From Modicisalibacter coralii (GTDB lineage Bacteria; Pseudomonadota; Gammaproteobacteria; Pseudomonadales; Halomonadaceae), in assembly GCF_004117855.1 (NCBI RefSeq), contig NZ_QWBW01000035.1, positions 1-47,382 on the forward strand: a stretch of DNA of 47,382 nt. Direction: 5' to 3'. Below are positions 1 to 47,382 of the stretch, one piece after another. The stretch's first letter is position 1. Each line of letters starts with the position of its first letter. The notes under the pieces are model-generated. The model was not told where the DNA came from. It ran no database searches and was given only the letters and a program-made list of their open reading frames with translations. A program made the position numbers and the translations under genes.

Positions 1-134
1 CGCGGCGCCGGCAGCGCCGACGTGGAGCGGATCGACACCTCCGCCCGATGAGCTGATCCGCTCGTGCCTTGCGAGGCGGCCAACCGGTCGCTTCCCTGCC
101 CTTCGCCCCTTCGCTTCCTTCAGGACTCCCCGCC

Positions 135-1424
135 ATGGCACCGACAATAACGCCCGTACAAACCTCCAGCGACGTTCCCGCCTCGACCACCGTGGTCGTC
201 ATCGGCGGCGGCATCATCGGCCTCACCGCGGCCCTGGCACTGGCGGAACGGAACATTCCCGTGGTCGTGCTCGAGAAGGGCCGCATCGCGGGCGAACAGT
301 CCTCGCGCAACCTGGGCTGGATCCGCAAGACCAGCCGCCACCGGGACGACGTGCCCCTGGCGCAGGCGGCCGACCGGCTGTGGGCCGGCATGGCCGAGCG
401 GGTGGGCGGCGATGTCGGATATCGACAGTCGGGCATCATGTTCCTGGCCCGCAGCGAAGAGCAACTGGCCATGCACGAGGCCTGGTTGGCGTCGGTCGAG
501 TCCCTGTCGCTCGACTCGCGGATGCTCGATGCCCGGGACATCGATCGGCGGGTCCCCGGCGGCAAGGGTGAATGGGTCGGCGGCATCTTCACGGCCTCCG
601 ACGGCCGTGCGGAGCCGTCCCTCGCCGCCAGTGCCATCGCCAGGGCCGCCATGGCCAGGGGCGCAACGATCGTCGAGAACTGTGCGGTGCGTACCGTGTC
701 GCGGTCGGGAGGCAAGGTCAGTGGCGTGGTGACCGAAAGCGGCGAGATCCGCTGCGACCAGGTCCTGCTCGCCGGCGGACTGTGGTCGCGACGCTTCCTG
801 GGCAATCTGGGTGTCTCGCTGCCGACCTTGCCGCTGATCTCCTCGGTGCTCAGGACCGCGCCGATGGAGGGGCCGACGGACATCGCCGTGGGCGGGCCGG
901 ACTTCTCCTTCCGCAAGCACAAGGACGGCGGCTATATCGTCACGCAGCGCGGTGCGCTCGACGCGCCCCTGATGCTGGATCACCTGCTGATCGGTTCCCG
1001 CTACCTGGGATCGCTGCGTTCCCAGCGCCATCTGCTGCGGATCTCGCTGGGCAAGCATTTCCTCCGCGACCTGACGCTGCCGAGACGCTGGGGGGCAAAA
1101 CGCTCGCCCTTCGAGCGGATCCGCACCATGGACCCGCCGGTCAATCCCAGGCTGAACGACGAGGCGCTGCGCAATCTTGCCGCCGCCTGGCCGGTCTTCG
1201 AACGGGCCAGCGTGGCGGAGGCCTGGGCGGGCATGATCGACATCACCCCGGACTCCAACCCCGTCATCGGCGCGGTCCCCGGCATACCGGGGCTGAGCAT
1301 CGCCTCGGGCTTCTCGGGACACGGCTTCGGCACCTCACCGGCGGCGGGGCAGCTCGCGGCCGACCTGCTGGCCGGCGAGGCACCGATCATCGATCCGGCG
1401 CCCTACCGCTTCGCGCGTTTCTGA
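135..1424 (+). CDS. FAD-dependent oxidoreductase, DadA/DAO family
   Basis: Predicted 429-aa flavoenzyme that would oxidise the C-N bond of an amine or amino acid. The dinucleotide-binding motif GGGIIG lies at residues 24-29 and is followed by a strand ending in an acidic residue (VVVLEKG). The C-terminal block MIDITPDSNPVIG then GFSGHGFGTSPAAG is typical of the DAO fold. An in-frame GTG/ATG extension to position 69 is possible, but the ATG at 135 has AGGA (122-125) at a proper distance and places the Rossmann strand near the N-terminus. It converges on the AraC regulator 26 bp downstream. The substrate cannot be read from sequence. The neighbouring deacetylase and transporter suggest an amine, which is inference. 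Confidence 0.85.
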   Translation: MAPTITPVQTSSDVPASTTVVVIGGGIIGLTAALALAERNIPVVVLEKGRIAGEQSSRNLGWIRKTSRHRDDVPLAQAADRLWAGMAERVGGDVGYRQSGIMFLARSEEQLAMHEAWLASVESLSLDSRMLDARDIDRRVPGGKGEWVGGIFTASDGRAEPSLAASAIARAAMARGATIVENCAVRTVSRSGGKVSGVVTESGEIRCDQVLLAGGLWSRRFLGNLGVSLPTLPLISSVLRTAPMEGPTDIAVGGPDFSFRKHKDGGYIVTQRGALDAPLMLDHLLIGSRYLGSLRSQRHLLRISLGKHFLRDLTLPRRWGAKRSPFERIRTMDPPVNPRLNDEALRNLAAAWPVFERASVAEAWAGMIDITPDSNPVIGAVPGIPGLSIASGFSGHGFGTSPAAGQLAADLLAGEAPIIDPAPYRFARF

Positions 1425-1450
1425 AATCGGGGGCGCCCTGGCCACCCAGG

Positions 1451-2359
1451 CTATGACGCCTGCAGGCGCTTCAGGGTAGCGGAGGGCGATTCCTTGAACA
1501 GGCGGCGGTACTCGCGGCTGAAGTAGCTCTGGTGGAAAAACCCCTGGCGAGCGGCGGCATCGGCGATAGGCTGGGTGGGGTCCTCGAACAGGCTGCGTCG
1601 CGCCGCGTTGAGCCGCAACGCGCGCAGGTAGTGCACCGGCGACTGTCCGGTTTCCACCTGGAAGCTGTATTGCAGGGTACGCCGCGAGATCTTCAGTTGC
1701 CGACACAGCGCCATCATCGAGGGCGGATCGTCCGGTTGCGCCCGGATCATCGCGTGGCAGCGGTCGACGATGTAGCGGCGGGTACGGTAGCGAACATCGT
1801 CGACGTAAGGCGATCGCGAGCACTCACTCAGCAGCAAGTCGACGCCCTCCTCCAACTGCCGCGAGAACACGGACTGCCACGCCGGCAGCGTGCCGTGCTG
1901 CAACGACGCCAGCAGGTAATCCGTCATGGCCCGCCACTGCTCCCTGACACCGGCCAATAGCGCGCCGGGAACGTCCAGCTTGCGCAGGCGACGCTCGTCG
2001 CGCCCCAGCCAGGCGTAACGGTTTCGATCTATCGAGACCACCAGCAGGTCGTAGTTCGAGCGGGTCACGCTCCAGAACTCTTCGCATCGCGGCAGCACGG
2101 TGACGGTGCCGAGATCAAACAGCGAGTCGTTGGGCCAGTGGATCGGCAGCACCAGGTGCCACTGCGCCTCCGGGAAGTGCATCGAATGCGACAGGCCGAG
2201 GTTGGCGCTCTCGCGGAATAGCCGTATGCCGTGCTCGTCGATATCGATGATATCGCCGGAGAACCTGCCGGCTTCGATCTGATTGTATTCCTGCTGCCAG
2301 CCATTCAACCGCAAGGCATGTTCGGTAACATCCTCGCAGTGATGGAACGCGACGGTCAT
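1451..2359 (-). CDS. AraC/XylS family transcriptional regulator
   Basis: A 302-aa protein with a variable N-terminal sensing part and a C-terminal double helix-turn-helix at about residues 205-300. The second HTH contains the family-typical pattern GFFHQSYFSREYRRLFKESPS. It lies in the same orientation as the upstream deacetylase gene, separated by about 260 bp, and converges on the oxidoreductase. It may be expressed alone from that gap or as the distal gene of the minus-strand block. A likely role is inducer-dependent control of the adjacent catabolic genes, inferred from position only. Confidence 0.88.
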   Translation of the reverse strand: MTVAFHHCEDVTEHALRLNGWQQEYNQIEAGRFSGDIIDIDEHGIRLFRESANLGLSHSMHFPEAQWHLVLPIHWPNDSLFDLGTVTVLPRCEEFWSVTRSNYDLLVVSIDRNRYAWLGRDERRLRKLDVPGALLAGVREQWRAMTDYLLASLQHGTLPAWQSVFSRQLEEGVDLLLSECSRSPYVDDVRYRTRRYIVDRCHAMIRAQPDDPPSMMALCRQLKISRRTLQYSFQVETGQSPVHYLRALRLNAARRSLFEDPTQPIADAAARQGFFHQSYFSREYRRLFKESPSATLKRLQAS

Positions 2360-2622
2360 CAGCGACGCCTCCCGTGAGCCTTGTTGTCATTATCGCCAAA
2401 TCGGCAGTGCGAGACTCGACACGCGAGCCGATAGGATGACCGAATCACGCGGGGTATTCCAGATCCCCGGCCGGCTCCGGCCGGGGCGGGCGATCCCGGG
2501 CGACGGCATCGCCCGCCCACGCCCTGCGCAAGCACGCGCCCGGGTGATCGCAACCGTGCCGGGGAGACCGCTCGGGAGCCGTCGGCAGGCGCCTGGCGAT
2601 GGCTACCCTCCGCGACGCGCGC

Positions 2623-3732
2623 TCAGACCGATCCCCGGGCCATCGTCTCCACCGAGTCATGCAGGAATGTCGCCACATCACCGCGCGGCTGTTGCAGGTC
2701 GACGAGCGCCTGCACCGGGTCCTCGACGGCGGTGTCGACACCGGCCAGTTCCTCGATCACCGCATGGCCGCAGAAGGGCACGTAGGCTTCCGAGTACCCC
2801 CCCTCGTGCACCATGACCAGGCGCCCGTCGCACAGCCGTTCCGCGGCCTCGCGTACCTGCCGGGTCATGTCACGGAAGGCCCGGCTGGACAGCAGCATGC
2901 GCGCCAGCGGATCCATGGCGTTGGCGTCGTAACCGCATGCCACCACGATCAATTGGGGACGAAAGCGCTCCAGGGCCGGAATGACGATGCGTTCCATGGC
3001 CTGTCGATAGGTCGCCTCACCCGCGCCGGGGGGCAGTGGCACATTGAGGTTGAAGCCCGCCCCGGCCCCCTGGCCGCGATCTCGATAGCCGCCGTAGCCC
3101 GGCGGGAAACAAGCATCCTGATGCAGGGAGACGGTGAGGACGTCATCGCGCTCGTAGAAGATCGCCTGGGTGCCGTTGCCGTGGTGCACGTCCCAGTCCA
3201 CCACCGCGATGCGTTCGAGGCCGAAACGCGCCTTGGCCGCTTCCACGGCGATGGCGATGTTGGCCAGACAGCAGAATCCCATGGCCTGATCCGGCAGGCA
3301 GTGATGGCCGGGCGGGCGCGACAGTGAATAGGCGTTGTCCACCTCGGCGTTGATCACCGCGGACACCGCGCCGATCGCCAGCCCCGCGGAGAGCCTGGCG
3401 ATCTCGTAGCTGCCGGGACCGATCGGGGCATGCTCGCCCAGTTCCCCGCCACCGGCGTCGCTCAGCGCCTTGAAACGGTCCAGGTAGGCCTGCGGATGCA
3501 CGCGCCGCAGGTCTTCCTCGGTGGCTGGCGGCGCGCTGCGCAGATCGAGTGCGGCGCTAAGCCCCGAAACGTCCATCAGATTCTTGAAACGGCGCTTGCT
3601 CTCGGGCGATTCGGCGAGCCCGCCGGCGGCCGGCGGCTGTACCCAGCCACCCACCGGCATGACCAGCGCATACTGTCCGGCGCTGTGCCAGAGACAATGC
3701 TCATCAAAAAAGAAAGCGGTCTTGCGTGACAT
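2623..3732 (-). CDS. Class II histone deacetylase-like / acetylpolyamine amidohydrolase
   Basis: A 369-aa member of the arginase/deacetylase superfamily, expected to remove acyl groups from amines using zinc. Visible signatures are RPPGHHC (the paired histidines, about residue 140), DWDVHHGNGTQ (zinc-ligand Asp and His), ACGYDANAMDPL (third ligand Asp) and EGGYSEAY (the catalytic-site Tyr). All catalytic positions look intact. The start ATG overlaps the stop of the upstream MFS gene by one base (TGATG), so translation is probably coupled. Bacterial relatives act on acetylated polyamines or other small amides. The transporter coupling supports a small-molecule substrate rather than a histone-like protein. 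Confidence 0.88.
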   Translation of the reverse strand: MSRKTAFFFDEHCLWHSAGQYALVMPVGGWVQPPAAGGLAESPESKRRFKNLMDVSGLSAALDLRSAPPATEEDLRRVHPQAYLDRFKALSDAGGGELGEHAPIGPGSYEIARLSAGLAIGAVSAVINAEVDNAYSLSRPPGHHCLPDQAMGFCCLANIAIAVEAAKARFGLERIAVVDWDVHHGNGTQAIFYERDDVLTVSLHQDACFPPGYGGYRDRGQGAGAGFNLNVPLPPGAGEATYRQAMERIVIPALERFRPQLIVVACGYDANAMDPLARMLLSSRAFRDMTRQVREAAERLCDGRLVMVHEGGYSEAYVPFCGHAVIEELAGVDTAVEDPVQALVDLQQPRGDVATFLHDSVETMARGSV

Positions 3733-4934
3733 CAGGCATCTCCTTGAGAGGACGGGGTAACGAGGCCAGCACGGCGATCCACCGACACATGCCGCTGGAC
3801 GGCCAGGATCAACAGCAGGGACAGGGCCACGATGCCGGCCGCGCCCAAGGACAGCCGATCGAAACCACCGCTGGTCTCGATCACCCTACCGGCCAGCGCC
3901 GGGCCGAGGGCCAGACCGCTGCCGATCACCAGGTTGATGGTGCTCATCAGGCGGCCGCTATCGTCGAGTTCGGCGAGCGTGGCGAGGATGTAGGGCAAGG
4001 CGAAGGTCCAGGTGAACTTGAACACCAGCGCGGCGACGATGAAGCGCGGCATCGCCGGCGTGCCGTAGAGCAGGCCGATGGCGGCGATCATCAGCAGATA
4101 ACCGACCACCAGCAGCGCCGGTCGCCAGCGGCGATTGCCGATCAGGGTCGCGCAGCCCGCGCCGACGATGCCCAGCAGCGTCGCCAGCGACAGCACCTCG
4201 CCGCTGGCCGCCGGTGCCAGCCCCGCATCGGCGGCGATGCCGCCGATGAAGGTCCAGACGCCACTCAGGCCGACATAGAAGCAGAGCACCGCCAGGACAC
4301 CCAGCACGAAGACGAGACGCGGCAGCGATCGGGCGTCGGCCGGCCGCCTCGCGGTCATGGGGCGGCGCGGGAAGGCCCGGACCAGCGGCAGGCAGAGCGT
4401 CATGCAGCCAGCCAGCAGCCAGTAAGCGACGGCCAGGCCGTAGCGCTCGAACAGACCGGGCAGCAGCCACAACCCTACGGCGCCGAAGACCAGCTGACCG
4501 AGCACCCAGAGCCCGTAGACGCGATCCTTGTTGTCCAGCCGCGAGGCGGCGGAGATGCACAGCACCATCAGCGTGCCCCCGGCCAGGGCGCTGACCACGC
4601 GGCAGGCCATCAGGCCGTAATACCCGTCGACCAGGGTCGAAGCGATGTTGCCGGCGATGAATACCAGCCCCGCCAGCAGCGCCACGCCGCGCCATCCGCA
4701 GCGAGGCAGCCACCAGTAGGCCGGCAGCGTGGCCAGGCTCATCACGCCCAGCTCGGCGGAGAACAGGTTGCCGATCCGTACCGGCCCGAGCTGGAGTTGC
4801 TGGGCCAGTTGGGCGGCGATCGCCGGGGCGGCCATCAACACCGCCGGAGCGATCGCCGCGAAGGCCACGATGGCGACGACAAGCCCGCGTGACACGGACG
4901 ACTCGTCGTGGCCGGGAATCTCGTGATTCATCAT
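3732..4934 (-). CDS. MFS transporter
   Basis: A 400-aa, very hydrophobic protein with about twelve predicted membrane segments, consistent with the major facilitator superfamily. A strong Shine-Dalgarno AGGAGG (complement of 4940-4945) precedes two adjacent ATGs at 4934 and 4931; the second has the better spacing. The stop is fused to the deacetylase start. Together with the outer-membrane protein upstream it would bring a substrate across both membranes for deacetylation. Direction of transport and substrate are inferred. Confidence 0.87.
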   Translation of the reverse strand: MMNHEIPGHDESSVSRGLVVAIVAFAAIAPAVLMAAPAIAAQLAQQLQLGPVRIGNLFSAELGVMSLATLPAYWWLPRCGWRGVALLAGLVFIAGNIASTLVDGYYGLMACRVVSALAGGTLMVLCISAASRLDNKDRVYGLWVLGQLVFGAVGLWLLPGLFERYGLAVAYWLLAGCMTLCLPLVRAFPRRPMTARRPADARSLPRLVFVLGVLAVLCFYVGLSGVWTFIGGIAADAGLAPAASGEVLSLATLLGIVGAGCATLIGNRRWRPALLVVGYLLMIAAIGLLYGTPAMPRFIVAALVFKFTWTFALPYILATLAELDDSGRLMSTINLVIGSGLALGPALAGRVIETSGGFDRLSLGAAGIVALSLLLILAVQRHVSVDRRAGLVTPSSQGDA

Positions 4935-4961
4935 GACACCCTCCTGAGGGGTTCGCTGCCC

Positions 4962-5843
4962 TCACCAGACATGCGAGAGACGCAGGCGGACCTGGCTGCC
5001 GTGATAGCCGTTCTCGGTATCGACATTGCGGGAGACCGTCAGCAATCCCAGATCGCGCGCCGTGAAGTGATGGCCGACGCCCAGTCCCAGTTGGGTGTAG
5101 CGCTGGCGGGTGTCGTCGAGTCGCTCGCCGTCCAGGGTCAGGGCCCCGCCCTCGGCGTGGATCAGGCGCAGCGAGCCATAGGTGCGCGGTGTGATGTCGT
5201 AGGAGGCGAAGGCCTGAAGGCGATAGAGCGGATCCTGCTCGAGGGTGCCGCCCAGGTAGTCGTCGTTGTCGGCGTAGAGCTGGGCCTCGAGGTTGGCCTC
5301 GACCAGCCAGCGCTCGCCCAGCCCCCGGGTGTAGTTGTAGACCAGGTGCGCCGCCCAGCGGTTGTCCCCCGGAGAGACCCCGGGCCGGTCGGGATCGTAC
5401 TTGCCCAGCGGCAGGCTCAACATGGTCAACAGCCCGCTGTAGACGCGTCGCTCGGGGTCGTTGATGACATACAGCGTGCCGCCCACCTGGGGGTCGCCGA
5501 AGCCCCGTACCTCCTGCTCGTCGCTGGCGCCGGGCAGTCTTGCCCGCACGTCCACCAGCGGCACGACGAACTGCGGGGTACACAACGTGCCGCAGATATC
5601 GCTGAACCACAGCTGACGAAAGGTCAGGGCGTCGACGTTCAGGTCGGCCTTGCCAGAGGTGTCGGCCTTGCCGTGATAGGTATCGGCATGTTCGTTGTCC
5701 AGGTACAACACGCCGATGCTGGTGCCGGGCGGGGCGCTGACGAAGTCACGGGCGTTGAGATCCGCCGCCCGGGCCGCCCCGGTCAGGCTGTAGGCGACCA
5801 CGGCGAGCGCCGTCGCGATTTTGACGAAGGAGTTTGTTGTCAT
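4962..5843 (-). CDS. Outer-membrane channel, SphA / phenol-MetA-pathway family
   Basis: A 293-aa exported protein. The N-terminus (MTTNSFVKIATALAVVAYSLTG) is a signal peptide ending near ARA-ADL. The rest has alternating aromatic and polar strands with a terminal tryptophan (RLSHVW), as in beta-barrels. Motifs such as DPQVGG, LSLPLGKYD and RWAAHLVYNYT match the family often annotated as a putative MetA-pathway phenol-degradation protein, which act as outer-membrane channels for hydrophobic or aromatic compounds. The longer reading from 5894 would place 17 residues before the signal peptide, so the ATG at 5843 was chosen. It ends 27 bp before the MFS gene and is probably in the same operon. 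Confidence 0.8.
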   Translation of the reverse strand: MTTNSFVKIATALAVVAYSLTGAARAADLNARDFVSAPPGTSIGVLYLDNEHADTYHGKADTSGKADLNVDALTFRQLWFSDICGTLCTPQFVVPLVDVRARLPGASDEQEVRGFGDPQVGGTLYVINDPERRVYSGLLTMLSLPLGKYDPDRPGVSPGDNRWAAHLVYNYTRGLGERWLVEANLEAQLYADNDDYLGGTLEQDPLYRLQAFASYDITPRTYGSLRLIHAEGGALTLDGERLDDTRQRYTQLGLGVGHHFTARDLGLLTVSRNVDTENGYHGSQVRLRLSHVW

Positions 5844-5939
5844 TGTCGAGCCTCTGCTGGTCGAGGTTTCTTGGAGATGCACGCGCCCTCCCATCGCCGA
5901 TGGCGATGACCGGAAGAACGTGCGGGGTCAGGAATTCGC

Positions 5940-6941
5940 TCAGTCGCCCGGCGACTGGTGCAGCAGGCCGGCGACGGCCGCCTTGTCGTGAACGCCCAGC
6001 TTCTGGTAGATGCTGCGAATGTGATGGCGAACCGTGCTCGGCGCGATGTCGAGATCCCGGGCGATCTGCTTGTAGGTCTGCCCCTGCCCGAAGCGCCGCG
6101 CCACGCCCAGTTCGCGCTCCGTGAGGTCATCGAGAGGGCTCCGCTCGCCGACCGTCAGCAGGTACAGATCGTTGATCGCTCGCGACTCGATACGGATCAG
6201 TCGGCCGAGATAGCCCTGCTCCGGTGCTATCTCGGCGGGTAGCCGCGAGCCCTGCCACGCCGGCCACTCGCGCGCCAACAGAGTGGCGAAGCCGCGCTCG
6301 ACGCTGTGCAGTACCCCCATGGGATCGCAGACCGCCAGGGCCAGCGACTGCTGGCGTTCGAGACGCTCGCGACGAGCCACCAGAGTGCGTATCTGGCTGG
6401 CGTCCACGGCTTCCGACAGATGGGCGATGAGCTGGGTCAGCAGCAGGCGATCGCGGTCATCGAAACGCTCGGCGCCCGGTGGACGATACAAGGAGAGGTG
6501 GTCGCTGAGGCGTGTTCGTGGATTGATTTGCATCACGAACAGCAACTCGCCGATGCCGTAACGATCGCCGAGCCACTTGAGGCCGGGCGTCGTCGCCTGC
6601 AGGTCGACGATGATGGCCTGGCCGGGCACACGATGGGCCCACTGTACGGTGACGTCGTCTTCCTCGACCGAGCGCCAGTCCGTCACATAGGCGTCGGGCA
6701 GGTCGAACAGATGGCAGCTGTGTACCTCGATGTGACCGTCGACCAGCGCCGAACGCCCCCACCACGCCTTGTCGAAGGCAATCATGTCGCGCAGCTGCTC
6801 GAGCACCGCAGCGTGGAAGTTCGCCAGGGAGCGCTCCCGGGCCAAGCGGTTGATATCCCAGACCAGGCCACTGAACGCTGCCAGCAGGCCGGCCGGATCG
6901 TGGCCATCCTGCGAGGTTGATCTCTTCATTTCGGCATCCAT
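5940..6941 (-). CDS. LuxR family transcriptional regulator
   Basis: About 333 aa. The C-terminal 65 residues are a LuxR HTH (LTERELGVARRFGQGQTYKQIARDL then STVRHHIRSIYQKLGV). The N-terminal 250 residues resemble a GAF-like sensory region and are not clearly assignable. The start is uncertain: the ATG at 6941 (MDAEMKR) lacks a good ribosome site, while the ATG at 6986 follows a weak GGGAAG. It reads toward the outer-membrane channel, MFS and deacetylase genes 97 bp away and is the best candidate for their local regulator. No receiver domain is visible, so it is not a classical response regulator. Confidence 0.82.
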   Translation of the reverse strand: MDAEMKRSTSQDGHDPAGLLAAFSGLVWDINRLARERSLANFHAAVLEQLRDMIAFDKAWWGRSALVDGHIEVHSCHLFDLPDAYVTDWRSVEEDDVTVQWAHRVPGQAIIVDLQATTPGLKWLGDRYGIGELLFVMQINPRTRLSDHLSLYRPPGAERFDDRDRLLLTQLIAHLSEAVDASQIRTLVARRERLERQQSLALAVCDPMGVLHSVERGFATLLAREWPAWQGSRLPAEIAPEQGYLGRLIRIESRAINDLYLLTVGERSPLDDLTERELGVARRFGQGQTYKQIARDLDIAPSTVRHHIRSIYQKLGVHDKAAVAGLLHQSPGD

Positions 6942-7241
6942 TGTTGTTGTTGGTCGTCGCTCGCTGGATTGGACGGCGTGACCCATGCCGTCATCTTCCC
7001 GCGGGATGCCGACGCTAGCCATCGTGCAGATGAACGATGTCGACGTCGCCACGCTGTCTGCCCGGGCTGGCATCGTGCAGAAGCTGTATTCAGAAAGCGA
7101 TCAAGCGCGTTATTCGGGAAGAGTAAGCGATCGCTAACTTTAGATTCTTCGCCGATCAGCGTGAAACGTTAAGTCACAGCCATGGGTCGTAAATTCTTTC
7201 CCACGGAAACCAGTCTGGATGGCCCACTGGCGCATGAGGTT

Positions 7242-7284
7242 TCCTGTGGGAGGGAACTTGTTCCCGATTGGCGCCGCAGGCGCT
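7242..7284. repeat. REP-like palindromic element in a long gene gap
   Basis: The 520-bp gap between the LuxR gene and the Imm70-like gene contains a CTGTGGGAGGGAACTTGTTCCC motif (broken here as CTGTGGGAG then GGAACTTGTTCCC), with a perfect GGGAAC/GTTCCC stem and a two-base loop. It strongly resembles the extragenic palindromes of pseudomonads and related bacteria. An imperfect second arm lies at about 7315-7340. The rest of the gap is AT-richer and holds no convincing gene. Confidence 0.55.
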
Positions 7285-7462
7285 CGGCATGAGCGAGGGA
7301 GGTACAGTGCCCGCCGCTATCGCGAACCAATTCGCCACCGCAAGGACCAGCCAACCGGCAAAGGCTTAGCAGAACTTTCAATCAAGATTTTCAAAGTTGA
7401 CAGCTTCCAATCCCACGCCGATATTTCGAAACATCAGAAAACGGCCATTGGGAATAGGCAGC

Positions 7463-7879
7463 ATGTCCGTCGGTATCAAGGTAGGCAGCATTATTGATGA
7501 AATAGGTACGTCTAATTTCTTGCATGCCTTCTTCAGCACGGTGAGTGCCAACTTGGAAAGCAATGGATGGGGCACGTGCTTTCCCATAGTTCTCGGCAAG
7601 CTGTATCAAGGTTACCTGGAACCGGGACTGGCCAATCAGGCAATCTCCGAGCTGACACAGATTCGAAAAGCGTTATCGGATCTCGAGCCAGCCAGGGTCG
7701 TCTGGGATATTGAACACCCGACCAGACAACCCCCATGGGGCAATAAAATATCTTCCGACATCACCTCACTGGCCAATTACTTCGTTACGTCCACTGGGCG
7801 CGACTTAATATCCACGTTAATCGAGGCCCTCGAGGATGCTGCCAAGGGAGGCAAGCCAGCGGCCATCGTCCAGTACTAA
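7463..7879 (+). CDS. Imm70-like immunity protein (orphan)
   Basis: A 138-aa soluble protein starting MSVGIKVGSIIDEIGTSNFL and containing GWGTCFPIVLGKLYQG, VVWDIEHP, QPPWGNKISSDIT and SLANYFVTSTGRDL. From memory this order of motifs matches the Imm70 family of polymorphic-toxin immunity proteins. An upstream in-frame start at 7397 is possible, but conservation starts at MSVGIK and a weak GGAATAGGC lies before it. Its GC and codon use are clearly lower than in neighbouring genes, suggesting transfer. No toxin gene is adjacent: the next genes are a phosphonate-type transporter and a LuxR regulator. Family assignment is by recollection and needs a profile search. Confidence 0.65.
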   Translation: MSVGIKVGSIIDEIGTSNFLHAFFSTVSANLESNGWGTCFPIVLGKLYQGYLEPGLANQAISELTQIRKALSDLEPARVVWDIEHPTRQPPWGNKISSDITSLANYFVTSTGRDLISTLIEALEDAAKGGKPAAIVQY

Positions 7880-8000
7880 ACAGTGGGTAAAGCCGAGTAC
7901 CATGCTGCGCTCCTTCCCGGCGGCTTACGCAAGGCATGCGGCGTCCAGCGATCGCTCCGAAAGAAGGGGATCTTCCATACCGATCGCTGAATATCAGATC

Positions 8001-8024
8001 GCCCGACGAGGCATGACGCCGGGC
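8001..8024 (-). terminator. Stem-loop downstream of the phn operon
   Basis: Eight-base-pair stem (8001-8008 with 8017-8024, one G-T pair), 15 bp downstream of the last phnE stop on the minus strand. There is no strong T-tract, so it may terminate weakly or protect the mRNA end. Confidence 0.4.
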
Positions 8025-8038
8025 CTTTCAAGAGACGG

Positions 8039-8842
8039 TCAGAGCACCCGCTTGCGCAACCAGGCGGCCACGGCTTCCCCGGCGACCACCAGCACGACGA
8101 TCGCCAGCAGCACGGTAGCCACGGTCGGCCAGGCCAGGGTATCGATGGCGCCCTGCAGGATCACGCCGATACCGCCGGCGCCGACCAGACCGAGCACGGT
8201 GGACTCGCGCAGGTTGATGTCCCAGCGCAGGATGCTGACGGCGAAGAAGGTCGGTATCACCTGCGGCACGATGGCGTAGAGAATCACCTTGGCACGCGAG
8301 GCGCCGGTCGCTTCCAGGGCCTCCACCGGGCGCCGATCGATCTCCTCGATCGCCTCGCCCATCAGCTTGCCGAGAAAGCCCAGCGAGCGAAACATGATCG
8401 CGATGATCCCCGCCAGCACACCGGGCCCGAAGATGGCGACGAACAGCAGTGCCCAGATCAGGGTGTTCACCGAGCGGCTCGAGACCAGGATGAAGCGTCC
8501 CAGCCACAGCGTGAAGCGGTTGGGCGTGGTGTTCTGGGCCGAGATGTAGGCGATCGGCAGCGAGACGAACACCGCCACGAAGGTCGCCAGGGTGGCAATG
8601 TTGAGGGTCTCGACCAGTGCCCAGAAGATCGGCCGCAGATCGCTGAGATCCGGTGGCACCATGCGCCGGAACAGATCGCCGATCTGCGCCGGGGCGTCCC
8701 ACACCCAGGGCCAGATGATGTCGATGGTCGCCAGCGACCAGCCGGCCGCCAGTGCCATCACGGCGAAGCCGGCGAAGCGCTTCCAGCGCTGCTGCGGGGT
8801 GTAGCGCGACCAGGCGCGCTCGGCCACGGTTTGTCGTGTCAC
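8039..8842 (-). CDS. phnE: Phosphonate-type ABC transporter permease 2
   Basis: A 267-aa inner-membrane permease of the PhnE family. Several membrane segments are visible, along with the cytoplasmic coupling loop (SLGFLGKLMGEAIEEID, EALEATGASRAKVILYAIVPQ) and the family-typical ending ESTVLGLVGAGGIG. Translation starts at GTG 8842, overlapping the stop of the first permease by four bases (GTGA), so the two are coupled. A longer reading of this frame runs through the upstream gene and is not the real start. It pairs with the first PhnE as a heterodimeric channel fed by PhnD and powered by PhnC. Confidence 0.9.
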   Translation of the reverse strand: MTRQTVAERAWSRYTPQQRWKRFAGFAVMALAAGWSLATIDIIWPWVWDAPAQIGDLFRRMVPPDLSDLRPIFWALVETLNIATLATFVAVFVSLPIAYISAQNTTPNRFTLWLGRFILVSSRSVNTLIWALLFVAIFGPGVLAGIIAIMFRSLGFLGKLMGEAIEEIDRRPVEALEATGASRAKVILYAIVPQVIPTFFAVSILRWDINLRESTVLGLVGAGGIGVILQGAIDTLAWPTVATVLLAIVVLVVAGEAVAAWLRKRVL

Positions 8843-9642
8843 CAGATCGCCCTCCGAATGCGCCCGCTGATCGCCTCGCTGACCAGGATCACGCCGATGA
8901 TCACCAGGGTGATGGCCAGCGCGAAGTCGTAGTCGTAGCGGCCGAAGGCGTTCATCAGCGTCGAGCCGATGCCGCCCGCGCCGACGATGCCCACCACCGC
9001 CGAGGCACGCAGGTTGCTGTCCAGTTGATAGATCGACAGGCCGATCTGGCGCGGCATGATCTGCGGCAGCACAGCGAACTGCAGCACGGTGAGATAGGGG
9101 GTGCCGCAGGCGCGCAGCGCCTCGACCTGCCCCCAGTCGATCTCCTCGATGCGTTCGGCGAGCATCTTGGCGACGAAGCCGATGGAATAGATGGTCAGCG
9201 TCAGGATCCCGGCCACCGGGCCGAATCCGACCGCCTTGACGAACAGGATCGCCACGATCACCGGGTGGAAGCTGCGGGCGATGATGATCAGGGCCCGGCC
9301 GAGCAGATAGATCGGCTTGGCGGCGATGTTGCGCGCCGCCATGAAGGCGATGGGCACGCTGAGGCCCAACCCCAGGAGGGTGGCGAGAATGGCGATCTGC
9401 AGGCTTTCCAGGAACCCCTTGATGAGCAGTTCGTGACGCACGAAGCTCGGCGGGAAGGCGCCGGAGAAGATGCGCGCGGCCCGTTCGATACCCTGGCTGA
9501 TGCGTGCCCAGTCGAATGGCAGGGTCGAGGCCGCCCAGCCCAGATAGACCAGCGAAACGATCACCAGGCCCCAGCGCAGCCAGGGGTTGGCGATGAACGG
9601 CGGCTTGCGCCAGGTCCGCGAGGGGGGCGTGGCGTCGCTCAT
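8839..9642 (-). CDS. phnE: Phosphonate-type ABC transporter permease 1
   Basis: A 267-aa permease homologous to the next gene, with the same coupling-loop pattern (FVAKMLAERIEEIDWGQVEALRACG) and SNLRASAVVGIVGAGGIG near the end. The ATG at 9642 overlaps the phnC stop by four bases (ATGA), and its own stop overlaps the next start, making a tightly coupled phnC-phnE-phnE unit. Two permeases of equal length suggest an ancestral duplication and a heterodimeric channel. Confidence 0.9.
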   Translation of the reverse strand: MSDATPPSRTWRKPPFIANPWLRWGLVIVSLVYLGWAASTLPFDWARISQGIERAARIFSGAFPPSFVRHELLIKGFLESLQIAILATLLGLGLSVPIAFMAARNIAAKPIYLLGRALIIIARSFHPVIVAILFVKAVGFGPVAGILTLTIYSIGFVAKMLAERIEEIDWGQVEALRACGTPYLTVLQFAVLPQIMPRQIGLSIYQLDSNLRASAVVGIVGAGGIGSTLMNAFGRYDYDFALAITLVIIGVILVSEAISGRIRRAIW

Positions 9643-10430
9643 GAGGCCACCGCCCGGGACGAATCCTGCTCGGCCTGCTGGCGATCCTCGGCCGGCGTGC
9701 CGCTGTAGACGGCATCCATCGCCGCCTGGTCGAGATCGTCGGGCTTGCCATCGAAGATCAGCCGCCCGAAGCGCATGCCGACGATGCGCTGGGTGTACTC
9801 CCGCGCTTCGCCGACGTTGTGGATATTGATCAGCACCGGGAGTCGCAACTCCTGAGAAAGCGTCTGCAGCAGTTCCATGATCTGCCGTGAACTGACCGGA
9901 TCGAGCGAGGCGGTGGGCTCGTCGGCGAGCAGGATCTCCGGATTCTGCATCAGCGCCCTCACGACCCCGACCCGCTGACGTTCGCCGCCCGAGAGTTCGT
10001 CGGCGCGCTTGCTGGCATAGTGGGCGATCCCCACCCGCTCCATCAGCTCGTAGGCACGCTCGATATCCTCGGCCGGGTACTTGCGCAGCGCGGCCCGCCA
10101 GTAGGGGATGTAGCCGAGCCGGCCGCACTGCACGTTTTCCATCACCGTCAGGCGGTCGACCAGATTGAAGCCCTGGAAGATCATGCCGATGCGCCGGCGC
10201 GCCTTGCGTAGTTCGTCGCCCTTGAGCCGCGTCAGCTCGGCACCGTTGAGTTCGATGCTTCCCGAGCTGGGTTCCACCAGCCGGTTGATGCAGCGCAGCA
10301 GGGTGCTCTTGCCGGCCCCGGAGGCGCCGATGATCGACACCACCGATTCGCCGGGCACCTCGAGATCCAGATCGCGCAGCACCGGCTCGCCGTGCCCGTA
10401 GCGTTTGACCAACTGTCGGATTCGCAACAT
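9639..10430 (-). CDS. phnC: Phosphonate-type ABC transporter ATP-binding protein
   Basis: A 263-aa ATPase with Walker A GASGAGKST (residues 35-43), Q-loop FQGFNLVDRL, signature LSGGERQRV, Walker B ILLADEPTASLD and a switch histidine in INIHNVGEA. The ATG at 10430 has a strong GAGGAG site just upstream; longer in-frame readings lack one. It follows phnD by 113 bp, across an intercistronic hairpin, and overlaps the first permease. Close relatives import phosphonates, phosphite or small phosphate esters. Confidence 0.92.
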   Translation of the reverse strand: MLRIRQLVKRYGHGEPVLRDLDLEVPGESVVSIIGASGAGKSTLLRCINRLVEPSSGSIELNGAELTRLKGDELRKARRRIGMIFQGFNLVDRLTVMENVQCGRLGYIPYWRAALRKYPAEDIERAYELMERVGIAHYASKRADELSGGERQRVGVVRALMQNPEILLADEPTASLDPVSSRQIMELLQTLSQELRLPVLINIHNVGEAREYTQRIVGMRFGRLIFDGKPDDLDQAAMDAVYSGTPAEDRQQAEQDSSRAVAS

Positions 10431-10461
10431 CTTCGTTCTCCTCGACCACCTCTCTCGCCCG

Positions 10462-10488
10462 CCCCTCTCGCCCACCACTCGAGAGGGG
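10462..10488 (-). other. Intercistronic stem-loop between phnD and phnC
   Basis: A perfect nine-base-pair stem (10462-10470 with 10480-10488) with a nine-base loop between the binding-protein gene and the rest of the operon. There is no T-tract. Such hairpins commonly stabilise the upstream binding-protein mRNA so that it is made in excess over membrane components; that role is inferred here. Confidence 0.55.
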
Positions 10489-10543
10489 CCGGCGGTTTCG
10501 GTCGCGGCGCCCCACCGGCGCCGCTCGTCCGGCGGGCAGGGAC

Positions 10544-11587
10544 TCAGCCCTCCAGGTTCTCGGTGGTGTAGGTCACGCCGTTGGCTTCCTGGATGTCGCG
10601 GATGACTTCCCAGTCCTTCTTGTAGGTCACCGGCACGAACTTGGTGACGCCCTCGAACTCTTCGCCGAGCTCGGTGCCCTGCATGTCGAAGGAGAAGAAC
10701 GCCTTCTTGATCTTGTCGATCAACTCGGGCTTCAGGTTGTGGGCGTAGGTGTACGAGGTGGTGGGAAACGGCTTGGACTCGTAGACGATCTTGACCTCGT
10801 CCGGATCGTAGAGGCCACGTTCGGCCATGCGATCGACCACTTCCGAGGCCACCGGGGCGGCGTCGTAGTCGCCGGCCACCACGCCGAGCATCGACTGGTC
10901 GTGGGAGCCCGAATAGACCACTTCGTAGTCCTCGCCCGGGACGATGCCCAGCTTCGGGAAGAGCGCGCGTGGCGCTAGATTGCCGGAGTTGGAGGTCGGC
11001 GACGTATGCGCCACCCGCTTGCCCTCGAGATCCTCGATGGCATCGATGCCGCTGTCCTTGCGGGTATACAGCTGCAGCGTGTAGCCGAACTCGCCGTCCT
11101 CGGTGCCCATGATCGCGAACGGCACCGCACCGGCGAGATTGACCGCGAAGGGTGTCGGCCCGGTGGAGAAGCCGGCGACGTGGATGCGGTTGCTGCGCAT
11201 GGCCTCGATCTCGGCGGCGTTGGACTGCACGGCATAGAAGCGCACGTCCTTGCCGGTCACCTCGCTCAAGTGCTCGATGAACGGCTCCCAGATGTCGGCA
11301 TAGATGGCCGGGTCCTCGACCGGGGTATAGGCGAAGATCAGCGTGTCCGGATCGAGGTATTCGTCGGGGTTGCTGGGCGCGTCGGCCACCATGTCGCCAT
11401 CGGCATCGCAGTAGATCGGCGCCAGGTCGCCACGCTGCGGGCAGTCGTCGGCGGCCTGCGTGGCGAACGACAGCGCCGCCAGCAGGGAGGCGGCGACAAG
11501 ACTCCCGGGACGCCGGAAGCGGCGGAACGCGGGGGCGATGGCGGACAGCGATGCCACCGGAGAACGGCGGGAAGAGTCGAGCATCAT
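10544..11587 (-). CDS. phnD: Phosphonate-type ABC transporter substrate-binding protein
   Basis: A 347-aa periplasmic binding protein of the PhnD family. The start ATG at 11587 follows AAGGAG by eight bases. A long positively charged N-region precedes a hydrophobic stretch (LVAASLLAALSFATQA) with cleavage near A-ADD. Mature motifs include IFAYTPVEDPA, VAGFSTGPTPFAVN, VAHTSPTSNSGNLAPRALF and SGSHDQSMLGVVAGDYDAA, the usual PhnD ligand-pocket region. First gene of the operon, divergent from the DeoR regulator. Which phosphonate or ester it binds cannot be told from this reading. Confidence 0.9.
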   Translation of the reverse strand: MMLDSSRRSPVASLSAIAPAFRRFRRPGSLVAASLLAALSFATQAADDCPQRGDLAPIYCDADGDMVADAPSNPDEYLDPDTLIFAYTPVEDPAIYADIWEPFIEHLSEVTGKDVRFYAVQSNAAEIEAMRSNRIHVAGFSTGPTPFAVNLAGAVPFAIMGTEDGEFGYTLQLYTRKDSGIDAIEDLEGKRVAHTSPTSNSGNLAPRALFPKLGIVPGEDYEVVYSGSHDQSMLGVVAGDYDAAPVASEVVDRMAERGLYDPDEVKIVYESKPFPTTSYTYAHNLKPELIDKIKKAFFSFDMQGTELGEEFEGVTKFVPVTYKKDWEVIRDIQEANGVTYTTENLEG

Positions 11588-11707
11588 GACGTGGGCTCCT
11601 TGTATCCCCTGCTGTGTTTGTTGGTGTGGGGTTACAAGGAGGCTAGTCCAGCGCATTTGGTATTTACAACATAATTGCGGCAGAATTCGCCTATAGTCGC
11701 AAACCAA

Positions 11708-11734
11708 TGTGGCAAACCACACATTACAGTGTGT
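11708..11734. promoter_or_regulatory. Overlapping dyads in the phnD-deoR intergenic region
   Basis: Two inverted repeats overlap in the 173-bp divergent region: TGTGG-N4-CCACA (11708-11721) and ACACA-N6-TGTGT (11719-11734). They lie just before a TATAAC hexamer (11734-11739) upstream of the regulator gene. They are candidate operators for the DeoR-type regulator, controlling itself and the divergent phn operon. Seen in sequence; binding is inferred. Confidence 0.4.
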
Positions 11735-11760
11735 ATAACGCCCAGTCGGAGCCTGCCGTC

Positions 11761-12576
11761 ATGACCCGCAAGCCGCGCAAGGACGAACGTCACGCCCGGA
11801 TTCTCGAAGTCCTGCGCTACACGCCTCACGTGCGTATCGCCACCCTGGCGACCCGCTTCGGCGTGACGACCGAGACGATCCGCCGCGATCTGGACGCACT
11901 CAGCGACCAGGGGCTGCTCGACCGTGCTCACGGCGGTGCCGTCGCCCGCCCCATGGGCATACAGCCACCCATCGACGAACGCGAGCAGGCCACCGTCGAC
12001 GAGCGCCGGGCCATCGCCCATGCCGCCGCCCGGCTGGTGGAACCCGGTCAGGTGGTGATGATCGATGCCGGCTCCACCACCACCCAGCTCGCCTGGCGGC
12101 TCGGCACCGGCGATCGGGCGCTGACCGTGATCACCAACAGCTACCCGGTGGCGAGCGCCATGGCGTCGTCGACGTCGCGCCTGATCCTCTGCCCCGGCGA
12201 CTTCAATGCCCGCGAGGGCGGCGTGTTCGGTCAGGACACCACCGACTACCTCGCGCGCTTCCATGCCAACCTGGCTTTCATCGGCGCCAGCGGCCTGACC
12301 GGGGAAGGCATTCTCGACGTCAACCGCGATGCCGCCTGGGTCAAGCGGACGCTGATCGCGCGCAGCGAACGCACCTATCTGCTCGTCGACCACACCAAGT
12401 TCGCCCAGACCGTGCTCGAGCTGGTGGCGCCGCTGAGCGCCATCGACGGCATCGTCACCGATCGCCCACCGCCCGAGTCCCTGGCCCGGCATCTGCAGCG
12501 GGCCGACGTCACGGTGCACGTCGCCGGGCCCGTGACGGCCGACGATCCGCAACGCCTGACCGAGGAGATCGCATGA
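11761..12576 (+). CDS. DeoR family transcriptional regulator
   Basis: A 271-aa repressor-type protein. The N-terminal HTH (RIATLATRFGVTTETIRRDLDAL, about residues 21-43) is followed by the DeoR C-terminal effector domain with DAGSTTTQLA, VITNSYPVA and LAFIGASGL. The DeoR sensor domain usually binds phosphorylated sugars or polyols. The start at 11761 has GGAG (11748-11751); a longer frame from 11707 would begin inside the operator-like dyads. It is divergent from phnD and overlaps the HAD phosphatase by four bases, so it likely senses the phosphorylated solute handled by this locus. Confidence 0.9.
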   Translation: MTRKPRKDERHARILEVLRYTPHVRIATLATRFGVTTETIRRDLDALSDQGLLDRAHGGAVARPMGIQPPIDEREQATVDERRAIAHAAARLVEPGQVVMIDAGSTTTQLAWRLGTGDRALTVITNSYPVASAMASSTSRLILCPGDFNAREGGVFGQDTTDYLARFHANLAFIGASGLTGEGILDVNRDAAWVKRTLIARSERTYLLVDHTKFAQTVLELVAPLSAIDGIVTDRPPPESLARHLQRADVTVHVAGPVTADDPQRLTEEIA

Positions 12577-13376
12577 CCCGCCCCGAGCCGCTGGCGTCGG
12601 CGCCACCCCAGGAACTGGCTCGCGTGTCGGTGGTGCTCACCGATGTCGACGACACCCTGACCCGGCATGGCCGGCTGGCCAGCACGACACTCGCCGCGCT
12701 CGAGCGGCTCGCCGATGCCGGCATCACGGTCATCCCCGTCACCGGCGGCTGCGCGGGCTGGTGCGATCATATCGTCCGGGCCTGGCCGGTAGCGGCGGTG
12801 ATCGGCGAAAGCGGCGCGTTTCGCTTCCGGCGCAGCGCAGGCGGAGGGCTGGACGTGCACAGCGTGCGACCGCTCAAGGCGTTGCGGGAGGAGCAGCGCC
12901 GCCTGCTGACGATCGCCGAACGCGCCATGCAGGAGGTGCCGGGCGCGCGTCTCGCCGCCGATCAGCCCTTTCGTCTCGCCGACGTCGCCGTCGATCACGC
13001 TCAGGACGTCGCGCCGCTCGATGCCGCGGCCATCCAGCAACTGGTCGATGCGTTCAAACGGGCCGGCGCCAGCGCCCGGGCGAGCTCGATCCACGTCAAC
13101 GCCTGGTTCGGCGCGCATGACAAGGCGACCATGGCCGCCTGGGCCCTGGAACACGATCTGGGTCTCGACGCCACGGCACGCCGCGAACGCGTTCTGTTCA
13201 TCGGCGACGCGCCCAACGATGCCTCGCTGTTCGGTCGCCATCCGCTCGGCGTGGGCGTCGCCAACCTGGCGCCTCATCTCGATCGCCTGCCACGGCCGCC
13301 GCGCTGGCTGTGCGAGGCCGGCCATGGCCAGGGCTTCGAGGAGATGGCCGAGGCCCTGCTGGCGGCACGGGAATGA
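12573..13376 (+). CDS. HAD-IIB family phosphatase
   Basis: A 267-aa HAD hydrolase. Motif I is DVDDT (nucleophile Asp about residue 24, acid/base Asp 26), motif II is PVTGG, and motif IV is FIGDAPNDASLF. The cap region between about residues 90 and 190 fits subclass IIB, as in sugar-phosphate and mannosyl-phosphoglycerate phosphatases. ATGA overlap with the DeoR gene implies co-translation. With the divergent phosphonate-type importer it suggests uptake and dephosphorylation of an organic phosphate. The exact substrate is unknown. Confidence 0.85.
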   Translation: MTRPEPLASAPPQELARVSVVLTDVDDTLTRHGRLASTTLAALERLADAGITVIPVTGGCAGWCDHIVRAWPVAAVIGESGAFRFRRSAGGGLDVHSVRPLKALREEQRRLLTIAERAMQEVPGARLAADQPFRLADVAVDHAQDVAPLDAAAIQQLVDAFKRAGASARASSIHVNAWFGAHDKATMAAWALEHDLGLDATARRERVLFIGDAPNDASLFGRHPLGVGVANLAPHLDRLPRPPRWLCEAGHGQGFEEMAEALLAARE

Positions 13377-13492
13377 CGCCGCCAACCGCCGGCCCCTCTC
13401 CTGCCTTGGGGATCGGAATCCTCGCTGCGTCGATTGGGCCACGCATGGCTTGAAGCCCGCCCCGCTCTCACCCATAAAGAGAGGAGGACTCA

Positions 13493-13519
13493 ATGGACGA
13501 GAAAGGAGCAACCCCGTGA
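13493..13519 (+). other. Eight-codon leader ORF with strong ribosome site
   Basis: ATG at 13493, preceded by GAGGAGG (13481-13487), opens MDEKGATP and stops at 13517-13519. The stop overlaps the GTG of the next small gene by four bases (GTGA). Either this is a coupled leader peptide, or one C has been lost from the CCCC run at 13512-13515 and the two parts were once a single ORF. Confidence 0.4.
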
Positions 13520-13662
13520 AGAAATGGATCGGCGCGGCAATTGCCAACTGGTTCCGCAAGCCCGAAAACCGCGAGAAGGCGAAGCGAGCGGCCAAGCAGG
13601 CCTACGATCGTTATCAGGATCGCAAGAATCCACGCAACCCGGGCAACCGTCCCCCTCGTTGA
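13516..13662 (+). CDS. Small basic protein, 48 aa, unknown function
   Basis: GTG start with AAAGGAG (13502-13508) seven bases upstream. The product begins MKKWIGAAIANWFRKPENRE and is rich in Lys, Arg and Asn, with an amphipathic N-terminal half (KKWIGAAIANWF) and a disordered Asn/Pro/Arg tail. No family is recognised. The N-terminus could lie on a membrane surface and the tail could bind nucleic acid, but neither is shown. It stands alone between the HAD phosphatase and the TauE-type permease. Confidence 0.6.
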   Translation: MKKWIGAAIANWFRKPENREKAKRAAKQAYDRYQDRKNPRNPGNRPPR

Positions 13663-13793
13663 CCGCTTGCAGCGCGTTGGCCGTCCGACGCGACCGTCAC
13701 CCGGTCGGACCGGGACCAATGTCACATTGCCGGCTAACGACATTCCCGGCACCCTGAAGGGCCTCTCGGTCACGCTCAGGCATCGGGATCACG

Positions 13794-14537
13794 ATGACAT
13801 TCGAAACGGCGGCCGTCATTGCCTTCGCCTATCTCATGGCGGCCTTCGTCAAGGGGGCGACCGGTCTGGGGTTCTCCACCACCGCCCTGCCGATCCTGGC
13901 GCTCAGCCTGGGCCTGAAGTCGGCCATGCCGCTGGTGCTTCTTCCCTCCGTCGTCAGCAATACCCTGGTCATGGTCCAGGTCGGCCACTTCCGCGAGACC
14001 CTGCGCCGGTTCTGGCCGATGTTTCTCGCTACCGTGCCGGGGCTTCTGGTCGGTCTGGCCGTGCTCGGCCGGGTCAATGGCCTGATGGCCGGTGCCATCC
14101 TGGGTGTCGTGCTGGTGGGTTACGGTCTCTGGACCCTGCTGCGTCCCGGCCGGCCGATCTCGAACCGCACCGCTCGGTGGCTCGCCCCGCTGTCCGGTTT
14201 CCTCACCGGCCTGTTCAATGGCATGACCGGCTCCCAGGTCATGCCGATCCTGCCGTTCATGCTGGCACTGCGCCTCGACCCCGGGCGCTTGGTGCAGGCG
14301 ATCAACATCTCCTTCAGTCTGTCGAGCCTGGTCATGGCCATGGGCCTTTCCCGATTGGGCCTGATGTCGCTCGAGACCCTGTGGATCTCGTTGGCGGGAC
14401 TGATTCCGGTCTATCTCGGTGTCCGGCTGGGCGGCATCCTGCGTCGGCACCTAGATGGCGAGACCTTCCGACGCCTCGTGCTGATCATGCTGATCGTGCT
14501 GGGGGTGACCCTGATCGGCAAATCCCTGACCCTGTAA
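13794..14537 (+). CDS. Sulfite exporter TauE/SafE family permease
   Basis: A 247-aa integral membrane protein with about eight hydrophobic segments. The repeated half-signatures AAFVKGATGLGFSTTALPILAL (N-terminal half) and LTGLFNGMTGSQVMPILPF (C-terminal half) are diagnostic of the TauE/SafE (DUF81) family, whose members export sulfite, sulfonates or other organic anions. The ribosome site is weak (CGGGA). It appears monocistronic, closed by the hairpin at 14580. Confidence 0.9.
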   Translation: MTFETAAVIAFAYLMAAFVKGATGLGFSTTALPILALSLGLKSAMPLVLLPSVVSNTLVMVQVGHFRETLRRFWPMFLATVPGLLVGLAVLGRVNGLMAGAILGVVLVGYGLWTLLRPGRPISNRTARWLAPLSGFLTGLFNGMTGSQVMPILPFMLALRLDPGRLVQAINISFSLSSLVMAMGLSRLGLMSLETLWISLAGLIPVYLGVRLGGILRRHLDGETFRRLVLIMLIVLGVTLIGKSLTL

Positions 14538-14576
14538 CGCGCCCCGCCCGATGCTGCCCGCCGGTAGCGCGCAACG

Positions 14577-14606
14577 AAAAGCCCGGCCGAAGCCGGGCTC
14601 ATCTTT
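14577..14606. terminator. Bidirectional terminator between tauE-like gene and chemoreceptor
   Basis: Perfect eight-base-pair stem AGCCCGGC (14580-14587) with 14592-14599 and loop CGAA. Reading minus it is followed by TTTTCG after the chemoreceptor gene; reading plus the tail is CATCTTT. It fits termination of both convergent genes. Confidence 0.7.
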
Positions 14607-14634
14607 CCTGCATTCCCGTTGACAGCCGGGCACC

Positions 14635-16293
14635 CTAGCAGGCCTCGGCGGCCTCGAGAGCGGCCGGCTCGCGAGACGTCGAGCGCCGTCCCTGCGCCCC
14701 TCCCGGGCCGGCATCGGGCAGCGCCCTGGCCGGGGTCGCCGTCGAGTCGGCGAGACGGAAGACGCCGATGAGCGTCGCCAGTTGCTCGGCCTGCTCTTCC
14801 AGCGAAGCGGCCGCGGCACTGGTCTGCTCGACCAGCGATGCGTTCTGCTGGGTCACCGAATCCATCTGGTTGATGGCCACGTTGATCTGATCGATGCCGG
14901 CATGCTGCTCCCGGGTGGCGGCGGAAACGTCGCTCATCAGCCTGGAGACCTGCCGGATCGCCTGGACGGTGTCGTCGATGGTCTGCCCGCTGCGCTGGGC
15001 CTGCTCGGCCCCCGACTCGATGCGCGCCGATGTCGTCTCGATCAGGGCGCGGATCTCCTTGGCCGAATCGGCACTGCGACTGGCCAGCATGCGAACCTCG
15101 CTCGCCACCACGGCGAAGCCGCGACCCTGCTCGCCGGCCCGCGCCGCCTCGACGGAGGCATTCAGGGCGAGGATATTGGTCTGGAAGGCGATCGAGTCGA
15201 TCACGCCGATGATCTCGTTGATCTGGCGGGCGCTGTCCTCGATGGAACGCATCAACGCCACGGTCTGCTGCACTTCACGACCGCCATCCTCGGCCTTGCG
15301 GGAAGCACTCGCCGACAGTTGATCCGCCTCGGCGGCCGCATCGGCGTTCTGGCGCACCGTGGACGCCATCTGTTCCATGCTGCTCGCCGTTTCCTGCAAG
15401 GCGGAGGCCTGCTCTTCGGTACGCGAGGAAAGGTCCTGGCTACCGGTGGCGATTTCCTGGGCACCGGTATAGACGCTGTCGCTGTTATGGCGCAGCGAAG
15501 TCACCAGGCCGATCAGCTGGTTCTGCATCGCCTGGAGCCCGGCGAACAGCTGCCCGATCTCGTTACTGCCCCGATCTTCCACGCGGGCGGTCAAGTCGCC
15601 CTTGGCGATGCGGTTGAAATGCTCGACGGTATCCTGAAGCGGCTTGACGACGACGCGGATCATGCCCAGGCGGACCAGAAAGGCGGCGATCAGTGCCAGC
15701 ACCAGCAGGGCAACCGCCACACCCTCGACGATTCGATTGATGCGATGGCTGCTGGCGATCATTTCGTCGCCACGGGACTCCACATAATGGATGAAATTCC
15801 TGACCGCCTCGTCAAAGGCGGCAAATTTCTCGGAGACCTCGGCCTGCTTCACGCGAATCTCGAAGCGCTCGGGATGCTGCACCAGGGGCTGCAGCGAATC
15901 GGTCACGAGCGACGACCAAGCGGCCTCGATGGCCTCGACATCGGCATCACGACGACGGTCCTCGCCGGCTCGCGCCGAGACAAAGGCATCGAAGCGCGTC
16001 TGCGCTTTCTGAAGCGCCTCACGACTTCGCTCGGGAAGCGCCTGTACGGCGGGGCTACTCGCCTGAGCCCCCTGGGCGCCGGCATACTGCTCGAGCATCG
16101 TGCGGGCACGCAGCAGATTGACCTGGGCACGGTTGAGCGCATTGCTCTGGGCAACGTTGACTTCCGCCAGCCTGTCGATCGCCCTGGCACTGGAGGTCAT
16201 GGCATAGAAACCCAGCACGCTGATCACCACGATCATCGAGACCAGCACGAGCAATGCCGCCGTCAGGCTGCCCCTTACGGACCAGTTTTGCAT
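14635..16293 (-). CDS. Methyl-accepting chemotaxis protein
   Basis: A 552-aa transmembrane receptor. A first membrane helix (about residues 9-31) is followed by a helical periplasmic ligand domain (to about 190), a second membrane helix ([19 protein letters not shown]), a HAMP domain and a long methyl-accepting coiled coil. The signalling tip [20 protein letters not shown] with [12 protein letters not shown] is intact. There is no C-terminal NWETF-like pentapeptide, so CheR/CheB tethering is not expected. Starts with AAGGAAAG upstream. The architecture is that of Tar/Tsr-like receptors; the ligand is unknown. Confidence 0.93.
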
Positions 16294-16349
16294 TCTCTTT
16301 CCTTTGATTAGTTTTTTCTGATTAAACAGGAATGATTACCGCGTGCCAG

Positions 16350-16378
16350 CTATCGGCAGCGAGTGGTAAACGCTGAAA
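16350..16378 (-). promoter_or_regulatory. Candidate sigma-28 (FliA) promoter for the chemoreceptor
   Basis: On the minus strand GCCGATAG (16357-16350) matches the flagellar sigma-28 -10 element in seven of eight positions. An imperfect -35-like TTTCAGCGTTT lies upstream. It sits about 57 bp before the start codon, the expected place for a motility-regulon receptor. The -35 is weak, so this is tentative. Confidence 0.45.
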
Positions 16379-16584
16379 CGGTTGTCGGGAAAGGCGCGAA
16401 AAACAAGCCGGAGGGAGCGATCCCGGGCGGCAAAAAGCTAGACAGAAGCTATACAAAAAAAGACTTGATCGTAGTTATTGCATAACCGTGGTACAGACAG
16501 CTAAATTGTACAACGTTCCATCATGGAAGGAACCACGCCAAAGGGTATGCAGGGCTTGCGCACGGACCTTTGACGGATGTCGTT

Positions 16585-16623
16585 TCATGCAAAATCTCAC
16601 CGAACATCATGCAAAATCTCACC
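16585..16623. repeat. 22-bp tandem duplication spanning a start codon
   Basis: The 17-base word TCATGCAAAATCTCACC occurs at 16585-16601 and again at 16607-16623, a period of 22 bp. Each copy contains an ATG that reads MQNLT. The second is in frame with the Crp/Fnr protein; the first is in another frame and reads MQNLTEHH. Confidence 0.85.
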
Positions 16624-17355
16624 TATCATATTGCCTTCACCGACCATGAGCGTCGGCTGGTATCGGCGCTGGAAGGCCCGCCAAAGGTAGTCAGCAAGGG
16701 CACCCGGCTGTGGGAGCCCGACGAAGCGCCACGTTACCTGTATTCGGTGCACCAGGGCTGGGCCTATACCTTTCACCGCACGGCAGACAATTCCGAACAG
16801 ATCCTCGATATCGGTCTGCCCGGCGATGTCATGGGCCTTCGTGACCTCACCTTCACGGCGCATTACACGGCGACGGAAATGCTGACCGATGGCATCGTCA
16901 GACCCATCCCCGTCGAGAATATCCATCGCCTTTTCCAGGTGGCGCCGCGCGTGGCCATGGCCCTTTATGCGGCCACGGCTCGCCAGCAGCGCACGATCAC
17001 CCAGCGCCTGATCAATGTCCTCAGCAACGACGCCGGTTCACGAATCGCCCATTTCGCCCTAGAAGTCCATCATCGGTTATCACGCAGCAACGCAACCGTC
17101 GGCAATACCTTCACCCTGCCGCTCACCCAGCGGCAACTGAGCCTGATGCTGGGCATGAGTGAAGTGCACGTCAGTCGCACGCTCAGCGACCTCGCCGCGC
17201 GTTGCCTGGTACGCCGGCAACGGCAGAGCATCGACATCCTGGACTTCGAGGAACTCGCGCGAATCGCCCACTTCCAACCCGAGCGATTCAGCGACACGCT
17301 CAACCCGGCGCTCTCCACACTCGATGCCCCCTCGCTGGAGGGAACGGCCTCCTGA
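16609..17355 (+). CDS. Crp/Fnr family transcriptional regulator
   Basis: A 248-aa protein with an N-terminal cyclic-nucleotide-binding-like beta-roll (ILDIGLPGDVMGLRDL), a long dimer helix and a C-terminal winged HTH (LTQRQLSLMLGMSEVHVSRTLSDLAARCLV). No N-terminal cysteine cluster is present, so it is not an Fnr-type iron-sulfur sensor. The start is uncertain: ATG 16609 lies in the second copy of a tandem duplication, and a TTG at 16570 would add 13 residues; neither has a clear ribosome site. It lies upstream of the sRNA region but on the opposite strand. Confidence 0.87.
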   Translation: MQNLTYHIAFTDHERRLVSALEGPPKVVSKGTRLWEPDEAPRYLYSVHQGWAYTFHRTADNSEQILDIGLPGDVMGLRDLTFTAHYTATEMLTDGIVRPIPVENIHRLFQVAPRVAMALYAATARQQRTITQRLINVLSNDAGSRIAHFALEVHHRLSRSNATVGNTFTLPLTQRQLSLMLGMSEVHVSRTLSDLAARCLVRRQRQSIDILDFEELARIAHFQPERFSDTLNPALSTLDAPSLEGTAS

Positions 17356-17403
17356 GCCCCCTGCCCTTGTACAAAGGCTCCATCGTCAAAGGGCGGGCCG
17401 ACA

Positions 17404-17434
17404 TAAAAAGGCCCCGTCCTGGCGGACGGGGCCT
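17404..17434 (-). terminator. Intrinsic terminator of sRNA copy 2
   Basis: Eleven-base-pair perfect GC-rich stem with loop TGGC on the plus strand; on the minus strand it is followed by TTTTTATG. The only T-tract is on the minus side, so it does not serve the plus-strand Crp/Fnr gene well. Confidence 0.8.
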
Positions 17435-17566
17435 GATGAGACAATCGATCATTTCGAGGTGGGTCTCCCTGGCAGTCACAACTTCCTGTTGACGCGTGCC
17501 ATCGACCCACAGGCAGACCTTCCCTGGTCCTGGGCTTCCTTGCCCGATCGACATCCCTATCGCCAT
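17404..17566 (-). ncRNA. CsrB/RsmZ-type regulatory RNA, copy 2
   Basis: About 160 nt on the minus strand with seven GGA motifs (complements at 17417, 17466, 17484, 17522, 17529, 17538, 17555). Several sit in hairpin loops: CAAC-AGGAA-GTTG, GACC-AGGGAA-GGTC and GGGC-AAGGAA-GCCC. This is the hallmark of RNAs that sequester CsrA/RsmA. It ends in an 11-bp stem (17409-17419 with 17424-17434) followed by a T-tract. A candidate extended -10 (TGCTGTAAG, about 17579-17571) would start transcription near 17565. No protein reading fits. RNA identity is inferred from motif content and structure. Confidence 0.72.
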
Positions 17567-17973
17567 GTGCCTTACAGCATTCAAGGCGAAGCCTGAAACG
17601 AAAGGCGAGCAACGTGCCAAACCTCATGCAGCGTCCCGGACGCAAGCGTGCGGTCACCCTCTGGCAGAGATTCAAAGCCGGAATCGGCCCTTTCGCCCCT
17701 CTTGTCGAGCCATCCTTGACCCGACGACGGTAATTTCTCATGTCGCCGGGGCGCTGTAATTAACCCATGTTATGTTGTACGATATTTTATCAATTTTACT
17801 CGCTTGTATAATTCGACCTCACACCTCATCCATCGCCCGGGCCGTCTTCGAGGCCTCGAATCGACTCATCTTCACATTGATTTTCAATAGCTTGAAGCGG
17901 AAAGGATCGGCAAGTGACAGGGACAATGCAGACTCGCCCCCCTGTTGTAAAACCGCCTTTGGCAGCTCATGGT

Positions 17974-18003
17974 CAAAAAAATGCCCCGCCGGGACGGCAG
18001 GGC
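17974..18003 (-). terminator. Intrinsic terminator between the two sRNAs
   Basis: Eight-base-pair stem with one G-T pair, five-base loop, followed on the minus strand by seven consecutive T residues (complement of 17975-17981). Confidence 0.75.
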
Positions 18004-18310
18004 CAAACGCAGGGATCGAAGAGGGGAATGAACGCCCGATTCGTCGATGACGGGTCGCTCAGGCACTCGCGACCGTCACCTCTCGTCGAGGGTCCCTGCC
18101 CGTCGTGGGCGCCGACAAGATATCGACGTCACGCGGGCAGCCACCTGAAAGAGAAAGAAAGGAAAGCGGAAATGGACAGGCCGGAGCCATGAACTTGGCG
18201 GGTCGACAGGCCCGACCGGATACCCAGGCAGTCCATTGCCTTTCTTCGCCGAACTCGGCGTGGTCCAGTGCGATGACTTTCGCATGAAGTCCGGCTTCGA
18301 TCAGCACAGA
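17975..18310 (-). ncRNA. Possible third minus-strand RNA ending at a strong terminator
   Basis: A strong intrinsic terminator (stem 17983-17990 with 17996-18003, then seven T on the minus strand) closes a stretch with no believable protein gene. Upstream, TTGTCA with a weak TAGTCT 17 bases later could start an RNA near 18305. It has only four GGA motifs in about 330 nt, no more than chance, although three lie in small hairpins (GAAG-CCGGA-CTTC, GGCA-ATGGAC-TGCC, GGG-CAGGGA-CCC). It may be a diverged CsrB-like RNA or an unrelated transcript. Confidence 0.3.
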
Positions 18311-18352
18311 CTAAACCATGATATAAAAAATGACAAAACAGAAAAGTCACGA

Positions 18353-18385
18353 TAAAAAGCGCCTCGCCAATAGTCGGCGAGGCGC
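18353..18385 (-). terminator. Intrinsic terminator of sRNA copy 1
   Basis: Ten-base-pair perfect stem (18359-18368 with 18376-18385), seven-base loop, followed on the minus strand by TTTTTATC. Confidence 0.82.
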
Positions 18386-18510
18386 GTTACTGCTCGGATC
18401 TCAGGCTCCCTGGTCAGGTGACATCCTGTCGCTGCGACCTCCCTGCCCTCGTGGCCTCCCTGGCCATCGGCATCCCTGCTCGAACGATCATCCCGATCAT
18501 CTTGAACACA
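18353..18510 (-). ncRNA. CsrB/RsmZ-type regulatory RNA, copy 1
   Basis: About 155 nt on the minus strand. Six GGA motifs (complements at 18407, 18424, 18440, 18457, 18473, 18491) are spaced 16-18 nt apart, four of them as CAGGGA and one as CAGGA. Small hairpins display them: GGCC-AGGGA-GGCC, GACA-GGA-TGTC, GCA-GGGA-TGC and GATC-GGGAT-GATC. This matches the CsrB/RsmY/RsmZ class, which titrates the translational repressor CsrA/RsmA, usually under GacA/UvrY control. The RNA ends in a 10-bp terminator stem and starts just downstream of an AT-rich promoter-like region. No classical GacA site was found. Confidence 0.78.
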
Positions 18511-18513
18511 GCC

Positions 18514-18555
18514 AATATAATACAGGTTATGAAAAATGTACAACCCGAGTACATT
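18514..18555 (-). promoter_or_regulatory. Promoter and inverted-repeat operator of sRNA copy 1
   Basis: A perfect inverted repeat with seven-base arms, AATGTAC-N7-GTACATT (18535-18555), overlaps the -35-like TTGTAC of the minus strand (18543-18538). Tandem -10-like hexamers TATTAT (18522-18517) and TATATT (18519-18514) follow. Placement suggests a dimeric regulator acting at this promoter. The dyad does not match the usual TGTAAG-N6-CTTACA GacA site. Confidence 0.5.
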
Positions 18556-18739
18556 AAATCATGCACTTAATGCGCCACGAGAACAGACGCTCTTACGCCA
18601 ACTTCCGGTGTCTCGTTTAATTATCATTCGTGAACTAACAGGCACCGAGACTGCATCATTAGTAAGCATTAACTCGCCCTGGTCGACCAGCGATCAACTC
18701 GACCTCGCGCCCGAACGCCGGCTGGCAGGAAAGTGACCA

Positions 18740-19069
18740 TCAAGGGTGCGAGGCACAGGCCAGACAGCGGGTCGTGGCCGGCAGGGCCTGCAGACGACCG
18801 GGGTCGATCGAGACGCCGCAGCGCTCGCAACGTGAGCCATTGCCCTCGGCAATGCGCGTCAGGGCCCTCTTCACCTGATCGAGTTCGCCGCGAGCTTCTT
18901 CCTCCAGCCGATCGATCACCTCGTCATTCTCGATCTCGAGGGCCTGCTCGCCGAGATCCTTGTCGAGCGGCCCCGCCTCACGATGCTGATGGGCCCGGTA
19001 ACGCTGCAACCGTTCTTCCAGGGTATCGCGCAAGGCTTCGAGTTCCCGCCGTCGCTGGTTCGCGTTCAT
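18740..19069 (-). CDS. TraR/DksA family C4 zinc-finger protein
   Basis: A 109-aa protein with an N-terminal helical coiled coil (RRRELEALRDTLEERLQRYR) and a C-terminal zinc finger made of CERCG and TRCLAC. The DksA-type central acidic stretch (ENDEVIDRLEEEA) is present. Shorter than DksA itself (about 150 aa), it fits the small DksA-like/YbiI group thought to act in the RNA polymerase secondary channel. The ATG at 19069 was preferred to the longer frame from 19132 because family similarity begins there and GAGG lies upstream. No clear terminator separates it from the sRNA region downstream. Confidence 0.85.
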   Translation of the reverse strand: MNANQRRRELEALRDTLEERLQRYRAHQHREAGPLDKDLGEQALEIENDEVIDRLEEEARGELDQVKRALTRIAEGNGSRCERCGVSIDPGRLQALPATTRCLACASHP

Positions 19070-19169
19070 TGCCGTCGACCTCACTCCTCGCTGCTTCTCA
19101 TTGTTTTGTAGTACATCGCCGAGAAGCGACATTGACGACGATCAACTCGCGCAGCGCTCGGGCCGAATA

Positions 19170-21161
19170 TCAGACCGGCGCCGGGGCAATCTCCACCCGG
19201 TTGCGGCCCGACTCCTTGGCCCGATAGCTCGCCTGGTCGGCCCGGCGCATCGGCGTCTCGATATCCGCGTCGCCGGCAACCAGCGTGGTCACGCCGAGAC
19301 TCAACGAGACCCGGTAGGTGTTACCCGCATGACTGACGCTCAACGCCTCGACGGCGCGGCGCAGCTTCTCCGCCGTCAACGTCGCCTGCTCGAGACTGCA
19401 GGCCGGCAGCAGGATGGCGAATTCATCCCCGCCATAGCGGGCCAGGAAGTCGCTCTTGCGGACCTGGGCCGCGATGGTATGGGCGATCAGCTCCAGCATG
19501 TGGTCGCCCAGGGCATGACCGCCCTCGTCGTTGATCGGCTTGAAGTGATCGAGATCGAAGAGAATCAATGCCGCATTGATGCCCCCCTTGAGCCAGTCGG
19601 CCAGGGCTTCCTCGAGCCGCCGCTCGAAGCCACGACGGTTGAGCAGGCCGGTCAACGGGTCGTGCTCGGCCTCCCAGCGCTGCAGGGCGGCCCGCTGGTG
19701 GTGCTCGGTGATGTCCTTCATGGTGCCGACGAACCCCAGTGGCGTCCCGCTCTCCAACCGGACCAGACTGGCATGCACGTCCACCCAGATGAGTTCGCCG
19801 CTGGCGGTGAGATAGCGATACTGGCGCTGGAAATCACGCTCACTGAGCAGGCTGGAGCGCCAGAGATCGCGGACGTCGCCCCGGTCGTCGGGGTGAATGT
19901 GCGCATCCAGGGAATCGTTGCGATGATCGTCGAGGGTATAGCCCGTCAGTTGCGTCATCGCCGGATTGACGTAGAGCAGCGTGCCCTGCATGTCGTAGAC
20001 GAACATGCCCAGTGGTGACGAGGCGAGCACCGCATCGAGGAAAGCCTGACGATCGAGGAGCCGTTCCTTGGCCTCCCGGCTCCACTCCGCCATCTGGTTG
20101 AAGCTATCCGCGACACGACTGATTTCCTCGGTACCGGTACGCACGTCGAGAAATTCCCGATACCCCTGGCCCACGGCCTTGATCTGCCGCTCGAGCTGGC
20201 GCAGCGGACGCAACCCGACGTGCAACAACCAGGCCAGCAGGGGCAGCATCGCCAGTACCGTGATCCCGCCCACCAGCCACAGGTTGCGCAGGAACCAGTG
20301 CAACGGCGCGAAGGCCTGATCTCGCGGCAGGAAGACGCCCACGACCCACCCCGGCGTCCAGACCTGCTGATAGGCCTGCAGGGCGACGGTACCGCTGACC
20401 AGGGGGCCGACCGCGGTGCCCTCCCAGCCGTCGAGAGCCAGGTCGAGCCAGGGATTCTGGGACGCCGATGGGGTCGGCTCGAGCAGCCACTTGCGCTGAG
20501 GGTGGACGAGCACCCGCCCCGAGGCCGTCATTACCGCGGCGAAGCCCTCTTTTCCCAGACGAATGTGACGCAGCCTTTCGAACAATTGGCCATTCAGGAT
20601 ATTGACCACACCTCCGACCGAGCCGGCGAACTCCCCGTCGGCATCCGTCAGTGGCACGCTGAACAGGATCACCGGCGTATCGCTGCCCGGTTCGACGAAG
20701 GGTTCGCTGACGTAGGGCCGGCCCACCTCGCGCTGGAACAGGAAGGTATCGTGATCGGCGACATCGAATCCGCGCAGGCCCGGTCGATGGGGCCAGTCGG
20801 CGATGACCCGGCCCCGGCGATCGACCACCGCCAGGCCGTCGAACAGGGCCAGCAGGCCCGACTCGTTCTCCAGGGCACGCTGGGTCCCGGTCGCGTCGAT
20901 GTCCCCCGTCGACTCGATGTCGGCACCCAGACGCTGCATGGCCTCGAGTCGCAACTGGACCTCTTGCTCGATCTGTCGCGCGATCAGACGCGCCTCGTAC
21001 TCGAGATGCGTGTCGCTGACCTCGCGGATCAACTGACGGCCCGAATACCAGCCGGCCGCCAGCAACACGAGCACGATCGCCATCCAGCCGAGCCCCAGGC
21101 TCGACAGCAACCGTCGCTTGAGCGACATGCCTGCGAGTCGCTTCTTTCCCTGCTTCGTCAT
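19170..21161 (-). CDS. Membrane-bound diguanylate cyclase (Cache-HAMP-PAS-GGDEF)
   Basis: About 663 aa. Order: N-terminal membrane helix (LGWMAIVLVLLAAGWY), a large periplasmic Cache-like sensor, a second membrane helix near residue 290, HAMP, PAS (GMFVYDMQGTLLYVNPAMTQLTGY), PAC and a C-terminal GGDEF domain. The active site RYGGDEF is intact. An RxxD inhibitory site (RKSD) lies exactly five residues before GGDEF, so product feedback by cyclic di-GMP is expected. No EAL domain. The start could also be ATG 21128 or 21188. It probably converts an extracellular small-molecule signal into c-di-GMP. Confidence 0.92.
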   Translation of the reverse strand: MTKQGKKRLAGMSLKRRLLSSLGLGWMAIVLVLLAAGWYSGRQLIREVSDTHLEYEARLIARQIEQEVQLRLEAMQRLGADIESTGDIDATGTQRALENESGLLALFDGLAVVDRRGRVIADWPHRPGLRGFDVADHDTFLFQREVGRPYVSEPFVEPGSDTPVILFSVPLTDADGEFAGSVGGVVNILNGQLFERLRHIRLGKEGFAAVMTASGRVLVHPQRKWLLEPTPSASQNPWLDLALDGWEGTAVGPLVSGTVALQAYQQVWTPGWVVGVFLPRDQAFAPLHWFLRNLWLVGGITVLAMLPLLAWLLHVGLRPLRQLERQIKAVGQGYREFLDVRTGTEEISRVADSFNQMAEWSREAKERLLDRQAFLDAVLASSPLGMFVYDMQGTLLYVNPAMTQLTGYTLDDHRNDSLDAHIHPDDRGDVRDLWRSSLLSERDFQRQYRYLTASGELIWVDVHASLVRLESGTPLGFVGTMKDITEHHQRAALQRWEAEHDPLTGLLNRRGFERRLEEALADWLKGGINAALILFDLDHFKPINDEGGHALGDHMLELIAHTIAAQVRKSDFLARYGGDEFAILLPACSLEQATLTAEKLRRAVEALSVSHAGNTYRVSLSLGVTTLVAGDADIETPMRRADQASYRAKESGRNRVEIAPAPV

Positions 21162-21380
21162 CCCATTCGAGCCACCGTGCCGATACACTGGCCAGCATAT
21201 CGGGTTACGGGGATGCTTTCCTACTGTGCATCGCGATTGGAACGCCTTTGTCGGCGCGCATCGGCATGACGACGCTGAATCGATCCACGCAGAGCGAAGA
21301 CTCGATGACCGGGAGAGACACGCGGTCGTACCCGCCCGACGGCACGCGCGTGGGTGACCATCGACGGCGGCACCGATCGC

Positions 21381-22184
21381 TCAACGCGCGGCAAGCCGGC
21401 TCTCGCGACGGCGCTTGAGTTCGTAGATCACCGCCAGGCCGATGGTGATCAGGATCAGGATCAGGCCCAGAGCATTGACCGCCGGCGTCAGGCCGGTGCG
21501 CACCTTGGAGGCGATATAGACGGTCAGGGTGGTGTCGTAGCCGACCACGAACAGCGAGGTGTTGTAGTTCTCGAAGGATTGCAGGAAGGCGATCACCGCC
21601 GCCGAGAGAATCGCCGGCTTGAGGAACGGCAGCAGCACCCGACGAAACGCCTGCCACGGCGAGGCGCCGAGATCCAGTGCCGCCCGCTCCAGCGTGCGGT
21701 CGAAGCGCTGCAGCCGTGCCATCACCATCAGCATCACGTAGGCGGCGATGAAGGTGGTCTGGCCGAGCACGGTGAGCAGCGTGCCGCCGGCGACGTCGAA
21801 CTGACGCCAGAAGATCAGCGTCGAGATACCGATGATCACCCCCGGGGTCAACAGCGGCGAGAGAATCAGGCCATAGACGAACGGCTTGGCGCGGCTTTCC
21901 ACGGTGGTCAGGAACAGCGCGCTGGCCACCCCGATGGGCACCGCCAGGCAGAGAACGCCCAGCGCCACCAGCAGGCTGTTGCCGAGGGCGTCCCACATGC
22001 CGCCGTCCGCCCACAGGGCCTCGAACCACTTGAGCGTCGTTCCGCGCCACGGGGTGACGGTGGGAAATCGACTGTCGTTGAAGGTCGCCGCGCCCATGAT
22101 CACCAGCGGCAGAAAGAGGTAGACGAAGAATATCCCGAGGTAGAAACGCAGCCCCCAGTCGCGGAATCGTTCGGCACTCATCAC
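21381..22184 (-). CDS. ABC transporter permease, PotC-like
   Basis: A 267-aa inner-membrane permease of the spermidine/putrescine type, with about six membrane segments and the coupling loop ERAALDLGASPWQAFRRVLLP. Start MMSAERF at 22184. It ends a four-gene minus-strand set (binding protein, ATPase, two permeases) with only seven bases to the PotB-like gene. A short Arg-rich tail follows the last helix. Confidence 0.9.
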   Translation of the reverse strand: MMSAERFRDWGLRFYLGIFFVYLFLPLVIMGAATFNDSRFPTVTPWRGTTLKWFEALWADGGMWDALGNSLLVALGVLCLAVPIGVASALFLTTVESRAKPFVYGLILSPLLTPGVIIGISTLIFWRQFDVAGGTLLTVLGQTTFIAAYVMLMVMARLQRFDRTLERAALDLGASPWQAFRRVLLPFLKPAILSAAVIAFLQSFENYNTSLFVVGYDTTLTVYIASKVRTGLTPAVNALGLILILITIGLAVIYELKRRRESRLAAR

Positions 22185-22191
22185 GGGCTCC

Positions 22192-23079
22192 TCAGCGGGC
22201 GATGTCGGCCAGGCCGACCTTGAACAGCCGCATCACCAGCGACATGAAGCCGATGCACAACACCAGCAGCAGGAAGGCGTAGGCCGCGCCCTGGTTCCAG
22301 TCACCGCCCTCGAAGAACCAGTTGTAGATGATCTGGGTGAACCAGCGGCTGCCCGGCGAGCCGAGCAGCGCCGGTACCGCATAGCTGCCGGCGGCGAGCA
22401 TGAAGGTCATGATGCAGCCGGTGGCGATCCCCGGCTTGGCGTGGGGGATCACCACCCGCCAGTGGGTACGCACGCTGCCCGCGCCCAGGTCGCGCGCCGC
22501 GCGGATCTGGTTGCCATCGAGACTCTCGATGGCGTTGTAGAGCGGGAATACCATGAACAGGATATAGGCATAGACCATCCCCACCAGCACCCCGCCGTCG
22601 CCGCTCAAGAAGCGAATCGGCCGGTCGATCAGCCCCAGTGCCAGAAGGAGCTCGTTGAGCGGACCACGAAACGCCAGCAGGATGAACCAGGAAAAGGTGC
22701 GCAGGATCTCGTTGATCCAGAACGGGATCACCAGCAGCAGCAGACACAGTGCCGCCTGCCCGGGCGTGGCGACCTTGGCCAGATAATAGGCGATCGGATA
22801 GCTGACCAGCAGCGTGAGTCCCGTGACCAGCACGCTCGACCACAGCGTCTTGAAGAAGATCGCCAGATGAATGCGATTGTCGAACAGCGTGGCGTAGTTG
22901 GTCAGGCTCCAGTGGTCCTTCGGCCCGCCGATCTCGGCCGGCAGCAGATTGGGATGAAAGGAATAGGCGATCATCTGCCATTGCGGCAAGACCACCATGA
23001 CGACCAGCCAGATCCCCACGAGCCCGACGATCGCCATCGCCACCGGCGCACCGAAACGCCCCTTAAGCTGATGCAGCAT
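22192..23079 (-). CDS. ABC transporter permease, PotB-like
   Basis: A 295-aa permease with about six membrane segments. The loop AARDLGAGSVRTHWRVVIPHAKPG is the EAA-type contact for the ATPase. The ATG at 23079 lies inside the end of the ATPase gene (17-base overlap), indicating translational coupling; the longer frame to 23145 is not needed. With the PotC-like protein it forms the channel of a polyamine or related cation importer. Confidence 0.9.
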   Translation of the reverse strand: MLHQLKGRFGAPVAMAIVGLVGIWLVVMVVLPQWQMIAYSFHPNLLPAEIGGPKDHWSLTNYATLFDNRIHLAIFFKTLWSSVLVTGLTLLVSYPIAYYLAKVATPGQAALCLLLLVIPFWINEILRTFSWFILLAFRGPLNELLLALGLIDRPIRFLSGDGGVLVGMVYAYILFMVFPLYNAIESLDGNQIRAARDLGAGSVRTHWRVVIPHAKPGIATGCIMTFMLAAGSYAVPALLGSPGSRWFTQIIYNWFFEGGDWNQGAAYAFLLLVLCIGFMSLVMRLFKVGLADIAR

Positions 23080-24223
23080 GCTGCCCCTCCCCGGTCCGGG
23101 AAGCGAGCGGCTCGCCGGTCTCGGCATCGACGTCCGCCGGCGCATCGTCGGTCAATACCACGGCATCGCGGGGTGCGTAGCCCAGTTCGACCCGGTGCCC
23201 CGCCACGGGATTCGCCGCCGGGCCGGCGCCCTGGCCGAGCAGCACGCGCAGCCGTGTCGAGCCATCCGCGAGGCACACCTCGAGCATGCGCCAGGCGCCT
23301 TCGAAGCTGACCGAGGTCACGTCACCTTCGAGCCGGGTATCGTCCCCCGTCGTGTCGAGACGCAGATGCTCGGGACGCACGAACAGCGCCGCCGATTGAC
23401 CGACGGCGAGTTGCGCCTGCCCCGTGCGTCCTGCCAACCGGCCAAGCCCGGGAACGTCCAGCGTGGTCGTCTCGCCGTCGCTGGCTACCACTCTCCCGGG
23501 CAGCCGGTTGTTCTCGCCGACGAAGGCAGCGACGAAGGCAGTGGCGGGACGCTGATAGAGCGTCTCGGGATCGGCGACCTGCTGGATGCGTCCGGCCGAC
23601 ATCACCGCCACGCGGTCCGACATGGTCAGCGCCTCGCCCTGGTCGTGGGTGATGTAGATGAAGGTGATGCCGGTCTTGCGCTGGATCGCCTTGAGCTCGG
23701 TGCGCATGTGCTGGCGCAGCTTGAGATCCAGTGCCGACAACGGCTCGTCGAGCAGCAGCACCCGGGGCTCCACGGCCAGCGCCCGGGCGATCGCCACGCG
23801 TTGTTTCTGCCCGCCCGAGAGTGCCGAGATCGGCTTGTCGCCACTGCCGCCGAGTGCCACCAGGTCGAGCAGCTCATCGGCCCGGCGACGTCTTTCCGCC
23901 CGACCGACGTTGCGCACCTCGAGACCGAACTCGATGTTCCGATAGACACTCATCAGCGGAAACAGGGCCAGATTCTGGAAGATCATCGCCGTGGGGCGCC
24001 GGTTGACCGGCACGCTGGCCATCGGCTCGCCGCCGATGCGCACCTGTCCTTCGCTCGGCGTCAGAAAGCCGCTGATGATATTGAGCAGGGTCGTCTTGCC
24101 GCAGCCCGACGGCCCCAGAAAGCTGAAGAACTCGCCGGACTCGATGGTCAATCGCGTGGGTTCGATCGCCGTGAAATCGTCGAACCGCATCATCACGTCG
24201 TCCAGCGTGACGCTTCCGTCCAT
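23063..24223 (-). CDS. ABC transporter ATP-binding protein, PotA-like
   Basis: A 386-aa ATPase with Walker A GPSGCGKTT (residues 37-45), signature LSGGQKQRV, Walker B LLLDEPLSALD, switch His in ITHDQGEA, and a C-terminal TOBE regulatory domain (about residues 285-360). This layout is that of PotA and related solute importers. It overlaps the PotB-like gene by 17 bases. It lies 78 bp downstream of the interrupted binding-protein gene, so its expression could be changed by the insertion there. Confidence 0.92.
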   Translation of the reverse strand: MDGSVTLDDVMMRFDDFTAIEPTRLTIESGEFFSFLGPSGCGKTTLLNIISGFLTPSEGQVRIGGEPMASVPVNRRPTAMIFQNLALFPLMSVYRNIEFGLEVRNVGRAERRRRADELLDLVALGGSGDKPISALSGGQKQRVAIARALAVEPRVLLLDEPLSALDLKLRQHMRTELKAIQRKTGITFIYITHDQGEALTMSDRVAVMSAGRIQQVADPETLYQRPATAFVAAFVGENNRLPGRVVASDGETTTLDVPGLGRLAGRTGQAQLAVGQSAALFVRPEHLRLDTTGDDTRLEGDVTSVSFEGAWRMLEVCLADGSTRLRVLLGQGAGPAANPVAGHRVELGYAPRDAVVLTDDAPADVDAETGEPLASRTGEGQHAASA

Positions 24224-24301
24224 AAGGCCTCGTCGTCAGTGGGCAGGAAAGCTCGAGCGCGCCACAGGCCCTGGGCATGCGCGGCGCGCTCGGCGGATCG
24301 A

Positions 24302-25682
24302 TCAGGCTGACAGGTAGCGATCCTGATACTCGTTGCGCAGTGCCACGTACCAGGGCTCCTGGATCGGCCACCACCACAGGTTGGCCAGGTCCTGCTGGGT
24401 GTAGGACGCCTCGAAGAACTGGCGCGCCGCCTCGGGCAGGAGTTTCTCCGCGCCCTTCGCCGTGGAGTTGTAGCCGGTGGACTCGACGAACATCGCCCCG
24501 GCCTCCGGCGTGTAGTACCAGTTGATCAGCTCGTAGACGGCGTCGACGTTCTGGGCGTTGCTGGGGATCACGAAGCCCTCCATCCACGCCAGCGCCCCCT
24601 CCTTCGGGGCGCGATAGGCGACATCCATGCCCTCGCTCTGCAGCCGGAAGGCGGTGCTGTCCCAGGTCTGGCCGATCACCGCGCCGTTGGTACGGAAGGC
24701 CGCCTGGGCCTCGTTCTCGGTCGACCAGAACTGGGCGATCATGTCCTTGTGCTTGACCGCCTCGGCGAGGATCACGTCGAAGTTGGCACGCATCGCCTCC
24801 TCGCTCTTGTAGGAGTCGAGCAACGGCCGCGGCAGCTTGCCCTGGGCCTGGAGCCACAGACCGATTCCCACCAGCGCCGAGTGACTGCGTACCGTCACGC
24901 CCTGGCCGTTATCGGGATTCCAGAGATCGCCGTAGCTCAGGTCGTCCGGGTCCACAGCGGCGTACCGGCGGTCGAAGGTGATCGCCTCGGTGCCCCAGTC
25001 GCTGGGCGCGAAGTAGCGCTTGCCGTCGACGACACCGCCGGTTTCGGAGCCTTCCAGGGCACTGTCGAGACAGCCCTGCCACTGAATGCGCGACTCGTCG
25101 AGCGGCTGGACCAGGTTGTAGTCGAGATAGCCCGGCACCCGGTCGACGGTCGGCATGATCACGTCGAAACCGCTGCCGTCGGTGGCGCGCAGCGAGTTCA
25201 TCAGTTCGTCGTTGGTGCCGTAGGGGGTGAAGGTCGCGTTGATGCCGGTCTTCTCGCGGAAGTCGGCGAGCATCTCATCGGTGAAATAGCCGGCCCAGGC
25301 ATAGATCCGCAGCGTCTTGTCCTGAGCGAGTGCCTTGTTGATGTAGAACGCCGGCAAGGCGGCACCGGCTCCCGCGGCAAGTGTCCCCTGCAGGAAGCGA
25401 CGACCCCGAGTTCGACAGTTAATCGTGTAACCTATTGATTTTATTCAATCGACGGCCTTTTGTAGTGACACGTTTTGCCTCATGCACACCTTGCCATTCT
25501 GGTGAGTCTGTCAGTATCGTGCTGGTATGCAGTTGCGATACGAGGTTTGTTTTTCTCTTACAAAATCAACCATCTACGTCGATTGGTGGTTGTTGTAGTG
25601 CCAATTCTGGAAACGTGTTTTCTGGAAAATCAGTCATTTACGCTTCTAACTGTCGAACTCGGGGACGACGAGTGATCGACAT
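24302..25682 (-). pseudogene. PotD-like substrate-binding protein, signal peptide split by an insertion
   Basis: The mature part is intact and PotD-like (LRIYAWAGYFTDEMLADF near its start, then VIMPTVDRVPGYLDY and FAPSDWGTEAITFD). The in-frame sequence before it reads RRFLQGTLAAGAGAALPAFY, the body of a twin-arginine signal, but has no ATG or GTG; only a TTG at 25357 remains. Beyond a 261-bp element, an ATG at 25682 with GGAG upstream reads MSITRR. Deleting the element plus one ACGA copy gives MSITRRRFLQG in frame and a 371-aa protein. As it stands, the ATG frame stops after 14 codons inside the element. Export, and so polyamine-type import, is probably lost unless another start is used. Confidence 0.85.
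25404..25664. mobile_element. MITE-like element with 18-bp terminal inverted repeats
   Basis: 261 bp, markedly AT-richer than its surroundings, with no credible transposase ORF. The left end is CCCCGAGTTCGACAGTTA (25404-25421); the right end (25647-25664) is its exact reverse complement. It is flanked by a direct ACGA (25400-25403 and 25665-25668), a plausible 4-bp target duplication. It sits inside the Tat signal of the PotD-like gene. It must have been moved in trans by a transposase encoded elsewhere. Insertion-sequence family not identified. Confidence 0.85.
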
Positions 25683-25870
25683 GGCCCTATTCTCCGTTTC
25701 TTCTGATTATCAATGACCTGGACGGCGATATCATGCCCGCGGATGGGTGACACCCACATGACGATTCGATGACGGTTCATTAACCGTAGACTGCTTCGTC
25801 GCGCGTTGCACCTTGGTAACGAACGGGCAACACGTCTTGAAGGCAATCGACTGATCTGGCGCAAGATTCC

Positions 25871-25910
25871 GGAAGGCGGAAGGCGGAAGGCGGAAGGCGG
25901 AAGGCGGAGC
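25871..25910. repeat. GGAAGGC short tandem repeat
   Basis: About five and a half head-to-tail copies of the 7-mer GGAAGGC in the gap downstream of the porin gene, outside any gene. The rest of the gap 25683-26009 holds only the porin terminator. Confidence 0.9.
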
Positions 25911-25944
25911 GAGTGTTGGTGACCGAGAAGAAAAGGGTGCCAAT

Positions 25945-25976
25945 AATATAGAAAGCCGGCCCTGACGGGCCGGCTT
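25945..25976 (-). terminator. Porin gene terminator
   Basis: Ten-base-pair perfect stem (25953-25962 with 25967-25976), loop TGAC, followed on the minus strand by TCTATATTATT. It lies 34 bp after the porin stop. Confidence 0.75.
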
Positions 25977-26009
25977 CATTAGACAATGCGTCGTGTGTCG
26001 GTCGACAGC

Positions 26010-27125
26010 TTAGAAGCTGTAGACGGCACCCACGGCAACACCGTCGTTTTCGTCGTTGTCGCGGTCGTACCAGGCACCTTCGATGAAGGTGTACATGGCC
26101 GGCGAGATGTTGTAGGTGGCACCCACAACGATCTCGTTACGAGAATCGACGTTGTCACCGATGCTGTCGGTGCCATCACGGATGGTGTCGCCGATGTCTT
26201 CGCCGCCCACGTCGACGTACTGGTAGGCACCGTAGATATCACCCATGCCGTAGCCGTAGCGCGCGCCCAGAGCGTAGCGGTTCTCGTCCGGCAGGTAGTC
26301 GGTGTTGCCGGAATCGTAACGCTCGTACTTCAGCGCCATGCGCAGGCTTTCGATGGTGTACTGGAAGGTCACACCGTACTGGTCACCCGCGTCGAAGTCT
26401 TCACCATCGTCAGCACCGCCGATGTACTGGCTGCCGGTGATCTTACCGTCGTAGTTGTCGAGGTTGTCGTAGACAGCCGCGACGGAGAAGGCACCAATGG
26501 AGTACTTGGCACCACCGAAGAAGGAAGCGTTGCCGTCGCTGGAGACGTTCTCGGCCTCGGCGCTACCCTTGTACTGGGAGCCGACGGCAAACTGGAAGCC
26601 ACCGAAGGACGGAGACATGTACTGGATCTTGTCGCCTTCGCGATCCAGGTTGTCGTTGTCCTGAGTGTTGGCCCCATCAGCGCCGGTGATCAGCGAGTTG
26701 GAGTCGGTGACGTCGAAATATTCGTTGTTGGAGATCGGATCCTGGACCCAGTCATCGATCAGCGGATCCCAGGAACCGATACGGGCATCACCGAAGTTGC
26801 CCTTCAGACCCATGTAGGCCTGGTCACCGGTGTCGATGCCACCAGCGCCCTTGATCTCGTCGGCGTCACCTTCGAATTCGTACTTGAAGTAGCCGGTCAG
26901 ACCCGGGTTGATGACATGCTGACCCTTGAAACCGATGGTGGACCCGTTATCCAGGATCTCGTCCTGAGAGTCACCACTTGAATCTTTGGTGTCGACGTAG
27001 GCGAACTGAAGGTTGCCGTAGATGTCGAATTGCGTGCCGTCTTCGTTGTAGACGGTGGCGGCCTGTGCAGCGGCGGAGGCGCCCAGGGCACCGGCAATAG
27101 CAGTCGCTAAGAGCGTCTTTTTCAT
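26010..27125 (-). CDS. General outer-membrane porin, acidic
   Basis: A 371-aa Gram-negative porin. The signal peptide MKKTLLATAIAGALGASAAAQA is followed by a mature chain starting ATVYNEDGTQFDIYGNLQF, alternating beta-strands and a terminal phenylalanine (GAVYSF) for barrel assembly. The mature chain is very rich in Asp, Glu and Gly, as in surface proteins of halophiles. Codon choice is strongly biased, suggesting very high expression. AAGGAAC precedes the start, and a candidate promoter lies about 130 bp upstream. Probably a trimeric diffusion channel. Confidence 0.93.
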   Translation of the reverse strand: MKKTLLATAIAGALGASAAAQAATVYNEDGTQFDIYGNLQFAYVDTKDSSGDSQDEILDNGSTIGFKGQHVINPGLTGYFKYEFEGDADEIKGAGGIDTGDQAYMGLKGNFGDARIGSWDPLIDDWVQDPISNNEYFDVTDSNSLITGADGANTQDNDNLDREGDKIQYMSPSFGGFQFAVGSQYKGSAEAENVSSDGNASFFGGAKYSIGAFSVAAVYDNLDNYDGKITGSQYIGGADDGEDFDAGDQYGVTFQYTIESLRMALKYERYDSGNTDYLPDENRYALGARYGYGMGDIYGAYQYVDVGGEDIGDTIRDGTDSIGDNVDSRNEIVVGATYNISPAMYTFIEGAWYDRDNDENDGVAVGAVYSF

Positions 27126-27252
27126 CGCGATAGTTCCTTAACTAGCTTACTGTTCGATCGTTGTTTGCAAATGCAACTGGCTTGCCGGGCGCAGCCTGAA
27201 AAGGCGCTTGCCTCAGCGAAGCCTTGTTATTATCCAATGCTCGCAGGAGAAC

Positions 27253-27282
27253 CTTATACCGGGACTTTCCCGAACGCAACAA
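27253..27282 (-). promoter_or_regulatory. Candidate porin promoter
   Basis: On the minus strand TTGTTG (27282-27277) and TATAAG (27258-27253) are 18 bases apart, giving a leader of about 120 nt before the porin start. A further GATAAT lies at 27234-27229. The 454-bp gap otherwise shows A- and T-runs near 27283-27300 and no gene. Confidence 0.4.
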
Positions 27283-27579
27283 GAAAAAAACACTGTTTTT
27301 AATCCTGCCGCCTCAGCGGGGCCCTCTTCGGCTCACCTCGGCACACTGGCACCGCAACGCCGCGATACCGTGTCACGACGCACCCTACTGCCACCATGTG
27401 ACGAAAGCGTGACGATCGCGAACGGCGTTCATGATGATCAGCCCTGGGTGTCATTGCAAGGGCACTAATCAAGCCATTCGCGCGTCGCAACCAACGGCTG
27501 GCCAACGTAACGCGGTGAATAACCCCGCAGCGCCAAACGCAATGGCGCTACGGAGACAGGCAAGACAGGAGGCAATGGG

Positions 27580-28314
27580 TCAGTGACGGCCGTGCTTGGC
27601 GAGCAGGTCGCTCAACTTGCGATCGAGTCGCACGTTCTTGCGGCTTTCACGCTCCGAGGTGCCGGCGTCTCGCGCGCGCTGCTTGGCCTGCAGGGCCTCG
27701 AGCTTCTTGCGTGCGTGACGGGCTTCCTCGTCGTCCACCACGCCGGCCGGCTGGCCCTCGAGATCGACCCGCTCGGCACCGGCACGCACGGCCTTGAGAT
27801 AGCGCGGCAGATGCACGTAACAGGCGAGCGCCCGGCGTACGAGTTTCTCGGGCCAGGGTTCCAGCGCCAGCAGGTCCTCGTGGATGCCCACCTTCAGGGG
27901 CCGGGTATGCCCCTTGAAGAAAGTGCGGGTGTAGCGACGATACCAGCTGTCCAGCAGGGCCTGGGGGGATGGCGGCTCGGCGTCGGCAGGGGCTGCCGCC
28001 GACACGGCGGGCACCGCCGACGATTCGGACGCAGCCGGCTCGGACACCACCGCAGCGGCGGGATCGGCCTCGACGGGCGGCTCGCCATGGCGCTCGTCGT
28101 ATCCGCCGCGCCGGGGCAACGGATAGCCGCGCTCGTGGGCCGAGCGCGGCGGCGCGGACTCCGCTGTCACGAGGTGCGACAGCGCCTCGCGCAGGCTGGC
28201 ATTTTCGGCCTCGAGCCGAGTCAGGCGTTCACGCAGGCCGGCGATCTCTTCCACTCCCTCGCTGGCCTGACGTTCCAGGGCCTCGAATAGCGCTGACGCG
28301 CGTTCCGTCAACAA
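27580..28314 (-). CDS. ProQ/FinO-domain RNA-binding protein
   Basis: A 244-aa protein. Residues 1-50 form a coiled coil (GLRERLTRLEAENASLREAL). A disordered Ala/Pro/Ser/Glu linker follows, and then, at about residues 118-195, a ProQ/FinO RNA-chaperone domain (FFKGHTRPLKVGIHEDL, LVRRALACYVHLPRYLKA). The tail is rich in Lys and Arg. Unlike E. coli ProQ the domain is C-terminal after a coiled coil, so it may oligomerise. It likely binds structured sRNAs or mRNA 3' ends. A weak hairpin at 27529-27549 may end the transcript. Confidence 0.85.
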   Translation of the reverse strand: MLTERASALFEALERQASEGVEEIAGLRERLTRLEAENASLREALSHLVTAESAPPRSAHERGYPLPRRGGYDERHGEPPVEADPAAAVVSEPAASESSAVPAVSAAAPADAEPPSPQALLDSWYRRYTRTFFKGHTRPLKVGIHEDLLALEPWPEKLVRRALACYVHLPRYLKAVRAGAERVDLEGQPAGVVDDEEARHARKKLEALQAKQRARDAGTSERESRKNVRLDRKLSDLLAKHGRH

Positions 28315-28347
28315 GGCATGACCTCCGATCGTTTCAAGAAGGCTCCC

Positions 28348-28510
28348 TCAGCGGGCGTGTACAAATGGCTGCGCTCGACAATACGGCGTTAAAATCGGCC
28401 TCAAAATGCTCATTTAACCCAAGTAAACTCCGCTTTTTCAGCCAATTTTGCCTTGCCTTGTCTTCGCTCGCCGAATTTGTAAACACCCTTTTAGCCTGCG
28501 ATGAACGTTC
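28348..28510 (-). repeat. Intergenic repeat element, copy A
   Basis: AT-rich, non-coding block between folA and the ProQ-like gene. On the minus strand it ends with GCGCAGCCATTTGTACA near 28369-28353; the same word with one change (GCGCAGCCATTTATACA) ends copy B near 33131. Internal blocks AAGGCAAGGC, TTTACTTGGGTTAAATGAGC and GATTTTAACG give partial self-complementarity. A short peptide reading (VFTNSASEDKARQNWL) that I recall from spurious ORFs in other gammaproteobacteria is encoded here. Likely a dispersed repeat, not a gene. Confidence 0.5.
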
Positions 28511-28572
28511 CCTTTTCATGGCTACAGTCTGTGTCACGTCGACAGGCTTTGACAACTGGATGCCCCGGCGCG

Positions 28573-29133
28573 TCACTCGGCCAGCCGGCGCCGATAGGCC
28601 ACGAAGGCATAGTCGGGATTGCCTTCCTGCCCGCTGCGCTCTCCCGGTACGCGCTGCACCTCTTCCCAGGCCCCGCGCTCGAGCCCCGGAAAGCGGGCAT
28701 CGCCGGCCAGCTCGACGGCGACCTCGGTCAGGTAGAGGCGCGAGGCCCAAGGCATGGCCTGAGCATAGATTTCCCCACCGCCCATGACCATGATCTCCTC
28801 GACACCGTCGATGATCGCCTGGTCGTCCGCCAGTGACAGCGCCTCGGCCAGATCGTGGCAGACCCGTACCCCTTCGGCCCGGAAACCGCTGTCCCGGGTC
28901 ACCACGATATTCAGCCGCCCGGGCAGCGCACGACCGATCGACTGATGGGTCTTGCGCCCCATCACCAACGGCTTGCCCTGGGTCATGCGCTTGAAGAACT
29001 TGAGGTCCTCGGGCAGATACCACGGCAACTGGTTATCGACACCGATCACGCCATTGCGCGACACCGCGGCGATCATCGCCACCGGCACGATCGTCTCTAA
29101 CCGGGCGTCTTGGCTTGCGGGACGCTCGCTCAT
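28573..29133 (-). CDS. folA: Dihydrofolate reductase
   Basis: A 186-aa enzyme that reduces dihydrofolate to tetrahydrofolate with NADPH. Clear motifs: [28 protein letters not shown] (substrate pocket; the catalytic acid is in PEDLKFF), [11 protein letters not shown] and [14 protein letters not shown] for NADPH. An N-terminal extension of about 17 residues precedes the usual start. The ATG overlaps the thyA stop by four bases. This links it to thymidylate synthase, which produces its substrate. Confidence 0.96.
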
Positions 29134-29924
29134 ACGGCCACCTGCGCCTTGATGTGGGGATGCGGATCGTAATCCTCGATGGCGATGTCCTCGAAACGGA
29201 AGGCAAACAGATCCTTCACCGTCGGGTCGAGGACCAGGCGCGGACGCGGGCGCGGGGTGCGCGAGAGCTGCAGTTCGGCCTGCTCGAGATGGTTGAGGTA
29301 GAGGTGAGCGTCGCCCAGCGTATGGACGAACTCGCCGGGCGCCAGGTCACAGACCTGGGCGACCATCTGCGTTAGCAGCGCATAGCTGGCGATATTGAAC
29401 GGCACCCCCAGGAAGATGTCGGCACTGCGCTGATAGAGCTGGCACGACAGGCGCCCCTCGGCGACGTAGAACTGGAACAGGGCATGGCACGGCGGCAGCG
29501 CCATCTCGTCGACCAGCGCCGGATTCCAGGCCGACACGATCAGCCGTCGCGAATCGGGGTTGCGGCGTATCTGCTCGACCACATCGGCGATCTGGTCGAC
29601 ATGCCCGCCGTCGGGCCGGGGCCAACTGCGCCACTGGTAGCCGTAGACCGGCCCCAGCTCGCCGTTCTCGTCGGCCCATTCGTCCCAGATGCGTACGCCG
29701 TGTTCCTTGAGGTAGGCGATGTTGGTGTCGCCACGCAGAAACCACAGCAACTCGTGGATGATCGAGCGCAGATGGAGCTTCTTGGTGGTCACCAGCGGGA
29801 AGCCCTCGGCCAGGTCGAAACGCATCTGGTGACCGAAGACGCTGCGGGTCCCGACTCCGGTACGGTCGGGTTTCTCCACGCCGGATTCGAGCACCCGGCG
29901 CATCAGATCGAGATAGGGCTGCAT
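29130..29924 (-). CDS. thyA: Thymidylate synthase
   Basis: A 264-aa enzyme, the standard length, converting dUMP to dTMP with methylenetetrahydrofolate. The catalytic cysteine is in [12 protein letters not shown]; the phosphate-binding [19 protein letters not shown] and the C-terminal KAQVAV end are intact. Nineteen bases separate it from lgt, and it overlaps folA by four, giving an lgt-thyA-folA operon, a common order in gammaproteobacteria. Confidence 0.97.
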
Positions 29925-29943
29925 GAAGACGCCTGTTGCGGAT

Positions 29944-30756
29944 TCAGGAGGTCGGACTGGCGCGGGTCGTGTCGTCGGCCCGGTCGACGGGCTGGTTGCG
30001 TGACCAGCCGATCAGCGCCAGCCCGATCAGGATCATCGGCAGCGACAGCAGCATGCCCATGGTCAGCCAGTCGAAGGCGATGAAGCCGAGCTGCGGATCC
30101 GGCCGACGAACGAACTCGACGGCGAAGCGAAAGAGGCCGTAGAGCACCAGAAACAAACCGGAGATCATACCCCGCCGACGCGGCGTACGCGACACCGTCC
30201 AGAGCACGGCGAACAATACCACGCCTTCCAGGACGAATTCGTAGAGCGACGACGGATGCCGCGGCTGACTGCCCCCCGGATAGATCATGGCCCAGGGCAC
30301 GTCAGTGACCCGCCCCGGCAGTTCGGCATTGATGAAGTTGCCGATCCGGCCCGCACCGAGCCCGATGGGCACCAGCGGGGCGATGAAGTCGGTGAGCTGG
30401 AAGAAGGCCAGACCGTGCTTGCGGGCGAACAGCAGGGCGGCGATCAGCACCCCGATCAGCCCGCCGTGGAAACTCATGCCGCCGTCCCAGACCTGGAACA
30501 GCCACAGCGGGTCGGCCACGAGCCGATCGAAGCCGTAGAACAGCGCATAGCCGATCCGTCCTCCCAGGACCACACCGAGCGCACCATAGAACAGCATGTC
30601 GCCGATGTCGTCGGGCACCAGTCCCAGCCGGGCGGCACGTTTGCGGCCCAGCCACCAGGCACCGACGAAGCCGATCACGTACATCAGGCCGTACCAGTGA
30701 ATCTTCAGCGGCCCCAGCGAGATGGCGATCGGGTCGATTTGTGGATAATGAAGCAT
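29944..30756 (-). CDS. lgt: Prolipoprotein diacylglyceryl transferase
   Basis: A 270-aa inner-membrane enzyme transferring diacylglycerol from phosphatidylglycerol to the lipobox cysteine of prolipoproteins. About seven membrane helices are visible; the Lgt signature [19 protein letters not shown] and the SFHGGLIG motif are intact. It starts 30 bases after the stop of the PAS-REC gene and is followed closely by thyA. Confidence 0.96.
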
Positions 30757-30786
30757 GCGATTTCCTAGCAGAGTGTACGGAATCGA

Positions 30787-32073
30787 TCAGGACGTGACGG
30801 CATTTTCGTCCATTGCATCGGGCAACCAGCGTCCGACCATGTCGATCAACGCCTGGGGGCGGTAGGGCTTGGCGAGATAGTCGTCCATCCCGGCGGCGAA
30901 GAAACGCTCGCGATCGGCTTCACTGGCATTGGCCGTCAGGGCGATGAGAATGCTGCGCCCGGCCTGCTGGGCCCGTTGTTCGTGTTCGCGCCAGCGACGG
31001 CTGGTCTCGATCCCGTCCAGCGACGGCATGAAGATGTCCATGAAGACCAGCGAGTAATCGTGCTCGAAGAGACAGGCCAGCGCCTCTTCGCCACTGCGGG
31101 CGACATCGACGTGCAGTCCCCGGGCGGCGAGGACCCGCTGAGCCAGGGCGGCATTGACCGGGCCGTCGTCGACGATCAGCACCCGGCGCCCCCCGCTCGT
31201 CGCCTCGTCCCGCCGACTTTCCGGGTCGCCGAGTCGTTCCAGCAACGACAGCAGTCCACCGAGCCGCTCGGCGCCGGAGGCCGACGGGGAGCCCCCGGCC
31301 TCGCGCTCGAGTGCCTGCAGCTCACGCCGCACCTGCCCCAGGTAGCGCGTCTTCAACGCCGACTCTTCCCGGGCGCGGTCGCGCTCCTGGGTGAGCTGGC
31401 GCAGCGCCTGATCGTGCGCCGTGTCGTCCACGAAGACGCCCAACTGCCAGTCATCACGCTGAGTCCAGACGACCCGGCAAGGATGACGGCGGCCCTCGGT
31501 ATCGCTCAGCGACACGCGCTCGGGCAGGGAGACGACATCGGGCACGAGCGGCAGGTCGCTCACGCTCCCCGCCTTCAGCGCCTGCCGCGAACGACCGACG
31601 AGACGCTCCAGGGGCGCGTTGGCCATCACCACCCGATCGTCGCGAAGCAGCAGGGCCGGCAGCGGCAACCACTCGATCAGCCTCGTCAATTGCGGCAGCG
31701 TCGGCCGATCCTCGAGTGCCGATTCCAGCGAAGCCACCGCCGCCTCGACATCGTCCAGGGAGACGCCCCACCGCGTCGACGGTCGCTCGGCCCCGCCCAG
31801 CTCGTCAGTCAGCCGCACCACGCGATCGCCGAGTGCCTGCCAGCGTTGCTGATGACGCCGCCGGGTCGACCAGCCGAACCCCAGCAGCAAGACCAGGCAA
31901 CCGGCCAACCCCGCCCAGGAAGCGATCATCGTCACCCACGTCACCGAAACGGGCCATAGCCTGGCCACGCCGACCGCCCCGAACAGGCAGACCGTCAGCC
32001 AGGCCGCCCCGGCCAGCCAGAGCGGGCGGCGCGAGGAGCGACGCATCGTATTGTCCGTATTCAGGTCTTGCAT
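30787..32073 (-). CDS. PAS-REC membrane protein, apparently decayed hybrid histidine kinase
   Basis: About 428 aa. Two N-terminal membrane helices (WLAGAAWLTVCLFGAVGVARL, then MIASWAGLAGCLVLLLGF), a PAS-like region (about 110-215), a coiled coil and a C-terminal receiver domain. The receiver has the acidic pair in IVDDGPVN, phosphoacceptor Asp in FMDIFMPSLDG and Lys in YLAKPY. Between PAS and REC, KTRYLGQVRRELQALE aligns with the H-box of hybrid kinases (usually KSRFLANMSHELRTPL), but the phosphorylated His is replaced by Arg. There is no ATP-binding domain. It therefore cannot autophosphorylate and must receive phosphate from another protein. ATG 32073 chosen for the upstream GGGA. Confidence 0.8.
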   Translation of the reverse strand: MQDLNTDNTMRRSSRRPLWLAGAAWLTVCLFGAVGVARLWPVSVTWVTMIASWAGLAGCLVLLLGFGWSTRRRHQQRWQALGDRVVRLTDELGGAERPSTRWGVSLDDVEAAVASLESALEDRPTLPQLTRLIEWLPLPALLLRDDRVVMANAPLERLVGRSRQALKAGSVSDLPLVPDVVSLPERVSLSDTEGRRHPCRVVWTQRDDWQLGVFVDDTAHDQALRQLTQERDRAREESALKTRYLGQVRRELQALEREAGGSPSASGAERLGGLLSLLERLGDPESRRDEATSGGRRVLIVDDGPVNAALAQRVLAARGLHVDVARSGEEALACLFEHDYSLVFMDIFMPSLDGIETSRRWREHEQRAQQAGRSILIALTANASEADRERFFAAGMDDYLAKPYRPQALIDMVGRWLPDAMDENAVTS

Positions 32074-32171
32074 CCGCGTCCCTGCCATCGACAATGAACC
32101 GAGTTTACGCTGGCCGCTGACGCACTGTCATGCGCTCCGCCATCATCATCGCCCACCCAGGAACGCGCCCC

Positions 32172-32963
32172 ATGTGCCTGATCGTTTTCGACTGGTCGCC
32201 GCAGGCCCCGGTCCTGCTTCGGCTCGCCGCCAACCGGGACGAACGCCATGCACGCCCCAGCGCTCCGCTCGACCACTGGCAGGACGCCCCGGGCATCGTC
32301 GGCGGCCGCGACCTTCAGGCCGGCGGCACCTGGATGGCGATGCACACCGCGGGCCGCTTCGCGGCGGTCACCAACGTCCGCGACCCGGCCTTCGACGCCC
32401 CGGCGGCGGGGCCCAGTCGCGGCCAACTGGTGCGTCAGGCGCTGGAAAGCCCGTCGCTGCCCGACTGGCTGGAACGGCTCGTCGCCCGGGACGCCGCCGC
32501 CTATGCCGGGTTCAACCTGCTCGCCGGCGACGGCGAAACGCTCTGGCATGTCCACCACGGTCGTCACGGCACTCACTGGCAAGGCGTGGCGCCCGGCTTG
32601 CACGGCGTGTCCAACGCCACTCTCGATACCCCCTGGCCCAAGCTGGTGCATTCGCGCCAGCGCCTGGGCGAGGTGCGCGGCGCCTCTCGACAAACCTTCC
32701 AGCATGCGGCCTGGGCGCTGCTCGCCGACGACCGACCGGCAGCCGACGCGCAACTGCCCGATACCGGGATCGGCCTGGAGCGGGAACGCCTGTTGTCGGC
32801 GCCGTTCATCGTGGGTAGCGACTACGGGACGCGCGCCAGCACCCTGCTGGAATGGCGCGCCGATGGCGAGGTGACGCTGGCCGAACGCCGTTTCGGGCCG
32901 GAGGGCGTCTTCGAGGCGGAAAACCGCCTCACCCTCGAGGTCCCGGCCCGCCCACCCCATTAA
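32172..32963 (+). CDS. NRDE family protein (TANGO2-like)
   Basis: A 263-aa protein of the NRDE/DUF833 family. The family begins with Met-Cys and the signature asparagine-arginine-aspartate-glutamate, seen here as MCLIVFDW then AANRDERHARPS. The Cys after the start Met may become an N-terminal nucleophile. The longer frame from 32130 would bury this Cys, so 32172 was chosen. Cellular role in bacteria is not established. It is divergent from the PAS-REC gene. Confidence 0.87.
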   Translation: MCLIVFDWSPQAPVLLRLAANRDERHARPSAPLDHWQDAPGIVGGRDLQAGGTWMAMHTAGRFAAVTNVRDPAFDAPAAGPSRGQLVRQALESPSLPDWLERLVARDAAAYAGFNLLAGDGETLWHVHHGRHGTHWQGVAPGLHGVSNATLDTPWPKLVHSRQRLGEVRGASRQTFQHAAWALLADDRPAADAQLPDTGIGLERERLLSAPFIVGSDYGTRASTLLEWRADGEVTLAERRFGPEGVFEAENRLTLEVPARPPH

Positions 32964-32989
32964 GCACATGCAGAAATCTCAGGAAGCGC

Positions 32990-33136
32990 TGGATAAATCG
33001 GCGAGCGGTGTAAAGCACAAGGCGTACGGCGCACAGGAACCGGAACCTATGGGGTATAGGTGAGGATTACGACCGGGCTGGCGCACCAGCACCGTACAAC
33101 GAAGTGATTTGCCCGCGCAGCCATTTATACAGCGTT
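32990..33136 (+). repeat. Intergenic repeat element, copy B
   Basis: Non-coding block between the NRDE gene and the convergent ptsP. It contains GTGTAAAGCACAAGGCG, the hairpin ACCTAT-N5-ATAGGT, GAGGATTACGACC and a final GCGCAGCCATTTATACA shared with copy A. Overall layout is the same as copy A (AAGGC block, central small hairpin, terminal word) but most of the sequence differs. Confidence 0.5.
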
Positions 33137-33140
33137 TCCC

Positions 33141-35408
33141 TCAGTGGTCATCGCGGGGCGGCAGCAGGTGAGTCAGTTGCCACTCGGCGAAGCGCTCGAC
33201 CAGATGCGCGCGCACCGCCCGGGGCGTGGTGAGCCGCAGCGTCTCCTCGACCAGCGCCCGGGCGTCACGCAGCGGCACCCGGCGAATCGCCGCGCGCACG
33301 CGCGGCAGGCTGGGCGCATTCATCGACAATCCCTCGAACCCCATGCCCATCAGCAGCAGGGCGCCGCCGGGGTCGCCGGCCAGCTCGCCGCACACCGTCG
33401 CCGGCATGGCCAGCCGGGTCGAATCCTCCGCCAGACGTGCCAGCGCCGAGAGCACCGCCGGATGGCAGGCATCGTAGAGGTCGGCGACGCGGGGATTGTT
33501 GCGGTCCACCGCCAGCAGATACTGGGTCAGGTCGTTGCTGCCCACCGAGAAGAAATCGACACGCTCGGCCAGCGCATCGAGCTGATAGAGCGTCGCCGGC
33601 ACCTCGATCATCACCCCCAGCTGGGGCCGCTCGATCGACAGCCCCTCGTCCACCAGCTCGCCGAGCGCCCGCTCGAGCAGCCGCAGGGCGGCATCCACCT
33701 CCTCGATGTTGGTGACCATCGGCAGCATGATGCGCAGGTTGTCCAGCCCGGCCGACGCGCGCAGCATCGCCCGCAACTGGACCATCAGCACCTCGGGATG
33801 ATCGAGGGTGACACGGATCCCGCGCCAGCCGAGGAAGGGGTTGGCTTCCTGGATGGGGAAGTAAGGCAGGTCCTTGTCGCCCCCGATATCCAGGGTGCGC
33901 ATCACCACCGGCAGCGGCGCGAAGCCCTCGAGTTGGTCGCGATAGAGTCGCGTCTGCTCCTGCTCGCCGGGGAAGCGCTCGGTGATCATGAACGGCACTT
34001 CGGTACGGTAGAGCCCCACCCCGGCAATGCGCGGCTTCAGCGAGCCCACCGCGTCGACCGTCAGCCCGGTGTTGACCATCAGCGGCATGCCGTGACCATC
34101 CGGGGTCTCGCTGGGCAGATGCTGCTCGTGCTCGAGCACCTCGGCCAGCGCCTGCTCCTCGTCGATCAGCATGCGATAGCGCGCCACGAGTTCGCCATCC
34201 GGACGCACGAAGAGCCGCCCGCGGTGGCCGTCGAGGATCACCGGCGCCCCGTTGAGACGCGGCAGCGGCAGGTCGACCATGCCCAGCACGGTGGGAATGC
34301 CCATCGCCCGGGCGAGGATCGCCACGTGCGAGGTGCTCGAGCCCTTCAGGGAGACCAGGCCGGCGAGGCGCTCACGGGGCACCTCGCCGAGCATGGCCAC
34401 GCTGAGTTCGTCGCCGACCAGCACGCACCGTTCGGGCAGGGTCTCGGGCCCCTTGTCGCTCTCCTGCTGCAGATGCCCCAGGACACGCCGCCCCAGGTCG
34501 CGGATGTCCGCCGCTCGTTCGCGCAGATAGTCGTCGTCGACACGCTCCAGGTACTGGACGTGGCGGCGCACCACGTCGGCCAGGGCACCGGGCGCCCACT
34601 GCCCTTCGCGGATGCGCTTTTCCACCTCCTGCCCCAGGGCGGCATCGGCCAGCATCTGCTCGTAGACGTCGAACAGCGCCAGTTCCTGACTGGAGATACG
34701 GCTGGCCAGCCGCGCCCCGGCGGCCCGGATCTCGCCGCGGACCCGGCCTATCGCCTCGCTCAGCCGGCGGATCTCGGCCTCGGTATCGGTCGGGATCAGG
34801 TCGGGCACGTTGTCCAGATCGGCCGGCGGCGCGAGCACCAGCGCCTCGCCGATCACCATGCCCGGCGAGGCCGCCACGCCGGTGAAGGTCGCCATGCCGT
34901 CGGCTCGCGTGGGACGCGTCAGGGTACCGGTGGCCAAGGCATGGGCCAGCACCCCGGCCAGTTGCGCCGCCATGGTCACCAGGAAGGCTTCATCGCCCTC
35001 GTCGAAGCGACGCTTTTCCTCCTGCTGGACGACCAGCACGCCGAGGGTCCGGCGCTGGTGGATGATCGGCACCCCGAGGAAGCTGGAGAACCGCTCTTCG
35101 CCGGTCTCCTTGAAGTAGCGGAAACCGGGATGCGAGGGCGCGTCCTCGAGGTTAAGGGGCTCCTCGCGCTGACCGACCAGGCCCACCAGCCCCTCCCCCA
35201 GGCGCAGGGTGACGTGGCCCACGGCCTGGGTGTGCAGACCGATGGTATCCATCAGGACCAGCCGGTCCTGGGCGGCGTCGAACAGGTAGACGGAGCACAC
35301 GTCGGTCTTCATGGCCTTGCGGATGCGCCGGACCATGGTCGCCAGCGCCGCTTCCAGGCTGCGCGCCCCGTTGACCTCCTGAACGATGCGTCTCAAGACA
35401 TCGAGCAT
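33141..35408 (-). CDS. ptsP: Phosphoenolpyruvate-protein phosphotransferase PtsP (enzyme I-Ntr)
   Basis: About 755 aa. An N-terminal GAF domain (residues 15-160) precedes the enzyme I core: linker, the phosphohistidine swivel domain (GSSTSHVAILARAMGIPTVLG, active His in TSHVAI), and the PEP-binding barrel with MPATVCGELAGDP (active-site Cys). It starts the nitrogen phosphotransferase relay (PtsP to PtsO to PtsN), which responds to glutamine through the GAF domain. Start at ATG 35408 or 35414, both just after AAGAAG; family members begin with MLDVLRRIVQEV-like sequence. It follows rppH by about 40 bp, a conserved pair. Confidence 0.95.
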   Translation of the reverse strand: MLDVLRRIVQEVNGARSLEAALATMVRRIRKAMKTDVCSVYLFDAAQDRLVLMDTIGLHTQAVGHVTLRLGEGLVGLVGQREEPLNLEDAPSHPGFRYFKETGEERFSSFLGVPIIHQRRTLGVLVVQQEEKRRFDEGDEAFLVTMAAQLAGVLAHALATGTLTRPTRADGMATFTGVAASPGMVIGEALVLAPPADLDNVPDLIPTDTEAEIRRLSEAIGRVRGEIRAAGARLASRISSQELALFDVYEQMLADAALGQEVEKRIREGQWAPGALADVVRRHVQYLERVDDDYLRERAADIRDLGRRVLGHLQQESDKGPETLPERCVLVGDELSVAMLGEVPRERLAGLVSLKGSSTSHVAILARAMGIPTVLGMVDLPLPRLNGAPVILDGHRGRLFVRPDGELVARYRMLIDEEQALAEVLEHEQHLPSETPDGHGMPLMVNTGLTVDAVGSLKPRIAGVGLYRTEVPFMITERFPGEQEQTRLYRDQLEGFAPLPVVMRTLDIGGDKDLPYFPIQEANPFLGWRGIRVTLDHPEVLMVQLRAMLRASAGLDNLRIMLPMVTNIEEVDAALRLLERALGELVDEGLSIERPQLGVMIEVPATLYQLDALAERVDFFSVGSNDLTQYLLAVDRNNPRVADLYDACHPAVLSALARLAEDSTRLAMPATVCGELAGDPGGALLLMGMGFEGLSMNAPSLPRVRAAIRRVPLRDARALVEETLRLTTPRAVRAHLVERFAEWQLTHLLPPRDDH

Positions 35409-35449
35409 GAGCATTCTTCTTGTTGTGGGTAAGAGAAAAGCGGCATGGC

Positions 35450-35941
35450 TCAACCGCCTCCCCGGGCCAGTCGCTGCACCCGGGGCGCCAGCTCGCGCAG
35501 GGCGCGACGATAGACCTCGCGCTTGAAGGGCACGACCTGACCCAGCGGATACCAGTAACTGACCCAGCGCCAGCCGTCGAATTCCGGCTTGGCCGTGGTA
35601 TCCATGCAGATCCGATTATCCTGACAGCGGATCCTGAGCAGAAACCACTTCTGCTTCTGACCGATGCAGATCGGTCGCGATTGAGTTCGAACCATGCGTC
35701 GCGGCAGACGATAGCGCAGCCATCCTCGGGTACAGGCCAGGACCTCGACGTCCTCGGGCGTCAGGCCGATCTCCTCTTCCAGTTCGCGATAAAGCGCCTG
35801 TTGCGGTGTCTCGCAGGCCTTGATGCCCCCCTGAGGGAATTGCCACGCATTCTGTCCCACCCGACGCGCCCACAGCAGTTGGCCCTCCGGGTTGGCAATG
35901 ATGATGCCAACGTTGGGGCGGAAGCCGTCAGCGTCGATCAC
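35450..35941 (-). CDS. rppH: RNA pyrophosphohydrolase (Nudix)
   Basis: A 163-aa Nudix hydrolase that removes pyrophosphate from mRNA 5' ends and so triggers decay. The Nudix box is complete: [23 protein letters not shown]. Start: GTG 35941, reading [15 protein letters not shown], matches the RppH N-terminus and has AAGG upstream; the longer frame from 36016 does not. First gene of the rppH-ptsP pair. Confidence 0.95.
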
Positions 35942-36116
35942 GGGCTTCACCTTATGAAATCCAGTATTGAAGCCATTCTTCCACAAACGTTGAAAGCGCA
36001 TCAATACGCGGCGCAACGCCGCTCACGGTGGGCAACGACGGCGAGTTCTGCAATAATCGCCGCCGCTTTTCACGCCGCCCGACCGACGCCGCACCAAGCC
36101 ACCTGAGGAGAGCGCA

Positions 36117-36770
36117 TTGAGCCTGGCCATCTTCGATCTCGACAACACGCTGCTGGCGCTCGACAGCGACCACGCCTGGGGCGAATTCCTGGTGGAACAG
36201 GGCGCCGTGGACCCGGTCGCCTACCGCGAGGCCAACGAGCGCTTCCTCGAGGCCTACCAGGCCGGCACCCTGGATATCCACGCCTATCTGGCGCTGGCCC
36301 TCAAGCCCTTGGCCGACAACTCGCCCGAGCAGCTCGCCGCCTGGCATCAGCAGTTCATGGCCAGCAAGATCGAACCGCACATCCTGCCCCGCGGCGAAGA
36401 GCTGCTGGCCCGCCACCGCGAGCGCGGCGACACCCTGCTGATCATCACCGCCACCAATCGCTTCATCACCGGCCCCATCGCCCAGCGCCTGGGCGTCGAC
36501 GAACTGATCGCCGTCGAGCCCGAGACGATCGGCGGCCGCTATACCGGCCGGGTGAGCGGCGTGCCGAGCTTTCGCGACGGCAAGATCACTCGCCTCGAGG
36601 AATGGCTGGCCACGCGCGACATCACGATCGACGACGCCTGGTTCTACAGCGACTCGCACAACGACCTGCCGCTGCTCGAGAAGGTCGACCATCCGGTCGC
36701 CGTCGACCCGGACGACACCCTTCGCGAGGTCGCCACCGAACGCGGCTGGCGCATCATCAGTCTGCGCTAG
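36117..36770 (+). CDS. HAD-IB family phosphatase (SerB-like)
   Basis: A 217-aa hydrolase. Motif I FDLDNTLL (Asp nucleophile residue 6), motif II ITATNRF, and motif IV YSDSHNDLPLL are intact, giving subclass IB with a small helical cap. It starts with TTG at 36117, preceded by GAGGAG; no ATG is in a better place. Relatives act on phosphoserine or other small phosphate esters. It is divergent from rppH and closed by a strong terminator. Confidence 0.9.
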   Translation: MSLAIFDLDNTLLALDSDHAWGEFLVEQGAVDPVAYREANERFLEAYQAGTLDIHAYLALALKPLADNSPEQLAAWHQQFMASKIEPHILPRGEELLARHRERGDTLLIITATNRFITGPIAQRLGVDELIAVEPETIGGRYTGRVSGVPSFRDGKITRLEEWLATRDITIDDAWFYSDSHNDLPLLEKVDHPVAVDPDDTLREVATERGWRIISLR

Positions 36771-36824
36771 CAAAGAATTTCGAAACCCGCTTTTGCTGCG
36801 CCGCGTCAATTTTCAACGCCGCCG

Positions 36825-36861
36825 AAAGCCGCCCAACGCTTTGATTGGGCGGCTTTTTTTA
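36825..36861 (+). terminator. Terminator after HAD-IB phosphatase gene
   Basis: Twelve-base-pair stem (36825-36836 with 36845-36856) followed by a T-run to 36860. Confidence 0.85.
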
Positions 36862-36995
36862 TACCCCGCCATGCCCAATAAATCCCTTATGATCAACGCA
36901 TGAGGCATAAGCCATACCTTTGGGACAGCTCGTTTTTACGACCGCAGCGAGTATAATGGGCTTATTTGAATCAGCCCAAGGGGTGAAAAGTCACT

Positions 36996-38558
36996 ATGGA
37001 AGAAGAGGCCGTTGACGTCGTACTCGTCGGGGGAGGAGTCATGAGCGCCACGCTCGCCACGCTCCTCCATGAACTGGAACCGACCGCACGCATCGAGGTC
37101 GTCGAGCGTCTGGACTCCATCGCCAGCGAAAGCTCGTTCGCCTGGAACAACGCCGGCACCGGGCACGCCGGCCTGTGCGAACTCAACTACACGCCTCCCG
37201 GTCCCGATGGCGCGATCGACATCGGCAAGGCCGTCAGCATCAACACCATGTTCGAGGAGTCCAAGCAGCTGTGGAGCTCGCTGGTGGCGGACGGCAATCT
37301 CGGCGATCCGACCCGCTTCCTCTCGCCGGTGCCGCACATGAGCTTCGTGCGTGGCGAGGACGGGGTACGCTACCTGCGCTCCCGTCACGAGGCGATGAGC
37401 CACCACCACTGCTTCGAGACGATGCAGTTCTCGCGGGACCCCGCGACCATCGCCGAATGGGCACCGCTGCTCATGGCGGGGCGCGACGCCGACGAGCCGG
37501 TCGCCGCGACCCGCGTCGAGGGCGGCACCGACGTCAACTTCGGCGCCCTGACCGATCAACTGTTCCAGCGCCTGGGCGAGCGCCCCGACGATCAGGTGCG
37601 CATCAGCACCGGCCAGAAGGTCAAGGACATCGCGCGTAACGCCGACGGCACCTGGAGCCTGAAGATCGACACCAGCGGCGGCGACCGCCGGGTACTCCGC
37701 GCGCGCTTCATCTTCCTCGGCGCCGGTGGTGCCTCCCTGCGCCTGCTGCAGAAGAGCGGCATCCCCGAGGCTCGCGGCTACGCCGGCTTTCCGGTCAGCG
37801 GACAGTGGCTGCGCTGCGACAAGCCGGAGGTCGTCGCCCGGCACCGGGCCAAGGTCTACAGCAAGGCCGCCATCGGCGCGCCCCCCATGTCGGTCCCCCA
37901 TCTCGACACCCGCAACGTCGACGGCAAGCCGTCCCTGCTGTTCGGGCCCTTCGCCGGTTTCACCACCAAGTTTCTCAAGCACGGCTCGGTCTTCGATCTG
38001 GTCAAGTCGGTGAGCTCGTCCAACCTCAGCCCGATGCTCGCCGTGGCCCGCAGCAATTTCAGCCTGATGAAATACCTGGTCGATCAGGTGCGTCTCTCCC
38101 ACGCCCAGCGGGTCGAGGAACTGCGCGACTTCTACCCCGATGTCGACGCCGACGACTGGCGGCTCGAGGTCGCCGGCCAGCGCGTCCAGATCATCAAGAA
38201 AGACCCCAAGAAAGGCGGCGTCCTGCAGTTCGGTACCGAGATCGTCACCGCCGGCGACGGCTCCCTGGCCGCCCTGCTGGGCGCGTCGCCCGGTGCCTCG
38301 ACCGCCACGTCGATCATGCTCGACCTGATCGAGCGCTGCTTCCCCGAGCGCTTCGCCTCCGCCGAGTGGCAAGCGCGCCTGGCACGCCTGGTCCCGGTAC
38401 GCGCCACGGCGCTGGCCGAGGATGCCGCCAGGCTGCGCGCCGTCCGCGAGCGGACGCAGCGTATCCTCAAGCTCGATGCCGCCGCGCCCAGCGCGCCACG
38501 TTCCGCCGAGCGAGCCCCCTGCGCCCCCCGCGAAGCCGCCGAGGTGGCCTGTTCCTGA
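36996..38558 (+). CDS. mqo: Malate:quinone oxidoreductase
   Basis: A 520-aa peripheral membrane flavoenzyme oxidising malate to oxaloacetate with electrons to quinone. The FAD motif [10 protein letters not shown] lies near residues 12-21; further Mqo blocks include [39 protein letters not shown] and GFPVSGQW. Full length for the family; a Cys/Ala-rich tail follows the conserved part. Ribosome site AAGGGG before ATG. Alone, with terminators on both sides. Confidence 0.96.
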
Positions 38559-38616
38559 CGGGCCGTCCCGGCCAACGTATCAATGGCTTACCCGATACCG
38601 ACGCCCTGATACACTG

Positions 38617-38649
38617 AAAGCCGCCCCGGCAGCCCCGGGGCGGCTTTTT
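38617..38649 (+). terminator. mqo terminator
   Basis: Eleven-base-pair stem (38617-38627 with 38637-38647) followed by a T-run (38645-38649). Confidence 0.85.
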
Positions 38650-38701
38650 CGTGTCTCCCGTCGGCGTGTCGACGGACCATCCATCTGTCAGAGGACGACC
38701 G

Positions 38702-39793
38702 ATGCGTTCGAGGCCTTCCCTCCCGCCGGCCCTGCTCGCCCTGCTGCTCGGCGTGGGGCTGCTGATCTGGCTGGCGTTCGGCGACACCCAGCGCTTCCAG
38801 TCACGGGCCCCGGCCGATCGGCCGACCGATCGCGACAGTCTGCCACGCGTCGAGGTCAGCCTCTCCCGGGCCCAGCCCCACAGTCCTCACGTGCGCCTCC
38901 AGGGCCAGCTGGAAGCGCGGCAGGCCGTCGACCTGCGCGCCCGCCGCGCCGGCACGGTCAGCGAACTGCCGCACGCCCAGGGCGACCGGGTGACCGCCGG
39001 CGAACGCCTGGTGACCCTCGATCCCGGCGACCTGCCGGCGCGCATCGAACAAGCCCGGGCCCAACTGGCCCTCAATGATTCCGAACTCGAGGGCGCCCGC
39101 AAGCTCAGCGGGCGCAACCTGGTGTCGAACAACGAGCTGCTGCGGCTGAAGAGCGAGCGCGCAACGAGTCTCGCCCAACTCGCCACGCTGCGCGAGGACC
39201 TCGACGACACCCGGATCGACGCCCCCTTCGCCGGCACGCTCGACCGCCTCGATGTCGATCCCGGCGACTACGTGCAGATCGGCGAAACACTCGGCCAGCT
39301 GGTCGACATCGAGCGTCTCGACGCCAAGGCCTGGCTGCCGCAGCGGCGCATCGACGACGTCGGCGAGGGCATGCCCAGCGCGGTGATCCTGCTCGACGGG
39401 CGACGACTCGACGGCAAGGTCTCGTTTCTCGCCAGTCGCGCCGACGACGCCACGCGCAGCTACCCGCTCGAGGTCCGGGTGAGCAATCCGGAGCGGCTGC
39501 GCATCGCCGGCGCCAGCGCGACGCTCGACATCACCCTGCCCGCGCGCCCCGCCCACCGGATCTCCCCGGCCCTGCTGGTGCTCGACGAACAGGGCCACCT
39601 GGGGGTCAAGAGTGTCGACGACGACGCTACCGTGCGCTTTCTGCCCATCGAGCTGATCAGCGCCGACGCCACCCAGGCCTGGGTCGGCGGCCTCCCCGAC
39701 GAGGTGCGTCTGATCACCCTGGGCGGCGGGTTCGTCGAGCCCGGCCAGCGGGTCACGCCGGTGACCGCCGACGAGACACGGGACGCCTCCTGA
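38702..39793 (+). CDS. RND efflux periplasmic adaptor (HlyD/AcrA family)
   Basis: A 363-aa membrane-fusion protein. The N-terminal hydrophobic anchor (LPPALLALLLGVGLLIWLAFG) has no clear lipobox. A lipoyl/barrel-sandwich region follows (LRARRAGTVSELPHAQGDRVTAGERLV), then a coiled-coil hairpin, return strand (DAPFAGTLDRLDVDPGDYV) and beta-barrel. ATG 38702 has AGAGGA upstream. Its stop overlaps the permease start by one base (TGATG). It links the inner-membrane pump to an outer-membrane channel, which is not encoded here. Confidence 0.9.
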   Translation: MRSRPSLPPALLALLLGVGLLIWLAFGDTQRFQSRAPADRPTDRDSLPRVEVSLSRAQPHSPHVRLQGQLEARQAVDLRARRAGTVSELPHAQGDRVTAGERLVTLDPGDLPARIEQARAQLALNDSELEGARKLSGRNLVSNNELLRLKSERATSLAQLATLREDLDDTRIDAPFAGTLDRLDVDPGDYVQIGETLGQLVDIERLDAKAWLPQRRIDDVGEGMPSAVILLDGRRLDGKVSFLASRADDATRSYPLEVRVSNPERLRIAGASATLDITLPARPAHRISPALLVLDEQGHLGVKSVDDDATVRFLPIELISADATQAWVGGLPDEVRLITLGGGFVEPGQRVTPVTADETRDAS

Positions 39794-42700
39794 TGCGGGC
39801 CCTGATCGAAGCGGCGCTGGATCGCACCCGCACCACCCTGCTGGTACTCGTCTTCCTGCTGCTCGCCGGCAGCGTGGCCTACCAGGCGATCCCCAAGGAA
39901 GCCAACCCCGACGTGGCGATCCCCATGATCTACGTCTCTCTGTCGCTCGAAGGGGTCAGCCCGGAGGACGCCGAACGGCTGCTGGTACGGCCCATGGAAC
40001 AGGAACTGCGCGCCATCGAGGGTGTCGAGAAGATGACCGCCCAGGCCAGCGAAGGGTTCGCCTCGATCACCCTCGAGTTCGACGCCGGCTTCGACCCGCG
40101 CCGGGCGCTCGCCGACGTCCGCGAGAAGGTCGATATCGCGCGCAGCTCGCTGCCCGACGAGGCCGACGAACCCCGCGTCATGGAGGTCAACGTGGCGCGT
40201 TTCCCGGTGCTCTCGGTGGGCCTGTCGGGCCCGCTCTCCGCCGGCGAGCTGATGGTCGCCGCCCGCGAGCTCAAGGACGCCATCGAAAGCATCCCCCAGG
40301 TGCTCGAGGTCGATATCGCCGGCGAGCGCGAGGATCTCATGGAGATCGTCGTCGATCCGCAGGTCCTGGCCGGCTACGGCATCGATTTCGACACCCTGTT
40401 CAACCGGGTCTCGCGCAACAACCAGCTGGTCGCCGCGGGCAGCATCGACAACGGCGCCGGCCGTCTGGCGATCAAGGTCCCCGGGGTGATCGAGAACCTC
40501 GACGACCTGCTCGACATGCCGGTCAAGGTCGACGGCGACCAGGTGGTGACCTTCGGCGACGTCGCCGTCATCCACCGCACCTTCAAGGACCCCGCCGGCT
40601 ATGCCCGGATCAACGGCCAGCCGGCGGCGGTGCTGGAAATCTCCAAGCGCACCGGCGCCAACATCATCGCCACCATCGATGCGGTCAAGGCGCTGCTCGA
40701 CGAGGCCCGACCCGCCCTGCCCGACACCCTCGAGGTGCGCACGCTGATGGACCAGTCGACCACCGTCGAACGGCTGCTCGACGACCTGCTCAACAACGTG
40801 CTGACCGCGGTGGTGCTGGTGCTGATCGTGATTCTCGCGACCATGGGCCTGCGTTCGGCACTGCTGGTCGGCCTGACCATTCCCGGCGCCTTTCTCGCCG
40901 GCATCCTGCTGATCTGGGCGATCGGCTACACGCTCAACATCGTCGTGCTGTTCGCGCTGATCCTGGTCGCCGGGATGCTGGTGGACGGCGCCATCGTGGT
41001 CGGCGAACAGGCCGATCACAACCTCTCGCAGGGGCTGCCCGCCCGCCAGGCCTGGTCGGGCGCGGCCCAGCGCATGGCCTGGCCGGTGATCACCTCGACC
41101 GCCACCACCCTGGCGGTGTTCCTGCCGTTGCTGTTCTGGCCCGGCGTGGTCGGCGAATTCATGAAGTACCTGCCCGCCACCGTGGTGCTCTGCCTGCTCG
41201 CCTCGCTGGCCATGGCGCTGGTCTTCCTGCCCGTTCTCGGCAACCTGGTTCGCCGCCGGCCCTCGACCGGCACCCCGGGGTTCGCGGCCGGGGGGCGGAT
41301 GTATCGCCGCACGCTCACGCGCCTGCTGCAGCGTCCCGGTTTCACGCTCGTCGGCGCCCTGCTGCTGATGGTCCTGGTCTACGTCGGTTACGCGCGCTTC
41401 AACCACGGCGTGGAGTTCTTTCCGGCGGTGGAGCCCGACAACGCGCAGATCCTCGTGCACGCCCGCGGCGACCTGTCGGTGGCCGAGAAGGACGCCGTGG
41501 TCCGGCGCGTCGAACGTCGCGTGGCGGGCATGGCCGAGATCCAGTCGCTCTACGCCCGCTCCTTCGCGATGGCCAACGGACAGCTCGGCGCCGACGTGAT
41601 CGGCCAGCTGAACTTCCAGCTGGTCGACTGGAACCAGCGCCGCCCCGCCCGGGCGATTCTCGCCGACATGAACGAGCGGACCCGCGATCTGGCCGGCGTG
41701 CGCCTGGAGTTCCGCGAGCAGGAGCAGGGCCCGACCAGCGGCAAGCCGGTGCAGATCGAACTCAGCGGCCGGCGCCCGGCCCTGCTCGAGCAGGCCGTGG
41801 CGCAACTCCGTGGCGACATGCAGTCACTTGGCGGCTTTCGCGACATCCAGGACGACCGCAGCCTGCCCGGCGTGGAGTGGCGCCTCGAGGTGGACCGCGC
41901 CGAGGCCGCGCGCTTCGATGCCGACGTGGCGACCATCGGCAGCGCCGTGCAACTGGTCACCACCGGCCTGCAGGTGGCGACCTATCGCCCGGCCGAGGTC
42001 GACGACGAGGTCGACATTCGGGTCCGCCTGCCCGGCGCCCGGCGCAGTCTCGACCAACTGCGCCGGCTGACCGTCAACACCTCGCGCGGCCGGGTTCCGA
42101 TCAGCCAGTTCGTCGACCTGGAGCCGGCCCCCAAGGTCGGTGTCCTGCATCGTATCGACGGCCACCGGGCAATCACTCTGGAGGCCGACGTCCAGCCCGG
42201 CTACCAGGTCGACGAGCGAGTGCGCGCCCTGGCGCCGGCCTTGAAGAAACTGCCCGACGGGGTGCGCGTCGCCTTCGCCGGCGAGCAGGAGGACCAGGCC
42301 GAGACCAGTCGTTTCCTGGTCTCGGCGTTCGGCGTGGCGATCTTCCTGATGACGATCATCCTCGTCACCCAGTTCAACAGCCTCTACCAGGCCGGACTGG
42401 TGCTGTCGGCGATCGTCTTCTCCACCGCCGGGATCCTGCTCGGCCTGCTGCTCAACGCCCAGCCGTTCGGCATCGTCATGGTGGGCATGGGAATCATCGC
42501 CCTGGCGGGCATCGTGGTGAACAACAACATCGTCCTGATCGACACCTACAACCAGTTGCGCGGGGACGGGCTCGACGCTTTCCACGCCGCGCTGGAAGCG
42601 GGTTGTCGACGCCTGCGCCCGGTCCTGCTCACGGCGGTCACCACCGTCCTCGGGCTGATCCCCATGGTGCTCAGCGTCAACGTCGATCTGCTCACCCCCA

Positions 42701-42858
42701 GCCTGGGCTGGAACGCCCCCTCGACCCAATGGTGGACGCAGTTGTCGAGCGCCATCGCCGGCGGGCTGGGCTTCGCCACCGGGCTGACCCTGCTGCTCAC
42801 CCCGTGCATGCTCTATCTGGGCGCCCGCCTCGGCGAGCGGCTGCGCCGCCACCGCTGA
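39793..42858 (+). CDS. RND efflux transporter permease
   Basis: A 1021-aa inner-membrane pump of the AcrB superfamily with the usual twelve membrane helices and two large periplasmic loops. Signatures include the first helix TTLLVLVFLLLAGSVAY, PRVMEVNVARFPVLSVGLSG, the TM4 region ILVAGMLVDGAIVVGEQ (the proton-relay Asp) and GIVVNNNIVLIDTYNQL near TM10. Operonic with the adaptor. Substrates are unknown; the sequence is nearer drug-type than metal-type pumps. No local regulator gene is adjacent. Confidence 0.93.
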   Translation: MRALIEAALDRTRTTLLVLVFLLLAGSVAYQAIPKEANPDVAIPMIYVSLSLEGVSPEDAERLLVRPMEQELRAIEGVEKMTAQASEGFASITLEFDAGFDPRRALADVREKVDIARSSLPDEADEPRVMEVNVARFPVLSVGLSGPLSAGELMVAARELKDAIESIPQVLEVDIAGEREDLMEIVVDPQVLAGYGIDFDTLFNRVSRNNQLVAAGSIDNGAGRLAIKVPGVIENLDDLLDMPVKVDGDQVVTFGDVAVIHRTFKDPAGYARINGQPAAVLEISKRTGANIIATIDAVKALLDEARPALPDTLEVRTLMDQSTTVERLLDDLLNNVLTAVVLVLIVILATMGLRSALLVGLTIPGAFLAGILLIWAIGYTLNIVVLFALILVAGMLVDGAIVVGEQADHNLSQGLPARQAWSGAAQRMAWPVITSTATTLAVFLPLLFWPGVVGEFMKYLPATVVLCLLASLAMALVFLPVLGNLVRRRPSTGTPGFAAGGRMYRRTLTRLLQRPGFTLVGALLLMVLVYVGYARFNHGVEFFPAVEPDNAQILVHARGDLSVAEKDAVVRRVERRVAGMAEIQSLYARSFAMANGQLGADVIGQLNFQLVDWNQRRPARAILADMNERTRDLAGVRLEFREQEQGPTSGKPVQIELSGRRPALLEQAVAQLRGDMQSLGGFRDIQDDRSLPGVEWRLEVDRAEAARFDADVATIGSAVQLVTTGLQVATYRPAEVDDEVDIRVRLPGARRSLDQLRRLTVNTSRGRVPISQFVDLEPAPKVGVLHRIDGHRAITLEADVQPGYQVDERVRALAPALKKLPDGVRVAFAGEQEDQAETSRFLVSAFGVAIFLMTIILVTQFNSLYQAGLVLSAIVFSTAGILLGLLLNAQPFGIVMVGMGIIALAGIVVNNNIVLIDTYNQLRGDGLDAFHAALEAGCRRLRPVLLTAVTTVLGLIPMVLSVNVDLLTPSLGWNAPSTQWWTQLSSAIAGGLGFATGLTLLLTPCMLYLGARLGERLRRHR

Positions 42859-42894
42859 CCCGCGCCACCGCGTGCCGCCAAACGACGCCCCAAG

Positions 42895-42925
42895 AAAAGA
42901 CCCCGCCGGCATGGCCGGCGGGGTC
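42895..42925 (-). terminator. Terminator between RND permease and rsd
   Basis: Twelve-base-pair perfect stem (42899-42910 with 42914-42925), three-base loop. The T-tract (TTTTCTTGG) is on the minus side, so it primarily ends the rsd transcript; the hairpin may also stop the plus-strand pump mRNA. Confidence 0.8.
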
Positions 42926-42946
42926 GGGATCATCGCCAAGGACGCT

Positions 42947-43450
42947 TCAGAGCGCCGCGCGGGGCGCCACCTCCGGTGCCGGCGGCGGCGAATGGGCGGC
43001 ATGCAGGCGGCTGATCAGCTGATCCTCGAGGGCGAAGCGCTCGGTCAGCGCGCGGTTGAGTCGCGTCAGCCAGCTCGGCAGGCGTGACACATAGTGCTGG
43101 CAGCGGGTCGGCGTGGAAAACGCCTTGTCGAACTCGAGCACCATCTCGGTGGACATCTCGAGACGCTGCAGGAGACGATCGGCCAGCACCAGCGCTTCGT
43201 GATCGTTGAAGTGGCGGGCCTCTTCGCGCAGTTGCGGATAGATCTCGAAATGCCCGGCACTGATGTAGTCCATCAGCAGCTCGCTGAAACGATCGATGCG
43301 CGCCTTCGATACCGTTTCGGGATCCGCGTCGCAGGCGTCCTGCAGCTCCATGCAGGCGACCAGCATCTCGTGTCGTTCCTCGAGCCAGCGATCGATCAGG
43401 CGGTGCACGCCGCCCCATCGTTCCTGTGCCGACTTGCAATCTTCCAGCAT
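42947..43450 (-). CDS. rsd: Rsd/AlgQ family anti-sigma-70 protein
   Basis: A 167-aa protein of the Rsd/AlgQ family, which binds sigma-70 and favours alternative sigma factors. The start MLEDCKSAQERWGGVHRLID is nearly that of Pseudomonas AlgQ; later motifs are DRWLEERHEMLV, LMDYISAGHFEIYPQL and RFALEDQLI. ATG 43450 chosen; the longer frame to 43501 adds unrelated sequence. A Pro/Ala tail follows the conserved part. Expected to rise in stationary phase. Confidence 0.92.
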   Translation of the reverse strand: MLEDCKSAQERWGGVHRLIDRWLEERHEMLVACMELQDACDADPETVSKARIDRFSELLMDYISAGHFEIYPQLREEARHFNDHEALVLADRLLQRLEMSTEMVLEFDKAFSTPTRCQHYVSRLPSWLTRLNRALTERFALEDQLISRLHAAHSPPPAPEVAPRAAL

Positions 43451-43599
43451 GGGTGCGTCTCCCTGGTTCGTCCTCTGCGGCGGCTTCCAGCGTCTCCCCA
43501 AGCAGGACGAGTGTCAATGCTACCGACGGACAAAACCGTAGCGTCCGGCGTCACTTTCCTGCCACCCCCGCGAGGTCGACGGGCACGGTGCGCGAATGC

Positions 43600-44118
43600 T
43601 CAGGTCCGGCGCCCCCGCGACGCCCCGACCAGCATGCCCAGCGGGATCAGCGCCAGCACGCAGAAGCCGATCAGGGTCCACTGCGGCAGCGTCAGCCCCC
43701 ACCAGTAGCCGTCGATGGTGGCACACTCGCCGGAGCCGGAGAGCACCCGCGAGAGGACATCCCACAGCGGCAGCACCTCGAGCATGTAGTCGAGCCCGGG
43801 GCCGCAGCTGGGCACCTGGTCCGCCGGCAGCGACTGCAGCCAGACGTGTCGCCCGGCCACGGCGATGCCCCCGGCCACGGCCGCCAGCGCCAGGAGACCG
43901 TACACCACGGCGCCCCGGCCACGCGGGCCATGCAGCGCCGCCACCAGGAACACCGCCCCCGCGGCGAGCACGGCGATACGCTGGAAGATGCACAACGGAC
44001 AGGGCTCCAGGCCGGCGACGTACTGCAGGGCCAGGGCCACGGCCATCATCAGGACACACATGGCCAGCCCGGCCAGACTCCACTGGCGCGCCGAGATCCC
44101 GCGCGGGGCGATTGACAT
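43600..44118 (-). CDS. dsbB: Disulfide bond formation protein B
   Basis: A 172-aa inner-membrane protein with four helices that reoxidises DsbA and passes electrons to quinone. The first redox pair is in the CPLC loop after helix 1 (LEPCPLCIFQR). The second pair is in the second periplasmic loop (VPSCGPGLDYM and GSGECATIDG). All four cysteines are present. It lies between rsd and gshA, on the same strand as both but with separate gaps. Confidence 0.95.
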   Translation of the reverse strand: MSIAPRGISARQWSLAGLAMCVLMMAVALALQYVAGLEPCPLCIFQRIAVLAAGAVFLVAALHGPRGRGAVVYGLLALAAVAGGIAVAGRHVWLQSLPADQVPSCGPGLDYMLEVLPLWDVLSRVLSGSGECATIDGYWWGLTLPQWTLIGFCVLALIPLGMLVGASRGRRT

Positions 44119-44200
44119 CAGTTGACTCCCTCAAGACATGACGACGAGCCGGTCGCCCTGCGACGGCCGGCACAAGACACCGATTCCGGGTTGCGCCGGT

Positions 44201-45802
44201 CTAGACCGGCGATGCGGCTCGAGGTTCACTGGCCCGCGCGAAATAGGCCGCCAGGAAGTCGTCGAAGCGCTCCCGGTCGGCCGCCTCGATGTCCGCCTGC
44301 TGCTGATACGAGGTTTCGCTGAGCTCCCGGAACCAGGCCTCTCGGGCCGGGTCGACGGGTTCGTCACGAAAACGCTCGGCCTGGGCCGACGCCAGCTCGA
44401 GCACGTGATCGACGAACTCGCTGCCGCTCTCCTCCAGCGCTCGCAGCAGGCGTCCGGAAGGCGTCCGTTCGGGCGTGTCGAGCAACGGCTCCAGCGCATC
44501 GAGCGCGGCGACGTGCGCCTCGCCCCCCTCGACCACATCCAGCAGCTCGGCCACGCCACGCAACTCGGCGAAGATCGTCCGGCCACGATCGGCAAGACGC
44601 CGCTGTTCGCCGTCGATCGTCAACGCCAGCCCCGGGTCGCGGCCGCGCTCGACCACCGCCCGGCGGTTGTCGTCGAGGCGGTCGCACTCCTCGTCGGGAA
44701 TCCACGGGCTCTCCGAAAGCAGACACCACATCAGGAAGGTGTCGAGGAACCGCATCTGAGTGGCATCGATCCCCAATGGCGAAAACGGATTCAGATCGAG
44801 ACAGCGGACCTCGATGTACTCGACGCCGCGCGCCTCCAGGGCCTGGGTGGGCGTCTCGTCGTGACGCGCCACCCGCTTGGGGCGGATGTCGCTGTAGTAT
44901 TCGTTCTCGATCTGCAGGATGTTGGCGTTCAACTGGCGCCAGTCGCCGCCCTCGTTCACCCCCATACGCTGGTAGGCCGGCCACGGCGTGGTGATCGCGT
45001 GGCGCAGGGTACCGACGTAGTTGGACAGCGAATTGAAACAGATCTTGAGCTGCGCCTGGACCTTGTTCTGATAGCCCAGGTCCGACATCCGCAGACTGGT
45101 GGCATGGGGCGAGACCAGCGTGTCCCGGGCGTGTGCCGCGAGCTTGTCGGGCACGGCGCCGGTCAGGAAGCTGCGATCGAGTGCCGGCGAGGCGCCGAAC
45201 AGATAGAGCAGCAGCCAGCTGTTGCGGCGGAAGTTGCGAATCAGGTCGAAATAGCGCCCCGAACGATAGGCGTTGAGCGGCTTGTCCTCGGCCCCTTCGA
45301 GTTCGCGCAGCAGCGGCCAGACTTCCTCGGGCAGCGACACATTGTAGTGCACCCCCGCGATGGACTGCATGATGCGGCCGTAGCGGACGTCCAGCCCCTT
45401 GCGGTAGACATGCTTCATGAAGCCCACGTTGGAGCGGCCGTAATCGGCGATCGGCACGCTGTCGTTGCCGGCCAGGCGCCCCGGCATGCTGGCCGGCCAG
45501 AGCAACTCGTCGCCCAGGTGCCGGTAGCTGAAGCGGTGCAGGTCGGCGAGGAAGGTCAGCGCGTCTTCCGGGCGACAGTAGACCGGGGTGATGTACTCCA
45601 GCAGCGACTCGGAGTAGTCGGTCGTGATATGGGGGTGGGTCAGCTTCGAGCCCAGCGCCCGTGGGTGGGGCGTGTGCGCGATCATTCCCTGGCGGTCGAC
45701 GCGCAACCCCTCCTTCTCGATGCCGCGACGCAGACGACCCAGTTGCCCCTGACGTGCCGGGCCCTTGAGCCGCGCGATGGCGTTGACTAGTTGCTCGGAC
45801 AA
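44201..45802 (-). CDS. gshA: Glutamate-cysteine ligase
   Basis: About 533 aa, the class I gammaproteobacterial enzyme making gamma-glutamylcysteine, the first step of glutathione synthesis. Conserved blocks: LRRGIEKEGLRVD, THPHITTDYSESLLEYITP, GVHYNVSLP and VEYIEVRCLDLNPFSP. No ATG is well placed. TTG 45802 would begin MSEQLVNAIARLKG, like relatives, with GGGG upstream; GTG 45811 or 45838 are alternatives. Full length at the C-terminus. Confidence 0.94.
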   Translation of the reverse strand: MSEQLVNAIARLKGPARQGQLGRLRRGIEKEGLRVDRQGMIAHTPHPRALGSKLTHPHITTDYSESLLEYITPVYCRPEDALTFLADLHRFSYRHLGDELLWPASMPGRLAGNDSVPIADYGRSNVGFMKHVYRKGLDVRYGRIMQSIAGVHYNVSLPEEVWPLLRELEGAEDKPLNAYRSGRYFDLIRNFRRNSWLLLYLFGASPALDRSFLTGAVPDKLAAHARDTLVSPHATSLRMSDLGYQNKVQAQLKICFNSLSNYVGTLRHAITTPWPAYQRMGVNEGGDWRQLNANILQIENEYYSDIRPKRVARHDETPTQALEARGVEYIEVRCLDLNPFSPLGIDATQMRFLDTFLMWCLLSESPWIPDEECDRLDDNRRAVVERGRDPGLALTIDGEQRRLADRGRTIFAELRGVAELLDVVEGGEAHVAALDALEPLLDTPERTPSGRLLRALEESGSEFVDHVLELASAQAERFRDEPVDPAREAWFRELSETSYQQQADIEAADRERFDDFLAAYFARASEPRAASPV

Positions 45803-45923
45803 GTTGAACACCCCATGTTGAAGGTGGCTCGCCGGCACGCGGCACGGCGAACGTTGAAGGACAGATTATGGCGCCGCCGCCGGCCGTTTCAAGGCTAAGG
45901 AAATGCCTCGGCGCTCATGCCGC

Positions 45924-47382
45924 TCAGCGCGACTTGTCGCGCGCCTTGAGCAGCGCTTCGCCCAGCGCGCCCATCTGCCCGCCCTGGGCCTGGCCGCCCG
46001 AGGCGTTGCCGCCGCGCCGCTTGGCCTTGCCGCGCCGCGCCTGGCCCTGGCTGTCGCCCCCGGACGGCTTGGCCGCCGTATCGCCCTCGGGCTGGCCATG
46101 CAGGCGCATCGACAGGCCGATCCGGCCGCGCTCGACATCCACCGACATCACCTTGACCTTGACGATATCACCGGCCTTGACCACCTGGCGCGGGTCGTCG
46201 ACGAAGCTGTCGGAGAGCGCCGAGATGTGCACCAGCCCGTCCTGATGAACGCCGATGTCGACGAAGGCACCGAAATGCGTGACGTTGGTCACGCTGCCCT
46301 CGAGGATCATCCCCGGCTCGAGATCCTTGAGCGTCTCCACGCCCTCGCGGAACTCGGCGGCCTTGAATTCGGGGCGCGGGTCACGGCCCGGCTTGTCGAG
46401 TTCCTTGAGGATATCGGTGATGGTCGGCACCCCGAAGGCGTCGTCGACATAATCGCCTGGCGACAGCGACTTGAGAAAGCCGCTGTCGCCGATCACGCTG
46501 GCCAGCTCGCGCCCGCCGCGCTCGGCGATGCGCGCCACCACCGGATAGGCCTCCGGGTGCACGGCACTGGCATCGAGCGGGTTGTCGCCGTTCATGATGC
46601 GCAGAAAGCCCGCGCACTGCTCGAAGGTTCGCGGCCCCAGGCGGCTGACCTCGAGCAATTCGCGGCGATTGCGGAACGCCCCCTGGCTGTTGCGCCGGGC
46701 GACGATGTTCTCGGCGAGCCCCGGGTTGAGCCCCGAGACCCTCGACAGCAGCGCCCCGGAGGCGGTGTTCAGATCCACCCCCACGGCGTTGACGCAGTCC
46801 TCGATCACCGCCTCGAGGCTGCGCGAGAGCTGCACCTGCGAGACGTCGTGCTGATACTGGCCGACGCCGATCGACTTGGGCTCGATCTTGACCAGTTCCG
46901 CCAGCGGGTCCTGCAGGCGCCGGGCGATCGACACCGCGCCACGAATGGTGACGTCGAGCTCCGGCAACTCGCGGGACGCCAGCTCGGAGGCGGAATACAC
47001 CGAGGCCCCCGCCTCGCTGACCATCACCTTGGTCGGGCGTCGCGCCCCGCTCGTCGCCGGCGCCGAGAGACGCTTGAGCAGTTCGCCGGCGAGGCGGTCG
47101 GTTTCGCGGCTGGCGGTACCGTTGCCGATGGCGATCAGCGTCACACTGTGCTTGTCGACCAGCCTGCCGAGCACCGCCAGCGCCTCGTCCCAGCGGTTCT
47201 GCGGTGCATGGGGGTAGATCACCGCCTGCTCCAGGAACTGCCCGGTGGCGTCGACCACCGCCACCTTGCAGCCGGTGCGCAGCCCCGGGTCGATGGCCAG
47301 GGTGGCGTGCGGGCCGGCCGGCGCGGCGAGCAGCAGATCCTTGAGGTTGGCGGCGAAGACATCGATCGCCTCGCCCTCGGCG
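45924..47382 (-). CDS. tex: Tex family transcription accessory protein, 3' part
   Basis: The coding frame is open to the right edge, so the 5' part lies outside. The visible 486 residues include the end of the YqgF/RNase H-like domain ([19 protein letters not shown]), the signature [18 protein letters not shown], helix-hairpin-helix repeats ([21 protein letters not shown]) and a C-terminal S1 RNA-binding domain ([28 protein letters not shown]). A Gly/Lys/Arg-rich tail of about 60 residues follows S1. Tex binds RNA and RNA polymerase and affects transcription quality; the essential domains seen are intact. Confidence 0.95.

Follow-up and report, generated by a model that had tools for sequence, protein, structure and literature searches.

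We found that a segment of about 155 nt on the minus strand of a Modicisalibacter coralii contig (18352-18510, ends approximate), here called RNA-A, is very probably a sponge RNA of the Csr/Rsm kind, belonging to a Halomonadaceae set that Rfam does not contain. All positions refer to the window, i.e. the whole 47,382-nt stretch of DNA analysed; within the 4.44 Mb genome it makes up contig C28. The sequence itself shows the GGA motifs and a terminator, conservation and covariation, paralogous RNAs, and genes for both CsrA and GacA. At least six RNAs of this kind are predicted in the genome: RNA-A, its neighbour RNA-B, C10, C29, C35-3' and a repeat-expanded RNA on contig C35. The original prediction had read RNA-A as a CsrA-titrating RNA, and conserved GGA motifs, covarying stems and the presence of csrA and GacA/UvrY genes support that reading at the level of sequence.

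RNA-A carries six GGA motifs that stand, on the minus strand, at 18493, 18475, 18459, 18442, 18426 and 18409, giving intervals of 18, 16, 17, 16 and 17 nt along the RNA. Four of the six stand in CAGGGA, the other two being CGGGA and ACAGGA, a recount that agrees with the six GGA at 16-18 nt, mostly CAGGGA, first reported. The chance expectation of two to three GGA given at that time also fits the 2.2 that we calculate for 158 nt at the window's minus-strand rate, but the claimed excess needs restating, as raw GGA density is ordinary here whereas CA(G)GGA density is unusual. Clusters of at least six GGA per 131 nt number 20 over both strands of the window, against a mean of 65 in whole-window dinucleotide shuffles. 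At least five CA(G)GGA per 131 nt occur at exactly two places in the window, RNA-A and 17457-17566, and clusters at that density appeared in 0/30 shuffles.

By prediction, RNA-A is an independent intergenic gene that has its own promoter and ends in an intrinsic terminator. A sigma-70-like promoter (TGTACA-17-TATATT; 18514-18542, minus strand) was the only one found in a 2 kb scan, against 0.6 in shuffles, and by eye TTGTACA followed by a TTGTCTA-type -10 precedes the relatives G003C1, G002C1, G081, G025 and G000:C10. The terminator scan returned an intrinsic terminator with a 12-bp stem and T tract at 18354-18385 (minus strand), whose stem (18385-18359) contains nine G-C pairs and runs into TTTTTAT, so that the clean terminator described earlier is indeed present; since the same 2 kb gave two terminator-like sites against 1.7 in shuffles, the terminator match alone is weak evidence. 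Raw GGA clusters being so common in the window, and ORFs of 50, 80 and 75 aa overlapping RNA-A, one could picture a coding or chance GGA-rich stretch devoid of RNA function. Those ORFs, however, have no Pfam match, as expected from the earlier statement that no protein gene lies here, most of the homologues that we read adjoin terminators outside evident genes, and their stems covary (see below), leaving this explanation extremely improbable.

All six GGA of RNA-A lie in local loops closed by at least 3 bp, against 1.81 in shuffles of RNA-A (p = 0.003), and several of these hairpin loops are conserved and covary in relatives. With at least four contiguous pairs required, just 2/6 do so against 0.72 expected (p = 0.15), meaning that the claim of four or more GGA in hairpin loops holds for stems of at least 3 bp but not for stems of at least 4 bp. 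RNA-A has a more stable fold than shuffled versions of itself (z -2.6), and its minimum-energy fold leaves some GGA unpaired and others paired. Judged from sequence, the hairpin case is stronger from relatives than from RNA-A's own fold.

A DNA-level BLAST search with RNA-A over 58 genomes, its own included, returned its own locus and one match in G021 (E 0.008), which was rejected as a relative on finding that it sits inside a 618-aa transporter-like ORF. Because RNA-A is too diverged for BLAST, relatives were sought by synteny. Upstream of RNA-A lies a DksA/TraR-type zinc-finger gene (18740-19132, minus strand; Pfam PF01258), and the far side of the interval is formed by a Crp/Fnr-type regulator gene (16570-17355, plus strand; PF13545, PF00027) that is convergent with RNA-B. 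Two relatives of the same genus, G003 and G002, have the same TraR-like neighbour as well as Crp-type orthologues of 70-71% identity, convergent with an RNA there too, and each holds in the TraR-like/Crp-like interval one GGA-hairpin RNA (CGGGC-AGGGAC-GCCCG and CAAC-AGGAG-GTTG are examples of the hairpins) that folds better than shuffles (z -3.3 and -4.0). The TraR-like-gene neighbourhood in G001 and G010 (L005, L006) contains no such RNA, an ftsH-type gene (AAA, peptidase M41, FtsH_ext) directly adjoining.

From RNA-A and the G003 and G002 RNAs we built a covariance model (R1), and from seven A-type RNAs, namely RNA-A and six relatives, a second one (R2). Both models matched a second predicted sponge RNA, RNA-B, 0.8 kb from RNA-A, that is included in neither of them and had been absent from the earlier account of this DNA. 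Its core spans 17454-17566 on the minus strand (R1, 17457-17566, E 1.7e-17; R2, 17454-17564, E 4.6e-7) and is followed by a terminator, GGCCCCGTCC-GCCA-GGACGGGGCC TTTTT (17405-17433, minus strand), read from sequence outside the stretch covered by the terminator scan. With two RNAs in the TraR-like/Crp-like interval, RNA-A and RNA-B make up a tandem pair. Upstream of RNA-B stands a conserved block, TCGTACAACATAACATGGGTTAATTAC (17755-17783, minus strand), whose elements GTACA..ATAAC.TGGGTTAATTAC are common to RNA-B, G003 and G002 and are not shared by RNA-A; since the distance from block to core varies, it is uncertain where RNA-B begins. On this sequence pattern the RNA of G003 and G002 appears to have its positional orthologue in RNA-B and not in RNA-A. 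Between the two RNAs we also noted a CGGGCAGGGA motif (18102-18093, minus strand) and a further terminator-like hairpin (18003-17983, minus strand); the minus strand of 17983-18110 is possibly the remnant of a third RNA, and neither R1 nor R2 matches it.

The sharing of the upstream block by RNA-B and the syntenic RNAs, and the smaller number of loops closed by at least 4 bp in RNA-A (two) than in RNA-B (four), would be in keeping with RNA-A being a decayed paralogue, a degenerating duplicate beside RNA-B as the working gene. We consider this very improbable, as RNA-A retains six GGA, a perfect 12-bp terminator and both hexamers of the promoter, and is similar to the remaining A-type RNAs (79 bits with R2, a partly circular score).

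When R1 was searched in 151 family genomes, its other matches included C29 of the same genome (G000:C29, E 4e-7), although C29 lies outside the model, and G009:C78 (E 4e-5), while C10 and C35-3' had no R1 match at E <= 1. R2 found five matches in the M. coralii genome, C29, C10, RNA-A, RNA-B and C35-3', of which C10 (4.5e-18) and C35-3' (5.7e-6) come, like RNA-B, from outside the model. RNA-A itself was matched at 18396-18501 (79.4 bits, E 2.5e-15) and falls, by this match and by the hairpin order that it shares, within the Halomonadaceae A-type Csr RNAs as defined here, evidence that is partly circular with RNA-A as one of the seven model rows. Of the 151 family genomes, 11 had an R2 match at E <= 1e-4; six of these had contributed rows to the model, so that five are new (G167, G011, G005, G169 and G142). 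Beyond the family, 2/115 genomes of the order had a match at E <= 0.001, these being the M. coralii genome itself and G218 (8e-4).

Inspected by eye, most of the better-match loci have GGA hairpins and a terminator. Weak R1 matches are mostly noise: 13/24 weak-match loci were unconvincing by eye, six (L093, L097, L098, L103, L108, L110) clearly held terminator-bearing RNAs with GGA hairpins, and at another five (L095, L104, L105, L109, L112) there was a different small RNA, which has one CCAGGGATGG hairpin. The G135:C1 match (R1 E 1.6e-5) and L177 both read as coding by eye. The totals of 78/151 genomes with R1 (E <= 1) and 56/151 with R2 (E <= 0.05) are consequently not genome counts of the RNA, and only the 11/151 at E <= 1e-4 are used as the count of family genomes that possess it. 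As an observation in its own right, the five loci with the different small RNA share a conserved type made up of one GGTGTGGTGGCCAGGGATGGCCCGTTTT hairpin and a terminator, with CATAAC(A/C)TARGTTA upstream.

In an alignment of RNA-A with six relatives (A6, seven rows), counterparts of RNA-A's GGA, no more than three columns off, are present in 5, 7, 7, 6, 7 and 7 of the seven rows, RNA-A counted, for the six motifs in turn. A wider alignment (A7) took in 27 R2 matches, 26 of them distinct, fitted to the model's structure and including two doubtful rows (L177, likely a chance match, and the second L097 match). Pairing held in 90.2% of its cells, and there were 22 compensatory cells against 5.8 in shuffles, with 0/500 shuffles reaching 22; sliding the pairing partner lowered pairing to 44% or less and compensatory cells to eight or fewer. 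Of the five measures, that of further pair types did not clearly exceed the shuffles (13 versus 11.0; 65/500), and the initial alignment, of three sequences, showed no more covariation than shuffles did (109/500). The GGA positions and stems, on whose conservation the original prediction had staked itself, are thus retained in relatives, the former in 5-7 of the seven A6 rows and the latter covarying over 26 sequences.

The individual hairpins, all on the minus strand, differ in how firmly they are kept. The stem of hairpin 0 (GATGATC[GGGAT]GATCGTT; 18483-18501) is replaced yet paired, with GGA always in the loop, in 8/8 A-type RNAs, as can be seen independently of the model from the first-hairpin stems GATGATC/GATCGTT, CGATCA/TGATCG, GGCAATC/GATTGTC and CGTGATC/GATTGCG and, in the other four, GGCGGCC/GGCTGCC, GGTGGCC/GGCCGCC, CCGCGC/GCGTGG and CCACGC/GCGTGG. 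Hairpin 1 (GCA[GGGA]TGC, longer with one bulged base; 18470-18479) corresponds to helix 1, which is paired in just 59.6% of cells, hairpin 2 (TGGCC[AGGGA]GGCCA; 18452-18466) to helix 2, paired in 100%, and hairpin 4 (GAC[AGGAT]GTC; 18420-18430), which we take to be a near match to the CsrA SELEX consensus, to helix 3, paired in 98.6%. Site 3 is a weak hairpin, GGC[AGGGAG]GTC (18436-18447), with its GGA present in 6/7 A6 rows, and site 5 a CAGGGA within another weak hairpin (18402-18412), with its GGA in 7/7.

Among 14 RNAs compared, each has 5 to 10 GGA, of which 3 to 7 lie in loops of at least 3 bp. The near-constant spacing to which attention had been drawn is real, RNA-A being the most evenly spaced of the 14, but it is peculiar to RNA-A and not a feature of the family: C29 (14-20 nt) and G003C1b (14-21 nt) come near and the others vary over a wider range, a spread that gives no support to regular intervals of 16-18 nt throughout the family.

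Rfam gave no match at the gathering cut-off anywhere in the window. The check proposed with the original prediction accordingly went against it, in that CsrB (RF00018), CsrC, RsmY (RF00195), RsmZ and rsmX (RF02144) all remained below the gathering cut-off. The best Csr-type match to RNA-A was rsmX with 13 bits (gathering 56, E = 6), and over the whole genome Rfam CsrB matched C35 alone (best 13.7 bits, E 0.24). None of 29 relative loci scanned reached an Rfam Csr cut-off either; the best Csr-clan match among them was the G010 relative of the C35 RNA (CsrB, 35 bits, E 3.7e-6, gathering 71), and RsmY matches of 21-25 bits were obtained at L118, L119 and L174. The missing Rfam call for RNA-A would suit a structured sRNA of another type, for instance an ordinary trans-acting one (Hfq/ProQ-type), whose GGA would have a structural role or be due to a different protein, and any sRNA could combine promoter and terminator with a fold as strong as this one (z -2.6). 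Against this, conservation tracks the GGA loops, with stems swapped while the GGA stays in the loop, and the 14 RNAs have their several looped GGA in common. We regard an ordinary sRNA as very improbable and continue to read RNA-A as a Csr/Rsm sponge.

RNAs of the CsrB/CsrC type end in a Rho-independent terminator, and the RsmX, RsmY and RsmZ RNAs of Pseudomonas are about 110-180 nt long with 5-8 GGA. RNA-A resembles CsrB/CsrC of Enterobacterales and CsrB-D/CsrB1-4 of Vibrio in its GGA hairpin loops, intergenic site and several copies per genome, but differs from them in being far shorter (about 155 nt, six GGA), in scoring below the Rfam CsrB cut-off and in lacking a recognisable GacA box. 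It is closer to RsmX/Y/Z in size, GGA number and hairpin-loop presentation, rsmX being its best, albeit insignificant, Csr-clan match; in contrast to these it has no above-cut-off match and no GacA box, and has a paralogue next to it in the same intergenic region. According to one report, E. coli CsrB and CsrC contain 22 and 14 GGA, and Pseudoalteromonas carries several Csr RNA copies per genome (PMC11882849); in Vibrio, several CsrB copies per genome are likewise given, with four in V. tasmaniensis (PMC6262261). A further precedent is Pf1/Pf2/Pf3 of Pseudoalteromonas fuliginea, lineage-specific Csr RNAs that the former report describes as found by GGA number, promoter and terminator, with binding of Pf2 and Pf3 to CsrA seen by gel shift (PMC11882849). 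As presented there, those RNAs have 25, 21 and 9 GGA and are experimentally shown, whereas the Halomonadaceae set stands on sequence evidence, covariation and six predicted copies.

The protein partner is encoded in the same genome. csrA is present in 14/14 genomes of the genus, in M. coralii as a single copy (G000:C15; PF02599, 93.5 bits), and its product shows one difference in the first 55 residues from the Halomonas hydrothermalis CsrA sequence as printed in PMC12889724. A GacA/UvrY orthologue is also present, at 290 bits with a cut-off of 280.

The GacA box has the consensus TGTAAG-N6-CTTACA. Scored against this consensus, the best site upstream of RNA-A agrees at 8/12 positions (p 0.6) and that upstream of RNA-B at 7/12 (p 1.0), both as in shuffles, and no box with three or fewer mismatches lies near RNA-A or RNA-B in the window. 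GacA control of RNA-A is unsupported at the consensus level, and RNA-A lacks the upstream box of a GacA-dependent Rsm RNA. Boxes of 11/12 precede 3/28 RNAs examined (G012, G008 and G006). In addition, the predicted sponge-type RNAs at L118 (G012:C6) and L119 (G008:C8), each preceded by a GacA box of 11/12, run convergently with a Crp-type gene and are situated 12-14 kb from csrA; at both loci a weak RsmY match (21-25 bits) lies on the opposite strand between the RNA and the Crp gene.

A different palindrome recurs before these RNAs. TAAC-N4-GTTA occurs exactly within 200 nt upstream of 11/38 RNAs (0.1 expected), and with up to one mismatch upstream of 20/38 (2.7 expected), numbers that are to be read with the pattern and the upstream regions having been picked after some sequences had been read. 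The sole exact copy in the window (17761-17772; 0.04 expected) stands before RNA-B, about 200 nt from its core, and RNA-A is preceded by TAACCTGTATTA (18518-18529, minus strand), with one mismatch, overlapping the -10 of RNA-A by two bases. TAAC-N4-GTTA is a candidate operator for some regulator.

The most unusual part of the RNA set is a giant CsrB-like RNA followed by an A-type RNA downstream of chaC (L054:1040-1790, corresponding to G000:C35 at about 28.9-29.7 kb, minus strand). The predicted giant RNA, its ends approximate, consists of a 68-bp unit repeated 4.4 times in tandem and holds 31 GGA in about 355 nt, with the recurring hairpins GGGC-AGGAC-GCCC and GAGC-AGGAT-GCTC; after it comes C35-3', the A-type RNA, with its own terminator. 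By eye, the G003 counterpart of this pair has a single repeat unit. No giant RNA was found downstream of chaC in eight other genus members that have chaC, and relatives of the giant RNA were found by sequence elsewhere in genomes.

By analogy with CsrB/CsrC and RsmX/Y/Z, RNA-A would be transcribed as a non-coding RNA of about 155 nt from its own sigma-70-type promoter to the intrinsic terminator, and would fold as successive small hairpins with (CA)GGA displayed in their loops. CsrA dimers would bind these loops, and CsrA would therefore be titrated off mRNA leaders, relieving their CsrA control. The six predicted RNAs probably form one pool fed by several input signals. More tentatively, and with the doubts outweighing the case for it, CsrA in this lineage might be governed by an unusually large pool of at least six sponge RNAs that is in part independent of Gac, some in tandem and a good share of them near the TAAC-N4-GTTA operator, with the C35 RNA grown by 68-bp repeats, sponge capacity evolving by repeat number, and the RNA-A/RNA-B pair wired to another input than the GacA-box RNAs of relatives.

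Halomonadaceae are used for ectoine and bioplastic production. By title or the start of the abstract, no description of such RNAs in Halomonas or Halomonadaceae appeared among the matches listed in the open-licence PMC literature. A 2020 review gives Halomonas anticariensis GacS-GacA with CsrA in brackets and the sRNA partners as 'Unknown' (PMC7366521), a CsrA-binding model for Halomonas hydrothermalis leaves sponge RNAs to future models (PMC12889724), and a further paper mentions Halomonas solely for an engineered PrrF1 scaffold (PMC13414033). The RNAs described here are strong candidates for the sRNA arm listed as 'Unknown' in that review (PMC7366521). With no scanned locus at an Rfam Csr cut-off, Rfam-based annotation would miss them; a substantial share of them is picked up by R1 and R2. 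Their copy number, tandem pairing and repeat-expanded member let one ask why a single protein should have so many sponges, and how sponge capacity evolves.
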